From: a virus
Virus record (IMG/VR): IMGVR_UViG_3300030104_005643
Location: 1-39,976 of that record
Direction: 5' to 3' (one strand)
Length of the DNA stretch: 39,976 nucleotides
In this document: in pieces, positions 1 to 39,976 of the stretch
Numbering within the stretch: position 1 is the stretch's first letter
Layout of the letters: each line of letters begins with the position of its first letter
Translations under genes and position numbers: made by a program
Notes under the pieces: model-generated
Database searches by the model: none
The model's input: only the letters and a program-made list of their open reading frames with translations
What the model was told of the DNA's origin: nothing

Positions 1-58
1 TTGTAGTGTTAGCGTTTCCATTTTGTTTCTCCTTTGGGGAGAGGCATTTGCCTCTCCC
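1..58. repeat. Terminal overlap (left copy)
   Basis: Bases 1-58 are repeated at 39919-39976 with a single difference: A at position 46 against G at 39964. The copy contains, on the minus strand, the first codons of the gene at 39628-39939, its Shine-Dalgarno and a hairpin. The simplest reading is an assembly overlap of a circular or circularly permuted genome of about 39,918 bp, with the mismatch in the hairpin loop reflecting population variation or an error. A true short terminal repeat is the alternative. Confidence 0.85.
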
Positions 59-59
59 C
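36..59 (-). other. Intergenic hairpin upstream of a Shine-Dalgarno
   Basis: The palindrome GGGGAGAGGCA with a TT loop forms an 11-bp stem. On the minus strand it lies after the stop of the gene at 75-311 and just before the AGGAGA that serves the gene starting at 39939 across the closure. No U-run follows, so it is not a standard terminator. An RNA-processing or stability element inside the mRNA is more likely. Confidence 0.7.
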
Positions 60-74
60 GTTATGTGGTGTAAG

Positions 75-311
75 TTAGTTGTTTTTTATTAACCATTTAC
101 GAATATCTATCAGGTCGCTGTGGTCTCTTCCTTCGACGCTATATTCGTGAATCTGTTGGTCGAGGTGATCTATGTATCTCTTTGTGTTTTTTTTCGCTTG
201 GGCTTTAGTTACTTCTTCGCCAAGCTTGACCTCATAGATTGGCTGACCGTCGTCTGTGGTTCCGACTTGGTTGCTTGGTTGTGCGATTTGTGATTTGAAT
301 GAATTGTTCAT
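75..311 (-). CDS. Small conserved-leader protein, 78 aa, unknown function
   Basis: I do not recognise this protein. The start is set at MNNSFK because AGGAGA lies seven bases upstream and the leader has the standard box; the open frame continues upstream only because the leader is open. The product is hydrophilic, with a Gln/Asn-rich beginning, a central helix rich in Lys and Ala, and a basic end. It is the first gene after its own promoter (357-385). A hairpin and a second box-plus-Shine-Dalgarno follow its stop, so it probably shares a transcript with the coiled-coil gene that starts at 39939 across the genome closure. Confidence 0.75.
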   Translation of the reverse strand: MNNSFKSQIAQPSNQVGTTDDGQPIYEVKLGEEVTKAQAKKNTKRYIDHLDQQIHEYSVEGRDHSDLIDIRKWLIKNN

Positions 312-356
312 TTTGTTTCTCCTGTTAGTGTGTGGTGTCATTTAATTTCTACTACT

Positions 357-385
357 AATATACAACGATACGTTACGGATGTCAA
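357..385 (-). promoter_or_regulatory. Sigma-70-type promoter for the 75-311 gene
   Basis: On the minus strand, TTGACA (380-385) and TATATT (357-362) are separated by 17 bases. The leader carries ACACCACA at 331-338 and AGGAGA just before the ATG. This is one of the repeated early cassettes. Confidence 0.85.
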
Positions 386-413
386 GCGATTTTTCAATAA
401 AAAAGGAAAAAAA

Positions 414-767
414 GTGAAAAAAAACGTAAAATACTTGAAAAAAAGCAAAAAAAACAAGTTTAATGCTAAAAAAACCCAAATAGACGGGCTTGTTTTTGAC
501 TCGTTAATGGAGTCGAGGAGATATATTGAACTAAAATTAATGCTTAAAGCAGGTAAAATAAAAAACCTTGAAATGCAGAAAAGATACTCGCTCGACGTGC
601 AGGGTAAAAAAATAGGCTCCTACCTTGCGGATTTTGTTTACGAAAGAATCCCTGAGGGTGAAGTCGTTATAGAGGATGTAAAGGGATTTCGTACTGCGCT
701 TTATAAATGGAAAAAGAAACATGTGGAAGCTCAATACGGGACGAAAATAATAGAAACGCGAGCATAA
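414..767 (+). CDS. DUF1064-like putative nuclease/resolvase, 117 aa
   Basis: The sequence matches the pattern I know for DUF1064, a phage family related to PD-(D/E)XK Holliday-junction resolvases: a basic start, NKFNAKK, FDSLMESRRYIELK, a hydrophobic strand ending YLADF, and EDVKGFRTALYKWKKK. The D of LADF and the E/K of VIEDVKG are the likely metal-site residues. I chose the GTG at 414, which has AAGGA six bases upstream; an ATG-free extension upstream would run through the divergent promoter of the neighbouring minus-strand gene. It is the only gene before the structural operon and may resolve recombination or branched replication intermediates before packaging. Nuclease activity is inferred. 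Confidence 0.72.
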   Translation: MKKNVKYLKKSKKNKFNAKKTQIDGLVFDSLMESRRYIELKLMLKAGKIKNLEMQKRYSLDVQGKKIGSYLADFVYERIPEGEVVIEDVKGFRTALYKWKKKHVEAQYGTKIIETRA

Positions 768-780
768 GGTTTATTATAAC

Positions 781-809
781 TTGACAATGTATTATCTATA
801 TTATATATA
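781..809 (+). promoter_or_regulatory. Promoter of the structural operon
   Basis: TTGACA (781-786), a 17-base spacer and TATATA (804-809) stand in the 74-base gap before the portal gene. No internal promoter as good as this is evident until 21105, so it probably drives the whole head and tail operon. Confidence 0.8.
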
Positions 810-841
810 GATCATAACGAATTAAAACAAGGAAAAGCTAA

Positions 842-2287
842 TTGTCTGAATCTGCAAATGTTAATACACCAAATGAGGCTTACAAGAGGATGGCGAGACG
901 GTGGGAGCTTCCTGAAGCTCTGATGGGTGGAACATTCGCTATGCGCGACAAAAGAGAAAATTATCTTCCGCAGTGGGCGAAGGAATCCGATAGTCGATAC
1001 AAAGACCGATTAGATCAGGCCGTTTTGTTGGAAAAGTATCGGAATACTATTGAATCTCACTCCGCACGACCATTTAGCGAACCTGTTCAATTACTGCCAA
1101 ACGACGTCGATCTTTTTAGCGAAATAGCACAGGACGTTGATTTGTCGGGGCGCGACATTACTGTCTTTGCTCGCGAGCGAATGCGTGACCTATTAATTTA
1201 CGGAAAAACGCACATCCTATGTGAATATCCAAACACGATCGACCTGCGCGAGACGCTCGGGAGAGAGTTAACCCTTGCAGACGAGCGCGTTTTAAATTTG
1301 CGACCTTATATGGTGGGCGTGAACCCTGCGTCATTGGTTTCATGGAATGGCGAGAGAGTCGGTGGCGTAGAAAAACTCGACAGGATTAATATACGATACA
1401 GAACGGAAGAGCCTGACCCGACAAATGAATATCAGATACGGGAACAGGACTATGTGGTAGTTTGGCGCAATCAGACTATTGAAACGTGGAAATTAAACGG
1501 AACAGCGGAAACATCAGAGGATGAATGGTTGCAAATTGGTGAGTCTGCAAACACTCTCGGGCGTATTCCGTTAGTTACTGTTTATGCAAACAGAAAAGGG
1601 TTGCTTGAATGCGATCCACCATATGAGGGCTTGGCCTTTTTAAACGGGAAGCACTTTAGAAATCAAAGCGACCAAGACACCATCGAATCTATTGCGCGAG
1701 TTCCGATGTTATTTTTTCGCGGTTTTTCTGCGGAGGATATCGCTTCTGTAGAGGTTGGGCCATATAAGATTTTTGGGAACAAAGACCCACAGTCGGATGT
1801 ACATGTTGTTGAGACGAACGGTAGTGCAGTCAAGGTTGGAAGTGAAAGTCTAAAATCTCTTGAAGATCAAATGGATCAGCTTGCAATGTCTCCCTTGAAA
1901 CGCAAGTCGGGTAATCCTACAGCGACAGAGCTTGCAATTCAGGCAGGGCGCGAAGTCAGTGACATAGAGGCTTATGTTATGCTACTTGAAAGAGGGTTAC
2001 GACAGGCACTACAGTTATGTGCAGAATGGACAGGAAGCAACTTAGAGGCTCCTGAGGTCGTTATCAATGAGGATTTAGGATACTCACTTGTCTCAGGTCG
2101 AGAAATGGAAGAGTTACGTGAAGACTATAAGTTAGGGGTAGTTGACAGACGTACGTATCTCAATGAACGTAAAAGGCGCGGATTATACCACGAAAGCATT
2201 GACACGGATGAGGTGTTGTCTGCTGTCGAGACGGATTCCCCATTTACAACAAGCGCGGAAGCGCAAGAATCAGAAGACACTGAATGA
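842..2287 (+). CDS. Portal protein (DUF4055-type), 481 aa
   Basis: Forms the dodecameric ring at the capsid vertex through which DNA is packaged and to which the tail attaches. The early segment with YRNTIESHSARPF, the central LINGKHFRNQSDQ-like region (FLNGKHFRNQSD) and the acidic Ser/Glu-rich end fit the DUF4055 portal family as I know it. The length is normal. A TTG start at 842 is used, with AAGGA about eight bases upstream; no ATG lies nearby. The stop overlaps the ATG of the MuF gene, giving translational coupling. Position between promoter and MuF/scaffold/coat genes agrees with the call. Confidence 0.85.
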   Translation: MSESANVNTPNEAYKRMARRWELPEALMGGTFAMRDKRENYLPQWAKESDSRYKDRLDQAVLLEKYRNTIESHSARPFSEPVQLLPNDVDLFSEIAQDVDLSGRDITVFARERMRDLLIYGKTHILCEYPNTIDLRETLGRELTLADERVLNLRPYMVGVNPASLVSWNGERVGGVEKLDRINIRYRTEEPDPTNEYQIREQDYVVVWRNQTIETWKLNGTAETSEDEWLQIGESANTLGRIPLVTVYANRKGLLECDPPYEGLAFLNGKHFRNQSDQDTIESIARVPMLFFRGFSAEDIASVEVGPYKIFGNKDPQSDVHVVETNGSAVKVGSESLKSLEDQMDQLAMSPLKRKSGNPTATELAIQAGREVSDIEAYVMLLERGLRQALQLCAEWTGSNLEAPEVVINEDLGYSLVSGREMEELREDYKLGVVDRRTYLNERKRRGLYHESIDTDEVLSAVETDSPFTTSAEAQESEDTE

Positions 2288-4836
2288 CGCAAATTACGCA
2301 ACGGGAACTGCCAAGGGCTGTCGAGCGTTCGGTAAACGAGGAGATGCAAGCGCAATTTGTCCGTCATCAAGTTTACCTACAGCAATTAGGCACAAGCGAG
2401 GCGGTTAAAATACAGGCATTGCTTTCTGATCTTGAGGGGGATGTCGCAAAACAGTTGTCTAAGAGGTTTGATGCAATACAGGCTCGCGGATTCGATAGAG
2501 GCGTAAATACGACGAGACGTATGCAGAGTATGTTTGTTTCGTTTCGTCAACTAAACGATCAGGCAATAAAAACAATACAGGATCAGACAGCGGAAACACT
2601 AACAGAGCTTGCAGTAGACGAGCAAGATTTTGTAGCGGACACGTTAAAAAACACTCTTCCTGTTCGATACGACACAAGATTAGTCAGTCCGCAGTATTTA
2701 CGCACGATAGCAACAAAGCCTCTTATCGAAGGCACTCCGCTTAATACGTGGTGGGGGAAACTCGCAGACGACACGCAGATACGGTTGGAGTCTGCTGTCA
2801 GGCTTTCATCTGCAGAGGGCGAAACAGTCGAACAGGCCATCAGGCGCATCAGGGGAACTACGCAGGGTGGAGTGTTTGTTGATGGAGCCTTGACAGGAAC
2901 ACGCAGGGAAGCGGAAGCTCTTGCTCGGACAGCGTTGAACGGAACGGCTAATCAGGCAAGGATGGCGGTATTAGAGGAAAACGACGACCTGCTAAAGGGT
3001 TATCAATGGGTGGCGACTCTTGACTCGCGCATCTGTTTACAGTGTGCAGGTTTGGATGGAAAGAACTACGAGAGCATGGAGGGAAGGATTCAACCCCCTG
3101 CTCATGTTAATTGTCGATGCACCTTGGTTCCTGTTTTAAAATCGGAAGAAGAGTTAGACTTGCCACCTGTTAAGGGGATTAAAAGCACACGGGCATCAAT
3201 GAACGGGCAAGTCCCTGCGTCGCAGACATACGGCAGATGGCTAAAAGATCAGCCTGTAAGCGTTCAAGAGGATGTGTTGGGTAAAACTAAGGCTAAACTA
3301 TTCCGCGATGGGAAGTTAAAAATTGGGAGCTTTACAAATCGCAAAGGGAAAACACTTACCCTTGACGAGTTAAAAGTAAAAGAAGGGCGAAAGAAGCCAA
3401 AGGTTGACAAGCCTGAAACCCCTGTAGATAAAATTAACAAAGCAAATGAGGAGAGTGCAAGAAAAGCTAAAATAGTTGCAGACACAAACGCACCGATAGA
3501 AAAACGGATAGAAGCGTGGGAAGAGGGGGACTTACTTGTAGCACAAGCTCAAGCTATTGTCACTAAGAATCAAAAACAAATACAAGGTAGCCAAGGTCTA
3601 CAGGAATTATCAGAGCTTAGAGAGCATATAAGGCAATTAAACATTAGAAAGCAAAAACTTACCGACGATTTTGAAAGTACAAGTTTCGCTATTACGAAGG
3701 ATAGAAAAAAAGAAATATTGAAAGAGTATAATGAGCTAATGGACAATGAAATACCAAAGGCGACCAAGGCACTAAAAGAATTAGAAAGCAAACTAAACGT
3801 GTCTGACACTCTTCAAAATGTCCGCGAGGAGTTTCTTGAGCTTGTTGCCGTGAGAACAAAGGCACAGGCTACTGCAAACGCAATGCCTACAAATGGCTCT
3901 ATGTATCAAAAGGGGCGAGGACGCCTTGCAAAAGAAAAACTTGCTCACGCTTCTAAGAATCCAATAAACAATGACACCAAGATGATTCTAACTGCTGAAG
4001 AAAAAAAATTGTTGAGCGAGGTTAAGGATGGCGAAGGCATGGTAGGGATTCAAAGCCTTAAAATACCCAATGCTCCACGGCAGGGCGCATGGAATCAAGA
4101 GAGACTCTATTGGAACAGGAAGGGAAGCGTTGATTCTAATGGCAAACCATGGATTGACGCAAATGTTACGAACGAAGGCCAAGCGATGGACATACAGATT
4201 AAAGTCGCAAACAGCGCAACTGAGTTTGTTAATAGGATTACAAAAAACAAAACCGATGCAAATGTGCGTGTAAATTTTAAAAATCCAAAAAAAACAAGAT
4301 ACGGATATGAAACACACAGGGCGCATTACGACGATGATACATTTGAGTTGAATATGCCCGTAGACAGAACGGCACCTGAAAAAACATGGGTACATGAAAT
4401 AGGACACGCAATAGAGCATGAAAGAAAGCTAAGAGGAAACACATCGTCGTTTCAGTTCCACAAATACAGGACAGAAGGAATTGACGATATACAACTGAAA
4501 AAGAAATATAGTCAATACGGTGAATACGAATACGGCAACGGTGACAAATACGACAATATCCTAAAAAAAAGAGAAGAATTAGGCTTAAGTGGAAATCAGG
4601 CAAGCAGAAAAGAATACTTTGGAAAGAGATATTATGAAGGGGATTTATATAAAAACGTAGGACACCCCCAATATGTCGGCACAGTCTACAAAAAAAAATG
4701 GCAAATAGCAGAATACAATGCCACTGAAGTAATTTCGATACTTCTTGAAGATTTGAATCAAATGGGCGCAGAAATGGCAGTCGCTGACCCCGAAGCCTTT
4801 AAGTTCATAATAGGATACCTAAGAGGGGTATTTTAA
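2284..4836 (+). CDS. MuF minor head protein fused to a zincin-type metallopeptidase domain, 850 aa
   Basis: Residues 1-285 are a MuF (SPP1 gp7-like) domain: the end of it has RICLQCAGLDG (Cys251, Cys254) and PPAHVNCRC (His274, Cys277, Cys279), the standard signature. Residues about 370-560 are Lys/Glu-rich and partly coiled coil. The C-terminal part contains HEIGHAIEHE at 704-713, a HExxH zinc site, with Glu815 in ATEVISILLED as a possible third ligand. MuF proteins enter the capsid with the portal and can be carried into the host; the C-terminal domain may therefore be a delivered protease, a maturation protease or a MuF-linked toxin. The gene overlaps the portal stop and is followed by a TAATG overlap. 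Codon use in the last 1 kb is more A-rich than in the MuF part, which hints at a separately acquired domain. Confidence 0.85.
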   Translation: MTQITQRELPRAVERSVNEEMQAQFVRHQVYLQQLGTSEAVKIQALLSDLEGDVAKQLSKRFDAIQARGFDRGVNTTRRMQSMFVSFRQLNDQAIKTIQDQTAETLTELAVDEQDFVADTLKNTLPVRYDTRLVSPQYLRTIATKPLIEGTPLNTWWGKLADDTQIRLESAVRLSSAEGETVEQAIRRIRGTTQGGVFVDGALTGTRREAEALARTALNGTANQARMAVLEENDDLLKGYQWVATLDSRICLQCAGLDGKNYESMEGRIQPPAHVNCRCTLVPVLKSEEELDLPPVKGIKSTRASMNGQVPASQTYGRWLKDQPVSVQEDVLGKTKAKLFRDGKLKIGSFTNRKGKTLTLDELKVKEGRKKPKVDKPETPVDKINKANEESARKAKIVADTNAPIEKRIEAWEEGDLLVAQAQAIVTKNQKQIQGSQGLQELSELREHIRQLNIRKQKLTDDFESTSFAITKDRKKEILKEYNELMDNEIPKATKALKELESKLNVSDTLQNVREEFLELVAVRTKAQATANAMPTNGSMYQKGRGRLAKEKLAHASKNPINNDTKMILTAEEKKLLSEVKDGEGMVGIQSLKIPNAPRQGAWNQERLYWNRKGSVDSNGKPWIDANVTNEGQAMDIQIKVANSATEFVNRITKNKTDANVRVNFKNPKKTRYGYETHRAHYDDDTFELNMPVDRTAPEKTWVHEIGHAIEHERKLRGNTSSFQFHKYRTEGIDDIQLKKKYSQYGEYEYGNGDKYDNILKKREELGLSGNQASRKEYFGKRYYEGDLYKNVGHPQYVGTVYKKKWQIAEYNATEVISILLEDLNQMGAEMAVADPEAFKFIIGYLRGVF

Positions 4837-5153
4837 TGTCGATTAAATTGTATCGCAAGGAGCCTGTGGCGTATTTGTTAGGGTCGGTAATAGAGAAGGG
4901 TGCAAGTAAAACAAAACGTGTTGCGCACTTATCGCAGGGCGGTTATTGGTCGGCAGATAATGAAGATTTGGAGCTTTTTCTAAACATTACAGCAAACAAC
5001 CCTGCGGACTATGGTGTGGTAGAGGCTCGCCCATTGGAGGCGTCTGTTTACGGAGCCTCAGAAACATTACAGTTGGAAATTGAATGGGGGTCAGGATACC
5101 CTGCACAAGACGAGGATAGTGGAAGCGAAAAAGTAAAGATATTAATACACTAA
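4836..5153 (+). CDS. Unknown head-region protein, 105 aa
   Basis: I do not recognise it. The ATG overlaps the MuF stop as TAATG, so it is translationally coupled. The protein is compact, with alternating hydrophobic and polar residues typical of beta structure, and an acidic patch (QDEDSGSE) near the end. Because it directly follows the MuF-zincin gene, it could be a partner or immunity-like protein for that domain, or a small head accessory protein. Neither role is shown by the sequence. Confidence 0.7.
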   Translation: MSIKLYRKEPVAYLLGSVIEKGASKTKRVAHLSQGGYWSADNEDLELFLNITANNPADYGVVEARPLEASVYGASETLQLEIEWGSGYPAQDEDSGSEKVKILIH

Positions 5154-5158
5154 CAAGA

Positions 5159-5195
5159 CCCGACGAAGTCGGGCATAAACCCTGTCGAGAACAGG
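5159..5195 (+). other. Two tandem hairpins before the scaffold gene
   Basis: CCCGAC-gaa-GTCGGG (5159-5173) and CCTGTC-gag-AACAGG-type (5181-5195) stem-loops fill the short gap before the scaffold gene, ending five bases before its GGAGGT. No U-run follows either one, so they are probably mRNA-stability or translation-tuning structures, raising or setting scaffold output relative to the upstream genes. Confidence 0.6.
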
Positions 5196-5213
5196 TTGAT
5201 ACGGAGGTGTCAA

Positions 5214-5996
5214 ATGTTAAAAGCAACATACGAAACTGCAGATGCAATACCTGAGGGCGTTCGCGATTATTACGGACAACCTGAAGGCGAGGAGCGTTTT
5301 GTCTTACAGGTAGATAGCGCAGACGGTTTCGCCCTTGAAAATATTAGTGGCTTAAAGTCTACTTTAGGCAAGCTAAAAGATCGTGCGGACAAGGCCGAGG
5401 CAGGGCTAAAGCGATTTAGCTCTCTGAACGCTGAACCCGACGCGATTGCCGAAAATTTGGCAGAACTTGAATCGCTCCGCGAGTCGAAGCAAGATGAAAG
5501 CACTGCCGTAACAAATTTGCGAAACGAGATGGAGCAAATGAGGAAATCTGCCAAAAACGAAACGGATAAAGCGATTGCGCCCATAACTGCTTTAGCTGAT
5601 TCTCGCTTGGCGCAAATCAAGGAATTGCTAATTGACAACGAACTATCATCAGCAATATCACAGGCAGGTGGATCAGCAAAGCTATTAATGCCTGTATTAA
5701 GAAATGAAGTAAAAGCAGTAACAGACGACGAAGGGCGAGTCAAAGTTCAAATAGTAGACGGTGAAGGGACTCCGCGAGTGATGGGTACAAGTCTTGAGCC
5801 TATGACATTTGGAGCATTGGTCGAAGAAAAAAAATCTGACCCTGATCTTGCTGTCGCATTTTCATCAGCAGGGAGTTCGGGTGGAGGAAGTCAACCTGAT
5901 ACTACAAAAAACACAGGCGCGTCTTCGCAACAAGTCACACCTGAGGTTATAGGCGCGATGTCTATGGCTGAATATCGTAAATTCAGACAAGGTTAA
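5214..5996 (+). CDS. Capsid scaffolding protein, 260 aa
   Basis: Directs coat assembly and leaves before or during packaging. The sequence has the usual pattern of phage scaffold proteins: an N-terminal stretch beginning LKATYETADAIPEG, a long charged coiled coil from about residue 45 to 135, a middle region with a conserved-looking ...RVKVQIVDGEGTPRVMG motif, a Ser/Gly/Gln-rich linker and a short C-terminal helix ending EYRKFRQG. The start at 5214 is fixed by GGAGGT five bases upstream; a TTG at 5196 is also in frame but would put that Shine-Dalgarno inside the gene. It immediately precedes the coat gene. Confidence 0.85.
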   Translation: MLKATYETADAIPEGVRDYYGQPEGEERFVLQVDSADGFALENISGLKSTLGKLKDRADKAEAGLKRFSSLNAEPDAIAENLAELESLRESKQDESTAVTNLRNEMEQMRKSAKNETDKAIAPITALADSRLAQIKELLIDNELSSAISQAGGSAKLLMPVLRNEVKAVTDDEGRVKVQIVDGEGTPRVMGTSLEPMTFGALVEEKKSDPDLAVAFSSAGSSGGGSQPDTTKNTGASSQQVTPEVIGAMSMAEYRKFRQG

Positions 5997-6026
5997 ACTT
6001 GTCTTAGAGAAAGAAGAAAGTAAGAA

Positions 6027-7127
6027 ATGGCTAATACCTTTATTACCCCAAGCATTGTAGCGCGTGAGGCGTTATTGATCTTGGAAAACAACTTAGTAGC
6101 GACCAACCTTTTTAACAGAGGTTATCAGGGAGAGTTTCAAGGCGCAAAAGTAGGCGACACGATAACGATTCGCGAACCTGCTTCATTTACTGCGAACGAG
6201 TTCTCGTCAACGACAAGCACTCAAAACATTACCGAAGCAAGCACGACGCTACAGCTTGAAAAACATTTCGACATTACTGTCGGTGTTACAAGCAAGCAGT
6301 TTACCTTGTCGTTGGATGATTTCCGTGGTCGTGTTATTGCACCTGCTATGGCAGGGTTGGCACAGGCTATTGATAGTTATGTGCTTGGCAAGGCTAATCA
6401 GATCGCTAATCATGTCGGCACAGCAGGTGACCCACCTGATTCGTTGGCAGATTTGGTAGCAATCGACAAGAAGCTCAACGACGAAAAAGTTCCGATGGCA
6501 GGTAGGATTGCTATTATGAACCCACAGGCCAAGGCTGACATCATGGCAAACGTCACTCAGGTGCTACAAGCCGATCAGCGTGGTGATGGTGGAGAAGCCT
6601 TGCGTCGCGCATCGCTTGGTGAGTTCTTGGGAATGGATTTTTACATGTCTCAAAACATAGCCTCTCACGACACTGATGGCCCTGCTTCATGGTTGGTCAA
6701 CAGTGGTTCCGTTGCAGTTGGCGACACTTCTGTAGCAATCGACGGTGGGTCGAACAATCCAAAACTTGGCGACATTTTCACTGTTGCAGGTGACACGACG
6801 CATTACGTCGTTACAGCCTACAGCGGAGGCACGTTATCGTTTTTACCTAAGGCTAAAGTGGCTTGGGCTGATAATTCCGCTTTGACTTTTGAAACTACTG
6901 ACCACGCGATGAACATTGCAGGTCACCCTGCAGGGTTGACTGTGGCTATTGTTCCTCTTGATCTTCCAAACGGCAACGAAACGGCTGAATATGTTGGCGA
7001 CAGGGGATTGGGTGTTCGTGTAGTTTATGATTACAACAGTTCCACAAAAACTGATACTATCAGTTTCGATGTATTATGTGGAGCCAAAGTAATCCAACCT
7101 GAACTGCTCTGCCGTGTAAAAGGGTAG
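6027..7127 (+). CDS. Major capsid protein (P22 coat-like), 366 aa
   Basis: The N terminus ANTFITPSIVAREALLILENNLVATNLFNRGY with KVGDTITIREP is the hallmark of the P22-type coat family. The HK97-fold core is interrupted by a beta-rich insertion at about residues 226-275 (GDTSVAIDGG...GDIFTVAGDTTHYVVTAY), where P22 coat carries its I-domain; here it is shorter and looks like the small beta modules also found in the tail tube and tail tip. Length is slightly less than P22 coat. A hairpin with a U-rich tail follows the stop. Confidence 0.9.
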   Translation: MANTFITPSIVAREALLILENNLVATNLFNRGYQGEFQGAKVGDTITIREPASFTANEFSSTTSTQNITEASTTLQLEKHFDITVGVTSKQFTLSLDDFRGRVIAPAMAGLAQAIDSYVLGKANQIANHVGTAGDPPDSLADLVAIDKKLNDEKVPMAGRIAIMNPQAKADIMANVTQVLQADQRGDGGEALRRASLGEFLGMDFYMSQNIASHDTDGPASWLVNSGSVAVGDTSVAIDGGSNNPKLGDIFTVAGDTTHYVVTAYSGGTLSFLPKAKVAWADNSALTFETTDHAMNIAGHPAGLTVAIVPLDLPNGNETAEYVGDRGLGVRVVYDYNSSTKTDTISFDVLCGAKVIQPELLCRVKG

Positions 7128-7139
7128 TTGTTTTTGCAA

Positions 7140-7176
7140 GGTGAGGGAGTTTTTGCTCTCTCACCCTGCTTTATTT
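7140..7176 (+). terminator. Hairpin with U-rich tail after the coat gene
   Basis: GGTGAGGGAG-tttttg-CTCTCTCACC forms a 10-bp stem (7140-7165), followed by CTGCTTTATTTT. It is probably a partial terminator or 3' end stabiliser that makes coat mRNA more abundant than the connector genes downstream, since the next gene starts at 7191 with no new promoter visible. Confidence 0.65.
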
Positions 7177-7190
7177 TGGAGAATATAAAA

Positions 7191-7358
7191 ATGGCAGGTA
7201 TCGAAACAGTAACACTGACAAAAGGCAGTGAGAGTGTAGTAGTTGATAAGGGCGGTAACGCAGAAGCAGAATACAGGGGTAGGGGATACAGCGCAGAAGG
7301 TGAAACTAAACCGAAGGCTAAAGCGAAAGCCAAAGCGAAGGTAAAGGTTGAAAAATGA
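7191..7358 (+). CDS. Small protein with Lys/Ala repeat tail, 55 aa
   Basis: MAGIETVTLTKGSE starts the protein, with TGGAG upstream. The first 40 residues resemble short head-region proteins that give one beta hairpin, and the last 16 residues are an alternating Lys-Ala run (KPKAKAKAKAKVKVEK). The stop overlaps the next ATG (ATGA). The strongly basic tail contrasts with the poly-Glu tail of the next protein, which suggests that the two could bind each other, or that this tail binds DNA in the capsid. I do not recognise a family. Confidence 0.7.
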   Translation: MAGIETVTLTKGSESVVVDKGGNAEAEYRGRGYSAEGETKPKAKAKAKAKVKVEK

Positions 7359-7666
7359 GACTGCGAATGTGGAACGGCAGGTTGCCGACGGAAGCAGAGG
7401 ACGAAGGTTCGCAAGTATCGGTTGTAATAGAACCAACCGAGAACCCTATACCTGACGGTTCGACTTTGGAAATAACATACACGTCGGAGGCTCGCAGTTT
7501 AGGTGTGTCAGATTGCGCAACAGCAGGGTTCGCCATTGAAAAAAATGACGACGCCTTAAATAGCTTGACACTTACAGCACCAACAGAGCTAATTATTGAC
7601 CCAAATAACTGTAAGGTCTTCGCAGTGACAGAAGAAGAAGAAACAGAAGAGGAAGAAGAGGAATAA
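7355..7666 (+). CDS. Head-region protein with acidic tail, 103 aa
   Basis: Coupled to the preceding gene by an ATGA overlap. Residues 1-88 look like a beta-rich domain with two cysteines (DCATAG and NNCKVF); the last 14 residues are almost only Glu (EEEETEEEEEE). I do not recognise a family. Location between coat and connector genes suggests a capsid decoration or head-completion role. Confidence 0.7.
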   Translation: MRLRMWNGRLPTEAEDEGSQVSVVIEPTENPIPDGSTLEITYTSEARSLGVSDCATAGFAIEKNDDALNSLTLTAPTELIIDPNNCKVFAVTEEEETEEEEEE

Positions 7667-7667
7667 A

Positions 7668-8171
7668 ATGGCGTTAACGGTTGAAACGGGCGCAGTGATA
7701 GCTAACGCAGACAGTTATATCAGCGTAACGGACGCAGATGCGTATTTCACTAAACATGGCTCACCGTCTGATTGGACGGGACTGTCTTCGGCCAACAAGG
7801 AAAGTGCGTTACGTTACGCGACAGTTTCACTTGACAGTATGTTTGAATGGACGGGAGAGATAGTAAACAATACGCAAGCGTTGGCGTGGCCTCGCGATGG
7901 AGCAACCGACGATGATGAAAGATATTATGATTTTGATGTCATACCTACACAAATAAAATACGCGCAGTGCGAGCTTGCATTATATCATGTTAATAACGCG
8001 CTCAATGCTTCATATGATAGAGGTGGAGACGTCAAAAAGGAACAGGTTGGCCCTATTGTCACAGAGTATTTCAATAGCGCACCTGCTGAAGCTACACTTC
8101 CAATTTTGATACGTATGGTCAGAGGGCTTGGAACATTTAAAGGTACTACTACAACGTTAGACAGAGCATAG
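7668..8171 (+). CDS. Head-tail connector, DnaT-like family, 167 aa
   Basis: The pattern NADSYISVTDADAYFTKHG, ALRYATVSLDSMFEWTG, LAWPRDGATDDD and PTQIKYAQCELALYHVN is that of the phage family annotated as DnaT-like or putative head-tail connector, whose members build the first ring below the portal. The gene begins two bases after the previous stop. Its order before the stopper, HK97 gp10-like and tail terminator genes is typical. Confidence 0.82.
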   Translation: MALTVETGAVIANADSYISVTDADAYFTKHGSPSDWTGLSSANKESALRYATVSLDSMFEWTGEIVNNTQALAWPRDGATDDDERYYDFDVIPTQIKYAQCELALYHVNNALNASYDRGGDVKKEQVGPIVTEYFNSAPAEATLPILIRMVRGLGTFKGTTTTLDRA

Positions 8172-8174
8172 GAA

Positions 8175-8357
8175 ATGGCAAAGAAAAAGCCGAGAGGCTT
8201 GTATGCAAATATACACGCTAAACGTAAAAGAATAGCCGAAGGTAGCGGTGAAAAAATGCGCAGAAAAAACAGCAAAAGCGCACCATCTGCTAAAGCGTTT
8301 GCAGAGTCGGCAAAAACAGCAAAAAAGAAAAAAGCTAAAAGACGAAAAAGCAAATGA
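8175..8357 (+). CDS. Basic small protein, DUF6321-like, 60 aa
   Basis: KKKPRGLYANIHAKRKRIAEG followed by GEKMRRKNSKSAPSAKAF is a short Lys/Arg-rich signature I recall from many marine and freshwater phages (DUF6321-like). Function is not known; strong basic charge suggests nucleic-acid or acidic-protein binding. The start is three bases after the connector stop, and the end overlaps the next gene as ATGA. The A-rich coding sequence reflects the Lys content. Confidence 0.75.
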   Translation: MAKKKPRGLYANIHAKRKRIAEGSGEKMRRKNSKSAPSAKAFAESAKTAKKKKAKRRKSK

Positions 8358-8725
8358 ACGCGACGAAGATTGCAACAAACGCATTGAATGCAATAAAAAA
8401 AAGCGGAACGACTTTTATACTAACACGCAAAACGGTGTCAGTAAGCGGTTCTGAGCCTTGGAAGAAAAGCTCAAGTAGCACATCAACCCAAACGTTAAAC
8501 GGAATACTCGACGATTTTGAAACAAGCGAGCGTGACGGGAATGTTGTGCTACAACAGGACAGGCGGTATATAGTCGCCTCTTCAGGGATGACGGGTGGAG
8601 AGCCAAACGTAGGCGATCTAATAACGGACGGAAGTAAAGACTTGAGAATTGAATCAGTTGAAACAACAAGAGCGAAAAACGTTGATGTTATCTACACGCT
8701 ACATACGCGAGGTTATTCTGCGTAA
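8354..8725 (+). CDS. Probable head-tail stopper/joining protein, 123 aa
   Basis: The protein is beta-rich, with KSGTTFILTRKTVSV at the start and GDLITDGSKDLRIESVETTRAKNVDVIYTLHTRGYSA at the end, which resembles phage head-closure proteins of the SPP1 gp16 type in length and in secondary-structure pattern. Assignment rests mainly on gene order: it lies between the DnaT-like connector and the gp10-like tail completion gene. Both ends overlap neighbours by a few bases. Confidence 0.65.
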   Translation: MNATKIATNALNAIKKSGTTFILTRKTVSVSGSEPWKKSSSSTSTQTLNGILDDFETSERDGNVVLQQDRRYIVASSGMTGGEPNVGDLITDGSKDLRIESVETTRAKNVDVIYTLHTRGYSA

Positions 8726-9117
8726 TGACTAAATACAAAAACAGCTTGAACGCTAAAAATTTTAATGTGAGCCTTGACAATTTCAGGGGCGATACGCTTG
8801 AAGCGGTCACTAAGAAAAAGCGTCTTATTGGCTTAAAAGTGCTTCGTGGTGTTGTTTTAAAAACTCCTGTCGATACGGGCAGGGCGAGAGCAAATTGGCA
8901 GTTGTCGATCAACATCCCGAAAACAGATGTAAAGAAAACAACAAATAACACAGCGGTTGCTGATGGAAATAGAACCTTAAAGACAATAAAATTAGGTGAA
9001 GATATATACATTACAAACAATCTGCCTTACATAGGTAGATTAGAGCGTGGACATAGCAAACAGGCTCCTCGTGGAATGGTTGCATTGACATTAGCTGAAA
9101 TAGAGGCAACAGAATAA
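8725..9117 (+). CDS. HK97 gp10-like tail completion protein, 130 aa
   Basis: The central motif LKVLRGVVLKTPVDTGRARANWQLS (the TPVDTGRAR core) is the HK97 gp10 signature, as is the RLERGHSKQAPRGMVALTLAE ending, in which the protein returns to a G.S.QAP.GM pattern. The family joins the head connector to the tail. The ATG overlaps the preceding stop as TAATG. Confidence 0.85.
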   Translation: MTKYKNSLNAKNFNVSLDNFRGDTLEAVTKKKRLIGLKVLRGVVLKTPVDTGRARANWQLSINIPKTDVKKTTNNTAVADGNRTLKTIKLGEDIYITNNLPYIGRLERGHSKQAPRGMVALTLAEIEATE

Positions 9118-9118
9118 T

Positions 9119-9544
9119 ATGGCGTTTCGTACGGCATTTAATACAATTTTAACACGATTTAAGGCACAAATGGATTCAGTTAGGCCAAACGTTCCTGTAG
9201 CGTGGCCTAATATAGAGTTTGACCCATCTGTTTCGTTTAACCCTGCGAGCCATCAGGCATGGGCGCGGATAACGGTTTTAGGGGGAGAACAAAATCAAAT
9301 ATCCATCAACGGGGCGAGTCCTCGTTGGAGGCAGGTAGGCGTAATTACGGTTCAAATATTTACGCCAACCGAGGAGGGCGCAGAGATGGGTTTAGCAGTA
9401 GCCGATGACATTGCCACCATTTTTAGAGGTGTCACTGTTAGCGGAGTTGTTTTACAGGCAGGTTCGGTTATTCCGATTGGGCGCGAGAATGAAGAACCAT
9501 ATTATCAGGTAAACGTTGACGTGCCGTTTAGGTACGACAGCTAA
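9119..9544 (+). CDS. Tail terminator (DUF4128-like), 141 aa
   Basis: PVAWPNIEFDP near the start, ARITVLGG, the RRWRQVG-like RWRQVGVITVQIFTPTEEG strand and a YQVNVDVPFRYDS end match phage DUF4128 proteins, which cap the tail tube and bind the head. Length is typical. It is followed by the tail tube gene, the normal order. Confidence 0.82.
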   Translation: MAFRTAFNTILTRFKAQMDSVRPNVPVAWPNIEFDPSVSFNPASHQAWARITVLGGEQNQISINGASPRWRQVGVITVQIFTPTEEGAEMGLAVADDIATIFRGVTVSGVVLQAGSVIPIGRENEEPYYQVNVDVPFRYDS

Positions 9545-9572
9545 CAAAAACTAAGAAAGTGAATAAATAAAT

Positions 9573-10751
9573 ATGGCAGATGCAAACAGGATACAGGTGT
9601 CGTATCTTGCCGAAAGTTCGTTTGGAGTGCTACCTTCGTCAGCGTTCAGAGCTTTTCCTATAACGGGAGGAAGTTTTGCAACAGGCATAAATACGGTGCG
9701 CTCCTCTCAAATACGTGACGACGCTCAACAGGCAGACATGAAGAGGGTCGGGATTTCACCGACAGCGTCATTTGATTTTGAATTTTCGGCACAGAATTAC
9801 GATGAGTTTTTAAAGAGCGCAATGCGTTCATCCGCTTGGGGAACTCAGTTGGCTGTATCAGAAACAACTATTTCAGCTAATTCGACAACCATATCAATAG
9901 CGAGCGGTACGCCATTCTCAAGCGTACCCGTTGGTTCTTGGGTGTATGTGGATGGTTTTACAGAGTCAGGCAATAACGGGTGGAAGCGCGTTGCCACTAT
10001 AACGGGTTCGGGGGCAGGTTTCACTGTTAGTAATAACGGTGGAATGACAACTGAATCGGCAGGTGATACTGTTACTGTTAAAGGGGTGTCGATTTCCAAC
10101 GGAACAGCAAGCGACAGTTACGGCTTACAGCAACAATACCAAGACCTGACCAACAAATATCACGCAATGTTAGGCGCGAGGGTCAACACTTTTAGCTTGT
10201 CCCAAACTCCGTCAGGCATCATAACGGGTAACGTTGCTTTTGACGCAAAGGACAGGTATCAAGCATCAAGTGGACAAGGGAATGGCTCCGTAACTGATGC
10301 CTATGATCAGGATGTAGTTTCAGAGGTAGACGGATTTGAATCGCTTATAATTAACAATACCACGGTATCTTACGATGTCATGGATTTGTCAATTAACATC
10401 TCCACACCTAACAGACCTGCGAAGGGGTTGGGGTCATTAAAAGCTACAAGGATGCCACAGGGCGCAGTAGATGTAACAGGTAGTTTTTCTGTGTATCTTG
10501 ATGCTTCTACATATGATGACCTTGATCTTGATTTACAGAATTTCACCAAACAGCCTATCGCGTTTACGTTGAACATGCAAAACAGCGACAGGTATTGTTT
10601 TGAAATGCCTTCGTGCGCGTTGACTGCTGAACCTGCGACAAACGGTGGAGTAGACACAGACATTATGCTATCATTTGATTTTTCCGCTGAACCTGCGACG
10701 TCTGTCGGGGGCGTAGAAAAAACTATAGTAGTGTCAAGAGTTATAGCGTAA
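9573..10751 (+). CDS. Major tail tube protein, 392 aa
   Basis: The start ANRIQVSYLAESSFGVLP with FRAFPITGGSF, the RDDAQQADMKRVGISPTASFDFEFSAQNYDEFL strand and a C-terminal DLDLQNFTKQPIAFTLNMQ region fit the phage tail tube family (Phage_tube_2 type). About residues 98-158 form a Thr/Ser/Gly-rich beta insertion resembling the one in the coat protein. Many copies stack to form the tube. Confidence 0.82.
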   Translation: MADANRIQVSYLAESSFGVLPSSAFRAFPITGGSFATGINTVRSSQIRDDAQQADMKRVGISPTASFDFEFSAQNYDEFLKSAMRSSAWGTQLAVSETTISANSTTISIASGTPFSSVPVGSWVYVDGFTESGNNGWKRVATITGSGAGFTVSNNGGMTTESAGDTVTVKGVSISNGTASDSYGLQQQYQDLTNKYHAMLGARVNTFSLSQTPSGIITGNVAFDAKDRYQASSGQGNGSVTDAYDQDVVSEVDGFESLIINNTTVSYDVMDLSINISTPNRPAKGLGSLKATRMPQGAVDVTGSFSVYLDASTYDDLDLDLQNFTKQPIAFTLNMQNSDRYCFEMPSCALTAEPATNGGVDTDIMLSFDFSAEPATSVGGVEKTIVVSRVIA

Positions 10752-10785
10752 TAACCGTCCCTACAAAAAATAGGTGGTTAACCAC

Positions 10786-10818
10786 GAGTGGGGTGCGAGG
10801 TAGGGGCGCACCTCACTC
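10786..10818 (+). other. Long hairpin after the tail tube gene
   Basis: GAGTGGGGTGCG pairs with CGCACCTCACTC around a 9-base loop. A shorter self-complementary GGTGGTTAACCAC lies at 10773-10785. No U-run follows directly. The hairpin probably protects or separates the abundant tail tube message from the next gene, which begins 17 bases later. The inner GGTGCG/CGCACC stem is shared with the hairpin before the amidase. Confidence 0.6.
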
Positions 10819-10834
10819 ACTTTATGGAGAAAGT

Positions 10835-11122
10835 ATGGCTAAAGACGCAAGACTGAAAAAAAATAATTTAGAAGGTTTTAATAAGCCAAAACGCACACCA
10901 AATCACCCGACTAAATCTCACGTTGTCCTCGCTAAAGATGGAGATGAGGTAAAATTGATTCGATTTGGTCAGCAAGGTAAATCAGGTTCACCACCAAAGA
11001 GGAACGAAACAAAGACAGACAAATCACGCAGGGCTTCATTTAAAGCACGTCATGCAAAAAATATCGCAAAGGGCAAAATGTCAGGCGCATATTGGGCTGA
11101 TCGTGTAAAGTGGAGCAACTAA
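10835..11122 (+). CDS. DUF5872-like small basic protein, 95 aa
   Basis: The order AKDARLKKNNLEGFNKPKRTP, HPTKSHVVLAK, KLIRFGQQG, and SRRASFKARHAKNI followed by GKMSGAYWADRVKW is the pattern of a small conserved protein of marine bacteria and phages (DUF5872 as I recall it). The function is unknown. The true start is at 10835 with TGGAG upstream. Its insertion between tail tube and tail chaperone is unusual and, with the hairpins on its 5' side, suggests an inserted cassette. Confidence 0.78.
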   Translation: MAKDARLKKNNLEGFNKPKRTPNHPTKSHVVLAKDGDEVKLIRFGQQGKSGSPPKRNETKTDKSRRASFKARHAKNIAKGKMSGAYWADRVKWSN

Positions 11123-11160
11123 AACCCTACAACCCTTACAACCCTTACAAACGAGGTAAA

Positions 11161-11580
11161 ATGGATTTAGCTAAGAAATACAAGACGGACGAAGAAGCGG
11201 AAGATAACGGAGCGTGGATAGATTGGGGTGACGGAGCAAAACTGAAAATTGCTCGCGTTGGAAACAATAACTATCAACGCAGGGCGCAAGCGTTAATGAA
11301 ACCACACCGTCACGCAAGGGATAGGGGAACAATCAGCGAAGAAATACAAACGGATATTGTAACTAAGTGTATTGCCGAAACAGTTTTAGTTGATTGGGAG
11401 GGGATAGAGTATGATGGGAAGCCGATTAAATACAGTTCTAAAAATGCAGAAAAATTACTAAATGAACTAAAAGACTTTCGTGAGGATGTCTTGCTTGTTG
11501 CTAATGACCTTACTAACTTTAGGGCATCAGATATTGAGGATAGCTCAAAAAACTCGCAGACGTCATCAGGTGGCAGTTAG
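11161..11580 (+). CDS. Tail assembly chaperone, short form (G-like), 139 aa
   Basis: The short form that ends normally at 11578-11580. The start at 11161 has GAGGT upstream. A slippery heptamer A AAA AAC sits in the reading frame at 11547-11553, eight codons before the stop, so part of the ribosomes shift to -1 and make the long form. Position directly before the tape measure is the standard one for chaperones that bind and protect it. The upstream gap carries a threefold short repeat of ACAACCCTT-like units. Confidence 0.85.
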   Translation: MDLAKKYKTDEEAEDNGAWIDWGDGAKLKIARVGNNNYQRRAQALMKPHRHARDRGTISEEIQTDIVTKCIAETVLVDWEGIEYDGKPIKYSSKNAEKLLNELKDFREDVLLVANDLTNFRASDIEDSSKNSQTSSGGS

Positions 11581-11942
11581 AGTGGTCGCCACATATTGAG
11601 CGACTCAGGCGAAAAAGAGAACGTGGTCAGGAAACCCCTGCAATAAAAAAAGCTCTTGATGACGCACCGACACCTTACGCAGACAATGCGTGGATATTAG
11701 ACGCATTTCAAATCCTCTCATTCTCTCGACCTTACGCTTCGGGAGGGTTTGGAAGCGTCCCTCTACCGATACCGTTCGACACGATCAACAATTATGCAAT
11801 TCGTTACGGCATAAATGACTTTGATGAATTTGAACGTTTTTTTTCAATTATAAAATCAATAGACAATGTTTATTTAGAATTTCAGAACAAAAAAATGGAA
11901 ACAAAGCAAGCGCAAGCGAAAGCGAAAAAAAATGGTCGCTGA
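11161..11942 (+). CDS. Tail assembly chaperone, -1 frameshift product (GT-like), 260 aa
   Basis: Joined product read from 11161-11553, then in the -1 frame from 11553 to the stop at 11940-11942. The -1 frame is open from 11544, has no start codon of its own and encodes a protein-like sequence (LKKLADVIRWQLEW, PYADNAWILDAFQILSF, RPYASGGFGSVPLPIPF) with a Lys/Ala-rich end. The A AAA AAC slip site in the right phase makes this a strong case of the G/GT system known from lambda and most siphoviruses. The extension overlaps the tape-measure ATG at 11932 by 11 bases. Confidence 0.9.
11547..11553 (+). promoter_or_regulatory. Programmed -1 frameshift site A AAA AAC
   Basis: The heptamer fits X XXY YYZ in the frame of the short chaperone (codons TCA AAA AAC). 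Slippage yields AAA AAA CTC, entering the open -1 frame. No strong downstream pseudoknot was evident by eye. Confidence 0.9.
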
Positions 11943-14619
11943 TACAAGAACATTAAGAATAGACGTAAAAGACAATGTCTCAATGCCTGTCAAAAAAATG
12001 TCGAGAACGTTGGACGAATTAAAACGTGCAACGATGGGTATGGCTGAAACTTTTGATAGGGCGCAACGAGAAGTAGATCAATTAGGCGACGAGTTTGAAG
12101 ATGCGTCAAGAAAAGGCAAAAAAACCGAAACAACATTTCAAAGGTTACGCAAGAGCGCAATGTCGCTTAAGGGTGCTTTTGTTGGAATCGGTGCAGGTCT
12201 TGTTGCGCAACAGTTTGTTAAGATGGCTGACACGGCAACAAGATTAGAAAATAGACTACGCCTTGTAACGAACAGTTCAAGAGAATTAAAAAGCGTACAA
12301 GAGGGATTGCTTGGAATATCTCAGAGAACGCGAACAGGATTAGAGGGAACAACAGAACTATACTCAAGGCTTGCGCGTGTATCGGGCGACCTTGGATTGT
12401 CTCAGACGGCTCTTTTGGGCGTTACAGAAACAATTAATCAGGCAATATTGATTAGTGGTTCCTCTGCTGAATCCGCAAATTCGGCTCTCGTTCAATTAGG
12501 TCAAGGTATGGCATCGGGTACGTTACGAGGCGAAGAATTGAACTCAGTAATGGAGCAGACGCCAAGACTTGCTCGCGCTCTTGCCGATGGTATGGGGATA
12601 GGAATCGGTAAACTTAGAGAGCTTGGACAGGAAGGTAAAATCACAAGCCAAGCAATAATAAAAGCTATACAATCGCAACAAAAGGTAATACGCGAAGAGG
12701 TGGCAAAGACGCAAATCACCGTTGATCAATCTTTTGTTCAGTTGGGAAACTCTGCAGTGACCTTTGCAGGTGCTTTAGATGAGGCTACAGGTATTACAAG
12801 CAACTTAGCTTTAGTAATAAGCAACTTAGCAGATTTATTAGACAAGGCTTCTAAGGCTATGCAAGAAAGAGACCCCTTAGAATCTGACCCTTTGTTTGGA
12901 AACCCGAATGCCCGTGGTCGTGTTGGAAGTAGAACAGCACAAGATTACGTAAGTACAAGAAATCAGCGTATTGCGGAACGGGTTGAAGAAGCAAACTTTG
13001 AATCATTTGGCCCAAGCTCAGAAGATTTTTTAAGGGAACGCAGGGCGCAACGAATGGCACAGCGTAGCTATATTGATCAACAAAGAAATATAGATTTTAT
13101 GGGAAGGGGGAGAGTAGAAAATCAAAGAGCAGGTTATCGTCAATCTGATGTTACGCGAGCTTTTTCTCGTCGGTCGGAAGGCGCATTTGATTATGACGCA
13201 TTTTTAAAAGAGTCAAACGATGCTTTTAAAAAAAGAACAAAAGAACAAACCGAAACACGCAAACATTTCGACAATCTCCACAGAATAGACCTTAGAAACA
13301 AATTAAAAGAAGAGCGCGAGCTTACAGTAAAGGCGAGAAAAGATAACGCAGAGATGTTGCGTGAGTTGGCAATAGAAGAGCAAGAGCAAGCGCGAGGGAC
13401 TGCTCTGATTACTAATACAGTCACAAACGCGCTCGCTAAGTTCTCTCCTGAAATGGGGAAATTCGCAGGTCAAATTAACAGATTAGCTAATGCTTTTGCT
13501 TCGGGTAATCCAATAGAAAAAGGAATTGCGGTCTTTGAAACAGCTAACGACATATTTTCAACTTTAACAGGTAGCGCAGGTGATGCGAATTCAGCTATGG
13601 CAGAGTTGAACAAAAAAGTCAGAGATTTGGCCGAAGGCGCAAACGAGCAAGCCTTGAAAAATAACCCTGCGTTTGCAGGTACGGTTGACGCATTGACAGA
13701 CCCGTTTGAGGTGTTGTTTAATGCTATTCTTGCAAGATTTATGGATATAGACACACTTGCCAATGTGGCAAGCCAAAGGGGTATCAGCATAGAAGAGGCT
13801 AAAATAGTACAGCAACAAGGAGCGGTAGAAGCGTTTTATGGTGCGGTAGGTGATGTCGGTGTCGAACGGGACGAAAAAGGACGTTTTGTTCGTCCTCGTG
13901 GTTCAAGTCAAAAAATTCGTGACATAGGAGAGATACAGAGACTACAGGGAACGGGGAGGGCAGAACAGATACTTGACTCTCGGCAACTCGACCAAATAAT
14001 AATTAATACATTTGGTGATCTTGGTCAGTTCACGGAACGTATAAAAACCTTTTTTGGTGCGGACGCAAGTTGGGTAGACGTAGCAACCGAAGCGTTAGCA
14101 GGGATGGATGCCTTTGAAGGATTGTCGTCAAGTATAGAGCGAACAACGAGAGCATCTAAGGCATTAACTGAAACAGAGAGCAAAGTTGCGAGGCTACGCT
14201 TTCAAGGCGAAGCGATACAGGCGCGAACAGATTTACAGCGCGACATGCGTTTAGCAGGTGGCGACGTCTACCTACAACAACAGGTTATGAGTCGTTTTCA
14301 GGCGCAAATCGAATCCATCGGCAGGTCGTCCGATCTTGCAGGTCGCGGTGGTGGAGCAGGTGGAACAGGTGGAGCAGGTGGAGCGGATGGAATGGGGCAA
14401 AATCCAAGCTCTGTAGAATATACGGCTAACCCTGAGAATGTGCGTGGAGCAATGAATACAGCACAACCAATATACAACAACGCAATTAACGATTTTGCAA
14501 ATTCATTCGATACTGTAGTTGTAGATTTGAGTCAGTTCATAGATTTCACAGCAACAGGAATACGAGGTCAAATCATTTCGGCAGTAGAGGACGCTATAGC
14601 GGACAGAGCGATAGGATAA
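11932..14619 (+). CDS. Tape measure protein, 895 aa
   Basis: Sets the tail length and is ejected with the DNA. Residues about 75-270 carry the TIGR02675-type tape-measure N-terminal domain (GLEGTTELYSRLARVSGDLGLSQ, LGQGMASGTLRGEELNSVMEQTPRLA). Long helical and Arg/Glu/Gln-rich segments follow, with hydrophobic stretches near 490-560 and a Gly-rich spacer near 805-822. It has no clear Shine-Dalgarno; the ATG lies within the chaperone extension, so translation is probably coupled to frameshifted ribosomes. At about 0.15 nm per residue, the tail should be near 130 nm (estimate). Confidence 0.9.
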   Translation: MVADTRTLRIDVKDNVSMPVKKMSRTLDELKRATMGMAETFDRAQREVDQLGDEFEDASRKGKKTETTFQRLRKSAMSLKGAFVGIGAGLVAQQFVKMADTATRLENRLRLVTNSSRELKSVQEGLLGISQRTRTGLEGTTELYSRLARVSGDLGLSQTALLGVTETINQAILISGSSAESANSALVQLGQGMASGTLRGEELNSVMEQTPRLARALADGMGIGIGKLRELGQEGKITSQAIIKAIQSQQKVIREEVAKTQITVDQSFVQLGNSAVTFAGALDEATGITSNLALVISNLADLLDKASKAMQERDPLESDPLFGNPNARGRVGSRTAQDYVSTRNQRIAERVEEANFESFGPSSEDFLRERRAQRMAQRSYIDQQRNIDFMGRGRVENQRAGYRQSDVTRAFSRRSEGAFDYDAFLKESNDAFKKRTKEQTETRKHFDNLHRIDLRNKLKEERELTVKARKDNAEMLRELAIEEQEQARGTALITNTVTNALAKFSPEMGKFAGQINRLANAFASGNPIEKGIAVFETANDIFSTLTGSAGDANSAMAELNKKVRDLAEGANEQALKNNPAFAGTVDALTDPFEVLFNAILARFMDIDTLANVASQRGISIEEAKIVQQQGAVEAFYGAVGDVGVERDEKGRFVRPRGSSQKIRDIGEIQRLQGTGRAEQILDSRQLDQIIINTFGDLGQFTERIKTFFGADASWVDVATEALAGMDAFEGLSSSIERTTRASKALTETESKVARLRFQGEAIQARTDLQRDMRLAGGDVYLQQQVMSRFQAQIESIGRSSDLAGRGGGAGGTGGAGGADGMGQNPSSVEYTANPENVRGAMNTAQPIYNNAINDFANSFDTVVVDLSQFIDFTATGIRGQIISAVEDAIADRAIG

Positions 14620-14623
14620 AAAT

Positions 14624-14992
14624 ATGGCAGACGTAACATTTGTATATAGTTCAACAACAGCAACACTACCTGCGCCTGATCACCCTGAAGAGGTTAACGA
14701 AAACCTAATACAAAAACGAGCGAGGGCGATGGGTGGTCGTGTGGTTTCTATAACACGAAGCACGACAACGATCAGTAACCCTATTTTACATTGGTCGTAT
14801 CTGTCTGAAACAAAATACAATGCGTTGAAAACATTTATCAATACAACGGTCAAAGGAACCCAATTACCTTTTACCTACACGGATCATGAAGGAAACGCAC
14901 AGGCGAACACGTATTACATGGGTGGCTTAGAGAACGCTAAGTCAGTAGACTACGACTCTTGGCAGGTTGACATACAATTAGCATATACATAA
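14624..14992 (+). CDS. Minor tail / distal-tail-region protein, 122 aa
   Basis: The protein is beta-rich, with VTFVYSSTTATLPAPDHPEEVNE and GRVVSITRSTTTISNPILHWSYLSETKYNALKTFI. It resembles the short tail proteins that follow tape measures in many marine siphoviruses, and the pattern (phase around FTYTDHEGN) is that of a distal-tail hub subunit. Start is four bases after the tape-measure stop. The family name is not certain. Confidence 0.7.
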   Translation: MADVTFVYSSTTATLPAPDHPEEVNENLIQKRARAMGGRVVSITRSTTTISNPILHWSYLSETKYNALKTFINTTVKGTQLPFTYTDHEGNAQANTYYMGGLENAKSVDYDSWQVDIQLAYT

Positions 14993-14995
14993 TAC

Positions 14996-17710
14996 ATGAA
15001 AACAACAACGACACAGCAAAATAATAATAGGTTTGACAACGGGGTTTCTGTAGCTTGGTTGGTTGAAGCAGAAATAGACCAATACACAGGCTCCGCTCTT
15101 AGTGTTTTGTATGGCTCACGGGCTATAACTATCAATGACGGTGGAACTGCCTACACTTACGCTGATTCGCTTCCACAACGGGGTTCAATATCATTAGGAA
15201 TGGCAAGCCTACGTACGCGAGGGGGTCTTGCCTCTGTTGCAGGTGCAACGCTAAGAGTTCGTAACGAAGAATTGATATCTGACCTCACTGATTCCTATTT
15301 AATACAAAATGACGAGTTTCGTTTTTACATGGTTTTTGTTGATGGTTCTCAGGTATACAATGACCGATTAGAATTGTTTCGGGGGGTTGTTGATACGCAC
15401 CAAAACGCGAACAACGTTTGGACGATAAACATCAAAGACAATTCGCGTAATCAAATACAGCCATTTCCGTCGCTCCTGTCAGAGCCTATAAAATATCCAT
15501 TTGCTTATGATTTCGGTAAGCCTGTTCCGCTTGCGTTTGGCAAACTTGAGGATGGGCCTCACGACAGATCGGACAGCGATGTCGCATTGATGCCGATTTT
15601 GATGGTAGATAAATTTGCAATAGAGGGCGTACGGCCGTTTAACTCAACGACTACAGGCTCAACGTATCAATGGTATGAACAGGCCAACGCATTCGCAAAA
15701 GTCAATTCTCCGAGCAATACAGGCGCAAATACAGGAATCCCTTCAGGTGGGAGTGCGTCTGAGTCGCGAGTCGGGGTCAGTTCTCCACTACGTTCGTTAA
15801 TATTACGGCCATCTCGCACAAAATCAGGAAACGATCAAACTGATTGGTATAACACGGCAAACGGTGATTCGGGAAGCAATGTAAGGCTAACAAGTTCAGA
15901 CACGTTGTGGGTTTATCTTTCAACGGTCACAAAAATCGGTGAACTTTCAAGCCTTACGTTACGTGTATACAGATCAAACGGCCAAGGGACGCTAAATCTA
16001 TACAACGATACGACAGCGATTGGAGGCGCAACAACATTACAGGGGTCAGGGGATTTTCAAGACATAACTCTAACTGCCTCTGATTTTGCTGATTGGGAGT
16101 TTGCATTGCTCAATGTAAAAATTGTTGGAACCCAAGCGAGTGACGCAGATGCCTGTGTGATTGGCGACATAGAATTAATTGCTGTTTTTTCAGACATGCT
16201 TGCGTTTCAAAACGATGCACCACAGATATTTGTTGAGGGTCAGGGTTTTACTGATACAGCGACTCAATATAGAGACGGTAGTGTTATTTCAAGTAATGGT
16301 GTTTTGTTGCGTAACCCTGTCCATATACTTCAGGCTATTATGCGTCACAAATTCGGCCTAAACCTACCGACGGCAAGCATTAAAAACGGGTGGTCAGCAA
16401 CAGCTACAAGCAGAACCGATTGGAAGTTCGATTTTGCAATTACGGAACAGGTAGACGCGACATGGATTGAAGATTTCTGCTTTCAAGCAGGTTTACATCT
16501 TTTCCCTGAAGAGGGCGGTTGGTCAGTTTCAGCTATGGACAAGACGCGCACACCTAATGCGCTAATCTCTGCTGATTGGGACTGTCCTGTTAGGGGCGAC
16601 ACGGGAAATCCGTCAAAATGGGATTATTCTATTCGCACTAAACCGATCCCGATTTCTGAGGCACTAAATGAGATTGCTGTTTCGTATCAAAAAAACCCTG
16701 CGTCAGATCAATATAAGTCAGTAGAAATTGCATCGGGTCGTAGTCGTGTGACAAGCAATGACGGATCGGTTGTAGGAGGCACAGCAGGGACAGGGACACT
16801 GACGGATAGCAATGCGTCGTTTAGCTCAGATGGGATTGTTGTCGGAGAAATGGTTTACATAGAGGGCGATACGAGCTATAAAGTAAAATCCGTAGACTCC
16901 GACACGCAGATTACCATAGAGCCATTATCAGGGAGTGTTGTTAACAGTGCGACTACAATAAATTATTACATTGGGCCAAATGTCAATGGCGACTCTATTG
17001 TTAGTCAGCTAAACTACAAAACAACAGCAACGTTGAACGGGCGCACACCACACAGAATGACGGCCTTTAATGTTGGAGACAGTAGTTATCAAAGTAAACT
17101 TATTCGCGACACTGCAACGGCAAAACTTTTTGTCGAACATTTGATAGATTGGTATGCAACCCCGAGAGACGAGGTAGAAATAGAAGTATTTCACACGCAT
17201 TGTAACCTACAGCTTGGAGACGTAGTAGTGTTGGATCACCCGATGTTGCGCCCATCGTTACGTGCAATCAGTAAGGGGGTCACAGGAAACAGTCTAAGTA
17301 CTTCGGCAACATCTGTAACTGTAGCAGATTCTAATATATTTGCAATCGGTGATGTCCTTATGATAAAACCGTCAGGATTGGGTTCGGGACAACCTGAGGC
17401 TCTCGTAGTAACGGGCGTTCCATCAGGTAGTGCTATTGTGGTTTCGCGAGGCAATTACAATACTGAGGCTATAGCTCACGGTAGCGGTGCAACGTTGTCG
17501 CTGTTGAAACACAAATTCATTGTGATGGGTTTAACGCCAATGACTCCTGACAGTCCATTTGTCAAGGTTCGACTACACGAAATGCCTCACACATACAAAC
17601 AGCAGGGATCAGTTCAGGGGGGCAACGCAGACACAGGATACGCAACTTTTCCAAACGGTAGAATTGTAAATTTAAATACATACTCAAATTATTCATACTG
17701 CGGACAATAA
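14996..17710 (+). CDS. Large tail-tip / receptor-region protein, 904 aa
   Basis: Likely the hub of the tail tip. The N-terminal 170 residues (VAWLVEAEIDQYTGS..., RGSISLGMASLRTRGGLASV, VWTINIKDNSRN) match the start of large tail-tip proteins in siphoviruses. Residues about 255-400 look like a carbohydrate-binding-like beta sandwich. Later segments (INALNEIAVSYQKN-like, KLIRDTATAKLFVEHLIDWY, QLGDVVVLDHP) are the hub fold seen in such proteins. Two small beta modules lie at about 590-660 and 765-835. The gene order tape measure, small tail protein, this gene, fibre genes supports the call. Confidence 0.8.
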   Translation: MKTTTTQQNNNRFDNGVSVAWLVEAEIDQYTGSALSVLYGSRAITINDGGTAYTYADSLPQRGSISLGMASLRTRGGLASVAGATLRVRNEELISDLTDSYLIQNDEFRFYMVFVDGSQVYNDRLELFRGVVDTHQNANNVWTINIKDNSRNQIQPFPSLLSEPIKYPFAYDFGKPVPLAFGKLEDGPHDRSDSDVALMPILMVDKFAIEGVRPFNSTTTGSTYQWYEQANAFAKVNSPSNTGANTGIPSGGSASESRVGVSSPLRSLILRPSRTKSGNDQTDWYNTANGDSGSNVRLTSSDTLWVYLSTVTKIGELSSLTLRVYRSNGQGTLNLYNDTTAIGGATTLQGSGDFQDITLTASDFADWEFALLNVKIVGTQASDADACVIGDIELIAVFSDMLAFQNDAPQIFVEGQGFTDTATQYRDGSVISSNGVLLRNPVHILQAIMRHKFGLNLPTASIKNGWSATATSRTDWKFDFAITEQVDATWIEDFCFQAGLHLFPEEGGWSVSAMDKTRTPNALISADWDCPVRGDTGNPSKWDYSIRTKPIPISEALNEIAVSYQKNPASDQYKSVEIASGRSRVTSNDGSVVGGTAGTGTLTDSNASFSSDGIVVGEMVYIEGDTSYKVKSVDSDTQITIEPLSGSVVNSATTINYYIGPNVNGDSIVSQLNYKTTATLNGRTPHRMTAFNVGDSSYQSKLIRDTATAKLFVEHLIDWYATPRDEVEIEVFHTHCNLQLGDVVVLDHPMLRPSLRAISKGVTGNSLSTSATSVTVADSNIFAIGDVLMIKPSGLGSGQPEALVVTGVPSGSAIVVSRGNYNTEAIAHGSGATLSLLKHKFIVMGLTPMTPDSPFVKVRLHEMPHTYKQQGSVQGGNADTGYATFPNGRIVNLNTYSNYSYCGQ

Positions 17711-17719
17711 CGAGGATAA

Positions 17720-18571
17720 ATGGCAACAAATACGTACACATATGGATCGCTTGGCCAACGGTGGACGGTAGGCGAAACGACAAGCAAAACGAGGTTAGAC
17801 ATATCTCGTAATTCGGCTGATGCGAATCGGTGGACACTACAGCAACTGCTTACCGACCCTGACGATACTGACAACTTTGTTCACGGAATAAAAGCGGTTT
17901 ATACGTCGCAAGAGTCAACAGCAACAAATTACCACAATTTTATCAATTATACAGGAGCAAGCGAAATTCCTGCCGTGGCTATGTCTACGACGGCAGGGGG
18001 ATCAACGACGCTTAATGGATACCTTACGTCAACGGCAAGCTCTAACACGATATTGTGGAATAGCCGAAGGTCTACAGGGTTTTATGTGGGTTCTGATGAT
18101 AAAATAAAATTCTACGTTTCTTCGGCATTCCGAGAAATCCCTCATCAAGGCAACGCAATTATCACAACGAGCATGATTGACGCAGGGACGTTGGTGATCG
18201 AATCGGAAGGCATCAGTTCAAATGACAATGACACAACTATTCCAACGAGCGCATCTGTCAAGGACTATGTTGATACTGCTACAGGTGGAGCAGGGGGAGC
18301 ATACAACGATTGGGCGGTCAAGACGGGGACATATACGGCAAGCTCTAAAGATCAGTTAATCGCGAACAGTAGCTCCGCTTTTACAATCACATTGCCGAGT
18401 TCTCCGTCCGCAGGTAATACGGTTGTTATCAAGAACTGCGGTAGTGGAACCGTCACGATTGGACGTAATTCCCAAAAAATTGACTCGCTTTCGGCAGATG
18501 GAACACTTTTCCAAGACAACAGCGTACAACTTGTGTACGTAAATTCCACGATTGGGTGGACATCAATTTAA
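17720..18571 (+). CDS. Tail fibre / tail-tip appendage protein, 283 aa
   Basis: The start (TYGSLGQRWTVGETTSKTRLDISRN), a Ser/Thr/Asn-rich middle, the TIPTSASVKDYVD link and the C-terminal repeat-like domain (YTASSKDQLIANSSSAFTITLP, VVIKNCGSGTVTIGRNSQKIDSL, VQLVYVNSTIGW) are the pattern of fibre-tip domains common in marine phages. The last domain is likely a trimeric beta fold that ends fibres. It may contact the host receptor. Confidence 0.75.
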   Translation: MATNTYTYGSLGQRWTVGETTSKTRLDISRNSADANRWTLQQLLTDPDDTDNFVHGIKAVYTSQESTATNYHNFINYTGASEIPAVAMSTTAGGSTTLNGYLTSTASSNTILWNSRRSTGFYVGSDDKIKFYVSSAFREIPHQGNAIITTSMIDAGTLVIESEGISSNDNDTTIPTSASVKDYVDTATGGAGGAYNDWAVKTGTYTASSKDQLIANSSSAFTITLPSSPSAGNTVVIKNCGSGTVTIGRNSQKIDSLSADGTLFQDNSVQLVYVNSTIGWTSI

Positions 18572-18583
18572 GGACAAAATAAA

Positions 18584-19570
18584 ATGCCAATATTAGGTCA
18601 ACGGGGTGGAACCGAGGGGTTACCAAACATCCTTATTACAGAGACGCGCACACTTACACTACCGTTCAATTTGGAATGCTATGCGTATGTTATAGGCGCA
18701 GGGGGCAGTGGCGGTGCTGTAGGTTCAGGCGGTTCTTCGGGTTCCGCATCAGGAGGTTCTGCAGGTGGTACAGCAATTAGTCGTTTATTTTTGAGCAGTG
18801 GCACCAACTATACTTGCACTGTGGGCAATGGAGGTACGTACGTCGGGGGCAGTGGCGTTGTTGCAGGGAATGACGGACAAGACACGGTTTTTAGTGGGTC
18901 TGATATCGCTACTATGACAGGCACACTCGGCAAAGCAGGTGGAACAGGTGGAGTTAGTGGAGGTGCGCCACAGGCTACCCAATGCGCGACGCCCACAGGG
19001 GGCAACATCGCAAATATACTCGGTGGACGTAGCAAAGCGACGACAGGCCCAAACAAGGTCACGGGCGGTGGTGCGGTGGGGTTGTACGACGAGGGATTGA
19101 CAGGCTCCACGGAGGCCACTGCCTCAGATTGGGCAGACGGTGGAAACTTGTCAGGCGCACCCGAATCTGTGTCTGCAACAGACCTCAGAAACGGCTACCT
19201 AACGGGATACGTTGCAGGTGCGCCATTTCCCGACATTTACAGCGTAACGGCATCAGATTTCCGTGGATATTCTAACTACAACACATCGGCACTGACGTCC
19301 GATACGTATGACGTAGGAGTCTCAGCACAGATGGCAGGGGTGCAACCATATATGCTATCAGGCAAAGATGTTATTTGGAGTAACAATTCTAAGAGTTACA
19401 ATGCGCCACCGTTCAGTGGTGGCAACGGACTTTGGACAACAGCAGGTTATGCTTATGGTTCTCACGGCACATTGGGCGGTGGTGGAGGAGCAGTCAGAGC
19501 GGTGACAGAAGCGTTTTCGGGTTGCGGAGGCACGGGCGCAATTTTACTGTTTCCTATAGCAATATCTTAA
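18584..19570 (+). CDS. Glycine-rich tail fibre/adhesin-like protein, 328 aa
   Basis: Begins with a short beta region (TRTLTLPFNLECYAYVIG) that leads to long Gly/Ser runs (AGGSGGAVGSGGSSGSASGGS, GTLGKAGGTGGVSGG, GTLGGGGGAVRAV). Such Gly-rich sequences form polyglycine-helix sandwiches in the receptor-binding adhesins of some phages (T4 family gp38, S16 type), so receptor binding is plausible. The order fibre, Gly-rich protein, tail chaperone supports this. Function is inferred. Confidence 0.7.
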   Translation: MPILGQRGGTEGLPNILITETRTLTLPFNLECYAYVIGAGGSGGAVGSGGSSGSASGGSAGGTAISRLFLSSGTNYTCTVGNGGTYVGGSGVVAGNDGQDTVFSGSDIATMTGTLGKAGGTGGVSGGAPQATQCATPTGGNIANILGGRSKATTGPNKVTGGGAVGLYDEGLTGSTEATASDWADGGNLSGAPESVSATDLRNGYLTGYVAGAPFPDIYSVTASDFRGYSNYNTSALTSDTYDVGVSAQMAGVQPYMLSGKDVIWSNNSKSYNAPPFSGGNGLWTTAGYAYGSHGTLGGGGGAVRAVTEAFSGCGGTGAILLFPIAIS

Positions 19571-19587
19571 TCAATGGAGAAAAATAA

Positions 19588-19905
19588 ATGGCAGTATATT
19601 TAATTACATACGACGACGGCAGAACGCACCGAGTTAATGCTCGCGAAGAGGTTCTTGAGGAAATGCAATTAGAGGGGGTGCATGGGATAGAGAGCTATGA
19701 ATTAGTTGAGCCACCACCATTATCGCAGGGAGCCATCGAAAACAATGCTCGCATGTGGAGAGATGAGGAGTTGTCAAAAACAGACGCTATTGTTTCCATT
19801 ACCGATCACCCGAGGCGAGATGCTGTTATGGCTTACAGGCAAACCCTCAGAGATTGGCCGTCCACGGATTCCTTCCCTGAGTCACCCCCAACAATCGGAG
19901 AGTAA
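19588..19905 (+). CDS. Tail fibre assembly chaperone-like protein, 105 aa
   Basis: The second half, ARMWRDEELSKTDAIVSITDHP followed by RRDAVMAYRQTLRDWPSTDSFPESPP, has the RDxxLxxTD...YRQxLRDxP...FPxxP signature of the phage tail assembly chaperone family (Phage_tail_APC/p31-like). Members help trimerise or attach fibres. The first 55 residues are a small alpha-beta domain. It directly follows two fibre-like genes. Confidence 0.8.
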   Translation: MAVYLITYDDGRTHRVNAREEVLEEMQLEGVHGIESYELVEPPPLSQGAIENNARMWRDEELSKTDAIVSITDHPRRDAVMAYRQTLRDWPSTDSFPESPPTIGE

Positions 19906-19907
19906 TT

Positions 19908-20264
19908 ATGACGGTAAATTTTTCGTATACAATTAGCAATCAGGTTACAGTTCAAACGGTAACATTGGGTGATGACAGCGAATACGCAAATTATTTGGTG
20001 AGTGTGCATGGAGAACTACACGCTGAGGATGAGGAGTCGGGTGGAACGACAAGTCGGTCAGCAATATTTTACTCTAACGACCCGTCAACAATAGCAAGCG
20101 CAGAAGACCTTGTAGCCTTTGTTGCCCTTACAGAGGTTCCACAATCAATCATAGATTCAGCAGAAGCCTTAATTGCAGACGAAGAAGTTCGTCTACAAAT
20201 GGTCAACGATATTGTAGCAGGGAGCAGGTTGCCTGTGATGTCTGTCGCTCCGTGGGCTGATTAA
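19908..20264 (+). CDS. Conserved phage tail-region protein, 118 aa, unknown
   Basis: NFSYTISNQVTVQTVTLGDDSEYANYLVSVHGELHAEDEES suggests a small beta domain, followed by FVALTEVPQSIIDSAEALI, an acidic helix. From memory similar proteins occur downstream of fibre genes in cyanophages and other marine phages (DUF7936-like), but I cannot fix the family. The start is three bases after the chaperone stop. Confidence 0.68.
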   Translation: MTVNFSYTISNQVTVQTVTLGDDSEYANYLVSVHGELHAEDEESGGTTSRSAIFYSNDPSTIASAEDLVAFVALTEVPQSIIDSAEALIADEEVRLQMVNDIVAGSRLPVMSVAPWAD

Positions 20265-20266
20265 CC

Positions 20267-20728
20267 GTGGAAACGGAACAGGCAGTTGAGGCACTTAACG
20301 CATTCGGACAGCAGAGTGGGCTAACTGCGCTCATAGCCGAATACAGTTGGTTGCTATTTGTTGGGTTTGTTTTATTTTTCTTTAAAGGCGTTATCGAAAA
20401 CGCAACGACAGGGCTTCTGATTTTTTACGGCAACGACTACGATGAAGATGATGTGGTTTTGCTGAACGGCAGACCTGCGAGAATAGTTCGTATCAGTATA
20501 ACAAAAACAGTATTTTACCTCTACGTATACAGAGACGGAAAAATTACAGGAGGGACAAAGTTAGCCCTTGAAAATTCCGCTCTCTCGTCACAAAACATTG
20601 AACGTCCTCTACCAAAATTAGACAGCGATGATTTTTTCAGGCCCGACGAAGGCCCAAATGGTCACGATGAAGAGGACGAAAACGATGCCGAAATACCCAC
20701 CGATAAACAAGATAAGGTCAGCCGATGA
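20267..20728 (+). CDS. Membrane protein with MscS-like beta domain, 153 aa
   Basis: A GTG start two bases after the previous stop is used. Residues 27-53 form a hydrophobic segment (YSWLLFVGFVLFFFKGVIENATTGLLIFYG), followed by a small beta domain (54-115) that has the order of the MscS beta domain: YGNDYDEDDVVLLNGRPARIVRISITKTVFYLY, then DGKITGGTKLALENSALSSQ, the equivalent of the N-terminal PN motif. The last 35 residues are acidic and disordered. Complete MscS proteins are longer; this could be a truncated channel fragment that acts in lysis or in membrane tension response. The stop overlaps the next gene by 44 bases. Confidence 0.75.
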   Translation: METEQAVEALNAFGQQSGLTALIAEYSWLLFVGFVLFFFKGVIENATTGLLIFYGNDYDEDDVVLLNGRPARIVRISITKTVFYLYVYRDGKITGGTKLALENSALSSQNIERPLPKLDSDDFFRPDEGPNGHDEEDENDAEIPTDKQDKVSR

Positions 20729-21101
20729 AATGCAAAGGCTTTATCTTCGTGCTGTTAAAGAGATTGAATCATTACGAAAAACGTCAAAATATACTAACAT
20801 AACAGCAAGACAATACAAACACGAACGCGATAGTAGTCGTCAAGAGGCAAGTCATTATCGTAAGCAAACAGTAACGCTGACAAAATCCCAAAAGGCGCGA
20901 GATGAGGCAAACGCTACAGGCATGTGGAGTGGCGGTGCTTGCATAACAGTAACGATAATTTATGAAATATGCGCTATATCGGGGTATTGGATTGGTGGAC
21001 ATGAATGGGAAGATTTTTGGAAGCATCAGGCTGTGCATTCTACTGTTTTGTGGCTCTGCACAGTTTTCTTTGCTGAAATTTACAAACAAACACGCAGGTA
21101 G
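20685..21101 (+). CDS. Coiled-coil protein with two C-terminal membrane segments, holin candidate, 138 aa
   Basis: Residues 12-75 are charged helix/coiled coil; residues 80-103 (GMWSGGACITVTIIYEICAISGYW) and 116-133 (AVHSTVLWLCTVFFAEIY) are membrane segments, with a basic end (KQTRR). Two membrane helices and a basic tail fit a holin, although the long N-terminal coil is unusual for small holins. It overlaps the preceding gene by 44 bases in another frame. ATG at 20685 has GAGGA upstream. The amidase lies 10 kb away, which is uncommon. Confidence 0.65.
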   Translation: MPKYPPINKIRSADEMQRLYLRAVKEIESLRKTSKYTNITARQYKHERDSSRQEASHYRKQTVTLTKSQKARDEANATGMWSGGACITVTIIYEICAISGYWIGGHEWEDFWKHQAVHSTVLWLCTVFFAEIYKQTRR

Positions 21102-21104
21102 TGA

Positions 21105-21133
21105 TTGACATAATGTTAGGCAAACACTATATA
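21105..21133 (+). promoter_or_regulatory. Internal promoter in the late operon
   Basis: TTGACA (21105-21110), a 17-base spacer and TATATA (21128-21133). The -35 element overlaps the stop region of the holin candidate. It gives independent expression of the small genes and the metallophosphoesterase that follow. Confidence 0.75.
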
Positions 21134-21166
21134 ACAAATGAAACCCTACACAGAAAGAGGAAAACG

Positions 21167-21385
21167 ATGTCAGACAAGACTCCTACAGCGGACGGAACTA
21201 AGCCACACGCAAAACAAAAACGCGATGAATATAACACGACCCTTGAAAAGTTAGTAGACGAGCTAAACGAGGCTGACGCTAAGGTGAATGAAATTCGGTC
21301 GAACATTTTGCGCGTTCAAGGAGCAATAGGTGCGTGTAACGAAATTATTGGCGACAGTCAAGCAAAGGAGGAAAACAAAAAATAA
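21167..21385 (+). CDS. Coiled-coil protein, 72 aa, unknown
   Basis: ATG at 21167 with AGAGG upstream; the frame remains open to a GTG at 21101, but that would precede the promoter's start point. The product (SDKTPTADGTKPHAKQ, then EKLVDELNEADAKVNEIRSNILRVQGAIGACNEIIG) is hydrophilic with a helical, heptad-like middle. I do not recognise it. Such short coiled coils between holin and lysis-associated genes can be spanin or antiholin parts, but no lipobox or membrane segment is visible. Confidence 0.7.
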   Translation: MSDKTPTADGTKPHAKQKRDEYNTTLEKLVDELNEADAKVNEIRSNILRVQGAIGACNEIIGDSQAKEENKK

Positions 21386-21441
21386 AACGTATGCTCGCGT
21401 GGGTTCTAACGTATTTAAACATTCAGCAGAAAGAGGAAAAA

Positions 21442-21534
21442 ATGCCAAGAGGTGTCGGTTACGGTGGTGGCTTTAAGAAAAAGAAAAAAAATAAAACCAA
21501 GCCAAAACCAAAAACAAAAACAAAAAAACGTTAA
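21442..21534 (+). CDS. Lys-rich microprotein, 30 aa
   Basis: Too short for the usual length cut-off. PRGVGYGGGFKKKKK followed by Asn, Thr, Pro and Lys runs, with GAGGAAAAA as Shine-Dalgarno. Similar Gly-then-Lys short proteins occur in marine phages. An in-frame ATG at 21391 would add 17 residues but has no close Shine-Dalgarno. Probably nucleic-acid or membrane-surface binding; the function is not known. Confidence 0.65.
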   Translation: MPRGVGYGGGFKKKKKNKTKPKPKTKTKKR

Positions 21535-21537
21535 AAA

Positions 21538-22425
21538 GTGAAACCTAAATACGAAAAGATCGGGTCAAAGGCTCTCAGGATACGGGAGACAATGCTCAGT
21601 GGTAGCAGAGGCTCGTTGTTGTTGTGTTCGGATCAACATTTTGATTCTGAACACTGCAACAGAAATATGCTCCGTTCTCATTTACAACAGGCTGTAGATC
21701 AGGGCGCGAGCATATTTTTTTGCGGTGATTGGTTTGACGCTATGCAAGGTAAGCGCGACCCTCGCGGAAGCAAGGGCGCGACAAGGAAGGAGCTTGCGCG
21801 AGACGATTATCTTAATGCGCTTGTTGCAGATACGGTAGAATTTTTGACTCCGTTTGCGCAGAATATTGCAGGTTGGGCGTCAGGTAACCACGAAACGTCC
21901 ATACTAAGGTTTGCAGAGGTTGACCTAATATCGCTTTGTATTGACAGATTAGAGGATAAAACCAAAACCAAAATAGTAAAAATGCCTTACAGCGGTTGGG
22001 TGTTATATTCGACGATAATGCGAGATAGTTCAACGGTTCCTGACGCAACGATAAAAATTGCCTATACACACGGAAGCGGTGGAGGCGGTGCTGTTACCAA
22101 AGGAACTATACAGACTTCAAGACGCGCTGTTTATCTTCCTGACGCTGACATTGTAGTTAGTGGACACATACATGAGTCTTGGATGATGGAACTGCGTAGA
22201 GAGCGAATAAGTACATGGGGGAAAGAATATCAGGACACACAGTGGCATATTCAGTTGCCAACATATAAAAACGAGTATACAGGCGAAGGATGGTGGGCTG
22301 AAAAAGGGCTTTCACCTCGACCACAGGGTGGAGTTTGGATAGATTTTGAAAGGGTATTACGTAGAGGCAAAGAAAAAAAGGCAAGAACATACGGAGTGAA
22401 AATATCACCAAGGAGATTAACATAA
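21538..22425 (+). CDS. Calcineurin-like metallophosphoesterase, 295 aa
   Basis: All five metal-site motifs are visible: SDQHFD (residues 31-36, Asp32 and His34), GDWFD (63-67), GNHE (116-119), a THGSGGGG His178 region, and GHIH (209-212). The family hydrolyses phosphodiester or phosphomonoester bonds with two metals; phage members degrade DNA or RNA or remove cyclic nucleotides. The GTG start at 21538 has no good Shine-Dalgarno, so translation may depend on the preceding microprotein. Location in the late region is unusual for a nuclease; the substrate is unknown. Confidence 0.88.
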   Translation: MKPKYEKIGSKALRIRETMLSGSRGSLLLCSDQHFDSEHCNRNMLRSHLQQAVDQGASIFFCGDWFDAMQGKRDPRGSKGATRKELARDDYLNALVADTVEFLTPFAQNIAGWASGNHETSILRFAEVDLISLCIDRLEDKTKTKIVKMPYSGWVLYSTIMRDSSTVPDATIKIAYTHGSGGGGAVTKGTIQTSRRAVYLPDADIVVSGHIHESWMMELRRERISTWGKEYQDTQWHIQLPTYKNEYTGEGWWAEKGLSPRPQGGVWIDFERVLRRGKEKKARTYGVKISPRRLT

Positions 22426-22700
22426 TGGATTTTGGATGGGCGACAGCAGTGGCAGGTGCGATTGGCGTCGGTGGCGTCGGAGGAGTTATTGCAAAAGCTA
22501 ATACGATAAAAAAAGCTCGTACGGCATTTGACGAGCTAAATGACGTGATCGAAAAATTGCGCGAGGTGGGAGAGCAGTGGGAGTTGGTTTATTCTGATAA
22601 TCAGTTGACACCTGAGGAGATGGAGACGTTTGGTCAATCCGTAGTGTCGCTCGCAAAAGAGGCCACAGAGTTTCGTGACAAGGTTAAAGAAATAATATAG
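22425..22700 (+). CDS. Gly/Ala-rich membrane-associated protein, 91 aa
   Basis: The ATG overlaps the phosphoesterase stop (TAATG). Residues 5-24 are a Gly/Ala/Val-rich hydrophobic segment (WATAVAGAIGVGGVGGVIA) that could span the membrane, followed by a soluble helical part rich in charges (FDELNDVIEKLREVGEQWELVY). One membrane helix with a cytoplasmic or periplasmic helix fits a pinholin, spanin-like or small lysis regulator; the family is not recognised. Confidence 0.7.
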   Translation: MDFGWATAVAGAIGVGGVGGVIAKANTIKKARTAFDELNDVIEKLREVGEQWELVYSDNQLTPEEMETFGQSVVSLAKEATEFRDKVKEII

Positions 22701-22913
22701 ATGGAACACGGACAAGAAGAGGGCGCATTAATTGAGATACAACAGGAGGATGCTTCTGATGTTAGCATGTTTGCACATTCACTCAGTAATGCTCTGTCGT
22801 CTGTCTGTGGATTAGAGGCAATAGATCAAGAGGAGAGAACATTCAAGCGGATGCAAATAAAGCGATTGATTGATGCTCAGTTGTCTTTGCGGTTTCTCTT
22901 TATAGACGATTGA
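22701..22913 (+). CDS. Small acidic protein, 70 aa, unknown
   Basis: Starts on the base after the preceding stop. The sequence is helical and mixed charge, with one Cys and an amphipathic end (KRLIDAQLSLRFLFIDD). I do not recognise it. It ends by overlapping the TTG start of the membrane microprotein that follows (stop TGA at 22911, TTG at 22910). Confidence 0.65.
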   Translation: MEHGQEEGALIEIQQEDASDVSMFAHSLSNALSSVCGLEAIDQEERTFKRMQIKRLIDAQLSLRFLFIDD

Positions 22914-23056
22914 GAACTCTCTGCAAGGCTTTAGGGTGCAAGTGCGACGAGGATAGTAATACTGCTGATACCTGTTGCTATTTTCGGTTGTTTTATGCTG
23001 TCGCAAATCTAATTGCTATTGTTGCTATAGTCAGTAACGCTATAAGGCATTGGTAA
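22910..23056 (+). CDS. Cysteine-rich membrane microprotein, 48 aa
   Basis: Starts at a TTG that overlaps the preceding stop (ATTGA arrangement), so translation is coupled. The first half has five Cys (CKALGCKCDEDS, then ADTCCYF); the second half is a membrane helix (LFYAVANLIAIVAIVSNAI) with basic end RHW. The frame is closed by TAA at 23054. Cysteine-rich N terminus plus membrane helix suggests a small lysis-block or membrane regulator; assignment is speculative. It is the last gene before the strong terminator. Confidence 0.6.
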   Translation: MRTLCKALGCKCDEDSNTADTCCYFRLFYAVANLIAIVAIVSNAIRHW

Positions 23057-23061
23057 GATAA

Positions 23062-23096
23062 GAGGAGAGAAGGCCAAAACCCCTCTCCTCTTTTTT
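23062..23096 (+). terminator. Terminator of the late operon (bidirectional)
   Basis: GAGGAGAGAAGG-ccaaaa-CCCCTCTCCTC with TTTTTT on the plus strand. On the minus strand the same hairpin is followed by A's and terminates less well. It separates the late operon from the convergent gene at 23102. Confidence 0.85.
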
Positions 23097-23101
23097 AAAA
23101 T

Positions 23102-23452
23102 TTACGCTATATGTAGCCTTCGACAGATTCCAAACCCGTTTTTTCTGTCTGCGATCATCTTTATAAGCGTTTCGCCATAGGCGTCGTTGTGGATGTAATT
23201 TTCATATTCTGCTTCCGTAACTTCTATTCCGTCAATCGTGATCAGTATGTTGTCGAAATCATCGCTGTTGCGAAACCAATCAAAATTTTCGCGATCTTCG
23301 ACTACGTAAACATTCTCACCATTGATGACGCTAACCGTAACGTCACCGTGAAAAAGAGGGTTGTTTTTTCCTTCGTACATAAACCTTCTGATCATTGTGT
23401 TTGCGTCAGCTAATTCTCTTGATGTGCTGAAGTGTTTCGCTGAGTTTGTCAT
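23102..23452 (-). CDS. Unknown early protein, 116 aa
   Basis: AGGAG-type Shine-Dalgarno, ATG at 23452. No family is recognised. The order is a helix-rich start (KHFSTSRELADANTMIRRFMYEG), a middle with several beta strands (VTVSVINGENVYVVEDRENFDWF, NILITIDGIEVTEAEYENYI) and a basic end. Own promoter at 23499 with -35 TTGACT, the leader box at 23472-23479. Stop sits against the late-operon terminator. Confidence 0.72.
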   Translation of the reverse strand: MTNSAKHFSTSRELADANTMIRRFMYEGKNNPLFHGDVTVSVINGENVYVVEDRENFDWFRNSDDFDNILITIDGIEVTEAEYENYIHNDAYGETLIKMIADRKNGFGICRRLHIA

Positions 23453-23498
23453 TTTGTATCTCCTGTATTATTGTGGTGTGTTTTAATTTCTATAACTA

Positions 23499-23527
23499 AT
23501 AATAAAACAAATCGAAACATAAGTCAA
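23499..23527 (-). promoter_or_regulatory. Early promoter for the 23102-23452 gene
   Basis: TTGACT (23522-23527), a 17-base spacer, TATTAT (23499-23504). A-tract upstream and leader box ACACCACA at 23472-23479, as in the other cassettes. Confidence 0.8.
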
Positions 23528-23666
23528 GTGTTTTTTTGAGTTTTTTTTAAAAAAAAGCAAAAAAAGTAAAAAACCACTAATTTTGTAGGGTTAAAAAAAC
23601 CAATTATACAGACACGCTACCAACAAAGCTATATTTCTTTGCAGTTTACAGTGACGGCAACGGAGT

Positions 23667-23820
23667 TCACTTGTTTAATCCGCTGTCAAAATTAATGACA
23701 CTAATCACGTATGCGCAGTAGTCGTTTTCAGTAGGAGAGGTGAATATGTGGTCACCCTTGCGCCAAAATGAGAAACGCGCAAAACTGATTGCCCTGTATA
23801 ATTGCTTTCATTGTTTTCAT
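23667..23820 (-). pseudogene. Possible frameshifted small gene after gam
   Basis: An ATG at 23820-23818 overlaps the gam stop (ATGA). Frame A gives MKTMKAIIQGNQF and stops at 23752-23754 after 22 residues. Removal of one T in a four-T run continues the frame into a protein-like sequence (ARFSFWRKGDHIFTSPTEND, then AYVISVINFDSGLNK) that ends at 23667. A further +1 shift would continue into VNSVAVTVNCKEI. This looks like a small gene disrupted by one or two frameshifts, from decay or homopolymer sequencing error. No family recognised. Confidence 0.4.
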
Positions 23821-24389
23821 TTATTGTAAATTCTTTCTTCTATCAGTTCTACTTCATAGGCAGTGGCGTCCGCTCGTTTTTCAGATTTAGATTCATCTCC
23901 GTCAGTGACAAAAAACTCAGGCTCACTTTTCTTCGTGTATGCGTGTACTGTATAAGTTTTTTCTCCCTGTATCATGTCTGTCCCTTCAGGTATCTCTCCG
24001 CATGCCTTTATGTGTTGCAAAATAAGTTTTTTGTCGGGCGTTTTTGTTGTCTTTGTTGTCATAAATTTTTCGTCTATCGCTTCTTCGTCAAGTATTTCTA
24101 TGCGCTGTCGGCCTTTTGCTTCCTTGACTACTCCGTTGACTAATTTAATTGTTTTCCTACCCTTGCGACCCAAGAATGTTATTAAATTTTGTCGGTGGAA
24201 TCGCTGACTATTGTTTTTCTTTTCTACCTCTCTGTCTACCCAAGCCTGTATGCGCAATATTTCTCTTTTTCCATGTTCTAAGATTTCTTCTTTCATTTCT
24301 TGCAGTTTGCGAACCTTTTCCATCGCACGTTCGGCCTTTTGCATGTCAAAATCGTCTGCTATTTCTTGTCCATCGTTAGGTATGTTCAT
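23817..24389 (-). CDS. gam: Mu Gam-like host-nuclease inhibitor, 190 aa
   Basis: Gam binds double-stranded DNA ends and protects them from RecBCD-like or other exonucleases. A long N-terminal coiled coil (MQKAERAMEKVRKLQEMKEEILEHGKREILRIQAWVDREVEKKNN) is followed by LITFLGRKGRKTIKLVNGVVKEAKGRQRIEILDEEA, the beta turn-like core motif of Mu Gam (KTVKL.G.V...K.R..IEI). The C-terminal 60 residues are more divergent and acidic. The start ATG at 24389 is preceded by a Shine-Dalgarno and a leader box variant (24408-24415). No promoter with the usual -35 is seen upstream; read-through from the gene at 24574 is likely. Confidence 0.8.
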   Translation of the reverse strand: MNIPNDGQEIADDFDMQKAERAMEKVRKLQEMKEEILEHGKREILRIQAWVDREVEKKNNSQRFHRQNLITFLGRKGRKTIKLVNGVVKEAKGRQRIEILDEEAIDEKFMTTKTTKTPDKKLILQHIKACGEIPEGTDMIQGEKTYTVHAYTKKSEPEFFVTDGDESKSEKRADATAYEVELIEERIYNK

Positions 24390-24421
24390 TTTCCTTCTCC
24401 TATTTGTTATGGTGTTTATAA

Positions 24422-24529
24422 AGGGTCAGCACAGTTTACCCCTGTTACTCCAATAGAAACTGAATGTTTTTTTGTTGCAGTAACCTATGCGAACGGCATT
24501 TCCGCTCAACATTAATCTGTGCTGACCCT
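24422..24529. repeat. Inverted pair of iteron-like sites
   Basis: AGGGTCAGCACAG at 24422-24434 is repeated exactly in inverse orientation at 24517-24529 (CTGTGCTGACCCT), 82 bases apart. The AGGGTCAG core equals that of the five iterons at 30901-31032. The pair lies just upstream of gam and downstream of the microprotein at 24574, and could be a second binding site for the same protein, a silencer loop or a structured RNA. See the findings. Confidence 0.7.
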
Positions 24530-24573
24530 GTCCTACCTCGTAGGCCAAAGGTCTTCCCTTCCCTCGGCCTCTG

Positions 24574-24663
24574 CTAATATAATGCGTATGCCATTAATGA
24601 CACAACTGTAATTACTATCATTGCGTGGTCGATAAGGTTGTTCCAATCTGTTTTTTTTGACAT
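24574..24663 (-). CDS. Single-pass membrane microprotein, 29 aa
   Basis: Below the usual length cut-off. ATG at 24663 with AGGAGA nine bases upstream, leader box at 24683-24690 and own promoter at 24711. Product: MSKKTDWNNLIDHAMIVIT followed by VVSLMAYALY; basic polar start and one hydrophobic helix. Stop TAG at 24574-24576. Full cassette signals support a real gene. Function unknown; possibly a membrane-active early protein. A longer frame-shifted reading of this locus starts without a Shine-Dalgarno and looks spurious. Confidence 0.7.
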   Translation of the reverse strand: MSKKTDWNNLIDHAMIVITVVSLMAYALY

Positions 24664-24710
24664 TATATTTCTCCTGTTTCTGTGTGGTGTGTTGTATAAA
24701 TGGTGATCCT

Positions 24711-24738
24711 AATATATCAATACGAAACAATAAGTCAA
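24711..24738 (-). promoter_or_regulatory. Early promoter for the membrane microprotein and gam
   Basis: TTGACT (24733-24738), a 16-base spacer, TATATT (24711-24716); A-run upstream; ACACCACA box at 24683-24690. Confidence 0.82.
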
Positions 24739-24754
24739 GTCTTTTTTTTGAGTA

Positions 24755-24783
24755 GGAGAAGGGACGCCTATTTTCCCTTCTCC
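24755..24783 (-). terminator. Hairpin after the DUF932 gene
   Basis: GGAGAAGGGA-cgcctatt-TCCCTTCTCC type stem, 10 bp, between the DUF932 stop at 24801 and the A-run/promoter at 24733. On the minus strand A-runs follow, not U's. It may act as terminator, insulator or RNA end stabiliser. Confidence 0.55.
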
Positions 24784-24800
24784 CGTTCTCAGTGTGATGT

Positions 24801-25823
24801 TTAGGCTGATTGCCCTAACACATCAGATAGGTTGCTCTGTAGGCTGTTTGCTGTATCCTCTGCCCATTCTGTGGGGTCAATCTGTTGCAACTGTCCCAAT
24901 AAATCTCTTGCCCTGCCTGAACCGTTGAACCCCTTGATTGCAGACGTCGCGAATCGGTGCAAAGAGGCATGTTTCTGTAATTGCTCTTGTGGCCTGAGGT
25001 CGCGAAATTGAAACGTAAAAGAGTTATACCATGCCCACAGAGTTCGGTTTCCACCCTCGTATTCGTGCTGTGGCTCTACCCAATAATCCTCGACAGATTT
25101 CCATTCCTTTTCGCTTGTCAATATGCGCCTACTGCTCTCCTTTTCCCTGCGTGTATGACTTTTCAGTAGACCCATCAACGCGAAACCATCATCTTCGTCC
25201 ATCTCGTAAGAGGCCATAGCGTCACGATCTCTGCGCGTGTCATCCCAAGAGTCTGATGCTTTATACATTGATAGCACAATTTGCTCGTTTAGATATTCAA
25301 TGGCATTTCCACGATGCGAGCGCATAATATTAATGTCGCCTGTGATCAGCATATTGTCGCAGACAAAAACTCGCGCTCCAAACGCTATGGAAGCCTTCAT
25401 CGACTTGTCATAAGAATTTCTACAACCCATAGCCATATTCATTCCCGTATCGCCATTTTTGTAATGGTGAACGAAAAACAATCGGTTGCCGTTTGCGTCT
25501 GTTACATATCGTTCGCCATCAAATTTAAAACCTTTTGGCGCAAGCAAATTATCCGCATGTTTGTACATCGACATGACAAAATCCTGATGAGGAACTGCCG
25601 TATATGACGAAGTGTCTTCAGGGACAGGAATTTGCGACAGGTCATTATACTCTACCTCGTTCTTGCCCATCATTGTGCTGTTGCCTATATCTCTACCTGC
25701 TTCGCCTACCTTCGTATGATTCTTGTTTTCTAAAACGTCAGAGGATACCTCTTTGCTAACCATGCGAGGAGTTCCGCTTGGCCGTTCGTCTGTGCTGATG
25801 TTTACTGTCCGTGAATCTATCAT
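24801..25823 (-). CDS. DUF932-family protein, 340 aa
   Basis: The MGCRNSYDKSMKASIAFGARVFVCDNMLITGDI segment is the characteristic DUF932 core (RNSHDKS...GSRVFVCDN...GE). Such proteins occur on plasmids and phages and are of unknown function; a role in DNA maintenance or host defence interference has been suggested. The start was placed at MIDSRTV because GGAGAG lies 9 bases before it, and the leader box (25841-25848) is placed as in the other genes; the frame remains open upstream through the intergenic hairpin. No promoter is seen in the gap; transcription probably comes from 26367. Length is normal for the family. Confidence 0.82.
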   Translation of the reverse strand: MIDSRTVNISTDERPSGTPRMVSKEVSSDVLENKNHTKVGEAGRDIGNSTMMGKNEVEYNDLSQIPVPEDTSSYTAVPHQDFVMSMYKHADNLLAPKGFKFDGERYVTDANGNRLFFVHHYKNGDTGMNMAMGCRNSYDKSMKASIAFGARVFVCDNMLITGDINIMRSHRGNAIEYLNEQIVLSMYKASDSWDDTRRDRDAMASYEMDEDDGFALMGLLKSHTRREKESSRRILTSEKEWKSVEDYWVEPQHEYEGGNRTLWAWYNSFTFQFRDLRPQEQLQKHASLHRFATSAIKGFNGSGRARDLLGQLQQIDPTEWAEDTANSLQSNLSDVLGQSA

Positions 25824-25850
25824 AATAGCTCTCCTTACTGTGTGGTGTGA

Positions 25851-25875
25851 GGGAGAGGAGCGAATCCCCTCTCCC
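25851..25875 (-). other. Hairpin between the 25885 gene and the DUF932 gene
   Basis: GGGAGAGG-agcgaatc-CCCTCTCCC. The minus strand order is stop, hairpin, ACACCACA (25841-25848), GGAGAG, ATG. No U-run, so it is not a standard terminator; a processing or stability function inside the two-gene transcript is probable. Confidence 0.6.
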
Positions 25876-25884
25876 TTCGTTGTG

Positions 25885-26319
25885 TTATCCGTTTTTTTCT
25901 GTGTTGATGTTTTTAATGATATTGATGAGGCCAAGGTTTACCAAAAGGTCGTCTTTGCGTTCTACTACATTTTCAAACAGGTCGCCTATGTGTTCGCCCG
26001 TCATACCCCAATTTACATAAATATCGTCATCGTCGTAGTCGTCTGTTATATCCTGTGTAATTTCGATGAAAAGATGGCCGTCGGGCGTTTCGTCGATTTC
26101 TGCTGTAACTGCCCATTCCTCGACCTTTTCGCCTTCGTTGTTTCTGCAAATAACACATCCTTCGTCAATCATTGTCTTGATTTGTTCAACAAATCCTAAT
26201 TCGCTTGGATAAAACAAGGCCACCTGATGATTAAGTGCGTTGCTGTCGTCATTGCGTTGCGCTTTGATGGCTTCGTGCGAATCGTGGTAGCCTGTTCTGC
26301 TGTTGACTAAGTTTGACAT
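25885..26319 (-). CDS. Unknown acidic early protein, 144 aa
   Basis: ATG at 26319 follows AGGAG in a full cassette leader. No family recognised. The middle (MIDEGCVICRNNEGEKVEEWAV) has a CxxC pair near residue 55 and the following region is very Asp-rich (TDDYDDDDIYVN), which might mimic DNA, a common theme of phage anti-host proteins. C-terminal part (DLFENVVERKDDLLVNLGLINIIKNI) is helical. Transcribed with DUF932. Confidence 0.7.
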   Translation of the reverse strand: MSNLVNSRTGYHDSHEAIKAQRNDDSNALNHQVALFYPSELGFVEQIKTMIDEGCVICRNNEGEKVEEWAVTAEIDETPDGHLFIEITQDITDDYDDDDIYVNWGMTGEHIGDLFENVVERKDDLLVNLGLINIIKNINTEKNG

Positions 26320-26366
26320 TTTAAATCTCCTGTTAGATTGTGGTGTGTTTTTCAATTTCTATAACT

Positions 26367-26394
26367 AATATAACGATATGAAACAGGATGTCAA
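26367..26394 (-). promoter_or_regulatory. Early promoter for 25885-26319 and DUF932
   Basis: TTGACA (26389-26394), a 16-base spacer, TATATT (26367-26372); ACACCACA box at 26339-26346. Confidence 0.85.
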
Positions 26395-26403
26395 GAGTTT
26401 TTT

Positions 26404-26928
26404 TTATTTTTTTTCTTTTAATATTTTCATCTTGTTCAAGGGCAACATAGCCATCAGGTCAGTCTCCTGTCCTTGCGTGTAGGGTTGTGTTGTTGTTATC
26501 AACCTTGTTTCGTAGTCGTAATTCGCTCGCAGTTTTGTCGCATTGATGTAGGCTATGTTGTCGGAGTGTAGCGCATACACAAAAACAAAAAATTGAGCAG
26601 ATAGCAATTCTGCGACCTGCTGACCCTGTGCAATTTTACTGTCGCTTATCATATACGCATTTCGTTCGACGTAATTATAATTGTCAGGGCTTCCAACCCT
26701 GTCGTATATCTGTAGCCCGTTTTCACAGAAAGTTATTTTGCTATTCCTCGTCTTGATTTCGACGACATACAATCTGTCACCAACATGTATCAGCCCGTCT
26801 ACTCTCGACGTTTTTGTCGGTATTTCATACACTGACGTAGCCTGTGACGCCTTCGCAATCCTATTAATTACCTGCGTCTGTGCGCGTATTCGCTCCTTGC
26901 CCAATTCCGTATCTACTCCTAATTGCAT
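26404..26928 (-). CDS. PD-(D/E)XK-type nuclease-like protein, 174 aa
   Basis: Residues SRVDGLIHVGDRLYVVEIKTR (42-61) hold Asp44 and the Glu57-x-Lys59 pair, the active-site arrangement of PD-(D/E)XK nucleases. The helix before it (ERIRAQTQVINRIAKASQAT) and the later FVYALHSDNIAYINATKL strand fit a compact nuclease fold. Likely a recombination or DNA-processing nuclease that works with the Rad52-like protein of the same operon, replacing an exonuclease of the lambda Exo kind. The ATG at 26928 overlaps the end of the preceding gene by 10 bases. Specific substrate unknown. Confidence 0.7.
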   Translation of the reverse strand: MQLGVDTELGKERIRAQTQVINRIAKASQATSVYEIPTKTSRVDGLIHVGDRLYVVEIKTRNSKITFCENGLQIYDRVGSPDNYNYVERNAYMISDSKIAQGQQVAELLSAQFFVFVYALHSDNIAYINATKLRANYDYETRLITTTQPYTQGQETDLMAMLPLNKMKILKEKK

Positions 26929-27224
26929 AATTCACCTCGCGCCTGTCTTGCGTAGCAGTCAAAGCAAACTCCTGTTGATGATGCAGGTCTGTTCATGCAG
27001 TATTGACTCTTGCAGTAAACCGTATAGCCTTTATTTTCTGTTGACTGTCGTTTTGTTTTAATGCGATTTTTTTCGGCATATCGTAGAAATACTTTATGAT
27101 CTACGCCAAGCGCACGCGATGCCTCTGTTGGGGTTCCGTTCTGTTTTATCAATCCAATCAAATCGTCTCTGCTTGCATTTTTTAGGAAATCAAATATTGC
27201 TTTTTTTGAGCTAATCGCTGTCAT
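26919..27224 (-). CDS. HTH protein with zinc-binding tail, 101 aa
   Basis: Residues 19-55 have a helix-turn-helix pattern (DDLIGLIKQNGTPTEASRALGVDHKVFLRYAEKN), typical of Fis- or resolvase-like HTH. The C-terminal part has Cys71, Cys76, Cys87 and Cys90 (CKSQYC and CFDC), a probable zinc site. Start at 27224 with AAGGAGAG upstream and a partly degenerate leader box. It is probably a DNA-binding regulator of the replication operon or of late transcription, but could also be a structural replication factor. Overlaps the next gene as described. Confidence 0.72.
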   Translation of the reverse strand: MTAISSKKAIFDFLKNASRDDLIGLIKQNGTPTEASRALGVDHKVFLRYAEKNRIKTKRQSTENKGYTVYCKSQYCMNRPASSTGVCFDCYARQARGELCN

Positions 27225-27897
27225 TATTTCTCTCCTTGAGGTGTTTTGGTGCAATGCCTTCTGCTAACTCCATATAGCGATTTACGTCAACCTCATGCCA
27301 ACCCTCATTACATTTTTCATTTTGTGCAATTTTAAACACTTCATTGCTGATGTTGTGCAAGCGGTTATCGTTAGATTTGAGATTGTATTTGCTCTGTATA
27401 GATCGCTTAATCCTCAAAGCGTTCTCTTGGTTTCGCCTGATTCTCTCAAGCCAAACTTTGCTCTGCTCAGGACTTGTAGACTGCTGTTGCCATGACGCGC
27501 TTTTTTTCTGTGATTCCTGTCGTTGTTGTTCCCTGTCTGCTCGCTCCTGTATTTCCCTGTGTTGCACAAAGAGACGTGTAACGGTGGGTTTTATTACACA
27601 TCGTTGACGTCCGTGTTCTATTGTTGTGTCCCGTGCGTAGCTCTTTAAGGCGTACTCGAATTTGTCTATACCAATATCTGAAACAAGGCCACCGTATGCG
27701 TGTCCGTCGTCCTCTGTGATTTCGGGCAATTGCCACATGCTCCGCAGGTATCGCATACACTCGCGAAATCGCGGAAGGTCTGCCTTTTCTACGGGAATAC
27801 GTCTGTTTGATCGGTCACCTGTTTGTTTATCCGCATTGGGACTACTCCCAATCAGGCTCGCTCCAAAAATTTTTGAGATTTCTGTCGGTTCGGTCAT
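27211..27897 (-). CDS. Candidate helicase-loader / replication protein, 228 aa
   Basis: FRECMRYLRSMWQLPEITEDDGHAYGGLVSDIGIDKFEYALKSYARDT followed by CVIKPTVTRLFVQHRE resembles the N-terminal pattern of phage replication proteins of the lambda P / loader group (a short helical domain with a final RF/RLF..P element). The second half is Gln/Arg/Ser-rich and helical. Lies directly after the candidate initiator, overlapping its gene by 56 bases, an arrangement like O and P. ATG at 27897 has GGGGG upstream. Function is inferred; it could also be an unrelated DNA-binding protein. Confidence 0.55.
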   Translation of the reverse strand: MTEPTEISKIFGASLIGSSPNADKQTGDRSNRRIPVEKADLPRFRECMRYLRSMWQLPEITEDDGHAYGGLVSDIGIDKFEYALKSYARDTTIEHGRQRCVIKPTVTRLFVQHREIQERADREQQRQESQKKSASWQQQSTSPEQSKVWLERIRRNQENALRIKRSIQSKYNLKSNDNRLHNISNEVFKIAQNEKCNEGWHEVDVNRYMELAEGIAPKHLKERNNDSD

Positions 27898-28522
27898 CTG
27901 CGTTGCCCCCTGATGTTGTGTCCCACGCCAATACGGTAGCCCAAGTTAGGTTGCCTTTGCTTGTCCGTTGCGTGAGTTGGTGTGCGCCTCGTCGAATAAT
28001 CCACATAAATGTCTGAGGCTCAGAAAAAATACGTTTTACGATATTTGCTATAGTTACGATGTTTAACTGATATTTGTAATGCAGTTCTCTAAGCGCATTG
28101 ACCTGCATTGATTCTCTTGGGTAGGTCGGGTAGGTGTTTACTAATGCGAGACTTGCCTTTTTCCATAGTTCCCAAATTAACCGAGGGTCATAATCTTCGT
28201 CAGGTTCAAAATCATCCGACGTGTCCCAATCTACAAGCTCCTGTGTGACTCGCTTACCATTTTCATATCTCACTACATTATCAGGGAGCGTATCGTCGTC
28301 AGTTGTTGGAGGGATGTATTGTATCGTTCTATTACGATTCGTTCCCTGTAGTCGTAGCTTTCCCTCGGCTTCAAATTCTTTTATGTATTTTTCTATCGTG
28401 TTTTTGCTGACGTTTACCTTATAGTGCGCTTTGAAATACTGCGCAATGTTACGTGCTGACGATTTTATTGGCGTAATTGCTACATGTGATAGATAATCTA
28501 ATAGCATCGCTTTCTTAGTCAT
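27842..28522 (-). CDS. Winged-helix protein, candidate replication initiator, 226 aa
   Basis: Residues 1-60 look like a winged helix (AMLLDYLSHVAITPIKSSARNIAQYFKAHYKVNVSKNTIEKYIKEFEAEGKLRL). An Asp/Glu-rich linker is followed by a tryptophan-containing helical domain (LIWELWKKASLALVNTYPTY, FSEPQTFMWIIRRG). Such wHTH proteins act as phage replication initiators that bind iterons and recruit the loader/helicase of the host. Starts with an ATGA overlap after the 28519 gene. Binding to the phased iterons at 30901-31032 is a testable inference. Confidence 0.55.
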   Translation of the reverse strand: MTKKAMLLDYLSHVAITPIKSSARNIAQYFKAHYKVNVSKNTIEKYIKEFEAEGKLRLQGTNRNRTIQYIPPTTDDDTLPDNVVRYENGKRVTQELVDWDTSDDFEPDEDYDPRLIWELWKKASLALVNTYPTYPRESMQVNALRELHYKYQLNIVTIANIVKRIFSEPQTFMWIIRRGAHQLTQRTSKGNLTWATVLAWDTTSGGNADDRTDRNLKNFWSEPDWE

Positions 28523-28707
28523 TGCAATTTATCCCTCATTAGTTGTATCCACACATTATTGCCATAATTGTCAGACGGGACTCCTCTTGCTATTGTGCTT
28601 TCCACGGCATATCCTGACCTCAGAATGTCTACGATTACCCCGACAATATCGTCGGGTCTAACCGTATCCATTATTTTTCGGATTTGTAGGAGTTCGCGTT
28701 CGCTCAT
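28519..28707 (-). CDS. Small unknown protein, 62 aa
   Basis: Begins two bases after the Rad52-like stop and ends with ATGA overlapping the initiator ATG, so it is embedded in a coupled operon. Helical, with an IRKIMDTVRPDDIVGVIVDIL hydrophobic middle and a C-terminal DNYGNNVWIQLMRDKL. I do not recognise a family; a partner or regulator of recombination/replication is possible by location. Confidence 0.7.
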   Translation of the reverse strand: MSERELLQIRKIMDTVRPDDIVGVIVDILRSGYAVESTIARGVPSDNYGNNVWIQLMRDKLQ

Positions 28708-28709
28708 TA

Positions 28710-29408
28710 TTATTTGCCCTTCAAAATATCGTTACGTGCGTTCTCATTTGATTCGTGTTCCTTTATCGCACCGTGTAATTGTTTGCCGATAGATTTCATT
28801 TGTTTCTCATCCAAATCGTAAATAGTATTTTTTGGAATATGATTAATCCCAATAAATTCGTCCATGGTGAGATAGTGTTCAGCGAAAATTTTGTCTGCGA
28901 TATCTTTTTTTGCAGGGTCGGAAATGTGCTTTTCAACGTAGCTACGGAACTTATCCCACTGCTCTGTTGCGCGGACATTTTTCTTGTCCTTGTCGTAGAG
29001 TGCGAGGCCAAATTGATAACCGAATGTCATCATTGCGCGTTTCATTGCATCTGATTCCGCCTCTTTTATTGCACCTTCGTGTGCTTGCCCGAGGTTTTTG
29101 CCATAACCCGAGCCATATCCCCAACCCTCTCTGCGCGTAAAAGTGAGTCGGTCTTTTGATGCCCATACGGTAATACGCGACTTTGCTGAGTAGTGGACGC
29201 TATGCGTTCCACCTCGCTCCGACGAGTCGAGTAGGTTCATTAATAGTGTTTCTCGCTCCCAATTTCCGTGTCCAAATACCTGATTGAAACGATCAATGAC
29301 ATACCACGCCTCAACGTAATCAAGTTTAAAACCATTTTGATCACGCGACGCGACAAATTTATTGTCGAGGGGTTTGTTAAGTTCTGCGGTGACATCTTTG
29401 TTAAACAT
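28710..29408 (-). CDS. Rad52/22-family single-strand annealing protein, 232 aa
   Basis: Anneals complementary single strands in recombination-dependent replication or repair. The 110-140 segment HEGAIKEAESDAMKRAMMTFGYQFGLALYDK is the clearest family signature; YVEAWYVIDRFNQVFGHGNWERE near residue 31 and RREGWGYGSGYG near 92 also match. The C-terminal 80 residues are charged and more variable. It leads an operon with the wHTH and PD-(D/E)XK proteins, which together would make a recombination-replication module. Start at 29408, with AGGAG and a leader box at 29423-29430. Confidence 0.85.
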   Translation of the reverse strand: MFNKDVTAELNKPLDNKFVASRDQNGFKLDYVEAWYVIDRFNQVFGHGNWERETLLMNLLDSSERGGTHSVHYSAKSRITVWASKDRLTFTRREGWGYGSGYGKNLGQAHEGAIKEAESDAMKRAMMTFGYQFGLALYDKDKKNVRATEQWDKFRSYVEKHISDPAKKDIADKIFAEHYLTMDEFIGINHIPKNTIYDLDEKQMKSIGKQLHGAIKEHESNENARNDILKGK

Positions 29409-29446
29409 TTCTATTCTCCTGTTGTGGTGTTTTGTAAGGGTTTGCT

Positions 29447-29475
29447 AATATATCATTTCATTTTAATGAGCGCAA
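29447..29475 (-). promoter_or_regulatory. Promoter of the rad52-replication operon
   Basis: TTGCGC (29470-29475), a 17-base spacer, TATATT (29447-29452). The -35 is weaker than in the other cassettes, so this long operon may be expressed at a lower level or activated. Confidence 0.72.
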
Positions 29476-29479
29476 GCGT

Positions 29480-29890
29480 TTATTCATGTTTTAATATTTT
29501 TATTTTTTCGTCTTCCTTTTTTCGACCCCTCGTTGTCTCAATGCCTCGTAGAGTTTCGACATCTGACTCTGTGTATAAGTATACCCCGTCGGCATCTCTG
29601 CGCGTTCCGACATTTTTAATTTTACTCCAACGGTGAATCCAAACCTTACTGCGACCTATTTTTTCGCTAACCTCAAGAGCCGTATATTTTTCTCCGAGCG
29701 CGTCTTTGAGCATCGTATAAAGCTCTTTATCGTCTAATCCAAAATCGTTTTTTAATCCCAATGGGTCACCGTCTGCTATCTTGCTGAGTAGACAGAGTCG
29801 GAATCGTTTTAGGTAATCGACTTGCGACTCTTTTGTTAATTGATCTGCGGTTTTTTCCCATGCCGAGAACTCTTTAATTGTTTCGATCAT
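29480..29890 (-). CDS. MerR-like HTH DNA-binding protein, 136 aa
   Basis: Residues 69-115 form a MerR/excisionase-like winged helix (YTALEVSEKIGRSKVWIHRWSKIKNVGTRRDADGVYLYTESDVETLRG). The N-terminal 65 residues are helical with an acidic segment; the tail is Lys-rich. AGGAAAAAG is the Shine-Dalgarno. It may regulate the adjacent replication operon or act at the origin. The ATG overlaps the small upstream gene by 17 bases. Confidence 0.72.
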   Translation of the reverse strand: MIETIKEFSAWEKTADQLTKESQVDYLKRFRLCLLSKIADGDPLGLKNDFGLDDKELYTMLKDALGEKYTALEVSEKIGRSKVWIHRWSKIKNVGTRRDADGVYLYTESDVETLRGIETTRGRKKEDEKIKILKHE

Positions 29891-30050
29891 TGCTTTTTCC
29901 TTTGCTTGTTAGGTTTTGTAATTCCATTATAGCTGTGTGTTCATCTCGTTGCTGTCTCCATTCGTCATAGGCGCGGTCTTCGTCAAACTCTGCTCGCCCC
30001 TCATCGGTTGGCGGTTCGTCGTTGTTTGGTATTCTACAAATATTATCCAT
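29874..30050 (-). CDS. Small acidic protein, 58 aa
   Basis: Just too short for the usual cut-off. MDNICRIPNNDEPPTDEGRAEFDEDRAYDEW then a helical basic end. GGGGAG upstream of ATG at 30050, and overlaps with both neighbours (8 bases with the upstream gene, 17 with the HTH gene). No family known; strong Asp/Glu content in the first half. Confidence 0.65.
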   Translation of the reverse strand: MDNICRIPNNDEPPTDEGRAEFDEDRAYDEWRQQRDEHTAIMELQNLTSKGKSNDRNN

Positions 30051-30441
30051 TGTTCTCCCCTGAGTGAAGTGTGATTGTCTTTGCTATATCTATATCCGTT
30101 TCAATTGCGCTAACTGTATCATTTGCGCTTTTAACCTCTGCGGTAATGTTTTGTCGTGTTTGGGCTATCAATAAATTACTCATTGTTGTTGCGTTGATTA
30201 CGTGCTGTTTGATTTTTTTTATTGCTCTTATTTCTGCTGTTTCGTACGCAGTTTGCCGTTGGAATATTTTTCTTTCTCCGTAGTAATAGGTGCAAGGGTT
30301 AGTTTCTATTTCGTCGCTTATATAGTCAAGGTCGTCCCTCGCTCGCTCTATAGCTGTCCGCAAGTCGGATAGTATTCTCTGTGCCTGATCGTGATAGTTT
30401 TGGGTGTGTCGGATTCCGATTAGCCGAGTTTCTTTTTTCAA
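30043..30441 (-). CDS. Helical early protein, 132 aa
   Basis: Start is a TTG at 30441 with AGGAG seven bases upstream, and the standard leader box (30460-30467); the frame itself stays open for 14 more codons. Sequence is almost wholly helical (HTQNYHDQAQRILSDLRTAIERARDDLDYISDEIETN, then IRAIKKIKQHVINATTMSNLLIAQTRQNITAEVKSANDTVSAIETDIDIAKTI); coiled coil likely. I do not recognise it. First gene of a four-gene transcript ending with the HTH protein. Confidence 0.7.
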   Translation of the reverse strand: MKKETRLIGIRHTQNYHDQAQRILSDLRTAIERARDDLDYISDEIETNPCTYYYGERKIFQRQTAYETAEIRAIKKIKQHVINATTMSNLLIAQTRQNITAEVKSANDTVSAIETDIDIAKTITLHSGENNG

Positions 30442-30470
30442 TTTGCATCTCCTTGATTTTGTGGTGTAAG

Positions 30471-30510
30471 ATTGACAACACAAAATAACGAATCATTTTG
30501 CATTGTCAAT
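30471..30510. promoter_or_regulatory. Palindromic promoter region
   Basis: ATTGACAACACAAAAT (30471-30486) and ATTTTGCATTGTCAAT (30495-30510) form an inverted repeat with 14 of 16 positions paired and an 8-base centre. Each arm holds TTGACA, so the site has a -35 in both directions, with ATTTTG- or TATTTT-like -10s. It fits the promoter of the 30043-30441 transcript on the minus strand, and the symmetry suggests an operator or bidirectional promoter. Confidence 0.7.
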
Positions 30511-30521
30511 AGTTTTCTTAT

Positions 30522-30797
30522 CTATTGTTGACCTATAATTTTATGCGTGGTGATTTGCGAAAGTTCTGCTTCTTCATAGACTTCGATAATTCCTGTAACA
30601 AAATACTCCCAATTATTATCGGTTTCTATTTCGTGCATGAAAAACGTATCATGTATTTTTGCGTTGTCGCCTAATGAAATATTTTCGTACTTGAATGTTT
30701 CGTCGAACGACCCTGCAAAGCCTGTAGAGCCTTTCAGCACGTAGCGGTTTCCGCTTGCTGTTTCTTCGATAACGTATGCGGTGATGTTTTTAGACAT
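30522..30797 (-). CDS. Unknown early protein, 91 aa
   Basis: Start ATG at 30797 with AGGAG and standard leader box (30829-30836). Predicted beta-rich (ITAYVIEETASGNRYVLKGS, WEYFVTGIIEVYEEAEL). No family recognised. It is the first minus-strand gene next to the iteron region; its promoter -35 lies 30 bases from the first iteron, so iteron binding could affect it. Confidence 0.7.
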   Translation of the reverse strand: MSKNITAYVIEETASGNRYVLKGSTGFAGSFDETFKYENISLGDNAKIHDTFFMHEIETDNNWEYFVTGIIEVYEEAELSQITTHKIIGQQ

Positions 30798-30843
30798 TTT
30801 GTTTCTCCTGTAATGGTTTGTGGTGTTTTTTAACTTATTACTA

Positions 30844-30871
30844 ATATAGCGAATCGTTTTAGTTTGTCAAG
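30844..30871 (-). promoter_or_regulatory. Early promoter for the 30522-30797 gene
   Basis: TTGACA (30866-30871), a 16-base spacer, TATATT (30844-30849), with T/A runs upstream. Confidence 0.83.
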
Positions 30872-30900
30872 AACTTTTTTTATTTTTTTTATTTTTTTTA

Positions 30901-31032
30901 AGGGTCAGTTAAATTTATTAAAAACAAACAGATACGCAATAGCACAACATGTTGTAGGGTCAGTTAAACCATTGCAAGGCAATAAGTTACAATTAACACA
31001 GGGTCAGTATAGGGTCAGTATAGGGTCAGTTC
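30901..31032 (+). repeat. Five phased iterons AGGGTCAGT, candidate origin
   Basis: Copies of AGGGTCAGT followed by T or A start at 30901, 30956, 31000, 31011 and 31022, all in the same orientation. The distances are 55, 44, 11 and 11 bases, all multiples of 11. Equal face of the helix is typical of iterons that bind an initiator or a cooperative regulator. They sit in the large divergent gap, next to an AT tract (31060-31140). Confidence 0.85.
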
Positions 31033-31057
31033 GCTAAAAACAGCAAAAACGGGACAC

Positions 31058-31142
31058 AATATAATAAGGTAAATTAATAATAATAATAAATAAATAATAA
31101 TACTTAATATTAAACTTAATTATATTATTAATCACAATAAAA
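31058..31142. other. Very AT-rich tract, possible DNA unwinding element
   Basis: About 80 bases with only a few G/C (AATATAATAAGG, then repeated AAT/TAA units to ATTATTAATCAC). It directly follows the iterons. It is non-coding on both strands. The iteron-plus-AT-tract order is the classical arrangement of a replication origin. Alternatively it is just the low-complexity spacer between divergent transcripts. Confidence 0.7.
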
Positions 31143-31147
31143 AGTCC

Positions 31148-31176
31148 TTGCGTTAGTTTATCCCATCGCATAGAAT
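31148..31176 (+). promoter_or_regulatory. Promoter for the amidase-SSB operon
   Basis: TTGCGT (31148-31153), a 17-base spacer, TAGAAT (31171-31176). Transcription would yield a leader of about 150 bases with a GGTGCG/CGCACC hairpin, before the amidase start at 31336. Confidence 0.65.
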
Positions 31177-31280
31177 TAATTGAGACGGCAAATATTTTAA
31201 TTAGCTCTAACCTCTCTTAGGGTAAGGAAATATTTTGCTCCGCGCTGATTACGGTCAGCAAAGGTTGTGGTGGCCTTGGG

Positions 31281-31307
31281 CGGTGCGTATTCTCCTGATG
31301 CGCACCG
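31281..31307 (+). other. Leader hairpin before the amidase gene
   Basis: CGGTGCG pairs with CGCACCG around a 13-base loop; TCGCATTTTTA follows, which makes it look like a weak terminator/attenuator in the amidase leader. A smaller GCTGATTACGGTCAGC stem precedes at about 31244-31259. Confidence 0.55.
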
Positions 31308-31335
31308 TGTCGCATTTTTAATGGAGCAACAAGAT

Positions 31336-31908
31336 ATGAAAATTGGAATGTGCGCAGGGCATGGTAGATTAGGCGCAGAAGAGCCTCGACTTTGGGAAAT
31401 AGATAGATGTATACCTGCATTGACTCAGGCGTTTTCAATGCTAAAAACAGCAGGGATGGATGTAGTGACACCTAATCCAAGTATTTACGAACTTGACAAC
31501 GACGACGCCCTTGTAAAGAAGGTCAAATTTTTTAACGAAGAAAATTGCGACATTTCCGTCGAGATTCACATTAATGCAGGTGGAGGAAATTATTCGACTT
31601 CTCTCTTTTGGGACAAGGGCGAAAAATCGTCAGTAGCAGGTGAGGCAATGGCGAAAATAATCGAACAACAATTTGATTCAGTAACTCCTTGGCGTTCGTT
31701 AGGTGCAAAACCACAGTCGTATTTTGGCAGAGGATTGTATTTTTTAAACAAAACCAATCACCCATCTGTAATCACTGAAATTGGATTCAAGGATAATGAT
31801 GCTCACAGGGATTGGCTATTAAAGCGTTCGGGAGACGTACTGCATGGCTCGGCTATAGCACAGGCGTTAATACTGTATACGCAAAAACATTATGTCAAAG
31901 TCGGTTGA
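31336..31908 (+). CDS. N-acetylmuramoyl-L-alanine amidase (endolysin), 190 aa
   Basis: Cleaves the bond between MurNAc and L-Ala in peptidoglycan. Family Amidase_3 motifs: MCAGHGR (His9), LWEIDR (Glu21), VEIHINAGGG (His78), and VITEIGFKD (Glu148). No cell-wall-binding domain or signal peptide is seen, so a holin is needed for export. The start was placed at 31336 because GGAG lies 10 bases upstream and MKIGMCAGHG is a common start; an ATG at 31321 is possible. Unusually, it lies beside the origin and SSB, not near the holin candidate. Confidence 0.9.
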   Translation: MKIGMCAGHGRLGAEEPRLWEIDRCIPALTQAFSMLKTAGMDVVTPNPSIYELDNDDALVKKVKFFNEENCDISVEIHINAGGGNYSTSLFWDKGEKSSVAGEAMAKIIEQQFDSVTPWRSLGAKPQSYFGRGLYFLNKTNHPSVITEIGFKDNDAHRDWLLKRSGDVLHGSAIAQALILYTQKHYVKVG

Positions 31909-32380
31909 CGTCTTTGGTCAGCTAAATGTAGACAAGAGGTATTACGACACTAAATATATTCGTGACCCTCAGGCAGAGTTGTGTGTCGATATATTACGTC
32001 AGTGTATTTTTGATGCGCAGTGGTTAATTGACCTGTTGACGCAAAAAAAAATATATCGTTCGGCTAAGATGAATGATAGGATGTTGAAACTATTTAGAGC
32101 AGAAGACCCGATTGAGTTTTTGCTAAACGAAAGAAATTTTTGCTATGACTGTCTTTGGGCAGTCAGGCGGTTCGACCCTGAACCAATAATCGAATGGGCG
32201 ACGGAATTTGCCCACCACAACAACTATCACAGGAGAATAAAACAATGGCGAGGAGTATATGCACGGTGGCTCTCATTGGTCATGTCGGAGAGGACGCACA
32301 ACCGATTGGTGATAACGGAGCGCGGTTTTCGGTTGCTACCACCCAACGGGAAAAGGAGAGGCAAAGCAATGAGTGGGTAG
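31892..32380 (+). CDS. Unknown protein overlapping ssb, 162 aa (C-terminal extent uncertain)
   Basis: Starts within the amidase end (ATG at 31892) without an obvious Shine-Dalgarno. Residues 1-118 look protein-like (RDPQAELCVDILRQCIFDAQWLIDLL, IEFLLNERNFCYDCLWAVRRFDPEPIIEWATEFAH). The remaining part is read from DNA that also encodes SSB in a different frame, for 136 bases, which is unusually long for a phage overlap. Either the overlap is real, or the true stop was lost by a frameshift just before 32245. No family recognised. Confidence 0.6.
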   Translation: MSKSVDVFGQLNVDKRYYDTKYIRDPQAELCVDILRQCIFDAQWLIDLLTQKKIYRSAKMNDRMLKLFRAEDPIEFLLNERNFCYDCLWAVRRFDPEPIIEWATEFAHHNNYHRRIKQWRGVYARWLSLVMSERTHNRLVITERGFRLLPPNGKRRGKAMSG

Positions 32381-32646
32381 AAAAAACAAATTGGTGGAGC
32401 GTGACTGCATGGGGTAAACTTGCCACCGACGTCGTTTTAAAGTATTTAAAAAAGGGGGACAAGGTTTATTGTCAGGGTGATTTTGGAACGTATGAAAGCG
32501 AAGGCGGTAAACTTTACCTCAATCTAAACTGCAAGGATTTTCAGATTTTAACTGCAAAGGCTGACCGACTGCTATCACCCTCGGATGTTGCCGAGAAAAT
32601 TGATGGCGAGGTCATAAAAGGGGGTGACGATGATCTTCCGTTTTAG
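32245..32646 (+). CDS. ssb: Single-stranded DNA-binding protein, 133 aa
   Basis: OB-fold SSB: ARSICTVALIGHVGEDAQPIGDNGARFSVAT, NWWSVTAWGKLATDVVLKYLKKGDKVYCQGDF and YLNLNCKDFQIL are family signatures, and the C-terminal GGDDDLPF is the acidic DxxPF tail that recruits replication proteins. AGGAGA lies before the ATG at 32245. Supports the idea that the phage replicates with host enzymes plus own SSB. A hairpin terminator follows. Confidence 0.9.
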   Translation: MARSICTVALIGHVGEDAQPIGDNGARFSVATTQREKERQSNEWVEKTNWWSVTAWGKLATDVVLKYLKKGDKVYCQGDFGTYESEGGKLYLNLNCKDFQILTAKADRLLSPSDVAEKIDGEVIKGGDDDLPF

Positions 32647-32671
32647 TTAAACTAAATCGGGTGTATCATTA

Positions 32672-32708
32672 AGGGGATGGCTTTTAAAAAGGCTGTCCCT
32701 TTATTATT
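32672..32708 (+). terminator. Terminator after ssb
   Basis: AGGGGATGGC-tttta-GGCTGTCCCT-type stem followed by TTATTATT. It separates the amidase-SSB operon from the terminase operon promoter 3 bases later. Confidence 0.75.
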
Positions 32709-32710
32709 AC

Positions 32711-32739
32711 TTGACAAGACATGTGTAACGGCATATAGT
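32711..32739 (+). promoter_or_regulatory. Promoter of the ParB-like/terminase operon
   Basis: TTGACA (32711-32716), a 17-base spacer, TATAGT (32734-32739). The predicted start point, about 32746, is only about 7 bases before the ATG at 32753, with no Shine-Dalgarno, so the first gene may have a leaderless or nearly leaderless mRNA. Confidence 0.8.
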
Positions 32740-32752
32740 GATTTGTAACAGT

Positions 32753-33475
32753 ATGAATCAAAATGCCTCTCCTACCTATGACGAATGGTTGTCTATATCT
32801 ATGGCGCGTAAAAATATCCCTGTAACCTGTGACCCTGAGGGGAGACTACAAAGAATACCCGTAAAAGATTTACAGCAGTTTCAGGGCGCATTGAAAACGC
32901 TGTATAAACCTGCTTACGAAAAACTTAAGGCTTCTTTGTTGGAGTTTGGTTTTTCAATGCCTATGTTGATTTGGCATGGACACAAAAAGATTTTAGACGG
33001 CCATCAGCGGTTACATGTTCTGCAGAAAGAAGGTTGGAACGTAACGGGTGGAGTTCCTGTGGTTTCGATAACAGGGGACAGCGAACAGGAAGTTGCAAAA
33101 AAATTACTAATCATAAGCTCTCAATATGGCAAAATCCACGAACAAGGCTTATATGAATTTACCGAATCGTTTGAAATCCCTCTCACGGAATTTAAGTTGC
33201 CCGAATTGGCTGACGTCGATTTGGACAAATACATGGAGTCGTTTTATGATGATTTCACTTTGTCTGAAGATAGTAGCCATTCTAATGTGGATAGCGAGAC
33301 GACGGAAATAGCGGAGGCTAACGGGGTTTCTCAGATTGTCCTAACATATCGTGAAGAGGAATATAACGAAATGATCGACAAAATAAATTTACTCATAGCA
33401 AATGGTAATGAGGAAAACATTGACGACCCGTCAGACTTAATTCTTGCGCTCGTTAGGCGGTCGTGTGGAAATTAA
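32753..33475 (+). CDS. ParB-like nuclease/Srx-fold protein, 240 aa
   Basis: The segment VKDLQQFQGALKTL, YEKLKASLLEFGFSMPMLIWHGHKKILDGHQRLHVLQKEGW (ILDGHQRL at 80-87) is the ParB/sulfiredoxin signature. Phages often keep such a gene before the terminase, sometimes with a DNA methyltransferase; there is none here. It may bind the packaging site or modulate packaging. The second half is divergent and acidic. The ATG at 32753 was chosen; a GTG at 32738 lies upstream of the transcription start. No Shine-Dalgarno. Confidence 0.8.
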   Translation: MNQNASPTYDEWLSISMARKNIPVTCDPEGRLQRIPVKDLQQFQGALKTLYKPAYEKLKASLLEFGFSMPMLIWHGHKKILDGHQRLHVLQKEGWNVTGGVPVVSITGDSEQEVAKKLLIISSQYGKIHEQGLYEFTESFEIPLTEFKLPELADVDLDKYMESFYDDFTLSEDSSHSNVDSETTEIAEANGVSQIVLTYREEEYNEMIDKINLLIANGNEENIDDPSDLILALVRRSCGN

Positions 33476-33500
33476 TCGGTAGAGCCATATAATAAATACG

Positions 33501-33914
33501 ATGACAGAACAAATAATCAAAAAAAAGCGAGGGCGTCCCGTAGGCTCAACAACGGTGTCCGTTGACGCTGAACAGGTGCGCAAACTTGCGCGGATGCAAT
33601 GCACTTACGACGAGATTGCCGACGTTCTTGGTATCGCTCGCAGTACGTTTCAATTAAAACTACAAGAACCTGAGGTGCGGAAAGCTTATGATTCGGGCAG
33701 GTCTCAGGGCAAAATGGCGTTACGGACGAAAATGATGGAACGGGCTGTCGAAAAATCTGACAGGCTCGCCATATTCCTCGCAAAGAATTATCTTGGCATG
33801 AGCGACGTGGTAAGGGTTAATGAGGATAGCGGTGAAGATATTGCAACGTCATTCTACGGTGCAATTAGTGAGATGGATGCAACGGTGTCAGGTGAAGGTG
33901 ATGACGCTTCCTAA
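33501..33914 (+). CDS. Terminase small subunit, 137 aa
   Basis: Basic N terminus KKKRGRPVGST, an HTH-like ARMQCTYDEIADVLGIARSTFQLKLQ, and a C-terminal assembly helix pattern (EKSDRLAIFLAKNYLGMSD) match the small terminase family that recognises the packaging site. The stop overlaps the large-subunit ATG at 33901. Confidence 0.85.
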   Translation: MTEQIIKKKRGRPVGSTTVSVDAEQVRKLARMQCTYDEIADVLGIARSTFQLKLQEPEVRKAYDSGRSQGKMALRTKMMERAVEKSDRLAIFLAKNYLGMSDVVRVNEDSGEDIATSFYGAISEMDATVSGEGDDAS

Positions 33915-35232
33915 ACGATGGTATTCCCTCAATCCAATACAAGAGCAAATAACGGCATATAACGGAACGCATCGTTTTAATACGTTTCCCTGTGGTCGTC
34001 GTTCGGGAAAAACTGAACTAATCGGCAAACGTAGGCTGATACGCAGGGCAATGCGCGGAAGCAAGTTCCCTAATCCTAAATTTTTCGCTTCTGCTCCGAC
34101 TCGGGATCAGGCCAAGCGTATCTATTGGAGTGACCTCAAGGCAATGATCGCTCCCGAATGGCGTAGAGGCGAGCCTTCCGAAGGCGAGCTAATCATAAGG
34201 CTTAAAAATGGTGCAGATATACATGTAGTTGGCTTGGATCGTCCTGAACGTATTGAGGGAGTTGGTTGGGACGGTGGCGTTCTCGACGAGTTTGCCAATA
34301 TGAAGCCTCAGGTTTGGGAAGCGCATGTTCGACCTGCCTTGTCGGATCGCAGGGGATGGTGCGACTTTGTTGGCGTCCCTGAGGGACGGAACCACTACTA
34401 CGAATTGCATCAGCGAGCGTTGGCAGAGATGGAGGAAAAGGGTGCCGACAGCGAATGGGGAGCGTATTCGTGGACGTCGAAACTTGTTCTGCCTGATGAA
34501 GAGGTCGAGAATGCTCGTCGGTCAATGGACACGCTTACGTTTCAGCAAGAATACGAGGCGTCGTTTGTCAATTTTGCAGGTCAGGCGTATTACACGTATG
34601 GGCAAAACAACGTCGAAAGCATCGAATACGACCCGACGGAACCTCTGATTTTTTGTTTTGACTTTAATGTTTCACCAAGCGTGGCGGTGGTTTGCCAAGA
34701 GTTGGAGTTTGCGGATCGAACTCAGGGAACGGCAGTTATTGGCGAGGTCTACATACCACGAAACGGTAATACGGTTGCGGTGTGCAATCGGTTAATAGAG
34801 GACTACGGTGATCATCAGGCGTCGGTCATGTGTTACGGGGACGCTACAGGCGCATCAAGTGGGACAGCACAAGTGCAGGGGTCGGATTGGGATATAATAC
34901 AGCGCGAGTTGCGCGGTGCGTTTGGCGACAGGTTATATATGCGCGTTCCTCGCAGTAATCCACGCGAACGAGTGCGTGTTAATGCGCTTAATACTCGCTG
35001 TTGCGATGCGGATGGAAATGTAATGCTAAAGGTGAACCCTTATTTGGCTCCAAATCTACACAAAGACTTAGAAGGCGTTAGAGTCTTAGAGGGTGGTAGC
35101 GGTGAAATCGACAAACGAAACGACCCAAGGTTAACGCACAGTAGCGATGCCCTTGGTTATTATGTTGTAGCGGAATTCCCTGTAGACTCAGGCGAACGAG
35201 TTACAGCGTTTTCAATGGAGAATATATTCTAA
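33901..35232 (+). CDS. terL: Terminase large subunit, 443 aa
   Basis: Packaging motor: Walker A CGRRSGKTEL (GRRSGKT at 32-38), Walker B GGVLDE (125-130, Asp129/Glu130), and nuclease acids Asp254 (FCFDF), Asp314 (GDATG) and Asp416 (HSSDALGY). Length is normal. An upstream ATG at 33820 would extend it by 27 residues through the small subunit; GGTGAAGG just before 33901 supports the chosen start. A TAATG overlap leads to the next gene. Circular permutation of the map suggests headful packaging. Confidence 0.93.
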   Translation: MTLPKRWYSLNPIQEQITAYNGTHRFNTFPCGRRSGKTELIGKRRLIRRAMRGSKFPNPKFFASAPTRDQAKRIYWSDLKAMIAPEWRRGEPSEGELIIRLKNGADIHVVGLDRPERIEGVGWDGGVLDEFANMKPQVWEAHVRPALSDRRGWCDFVGVPEGRNHYYELHQRALAEMEEKGADSEWGAYSWTSKLVLPDEEVENARRSMDTLTFQQEYEASFVNFAGQAYYTYGQNNVESIEYDPTEPLIFCFDFNVSPSVAVVCQELEFADRTQGTAVIGEVYIPRNGNTVAVCNRLIEDYGDHQASVMCYGDATGASSGTAQVQGSDWDIIQRELRGAFGDRLYMRVPRSNPRERVRVNALNTRCCDADGNVMLKVNPYLAPNLHKDLEGVRVLEGGSGEIDKRNDPRLTHSSDALGYYVVAEFPVDSGERVTAFSMENIF

Positions 35233-35507
35233 TGACTGAACTGATAGCAATTGTATTGATATTGTTTGTTTGCCTTTTTGACGCCCTGCGCGATGCGTGG
35301 ATGCGTTCGGAAGGATGGTGGAAGCGTCACTGTGTTAAATGGATTAGCTTCTATTCTCCTTTAGCGTTTATCACTGTGTTGCACGTTCGTTGGGAGTATT
35401 GGATTCCGCTCACAATAGCGTCGTGGTTTGTTTGGCGAGCGTCTCTGTTTTATATCGGGGGTAAAAATTGGCCTTCACATTGGACGCGATACTTCCCAAA
35501 GGGTTAG
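35232..35507 (+). CDS. Integral membrane protein, 91 aa
   Basis: TAATG coupling to terL. Helices: ELIAIVLILFVCLFDALRDAW (2-23), SFYSPLAFITVLHVRW and EYWIPLTIASWFVW (40-70), a topology of two to three membrane segments, ending in a Trp-rich basic tail (NWPSHWTRYFPKG). No family recognised. A membrane protein in the terminase operon is unusual and may be a second holin or a superinfection factor. Confidence 0.72.
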   Translation: MTELIAIVLILFVCLFDALRDAWMRSEGWWKRHCVKWISFYSPLAFITVLHVRWEYWIPLTIASWFVWRASLFYIGGKNWPSHWTRYFPKG

Positions 35508-35511
35508 GTGT

Positions 35512-35754
35512 ATGATTATACACGATGAAGCTATTCAAGGTGCTATCGTTCTTGATGGACTCGACAAGGCGGTGATCGGGAGTGCTTCAACGTTTGGAAG
35601 AGATACTGTTGTTGCGTATGATTATCGAAAGATTATTGACCTGTTGGTTAATCGTGACGGAATGAGTTACGACGAGGCTGTCGAGTATTTTGATTTCAAC
35701 ATTGGAGGATTAAGCGCAGGTGAAAGAAACCCTGTCTTTATAAATTGCCTATGA
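35512..35754 (+). CDS. Small conserved-looking protein, 80 aa
   Basis: ATG at 35512 with GGTTAGGTG upstream. Sequence (DEAIQGAIVLDGLDKAVIGSASTFGRDTVVAYDYRKIIDLLVNRDGMSYDEAVEYFDFNIGG) resembles the short phage family with the conserved YDEAVEYFDFNI.GAW end that I recall from T4-like and T7-like marine phages. Function unknown. The stop overlaps the next ATG as ATGA. Confidence 0.7.
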   Translation: MIIHDEAIQGAIVLDGLDKAVIGSASTFGRDTVVAYDYRKIIDLLVNRDGMSYDEAVEYFDFNIGGLSAGERNPVFINCL

Positions 35755-35855
35755 TTTCCGAATATATCTGCCCTGCCTGTGGAGCGACCTTGGATTCGTA
35801 TGCCTGTAAGCTCGTATGTCATAACTGCGGTTTGCATTTTAGTTGTGACGAGTGA
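35751..35855 (+). CDS. Zinc-ribbon microprotein, 34 aa
   Basis: Too short for usual length cut-offs. ISEYICPACGATLDSYACKLVC then HNCGLHFSCDE: CPAC, a CKLVCHNC segment and a final Cys give a CxxC...CxxC zinc-ribbon. Similar 35-residue proteins occur in phages and alphaproteobacteria. Start overlaps the previous stop as ATGA, and the stop overlaps the next ATG as TGATG. Function unknown. Confidence 0.7.
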   Translation: MISEYICPACGATLDSYACKLVCHNCGLHFSCDE

Positions 35856-35941
35856 TGGCTATAGAGAATGATTTACTGACAGAGATTTTAATAATCTACA
35901 CGACCTGCGCCTTATTACTACTCTTGTTCTATCGAAAGTGA
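35855..35941 (+). CDS. Membrane microprotein, 28 aa
   Basis: ATG overlaps the previous stop. MAIENDLLTEILIIYTTCA then LLLLLFYRK: one hydrophobic helix with a basic end. The stop at 35939-35941 lies in the stem of the operon terminator. Coupled start and end at a terminator support expression; the function is unknown. Confidence 0.6.
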   Translation: MAIENDLLTEILIIYTTCALLLLLFYRK

Positions 35942-35970
35942 GAGCAAGGCTTCTGCCCTACCCTCACTTT
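35935..35970. terminator. Bidirectional terminator between terminase operon and early region
   Basis: AAAGTGAG-agcaaggcttctgccctacc-CTCACTTT, with a secondary inner AGGGC/GCCCT pairing. U-rich downstream on the plus strand (TTTGTCTTA). It serves the plus-strand operon and the convergent gene at 35974. Confidence 0.75.
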
Positions 35971-35973
35971 GTC

Positions 35974-36435
35974 TTATTTCCTGAATTGAACTTCGGGGTG
36001 TGAGAAGTTATTGAGGCGAAACATTTCTCGACACTTGTATCCCCAATCAGAAGGCTTTGCCTGTTTCTCTTTGCCTACTTGAATCTTTATCCACCAAGAG
36101 GGGTTAGCGTAGTCGAGGTGTTGTTCGTGCGCTTCGTTCATCGCCTTGTCGCCTGTCGTTTTTGCGCCCGTATACATAGCCTTTTTAATTTGATTTAGGG
36201 CTGACTCGTCTGCTTGGCTGAAGCCTTCGGTTTTGCAGGTGTGATCGACATGGAACTCGTTTACGTTTACGACGCGACCCTCTGCGCTCCGAAACATATC
36301 CTTGCCCTCAGTAATGGTTAGGACAAGCGTGTTGCCCTCTTCGACCTTAAAGCGACCCTTTAGCCCCCATTGATCAAGGATTGCCTTGACGATTGGGGTG
36401 ATTGCTTTTTTGCGTTCTTGGTTCATGTAGGCCAT
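35974..36435 (-). CDS. Conserved phage protein, MAYMNQE family, 153 aa
   Basis: The start AYMNQERKKAITPIVKAILDQWGLKGRFKVEEGNTLVLTI is the shape of a conserved phage family that begins MAYMNQE (from memory); the function is unknown. A middle with VNVNEFHVDHTCKTEGF and a C-terminal WIKIQVGKEKQAKPSDWGYKCREMFRLNNFSHPEVQF complete it. AGGAG before the ATG at 36435; own promoter at 36480 with a weaker -10. Confidence 0.75.
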   Translation of the reverse strand: MAYMNQERKKAITPIVKAILDQWGLKGRFKVEEGNTLVLTITEGKDMFRSAEGRVVNVNEFHVDHTCKTEGFSQADESALNQIKKAMYTGAKTTGDKAMNEAHEQHLDYANPSWWIKIQVGKEKQAKPSDWGYKCREMFRLNNFSHPEVQFRK

Positions 36436-36479
36436 TTTGAATCTCCTGAAAGTGTGGTGTGTTGTTTAACTTACTAATT

Positions 36480-36507
36480 AATGTAACAAATCGTTTTTGT
36501 AGGTCAA
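36480..36507 (-). promoter_or_regulatory. Early promoter for the 35974-36435 gene
   Basis: TTGACC (36502-36507), 16-base spacer, TACATT (36480-36485). Degenerate at two positions relative to the other cassettes. Leader box at 36453-36460. Confidence 0.7.
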
Positions 36508-36515
36508 GTCTTTTT

Positions 36516-36809
36516 TTAAGCTGATTGATATTTTTTATTTGCTTCGTAAAAAATAGACGGAAACATTTTACGGTGATTTTCCAAATTTAATCTCTCTGCT
36601 TCTTCCTTGCATTCCCATTGGTAGTAGTAGACGCCAACACTCTCCCCGTTTACGAGCAAAACGCTCCCTACTGCATCGTAATACTTAAACGTCTCATAGG
36701 TCGTGTTCGTTGTTGGATCGTATGCCTTCAGTCCGATTTGGTCAGGTATGCGCTTCCACTTGAGTTGCATGTCGCTGACGATCTTCATTGTTTCTGTGCG
36801 CGTTTCCAT
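36516..36809 (-). CDS. Unknown early protein, 97 aa
   Basis: Start at METRTET (36809) after AGGAG; leader is open upstream. Sequence: a KWKRIPDQIGLKAYDPTTNTTYETFKYYDAVGSVLLVNGESVGVYYYQWECKEEAERLN segment that looks like a small beta domain followed by a helix. No family recognised. Confidence 0.72.
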   Translation of the reverse strand: METRTETMKIVSDMQLKWKRIPDQIGLKAYDPTTNTTYETFKYYDAVGSVLLVNGESVGVYYYQWECKEEAERLNLENHRKMFPSIFYEANKKYQSA

Positions 36810-36855
36810 TTTATTTCTCCTGAAAGTTTGTGGTGTGTTTGTCTGATCCATAACT

Positions 36856-36883
36856 AATATAACAAATCGTTTTATAATGTCAA
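36856..36883 (-). promoter_or_regulatory. Early promoter for the 36516-36809 gene
   Basis: TTGACA (36878-36883), 16-base spacer, TATATT (36856-36861), leader box at 36829-36836. Confidence 0.84.
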
Positions 36884-36892
36884 GTGTTTATT

Positions 36893-36926
36893 TAAAAAAA
36901 AGAGGCAGGGCATTTTGCCCTACCTC
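36893..36926 (-). terminator. Intrinsic terminator after the 36939 gene
   Basis: Minus strand: GAGGTAGGGC-aaaa-TGCCCTGCCTC followed by TTTTTTTT (36893-36900). A true rho-independent terminator that separates the 36939 gene from the next cassette. Confidence 0.85.
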
Positions 36927-36938
36927 AATTCAGTTTGC

Positions 36939-37118
36939 TTACACCTCAACACTTCCATGCGTTTGACGCCAAATTTCCTCAAATTTTTGCAAGCGTTCTA
37001 TTTCCTTATCTTTGGAAGCGCAAACAGCTAATCCTTTTTCTATGCGTTTCTGCAAGCGTTCTACGTATGATATTTGGACTTCGGTCATTCCGTCTGTGTT
37101 AAGTTCTGAAAAGCTCAT
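36939..37118 (-). CDS. Coiled-coil small protein, 59 aa
   Basis: One residue below the usual cut-off. MSFSELNTDGMTEVQISYVERLQKRIEKGL, then ASKDKEIERLQKFEEIWRQ, suggests two coiled-coil helices. Full cassette: promoter at 37162, leader box 37136-37143, AGGAGA, ATG at 37118, and terminator directly after the stop. No function known. Confidence 0.72.
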   Translation of the reverse strand: MSFSELNTDGMTEVQISYVERLQKRIEKGLAVCASKDKEIERLQKFEEIWRQTHGSVEV

Positions 37119-37161
37119 TTTGTTTCTCCTGTTGATGTGGTGTGTTTTTTAACTTACTTAT

Positions 37162-37189
37162 AATATAGTGAATCGTTTTGAATTGTCAA
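37162..37189 (-). promoter_or_regulatory. Early promoter for the 36939-37118 gene
   Basis: TTGACA (37184-37189), 16-base spacer, TATATT (37162-37167). Confidence 0.84.
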
Positions 37190-37220
37190 GTCTTTTTTTA
37201 GTCTTTTTTTATTTTTTTTT

Positions 37221-37253
37221 AAAAAAAGGAGAAGGGGAAAAACCCCCTCTCCT
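37221..37253 (-). terminator. Intrinsic terminator after the 37269 gene
   Basis: Minus strand: AGGAGAGGGG-gttttt-CCCCTTCTCCT followed by TTTTTT. A strong terminator between two cassettes. Confidence 0.85.
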
Positions 37254-37268
37254 GAAAGCGTTTTTTAG

Positions 37269-37463
37269 TTACGCCCATTCGCTGTCTGAAAGCCATCCGA
37301 CGCGAGCCTCTCTTGATTCGACGACTTGCTTGATTTGTTCGATTAAAGGATGGTCAGCGCAGTGTGCTTCGATTGTTGAGGCTATGTTCTTGAGCGTTTC
37401 GTTTCCGATGAAGCCTGTGTTGAGGTCGAAGTTTTTGGTGATGTTGTCGTTGAGGTTTTCCAT
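37269..37463 (-). CDS. Small early protein, 64 aa
   Basis: ENLNDNITKNFDLNTGFIGNETLKNIASTIEAHCADHPLIEQIKQVVESREARVGWLSDSEWA: mainly helical. Cassette leader with variant box (37482-37489). Unknown function. Confidence 0.7.
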   Translation of the reverse strand: MENLNDNITKNFDLNTGFIGNETLKNIASTIEAHCADHPLIEQIKQVVESREARVGWLSDSEWA

Positions 37464-37507
37464 TTTCCGTCTCCTGTTTTTCGTGGTGTCGTTTTTAACT
37501 TACTACT

Positions 37508-37536
37508 AATATATAACGATATGTTTTAGATGTCAA
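37508..37536 (-). promoter_or_regulatory. Early promoter for the 37269-37463 gene
   Basis: TTGACA (37531-37536), 17-base spacer, TATATT (37508-37513). Confidence 0.84.
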
Positions 37537-37572
37537 GTCTTTTTTTAGTTTTTTTTTAGTTTTTTATAGCCT

Positions 37573-37607
37573 AACGAAAGACAGGGCATTTTACCCTGTC
37601 TCTCGTT
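37573..37607. terminator. Hairpin after the 37614 gene
   Basis: AACGA-aAGACAGGG-catttta-CCCTGTCTCTCGTT. T's follow on the plus strand and not on the minus strand, so for the minus-strand gene it is an imperfect terminator and on the plus strand it could block counter-transcription. Confidence 0.6.
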
Positions 37608-37613
37608 TTTGTT

Positions 37614-37892
37614 TTATATATAGTAAAACTCGTTGTATTCAGTTTCGTATTTCTGAATGAATTCGCTTGCATAGTTCTTTGCATCTTCTGTTGCCCAATA
37701 CTGCGGTGTGTTCTTCGACTTATCAGTTTCGACCATGTGACAGCATTTACCGTTATCCGCTTCTCTTGTGTAAATTATTTGGTATGACAAATATTTTTCA
37801 TCTTCTTTGCGAGTAACTTCTACCGAGTAGTTTTTGATCTTAAATGCTTCGTATCGGCATTCATATGGCAATGTGAAGTTAGGCTTGGTCAT
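37614..37892 (-). CDS. Small early protein, 92 aa
   Basis: MTKPNFTLPYECRYEAFKIKNYSVEV, KYLSYQIIYTREADNGKCCHMVET, WATEDAKNYASEFIQKYETEYNEFYY: small alpha-beta protein with a CC pair and Tyr-rich end. The start is backed by AGGAGA; box variant at 37910-37917. Not recognised. Confidence 0.72.
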   Translation of the reverse strand: MTKPNFTLPYECRYEAFKIKNYSVEVTRKEDEKYLSYQIIYTREADNGKCCHMVETDKSKNTPQYWATEDAKNYASEFIQKYETEYNEFYYI

Positions 37893-37935
37893 TTTGTTTC
37901 TCCTGTTAGTATGGTGTGTTTTTTAACTTACTACT

Positions 37936-37964
37936 AATATATAACAGTTCGTTTCAAATGTCAA
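37936..37964 (-). promoter_or_regulatory. Early promoter for the 37614-37892 gene
   Basis: TTGACA (37959-37964), 17-base spacer, TATATT (37936-37941). Confidence 0.84.
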
Positions 37965-37983
37965 GTCTTTTTTTTAGTTTTTT

Positions 37984-38247
37984 TTATTTTTTTCTTGCCT
38001 TTTCTGTCTTTGCATTAATCTGAGCAATTTCTCTGTCGTCGATAATGCTATCAAGGGAAGCTAACGCATTGCGAATAGAGGAAGCGATTAGGTGTATAGT
38101 GTCGCTATTCTCGTTCTCAGTGTTTATGACAGTGATGTTATTGATAGCGTTGTGTGCAATTATTAGCCATTTCTTCAGATGCTTAGTTGAAACGTCATTA
38201 GATTTTTCGTCGTGGTTTTCGTCTAAAATTACTCCTTGCTGTGCCAT
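37984..38247 (-). CDS. Small early protein, 87 aa
   Basis: Start MAQQGVILDENHDEK (38247) with AGGAGA. Helical, with a hydrophobic middle (LKKWLIIAHNAINNITVI). No promoter of its own: it follows the 38303 gene after a box (38295-38302) and hairpin (38261-38287). Unknown function. Confidence 0.7.
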   Translation of the reverse strand: MAQQGVILDENHDEKSNDVSTKHLKKWLIIAHNAINNITVINTENENSDTIHLIASSIRNALASLDSIIDDREIAQINAKTEKARKK

Positions 38248-38260
38248 TTGGAATCTCCTT

Positions 38261-38287
38261 GGAGAGCAGGGCTTTCGCCCTGTCTCC
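38261..38287 (-). other. Intergenic hairpin between box and Shine-Dalgarno
   Basis: GGAGACAGGGC-gaa-GCCCTGCTCTCC, on the minus strand after ACACCACA (38295-38302) and before AGGAGA. No U-run. Closely related to the hairpin at 38740-38768, so the element is copied. Confidence 0.68.
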
Positions 38288-38302
38288 TGTTGTGTGTGGT
38301 GT

Positions 38303-38638
38303 TTAGAATGAAACGTCGTGGTGATATGAACGAAAGCCTATGCCGATCTTGCTTGTGCTGTTGATGATCTTCCACTGTCCGCGCTTGTTTTGGCGAGCCT
38401 TATATACTGTGCCGTCGAGGTTCGTTTCGTATTTGTATTCCTGTCTGCCGTAATAGCCATTGTCGTCGATGCGCGTAGCTGTGTCGTAAGTGAACTCTAT
38501 CGTCTTCCCTGTCTTACTTATTCCTACTATCGTTCCGACATGGCGATCTGTCCACAGGTATTCGGTAATTCCCATTCCGATCTGTGGGGTGATCTGTTCG
38601 CTGTTTTCGGCTAATCGGTTTTGAAGTGAGCCTTGCAT
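38303..38638 (-). CDS. Conserved phage protein of unknown function, 111 aa
   Basis: The sequence shape GMGITEYLWTDRHVGTIVGISKTGKTIEFTYDTATRIDDNGYYGRQEYKYETNLDGTVYKARQNKRGQWKII, ending IGFRSYHHDVSF, matches a family found in many phages (PATIV...RIDNNGMS...QEYEYSPNPNG...YHDFSF). It is predicted all-beta. No function is known. Promoter at 38683. Confidence 0.78.
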   Translation of the reverse strand: MQGSLQNRLAENSEQITPQIGMGITEYLWTDRHVGTIVGISKTGKTIEFTYDTATRIDDNGYYGRQEYKYETNLDGTVYKARQNKRGQWKIINSTSKIGIGFRSYHHDVSF

Positions 38639-38682
38639 TTTGTTTCTCCTAAAAAGTGTGGTGTGTTTTAAATCTCATAACT

Positions 38683-38711
38683 AATATAAAACGAATCGAA
38701 ATTCCTGTCAA
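38683..38711 (-). promoter_or_regulatory. Early promoter for the 38303 and 37984 genes
   Basis: TTGACA (38706-38711), 17-base spacer, TATATT (38683-38688), leader box at 38657-38664. Confidence 0.84.
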
Positions 38712-38739
38712 GCGTTTTTTTATTTTTTTTAACCTTCTT

Positions 38740-38768
38740 GGGAGAGCAAGGCTTTCGCCCTGTCTCCC
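38740..38768 (-). other. Hairpin after the 38779 gene
   Basis: GGGAGACAGGGC-gaaa-GCCTTGCTCTCCC. Lies between the stop of the 38779 gene and the A-tract of the next cassette; no U-run on the minus strand. A copy of the element at 38261-38287. Confidence 0.65.
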
Positions 38769-38778
38769 GTGAAGTATA

Positions 38779-39009
38779 TCATGCTTTACAGAATGCCTTC
38801 GCTCCCTCAAGCGTTGTTGCTGTGTGTAGAACGTGATCAACCCTGCCAAGAAACGGGATGATGTCCGCTCCTCGCTCTATCAGGTCATACTCGCCCTTCT
38901 TGCGTAGTTCAATACGATAGACAACCTTTTCGTCAACTAAGCCAACCCAAGACTTAGCTTTAGAACCGTCAAGGTTTACTATTGATTCAATCCATTCTAC
39001 TGTCTGCAT
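38779..39009 (-). CDS. Small early protein, 76 aa
   Basis: MQTVEWIESIVNLDGSKAKSWVGLVDEKVVYRIELRKKGEYDLIERGADIIPFLGRVDHVLHTATTLEGAKAFCKA: a compact alpha-beta protein, unrecognised. It has no promoter; it follows the 39061 gene after box variant (39052-39059) and hairpin (39025-39047). Confidence 0.72.
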   Translation of the reverse strand: MQTVEWIESIVNLDGSKAKSWVGLVDEKVVYRIELRKKGEYDLIERGADIIPFLGRVDHVLHTATTLEGAKAFCKA

Positions 39010-39024
39010 CTTATTTCTCCTTTA

Positions 39025-39047
39025 GGAAGAGGCTTTTGCCTCTCCCC
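39025..39047 (-). other. Intergenic hairpin between box and Shine-Dalgarno
   Basis: GGGGAGAGGC-aaaa-GCCTCTTCC, related in sequence to that at 36-59 and 39582-39605. Located after the box at 39052-39059 and before AGGAG. Confidence 0.65.
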
Positions 39048-39060
39048 ATTATGTGGCGTT

Positions 39061-39450
39061 TTATCCGCGCCAATTACGCGAATCGTGATATGCGTCTGCG
39101 TCAAGTTCTCCGTGACCGTCAACGTTTACTGACTTTCCAAATACAGACTTGCCGTATTTTTCATCGCTCATTCTATATTGATTAAAAACGTCGAGTTGCT
39201 TAACGCAATCTGCCCTGTTGGCAGAGGTTCCCCAATACTGAGGCTCTAAGTATGCGACGTGGTGAACTACGCCCTCTTCGACCTCGACGACCTCTACGAC
39301 ATACTTATCGTTGTGCTTTATTATCTGTGTGTAGCTTGGAAAGTAGAGGCCACCGTCGCCACCGTTCAACTCGACGCCCTTATCATAATCTGCCTTGGCT
39401 TGCTTGGCTTGAGCGAGTGACATCGTGTTGTTTTCGATTGAGAAGTTCAT
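39061..39450 (-). CDS. Unknown early protein, 129 aa
   Basis: ATG at 39450 with AGGAGA, promoter at 39498 and leader box 39471-39478. Central motif VEVEEGVVHHVAYLEPQYWGTSANRADCVKQL; beginning NFSIENNTMSLAQAKQAKADYDKGVELNGG. The resemblance of PQYWGT and the alternating helix pattern to the 37614 protein (PQYWATEDAKNYASEF) suggests that both share one small domain. Function unknown. Confidence 0.73.
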   Translation of the reverse strand: MNFSIENNTMSLAQAKQAKADYDKGVELNGGDGGLYFPSYTQIIKHNDKYVVEVVEVEEGVVHHVAYLEPQYWGTSANRADCVKQLDVFNQYRMSDEKYGKSVFGKSVNVDGHGELDADAYHDSRNWRG

Positions 39451-39497
39451 GTTGTTTCTCCTGATAAGTGTGTGGTGTATTTTTAATTTCTATAACT

Positions 39498-39526
39498 AAT
39501 ATAAAACGGATTGAAACAGTTGTCAA
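39498..39526 (-). promoter_or_regulatory. Early promoter with phased A-tracts, for the 39061 gene
   Basis: TTGACA (39521-39526), 17-base spacer, TATATT (39498-39503). Upstream (39527-39575), A-tracts of seven recur with a 10-base period. Confidence 0.85.
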
Positions 39527-39575
39527 GTCTTTTTTTATCTTTTTTTATCTTTTTTTATCTTTTTTTATTTTTTTC
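39527..39575 (-). repeat. 10-base A-tract repeat upstream of a promoter
   Basis: The plus-strand unit TTTTTTATCT is repeated three times in tandem (39531-39560), with related T-runs on both sides. As A-tracts are placed once per helical turn directly upstream of a -35, this resembles an intrinsically curved UP-element. Confidence 0.7.
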
Positions 39576-39581
39576 TCCTTC

Positions 39582-39617
39582 GGGAAGAGGCATTTGCCTC
39601 TCCCCGTTGCGTGGTGT
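39582..39617 (-). other. Orphan leader: box, hairpin and Shine-Dalgarno without a gene
   Basis: Minus strand order: box variant ACACCACG (39610-39617), hairpin GGGGAGAGGC-aaat-GCCTCTTCCC (39582-39605), then AAGGAG with no ATG within reach, running into the A-tract. All parts of the leader are there, but no ORF follows. It appears to be the remnant of a lost cassette gene. Confidence 0.6.
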
Positions 39618-39627
39618 AAGTTCTTTA

Positions 39628-39939
39628 TTATTTATTCAAGAGTTCTATGGCTTCGTCCATTGTCTTTAATCTTTTATCTGTAATCGCTTTCCAAGAAACT
39701 GTTCTCTTCCGTTCGGTTTCTAAGTCGTGTTGCATATCCTTTGCTCTGTTTGACCAATATAGGATGCTTTGTTCTCGCTCGTTGATATGTTCGTTCGCTT
39801 TTTTTAATTCTTCTTTTAGCTTATTGTTTTTTTTAATTTCGTCAAAAGTCTCTATCTGTTGTTCTGACATTGCTTCGAGAAGCATTTCAAATTTCTCATT
39901 GAGCCTGTCGTATTTTTCTTGTAGTGTTAGCGTTTCCAT
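39628..39939 (-). CDS. Coiled-coil early protein, 103 aa
   Basis: METLTLQEKYDRLNEKFEMLLEAMSEQQ, then KLKEELKKANEHINEREQSILYWSN, suggests a coiled coil along most of the length. Start at 39939; its Shine-Dalgarno and hairpin are in the terminal overlap, and its first codons recur at 1-20. Transcription probably comes from the 357-385 promoter across the genome closure. No family recognised. Confidence 0.73.
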   Translation of the reverse strand: METLTLQEKYDRLNEKFEMLLEAMSEQQIETFDEIKKNNKLKEELKKANEHINEREQSILYWSNRAKDMQHDLETERKRTVSWKAITDKRLKTMDEAIELLNK

Positions 39940-39976
39940 TTTGTTTCTCCTTTGGGGAGAGGCGTTTGCCTCTCCC
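39919..39976. repeat. Terminal overlap (right copy)
   Basis: Identical to bases 1-58 except one base in the loop of the hairpin (G at 39964, A at 46). Supports closing the map. Confidence 0.85.

Follow-up and report, generated by a model that had tools for sequence, protein, structure and literature searches.

The window analysed here is the full length, 39,976 bases, of IMG/VR virus record IMGVR_UViG_3300030104_005643. Its two ends (1–58 and 39919–39976) carry a common 58-nt repeat (98% identity, one mismatch), which makes it probable that the record represents a circularly assembled, almost complete phage genome. The terminal repeat includes a GAGAGGC..GCCTCTC hairpin, and a related element with this hairpin is found again at 38989 and 39547. 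Two divergent gene blocks face away from an intergenic region near 31 kb, where 30797 is the 5′ end of the nearest minus-strand ORF and the first rightward gene, an amidase (31336–31908, plus strand), begins at 31336. This start codon was picked from an ATG common to a related phage contig, L003, and the Pfam match (Amidase_3, E 5.5e-16) was obtained on the longer ORF 31267–31908. The rightward block continues with a single-stranded DNA-binding protein (SSB; 32194–32646, plus strand; Pfam SSB, E 6.1e-14), a ParB-like gene (32738–33475) and terminase. The minus-strand block encodes a Rad52-type annealing protein (28710–29408; Pfam Rad52_Rad22, E 3.5e-28), a winged-helix protein (27842–28522) and a protein earlier called loader-like (27211–27897), and a MerR-like helix-turn-helix protein is encoded at 29480–29890 (Pfam MerR_1, E 6.7e-5, with a weak RacA-type NCBIfam match). 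A first, sequence-only reading of this DNA placed the site between divergent early and late transcripts. The divergence is plain from the gene coordinates, whereas the early and late labels were conjectural, and the rightward block mixes the SSB and ParB-like genes with amidase and terminase. The same reading held that no polymerase or helicase is encoded, and Pfam indeed detects neither in the 30 of 56 tabulated ORFs that were scanned, every tabulated minus-strand ORF among them.

L003 has the same gene order and the same divergent arrangement around its counterpart of the intergenic region. Its proteins are 80% (TerL), 69% (amidase), 84% (Rad52), 72% (winged-helix protein) and 65–66% (loader-like protein) identical to those encoded in the window. 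Scans of the viral_contigs collection with Rad52, the winged-helix pair and the loader-like pair returned only the L003 contig and a 27.9-kb near-copy that is 99.9% identical to it over 6604 bp; the amidase pair returned the L003 contig only, and the winged-helix protein alone returned no relative. The genome_contigs collection likewise yielded no relative, the phages collection had no match for the winged-helix or loader-like protein, and the DNA of the repeat region matched nothing among phages and plasmids. A TerL search gave 98 relatives, of which 80 loci were kept; the nearby genes were common to L003 and L004 only. L004 is 99.6–99.8% identical to L003 and lacks the repeat region. Such copies of the L003 contig (99.6–99.9% identical) were counted as the same phage. 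Because this leaves one distinct relative, the conservation described below comes from a single pair of phages.

The intergenic region contains five exact copies of AGGGTCAGT, all on the plus strand, at 30901–30909, 30956–30964, 31000–31008, 31011–31019 and 31022–31030. Their spacings are 55, 44, 11 and 11, as the sequence-only reading had reported. The first two copies (iterons 1 and 2) are each followed by TTAAA, and the last three (iterons 3–5) form tandem 11-bp units. All five fall within 130 bp, no other exact copy occurs in the window, and they make up its strongest 9-mer cluster. Among 300 block-shuffled genomes, the largest number of copies of any 9-mer in 130 bp was three (294 genomes gave two, five gave three and one gave one); a cluster of direct repeats beyond chance is what an iteron-type theta phage origin of the lambda/SPP1 kind would possess. 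In L003 the counterparts of iterons 1 and 2 are AGGGTGAGT at 6145 and AGGGGCGGT at 6201, and iterons 3–5 are identical at 6245, 6256 and 6266, giving the same 121-bp span. Aligned pairwise, the two phages agree at 42 of the 45 iteron bases but at only 55 of the 87 spacer bases (Fisher p 9e-5); such conservation between relatives, seen on one pair, is likewise expected of an origin.

Slippage makes short tandem arrays, and L003 has another array of 11–12-bp units, of the GATACAAA type. The repeats might on these grounds be regarded as a chance or mutational product with no function, but two distant and three tandem copies that are conserved amid diverged spacers make this hardly credible. The second L003 array (L003:11683–12400) consists of degenerate units of the GATACAAA/GATGCAA type that occupy ∼700 bp separating the gene that follows terL from the ORF beyond it; it is shorter in the near-identical contig L004 and does not occur in the 39,976-bp record.

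Among the 80 TerL loci, L003 alone has more than one copy of AGGGTCAGT, and the literature matches listed for its letters all concern other subjects. Pairs of GGGTCAGT occur in at least 119 other stretches, where the inspected cases with at least three copies are coding repeats or unrelated intergenic DNA. GGGACACAATATAA is present in 100 stretches; among the loci tested, the L003 contigs alone have the arrangement of repeats plus an AT tract. Separately, in five viral contigs (L084, L093, L106, L142 and L180) intergenic copies of TAGGGTCAGTAGGGTCAG recur at 9-bp intervals, together with GACCC copies in inverted orientation. In L084 these repeats lie upstream of an ORF whose translation, read by eye, resembles a small terminase.

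The spacing of the iterons was earlier taken to mean that each copy faces the same side of the helix. This would require 11.0 bp per turn. At 10.5 bp per turn, the five iterons are turned by 171, 257, 326, 343 and 0 degrees with respect to the last one, so that just the last three are roughly in phase and iterons 1 and 2 are out of phase. Moreover, the L003 spacings are 56, 44, 11 and 10, and exact multiples of 11 are thus not kept. For both reasons we reject helical phasing, as it was stated, as evidence for an origin.

The iterons are followed by an 80-bp AT tract (31060–31139) with TAA-type triplet runs (TRF period 3 at 31075–31102), a candidate DNA unwinding element. The sequence-only reading had pointed to this tract, and by nearest-neighbour stability it proves weaker than any other 80 bp of the record: −0.913 kcal/mol per step, against a record mean of −1.346 and −1.059 for the next peak (z 5.5). 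Its counterpart is the least stable stretch of the 20.6 kb of L003. An AT-rich element directly beside the repeats is expected at an origin, but the stability measure is not specific. In a lambda control, the stretch beside the annotated ori iterons ranks only ∼40th among non-overlapping stability peaks, and a weak tract alone therefore does not mark an origin. At the near edge of the tract, L003 matches 18 of 20 bases in the block GGGACACAATATAATAAGGT (31051–31070, plus strand); the stretch immediately preceding matches at 12 of 20 positions and the AT tract at 48 of 70. This block may form the proximal boundary of the unwinding element, or it may contain a rightward −10 (TATAAT, 31060–31065). 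We also considered a DnaA-trio reading of the TAA runs and set it aside, as their orientation relative to the iterons looked wrong. A DnaA-dependent iteron origin would be expected to carry DnaA boxes; none occurs in the iteron region, and the single box-like match in the 39,976 bp is TTATACACA at 29570 on the minus strand.

The second interpretation of the conserved block leads to the main alternative, which we consider unlikely but worth weighing: an operator or activator array in which a regulator on the three tandem repeats would recruit host RNA polymerase to a rightward promoter. The TATAAT hexamer would be the −10 of the amidase–SSB transcript, with no −35, and the AT tract would be transcribed leader. 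Transcription would start near 31072, with the centre of the last repeat ∼46 bp before it. The −10-like hexamer is kept (TATAAT, TATAAA in L003) within the conserved block, is 49 bp away from iteron 4 in the window and in L003 alike and is paired with no −35-like hexamer in promoter scans; a −10 without a −35, with repeats just upstream and retained in a relative, is the layout of an activator-dependent late promoter. The rightward genes need a promoter somewhere in the region, and the poor conservation of 31141 to ∼31258 relative to L003 makes a shared one further down less likely. However, AGGGTCAGT is absent from the other rightward promoter-like sites (32711–32739 and a TTGACA near 781, before the portal gene), and L003 has none near its portal genes, so the repeats do not belong to a late activator of general use. 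Of the five, two are placed 116–171 bp upstream, near the leftward promoter, and an activator array gives no reason for the lowest DNA stability of both genomes to fall in the adjacent tract.

This leftward promoter is a strong sigma-70-like one (TTGACA-16-TATATT; 30843–30870, minus strand), with an A-tract upstream (plus-strand T run at 30875–30899), and iteron 1 lies ∼30 bp upstream of its −35. It is one of 13 leftward promoter-like cassettes on the minus strand (357–385, 23499–23527, 24711–24738, 26367–26394, 30482–30509, 30843–30870, 36480–36507, 36856–36883, 37162–37189, 37508–37536, 37936–37964, 38683–38711 and 39498–39526). The cassettes mostly consist of an A-tract, TTGACA, a TATATT-like −10, the leader word ACACCACA and a CAGGAGAAACAAAATG-like start, and the most diverged copy is at 30482–30509. 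ACACCACA is found 15 times on the minus strand and once on the plus strand, with related copies in L003, and may be a site for a regulator or an RNA–protein contact. Plasmid iteron-binding Rep proteins autoregulate, and the iterons could conceivably belong to an initiator-bound origin and at the same time regulate the two divergent promoters. The position of iteron 1 relative to the leftward −35, and of iterons 3–5 just upstream of the TATAA block, would suit such a double role. We nonetheless regard it as improbable: the leftward promoter belongs to a set of at least a dozen near-identical cassettes, and since its sisters work without iterons, special control at 30843–30870 is not needed.

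Two proteins that might act at the site belong to the minus-strand block. The winged-helix protein is 226 aa long and is our candidate initiator. The earlier description of it as a winged helix-turn-helix protein holds, on its structural model, for the N-terminus (residues 1–75); the rest of the chain is poorly modelled, with a mean pLDDT of 51 and good confidence only at about residues 1–70/75. The PDB matches of the model are generic winged helices. In a whole-length BFVD comparison, the top 50 matches include three with the label replisome organizer and one with the label replication initiator, all weak and none reaching E 0.001. Its neighbour, the product of 27211–27897, is a predicted helical protein of 228 aa from an unplaced family, and its gene overlaps that of the winged-helix protein. 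It has no family match in the libraries searched, its model is poor (mean pLDDT 53.5) and the structure matches are uninformative. The name ‘loader-like’ finds no support in any library used, and a helicase-loader role is only a guess. Aligned by hhalign as two-sequence profiles, the winged-helix protein matched lambda O (E 0.64) and its neighbour matched lambda P (E 0.1) solely over short unrelated stretches. No sequence relatives of either protein were found outside this phage group in the viral, phage and genome collections. The MerR-like product of 29480–29890 is an alternative candidate binder of the iterons.

An origin built from iterons and an unwinding element is the best single reading of 30901–31139, and we hold it somewhat probable that this region is the replication origin of the phage genome. 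The repeats cluster at one place only, with none at the other promoters, and the least stable DNA of the genome adjoins them in both phages. The conservation of the iterons over their spacers, with an unchanged 121-bp span, points in the same direction, as does a conserved adjoining module that appears, from its predicted products, to serve recombination or replication (Rad52, winged-helix protein, SSB) with no polymerase or helicase detected. The few replisome organizer and initiator labels in BFVD are weakly consistent with this assignment. The candidate replication origin of the sequence-only reading therefore keeps its unique conserved repeats, its weak DNA and its nearby module, now in two phages, but loses most of its helical-phase argument, and the conserved TATAA block also fits promoter control. 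Cumulative GC skew across the whole record simply tracks gene direction. With the analysis confined to 4-fold sites, minus-strand genes on one side of the site differ in skew from those on the other (one-sided permutation p 0.016). When the split is left unconstrained, however, the scan places its best division at 34.5 kb / 1 kb and its second best at 18.5–32 kb, and 31 kb is not singled out.

In the mechanism that we conjecture, the repeats would be occupied side by side by a phage initiator, probably the winged-helix protein of the adjoining module. Occupancy would peak on the three tandem 11-bp units, whose phases roughly agree, and the initiator would go on to melt the AT tract, beginning near 31060. 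The product of 27211–27897 or a host factor might load the host helicase, after which the host replisome would copy the genome, aided by the phage SSB and Rad52. Transcription on the flanks may make melting easier.

Iterons with an unwinding element are a well-known kind of system, and several members invite comparison. In the lambda ori (O/P), direct iterons (four are annotated in lambda) are followed by an AT-rich stretch. The two phages are further alike in having two adjacent replication genes of similar size, putative ones here, and no phage polymerase, as far as the ORFs scanned here show. Lambda iterons, however, are 18 bp long, 20–24 bp apart and inside gene O, whereas the words here are 9 bp long, 10–11 bp apart and intergenic, 2.4 kb from the candidate initiator gene, and neither protein has a relation to lambda O or P detectable by hhalign with two-sequence profiles; both points weigh somewhat against the origin reading. 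Iteron plasmids usually have 17–22-bp iterons and DnaA boxes; unlike them, the present region has no DnaA box, and no Rep_3-type protein was found by Pfam. In iteron plasmid origins (RepE, RepA and TrfA type), direct repeats adjoin an AT-rich unwinding element as they do here (PMC4081077, PMC4980987). A further likeness is to SPP1 oriL/oriR (G38P, G39P), in which direct repeats are combined with an AT-rich region as unwinding element, one origin lies inside gene 38 and the other outside, and SSB is phage-encoded (PMC6316719). The window appears to hold the same parts as the SPP1 origins. SPP1 differs in having its own DnaB-type helicase, gp40, and two origins, whereas here there is one array and no helicase was found in the scanned ORFs.

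The candidate initiator here is unplaced among such systems. Tentatively, and with considerable doubt, we suggest that the 27842–28522 initiator and its 27211–27897 partner are a so far unnamed family pair acting at the origin on 9-bp words 10–11 bp apart, packed more densely than lambda's 18–24-bp iterons, with monomers stacked as a short filament beside a triplet-rich unwinding element. If the region is an origin, this phage group, whose replication proteins have no match among the searched families, would gain a compact and testable start site, and the two products could be named as initiator and perhaps loader.

The 11-bp tandem spacing also recalls parC of plasmid R1, where centromere-like direct repeats lie ∼11 bp apart. 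A partition or DNA-anchoring site of this sort would fit with the ParB-like gene and with the MerR/RacA-like helix-turn-helix protein, but we consider it very unlikely. The ParB-like gene lies next to the terminase genes, and its highest-scoring match is a methyltransferase family. Neither ParA nor ParM, and no integrase or repressor, was seen by Pfam among the 30 of 56 ORFs scanned, and plasmid-like upkeep is accordingly not indicated.

One further element lies between the AT tract and the rightward genes. Rfam has no match within 29400–31500, this element (31259–31332) included. Conservation in L003 is strong across these ∼70 bp before the start of the amidase gene, which contain a GGTGCG...CGCACC hairpin with TTCTCCT in its loop, followed by a T run, making an attenuator or translational control element possible.

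Follow-up and report, generated by a model that had tools for sequence, protein, structure and literature searches.

Promoter-early stem-loops (PeSLs) have reportedly been described in T4-type myoviruses, by Arbiol et al. in 2010 and by Comeau et al. in 2014. In cassettes of the PeSL type, excised mini-circles are formed by inter-cassette recombination. Lambdoid morons are autonomous genes that possess their own promoter and terminator and are gained as a unit. Elements located at translation starts have been found in cluster K mycobacteriophages, where the 13-bp start-associated sequence (SAS) GGGATAGGAGCCC recurs; half of these elements have an inverted repeat just upstream, and the consensus of the inverted repeat varies between subclusters (PMC3203893). 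Intergenic TATA/inverted-repeat motifs in the haloarchaeal virus HGTV-1 were proposed to aid shuffling (PMC3950731).

The window analysed here is a whole stretch of 39,976 nucleotides of viral DNA, and it represents a circularly mapping, complete tailed-phage genome of about 39.9 kb. We refer to it as phage A, and to two relatives as B and C; the relatives were taken from IMG/VR, with B at 70–95% DNA identity, and a search of phage records for near DNA relatives found none. Its structural genes include a portal (phrog_145), a head protein (phrog_283) and a long tape measure, and the best matches of its terminase and portal are non-T4 phages, which places it outside the T4-type myoviruses. Along the minus strand, a unit recurs in the order A-tract, TTGACA, 16–17 nt, TATATT, an unstructured leader of ~40 nt, ACACCAC, AGGAGA and ATG. 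The ACACCAC box lies 16–20 nt from the −10 element and 2–9 nt from the Shine-Dalgarno sequence (SD), and the end of the −10 element is about 38–47 nt from the ATG. The initial annotation had listed thirteen such promoters on the minus strand, and nhmmer recovered every −10 element and leader at its place; the number of copies far exceeds that in shuffled sequence. The strict pattern TTGACA-N15..18-TATATTA occurs nine times on the minus strand of the window and never on the plus strand, with no hit for a reversed-pattern control. A promoter followed by ACACCA was counted 14 times on the minus strand and not on the plus strand, against a mean of 0.53 and a maximum of 3 in 200 dinucleotide shuffles. 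The pattern CACCA[C/T]-2..14 nt-GGAG-start codon gave 18 minus-strand sites and one plus-strand site (shuffles: mean 0.32, maximum 3). Aligning the regions upstream of the ATGs had been suggested as well; an unbiased all-against-all comparison of these regions in the window returned one cluster of 11 members and almost nothing besides. By contrast, the description of the copies as near-identical was overstated. Their pairwise identity averages ~65% (~69% without the divergent ones), and the exact runs common to leader pairs reach 26 bp but are only ~12–13 bp for most pairs. The initial leader sequence, AGTTATAGAAATTAAAA / AGTAGTAAGTTAAAA, is repeated among copies, and the four bases after the conserved −35 hexamer are free to vary. 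The leaders are nearly unstructured, with a mean minimum free energy of −2.3 kcal/mol and the box 88% unpaired, compared with −10.6 at late-gene starts. Judged from these sequence features, the thirteen sites are very probably copies of one regulatory cassette, and the repeated units are predicted to act as promoters.

Seven of these predicted promoter-leaders form the right-arm array, all on the minus strand, detected by nhmmer and absent from B: P39498 (39448–39534; gene 39061–39450, 129 aa, likewise absent from B), P38683 (38636–38719; 38303–38638, 111 aa; SNP-dense between strains), P37936 (37890–37971; 37614–37892, 92 aa), P37508 (37461–37543; 37269–37463, 64 aa), P37162 (37116–37196; 36939–37118, 59 aa), P36856 (36807–36890; 36516–36809, 97 aa from the ATG of the leader) and P36480 (36433–36514; 35974–36435, 153 aa, matching phrog_10415). 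As the genome map is circular, P357 (309–393; 75–311, 78 aa; nhmmer 58.1 bits) directly precedes this array; its counterpart in B lies at L017:14847-14931, and the gene behind it is 54% identical to that of B. The other nhmmer-detected copies on this strand are P30844 (30795–30877; 30522–30797, 91 aa), P26367 (26317–26402; 25885–26319, 144 aa), P24711 (24661–24746; 24574–24663), P23499 (23450–23535; 23102–23452, 116 aa) and the divergent leader P29447 (29406–29482), a distinct class (TTGCGC) that heads the recombination operon and is in place in B (76%). A degenerate 14th minus-strand copy (30441–30516; 30509–30482, TTGACA-16-TATTTT, ACACCACA) precedes the gene at 30043–30483. Each cassette had been said to carry a protein of 59–153 residues and mostly unknown function. 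The P24711 cassette falls below this size range, its first gene encoding a 29-aa membrane peptide. The small cassette proteins matched no family of known function in PHROGs, Pfam or PADLOC. Two of them were modelled from single sequences, and the resulting structures, with a mean pLDDT of 43 and 38, were uninformative. P29447 departs from this description, as it precedes a minus-strand gene (28710–29408) for a Rad52/Erf-like single-strand annealing protein (phrog_26464, E 4.5e-16; phrog_3290; phrog_1097), which is a candidate recombinase.

PeSLs appear to be the closest known kind of element, and the cluster K start-associated sequences also seem similar. PeSLs, cited in PMC3950731 and PMC4503421, combine a strong early-type promoter with a stem-loop and recur among small dispensable genes, and it is at these repeats that the gene content of relatives diverges. 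The window likewise has repeated intergenic, predicted sigma-70-like promoters, small variable genes and breaks at cassettes, together with hairpins at most boundaries, two of which in the right arm have a T-run. Unlike PeSLs, the repeat occurs in a tailed phage of 40 kb that has no relation to T4, continues into a conserved 5′ leader and the SD as far as the start codon, includes many hairpins without a terminator T-run, and has a promoter core that is phage-specific among relatives. As with SAS/ESAS, a subset of the non-structural genes, and no others, carry a repeated element where translation starts (PMC3203893), and the consensus of an upstream element is subgroup-specific; the window differs in that a full promoter-leader is repeated and in that the phages have in common the ACACCAC box preceding the SD. 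In HGTV-1, most genes of one genome arm are preceded by a conserved promoter-like motif with an inverted repeat (PMC3950731), which resembles the window, but its promoter is archaeal and the virus unrelated. Morons are single unrelated insertions, whereas the window repeats one regulatory unit thirteen times.

Comparison with B bears on the claim of the initial annotation that cassettes are gained or lost as units. None of the seven right-arm promoters is present in B, which has extra cassettes of its own that are not in the window. From between these promoters B keeps only two promoterless genes, which are now adjacent there. Minus-strand promoterless genes with an ACACCAC-hairpin-SD leader, at 39628–39939 and 37984–38247, are conserved in B (43% and 69%), and the second gene in the P39498 cassette (38779–39009, minus strand), which has a hairpin leader and no promoter of its own, is absent from it. 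At three positions common to both phages, a homologous leader is followed by an unrelated gene. Homology to B extends as far as the start codon and no further at P30844 (30795) and at P23499 (23446), where B has a different gene; at P26367 the leader (74%) and the downstream hairpin (88%) are conserved around a replaced, unrelated gene. At P24711, B has three genes between the leader and the membrane peptide. A homologue in B was present for 3 of 13 promoter-proximal genes, compared with 12 of 13 early-strand genes that lack a promoter (p=0.001); the same contrast counted from the genes of B was weaker (2/8 versus 12/18, p=0.09). These differences are unpolarised and may reflect acquisition by A or loss from B. 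A minus-strand ACACCAC-hairpin-GGAG leader without an ATG (39575–39627) runs directly into the A-tract of P39498 and is probably a fossil of cassette insertion. The repeats, their positions, the gene replacements bounded by leaders and hairpins, and the presence or absence of whole cassettes can be read directly from the compared genomes, and they support the gain, loss or re-loading of whole promoter-gene units between relatives. In the proposed search of related phages for the leader, homologous leaders were found in B, and phages related only through a terminase of ~70% identity, L083 among them, had no repeated leader. Copies of the P39498 and P38683 genes were sought in other viral contigs and found only in the sister strain L009, apart from a short weak match in L113. 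Bare leaders in viral contigs L107 and L108 were single sites without a promoter and were treated as chance. When the leader was used as a pointer to the host, 84,980 species genomes gave one match (Alicyclobacillus), about the chance level by estimate.

The hairpins said to separate right-arm cassettes exist at most boundaries. Of the 15 minus-strand boundaries examined, 12 have a hairpin, with folding energies of about −19 to −25 kcal/mol; the three without one are 37984/P37936, 36516/P36480 and 26404/P26367, the former two lying in the right arm. Only two right-arm hairpins are followed by a proper T-run, and these terminator-like structures lie between cassettes on the minus strand (37227–37253 and 36902–36926). 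The scarcity of T-runs and the three hairpin-less boundaries indicate that insulation is incomplete.

A feature newly noted here is that the −35 region is phage-specific across cassettes (TTGACA in A, TTGTGTTCTG in B, TTTACW in C), whereas the ACACCAC box before the SD is common to all three. In B this region is a conserved 10-mer, so that conservation extends past the hexamer. The box is also located upstream of promoterless genes; its only carriers are minus-strand early genes and one plus-strand gene, encoding an ssDNA-binding protein. Possibly, and we suggest this tentatively, the cassettes of each phage undergo concerted evolution, the −35 region being replaced in most or all of them while the ACACCAC leader is retained. 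If so, a single promoter version might spread across a genome by gene conversion, or promoter specificity might change in a coordinated way following a different sigma factor or activator, be it of a different host or phage-encoded.

We consider it highly likely that the cassettes are independently fired units shuffled by recombination. The A-tract, the strong sigma-70-type promoter and the ACACCAC/SD leader would fire each small accessory gene independently, most likely through host RNA polymerase early in infection, and the strong hairpins between most cassettes would partly insulate neighbours. Being repeated, the promoter-leader and hairpins may serve as recombination homology; the phage's own Rad52-like protein would probably recombine the copies, and genes between two copies could be inserted, deleted or exchanged. 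An incoming gene would then immediately have a promoter and a ribosome-binding site at its disposal. Red-beta requires a minimal pairing segment of 23–27 bp (PMC3945230); the exact runs of most leader pairs are below this length, and the longest falls within it. Two strains have 13.7 kb in common with 11 SNPs, 8 of them within ~170 bp at the leader of P38683 and the start of its gene. Copying between cassettes was considered as the source of this patch and rejected, as the best donor among the other leaders of the genome accounts for no more than 4 of the 7 sites; the lack of a donor points to exchange or divergence at the cassette.

The modest average identity of the copies, and a conserved −35 hexamer followed by four free bases, as expected from selection on sigma contacts, are also what independently evolved strong host-type promoters would give, by convergence on sigma-70 and ribosome-binding preferences and without recombination between copies. 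This is unlikely, since ACACCAC, the start of the leader (AGTTATAGAAATTAAAA / AGTAGTAAGTTAAAA) and identical stretches of 20–26 bp between copies exceed a promoter consensus, gene replacement ends exactly at leaders, and the repeated leader is missing in the distant relatives with a ~70% identical terminase. Alternatively, a phage RNA-binding protein or small RNA might bind ACACCAC and the leader and jointly control early and middle genes, the leader then spreading because genes need the regulator. That conservation across A, B and C is highest in the box, and that the box also precedes promoterless genes, at times with a hairpin between box and SD, is consistent with such a trans-acting factor, which we regard as doubtful: a search found no candidate RNA-binding protein and no Rfam element, and a plain unstructured ribosome-loading leader, in which ACACCAC might act as a translation-enhancing element, explains the box equally well. 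It is quite improbable that the promoters are operators of one regulator, such as the MerR-type protein encoded at 29480–29890, forming a repressed or activated regulon and not constitutively early. This HTH protein is conserved in B, the consensus spacer AACGATTCGTT looks palindromic, and the conserved −35 10-mer of B would fit such a regulon; per-site spacer palindromy is, however, no better than in shuffled sequence (4.23 vs 4.25 pairs of 6), and C has a MerR-type homologue but an unrelated spacer. Early expression of the cassettes is plausible from their consensus-like sigma-70 promoters, strand and position, and their genes are candidates for anti-host roles.

Shuffling by recombination at repeated promoter-leaders would extend PeSL-like modularity beyond the T4-type myoviruses in which it was seen, and the one haloarchaeal virus for which it was proposed, to a small tailed phage, with a view at single-gene resolution of how a new gene may land under a ready-made strong predicted promoter and ribosome-binding site. 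For uncultured phages it suggests a practical rule, namely that swappable accessory genes, candidates for anti-host or anti-defence functions, sit behind a repeated leader. The phage-specific −35 switch may offer a route to studying how whole promoter families change jointly.

All thirteen minus-strand promoter-leader sites listed by the initial annotation were present (P-names give the position of the −10 element in the window). They follow the order A-tract, −35 element, 16-17 bases, TATATT or a close variant, start region, ACACCAC, AGGAGA and ATG, with AGGAGA a few bases upstream of the ATG and AGTTATAGAAATTAAAA or AGTAGTAAGTTAAAA after the −10 element in many sites. The −35 element is TTGACA, replaced by TTGACT or TTGACC in three sites and by TTGCGC at 29447. 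Enrichment against shuffled sequence was confirmed: the minus strand holds 14 matches to the promoter-plus-box pattern and the plus strand none, compared with a mean of 0.5 in 200 shuffles. When all upstream regions were compared without bias, a single cluster of 11 members emerged, and an additional degenerate copy lies at 30509-30482. The mean identity among copies is 65%, indicating that their earlier description as near-identical was too strong. Of the 15 boundaries examined, 12 carry the hairpins said to separate the cassettes (about −19 to −25 kcal/mol), and a terminator T-run accompanies only two of those in the right arm.

Cassette leaders are predicted to fold hardly at all (mean −2.3 kcal/mol versus −10.6 at late-gene starts), with their ACACCAC box 88% unpaired. 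With its A-tract, strong promoter and near-unstructured leader, each cassette appears built to act alone. ACACCAC is separable from the promoter, being found also before promoterless genes in the window phage (phage A) and its relatives B and C, and we therefore infer that it is a translation-enhancing element. In some promoterless genes a hairpin sits between this box and the Shine-Dalgarno sequence. Such hairpins (38248-38302, 39010-39060 and 1-74, minus strand) bear GGAGA in the 5' arm and a TCTCC-type 3' arm, which could possibly pair with the downstream Shine-Dalgarno sequence instead, forming a translational switch.

The window is a 39,976-base virus record from IMG/VR. Its ends (1-58 and 39919-39976) share a 58-base overlap in which 57 positions match (one mismatch), and their junction is crossed without break by L009, a sister-strain contig. 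The genome map is thus circular, about 39.9 kb in length, placing P357 immediately upstream of the right-arm array; the database entry shows no end repeats despite this overlap. Genes for portal, head morphogenesis, major head, tail tape measure, endolysin, ssDNA-binding protein and terminase lie on the plus strand, and those for Mu-Gam-like, Rad52/Erf-like annealing and MerR-type HTH proteins on the minus strand. The MerR-type protein (29480-29890), kept in B and weakly in C, is a possible regulator of early genes.

A search of phage records with half of the genome found no close DNA relative. Among 2.9 million viral contigs the leader pattern matched in this phage group only, and the repeated leaders are absent from more distant phages (L083, terminase about 70% identical). 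Phage B is known through two contigs, G002 and G003, with the same gene order in their overlap; the portal of phage C (G006) is 59% identical to that of the window. In L030, a fragmentary fourth relative with TTGACA/TATATT promoters, the first 500 bases (minus strand) hold two TTGACATTAA...TATATT promoters followed by a leader hairpin (CGTTAGC-AATAAC/AATGAC-GCTAACG) where ACACCAC would stand.

Comparison with B supports the proposal that cassettes are gained or lost as units, a difference in cassette content being either a gain in one phage or a loss in the other, and also points to the re-loading of leaders with other genes. From P357 to the array end, the window carries P39498, P38683, P37936, P37508, P37162, P36856 and P36480, none of which is present in B. 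There, the P357 counterpart and its gene are followed directly by homologues of the promoterless genes 39628-39939 and 37984-38247, side by side in B and split by cassettes in the window. Upstream of P39498, an ACACCAC-hairpin-GGAG leader without a start codon abuts the A-tract directly and looks like a fossil of insertion. B has cassettes of its own without window counterpart (L015:1468 and L015:12316). Homology to B spans the leaders of P30844 and P23499 and goes no further than the start codon. P26367 has a homologous leader and downstream hairpin in B with a non-homologous gene between them, the products (144 residues in the window, 126 in B) giving no significant protein match; immediately upstream, B carries an additional open reading frame of 346 residues. 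Directly behind P24711, the window encodes a 29-residue single-membrane-span peptide (MSKKTDWNNLIDHAMIVITVVSLMAYALY; 24574-24663, minus strand), whose homologue in B is separated from the leader by three genes. Genome-wide, B homologues exist for 3 of the 13 promoter-proximal window genes and for 12 of the 13 early-strand genes that lack a promoter (Fisher p=0.001); counted from B's genes, the contrast is weaker (2/8 versus 12/18, p=0.09). In the place of the array, B encodes a B-specific protein of 157 residues (L017:13590-14063, plus strand) with the P-loop-like start MRILICGMQGTGKTW.

The window and L009 differ by 11 substitutions over 13.7 kb in common, 8 of them packed in about 170 bases (38540-38714) that span the P38683 leader and the initial third of its gene. 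Copying from another leader of the same genome was considered as their source, and none explains them; the patch is therefore most readily explained by exchange with a divergent form of this cassette, or by unusually fast change there. L009 also carries a 25-base frameshifting deletion (36381-36405) in the last cassette gene (35974-36435), possibly an assembly error since it lies within about 480 bases of the contig end. The encoded Rad52-like protein may recombine cassette repeats, whose length and similarity make them plausible substrates. Phage Rad52-like recombinases accept diverged substrates, and Red-beta requires 23-27 bases of exact pairing (PMC3945230). Exact runs shared by leader pairs reach 26 bases at best; because most are only about 12-13, hairpins and the genes themselves may add homology.

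PeSL (promoter-early stem-loop) elements, mobile cassettes of T4-type phages (described in PMC3950731 and PMC4503421), are the closest kind. The two match in function and evolutionary behaviour; the window's array differs in its carrier, extended translation leader and weak terminators. By this analogy, it would work like a PeSL system outside the T4 family. As for the suggested early anti-host role, early expression is likely from the sequence, and anti-host action of the proteins is a reasonable guess only.

The promoter core itself is phage-specific. In A the TTGACA hexamer is conserved and the following four bases vary freely; in B, 6 of 8 copies keep the ten bases TTGTGTTCTG, and TATAAT is a frequent −10 element; C has a TTTACW core combined with TATCTT. 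Of the six positions common to A and B, five show the version proper to each phage, the exception being the divergent P29447 class, which is conserved in place. Two readings fit: homogenisation of the copies within a genome, or adaptation of all cassettes by the phages to a different polymerase-associated factor. Although cluster K phages are known to have consensus elements that differ between subgroups (PMC3203893), we regard this phage-specific core as the most interesting point of the system.
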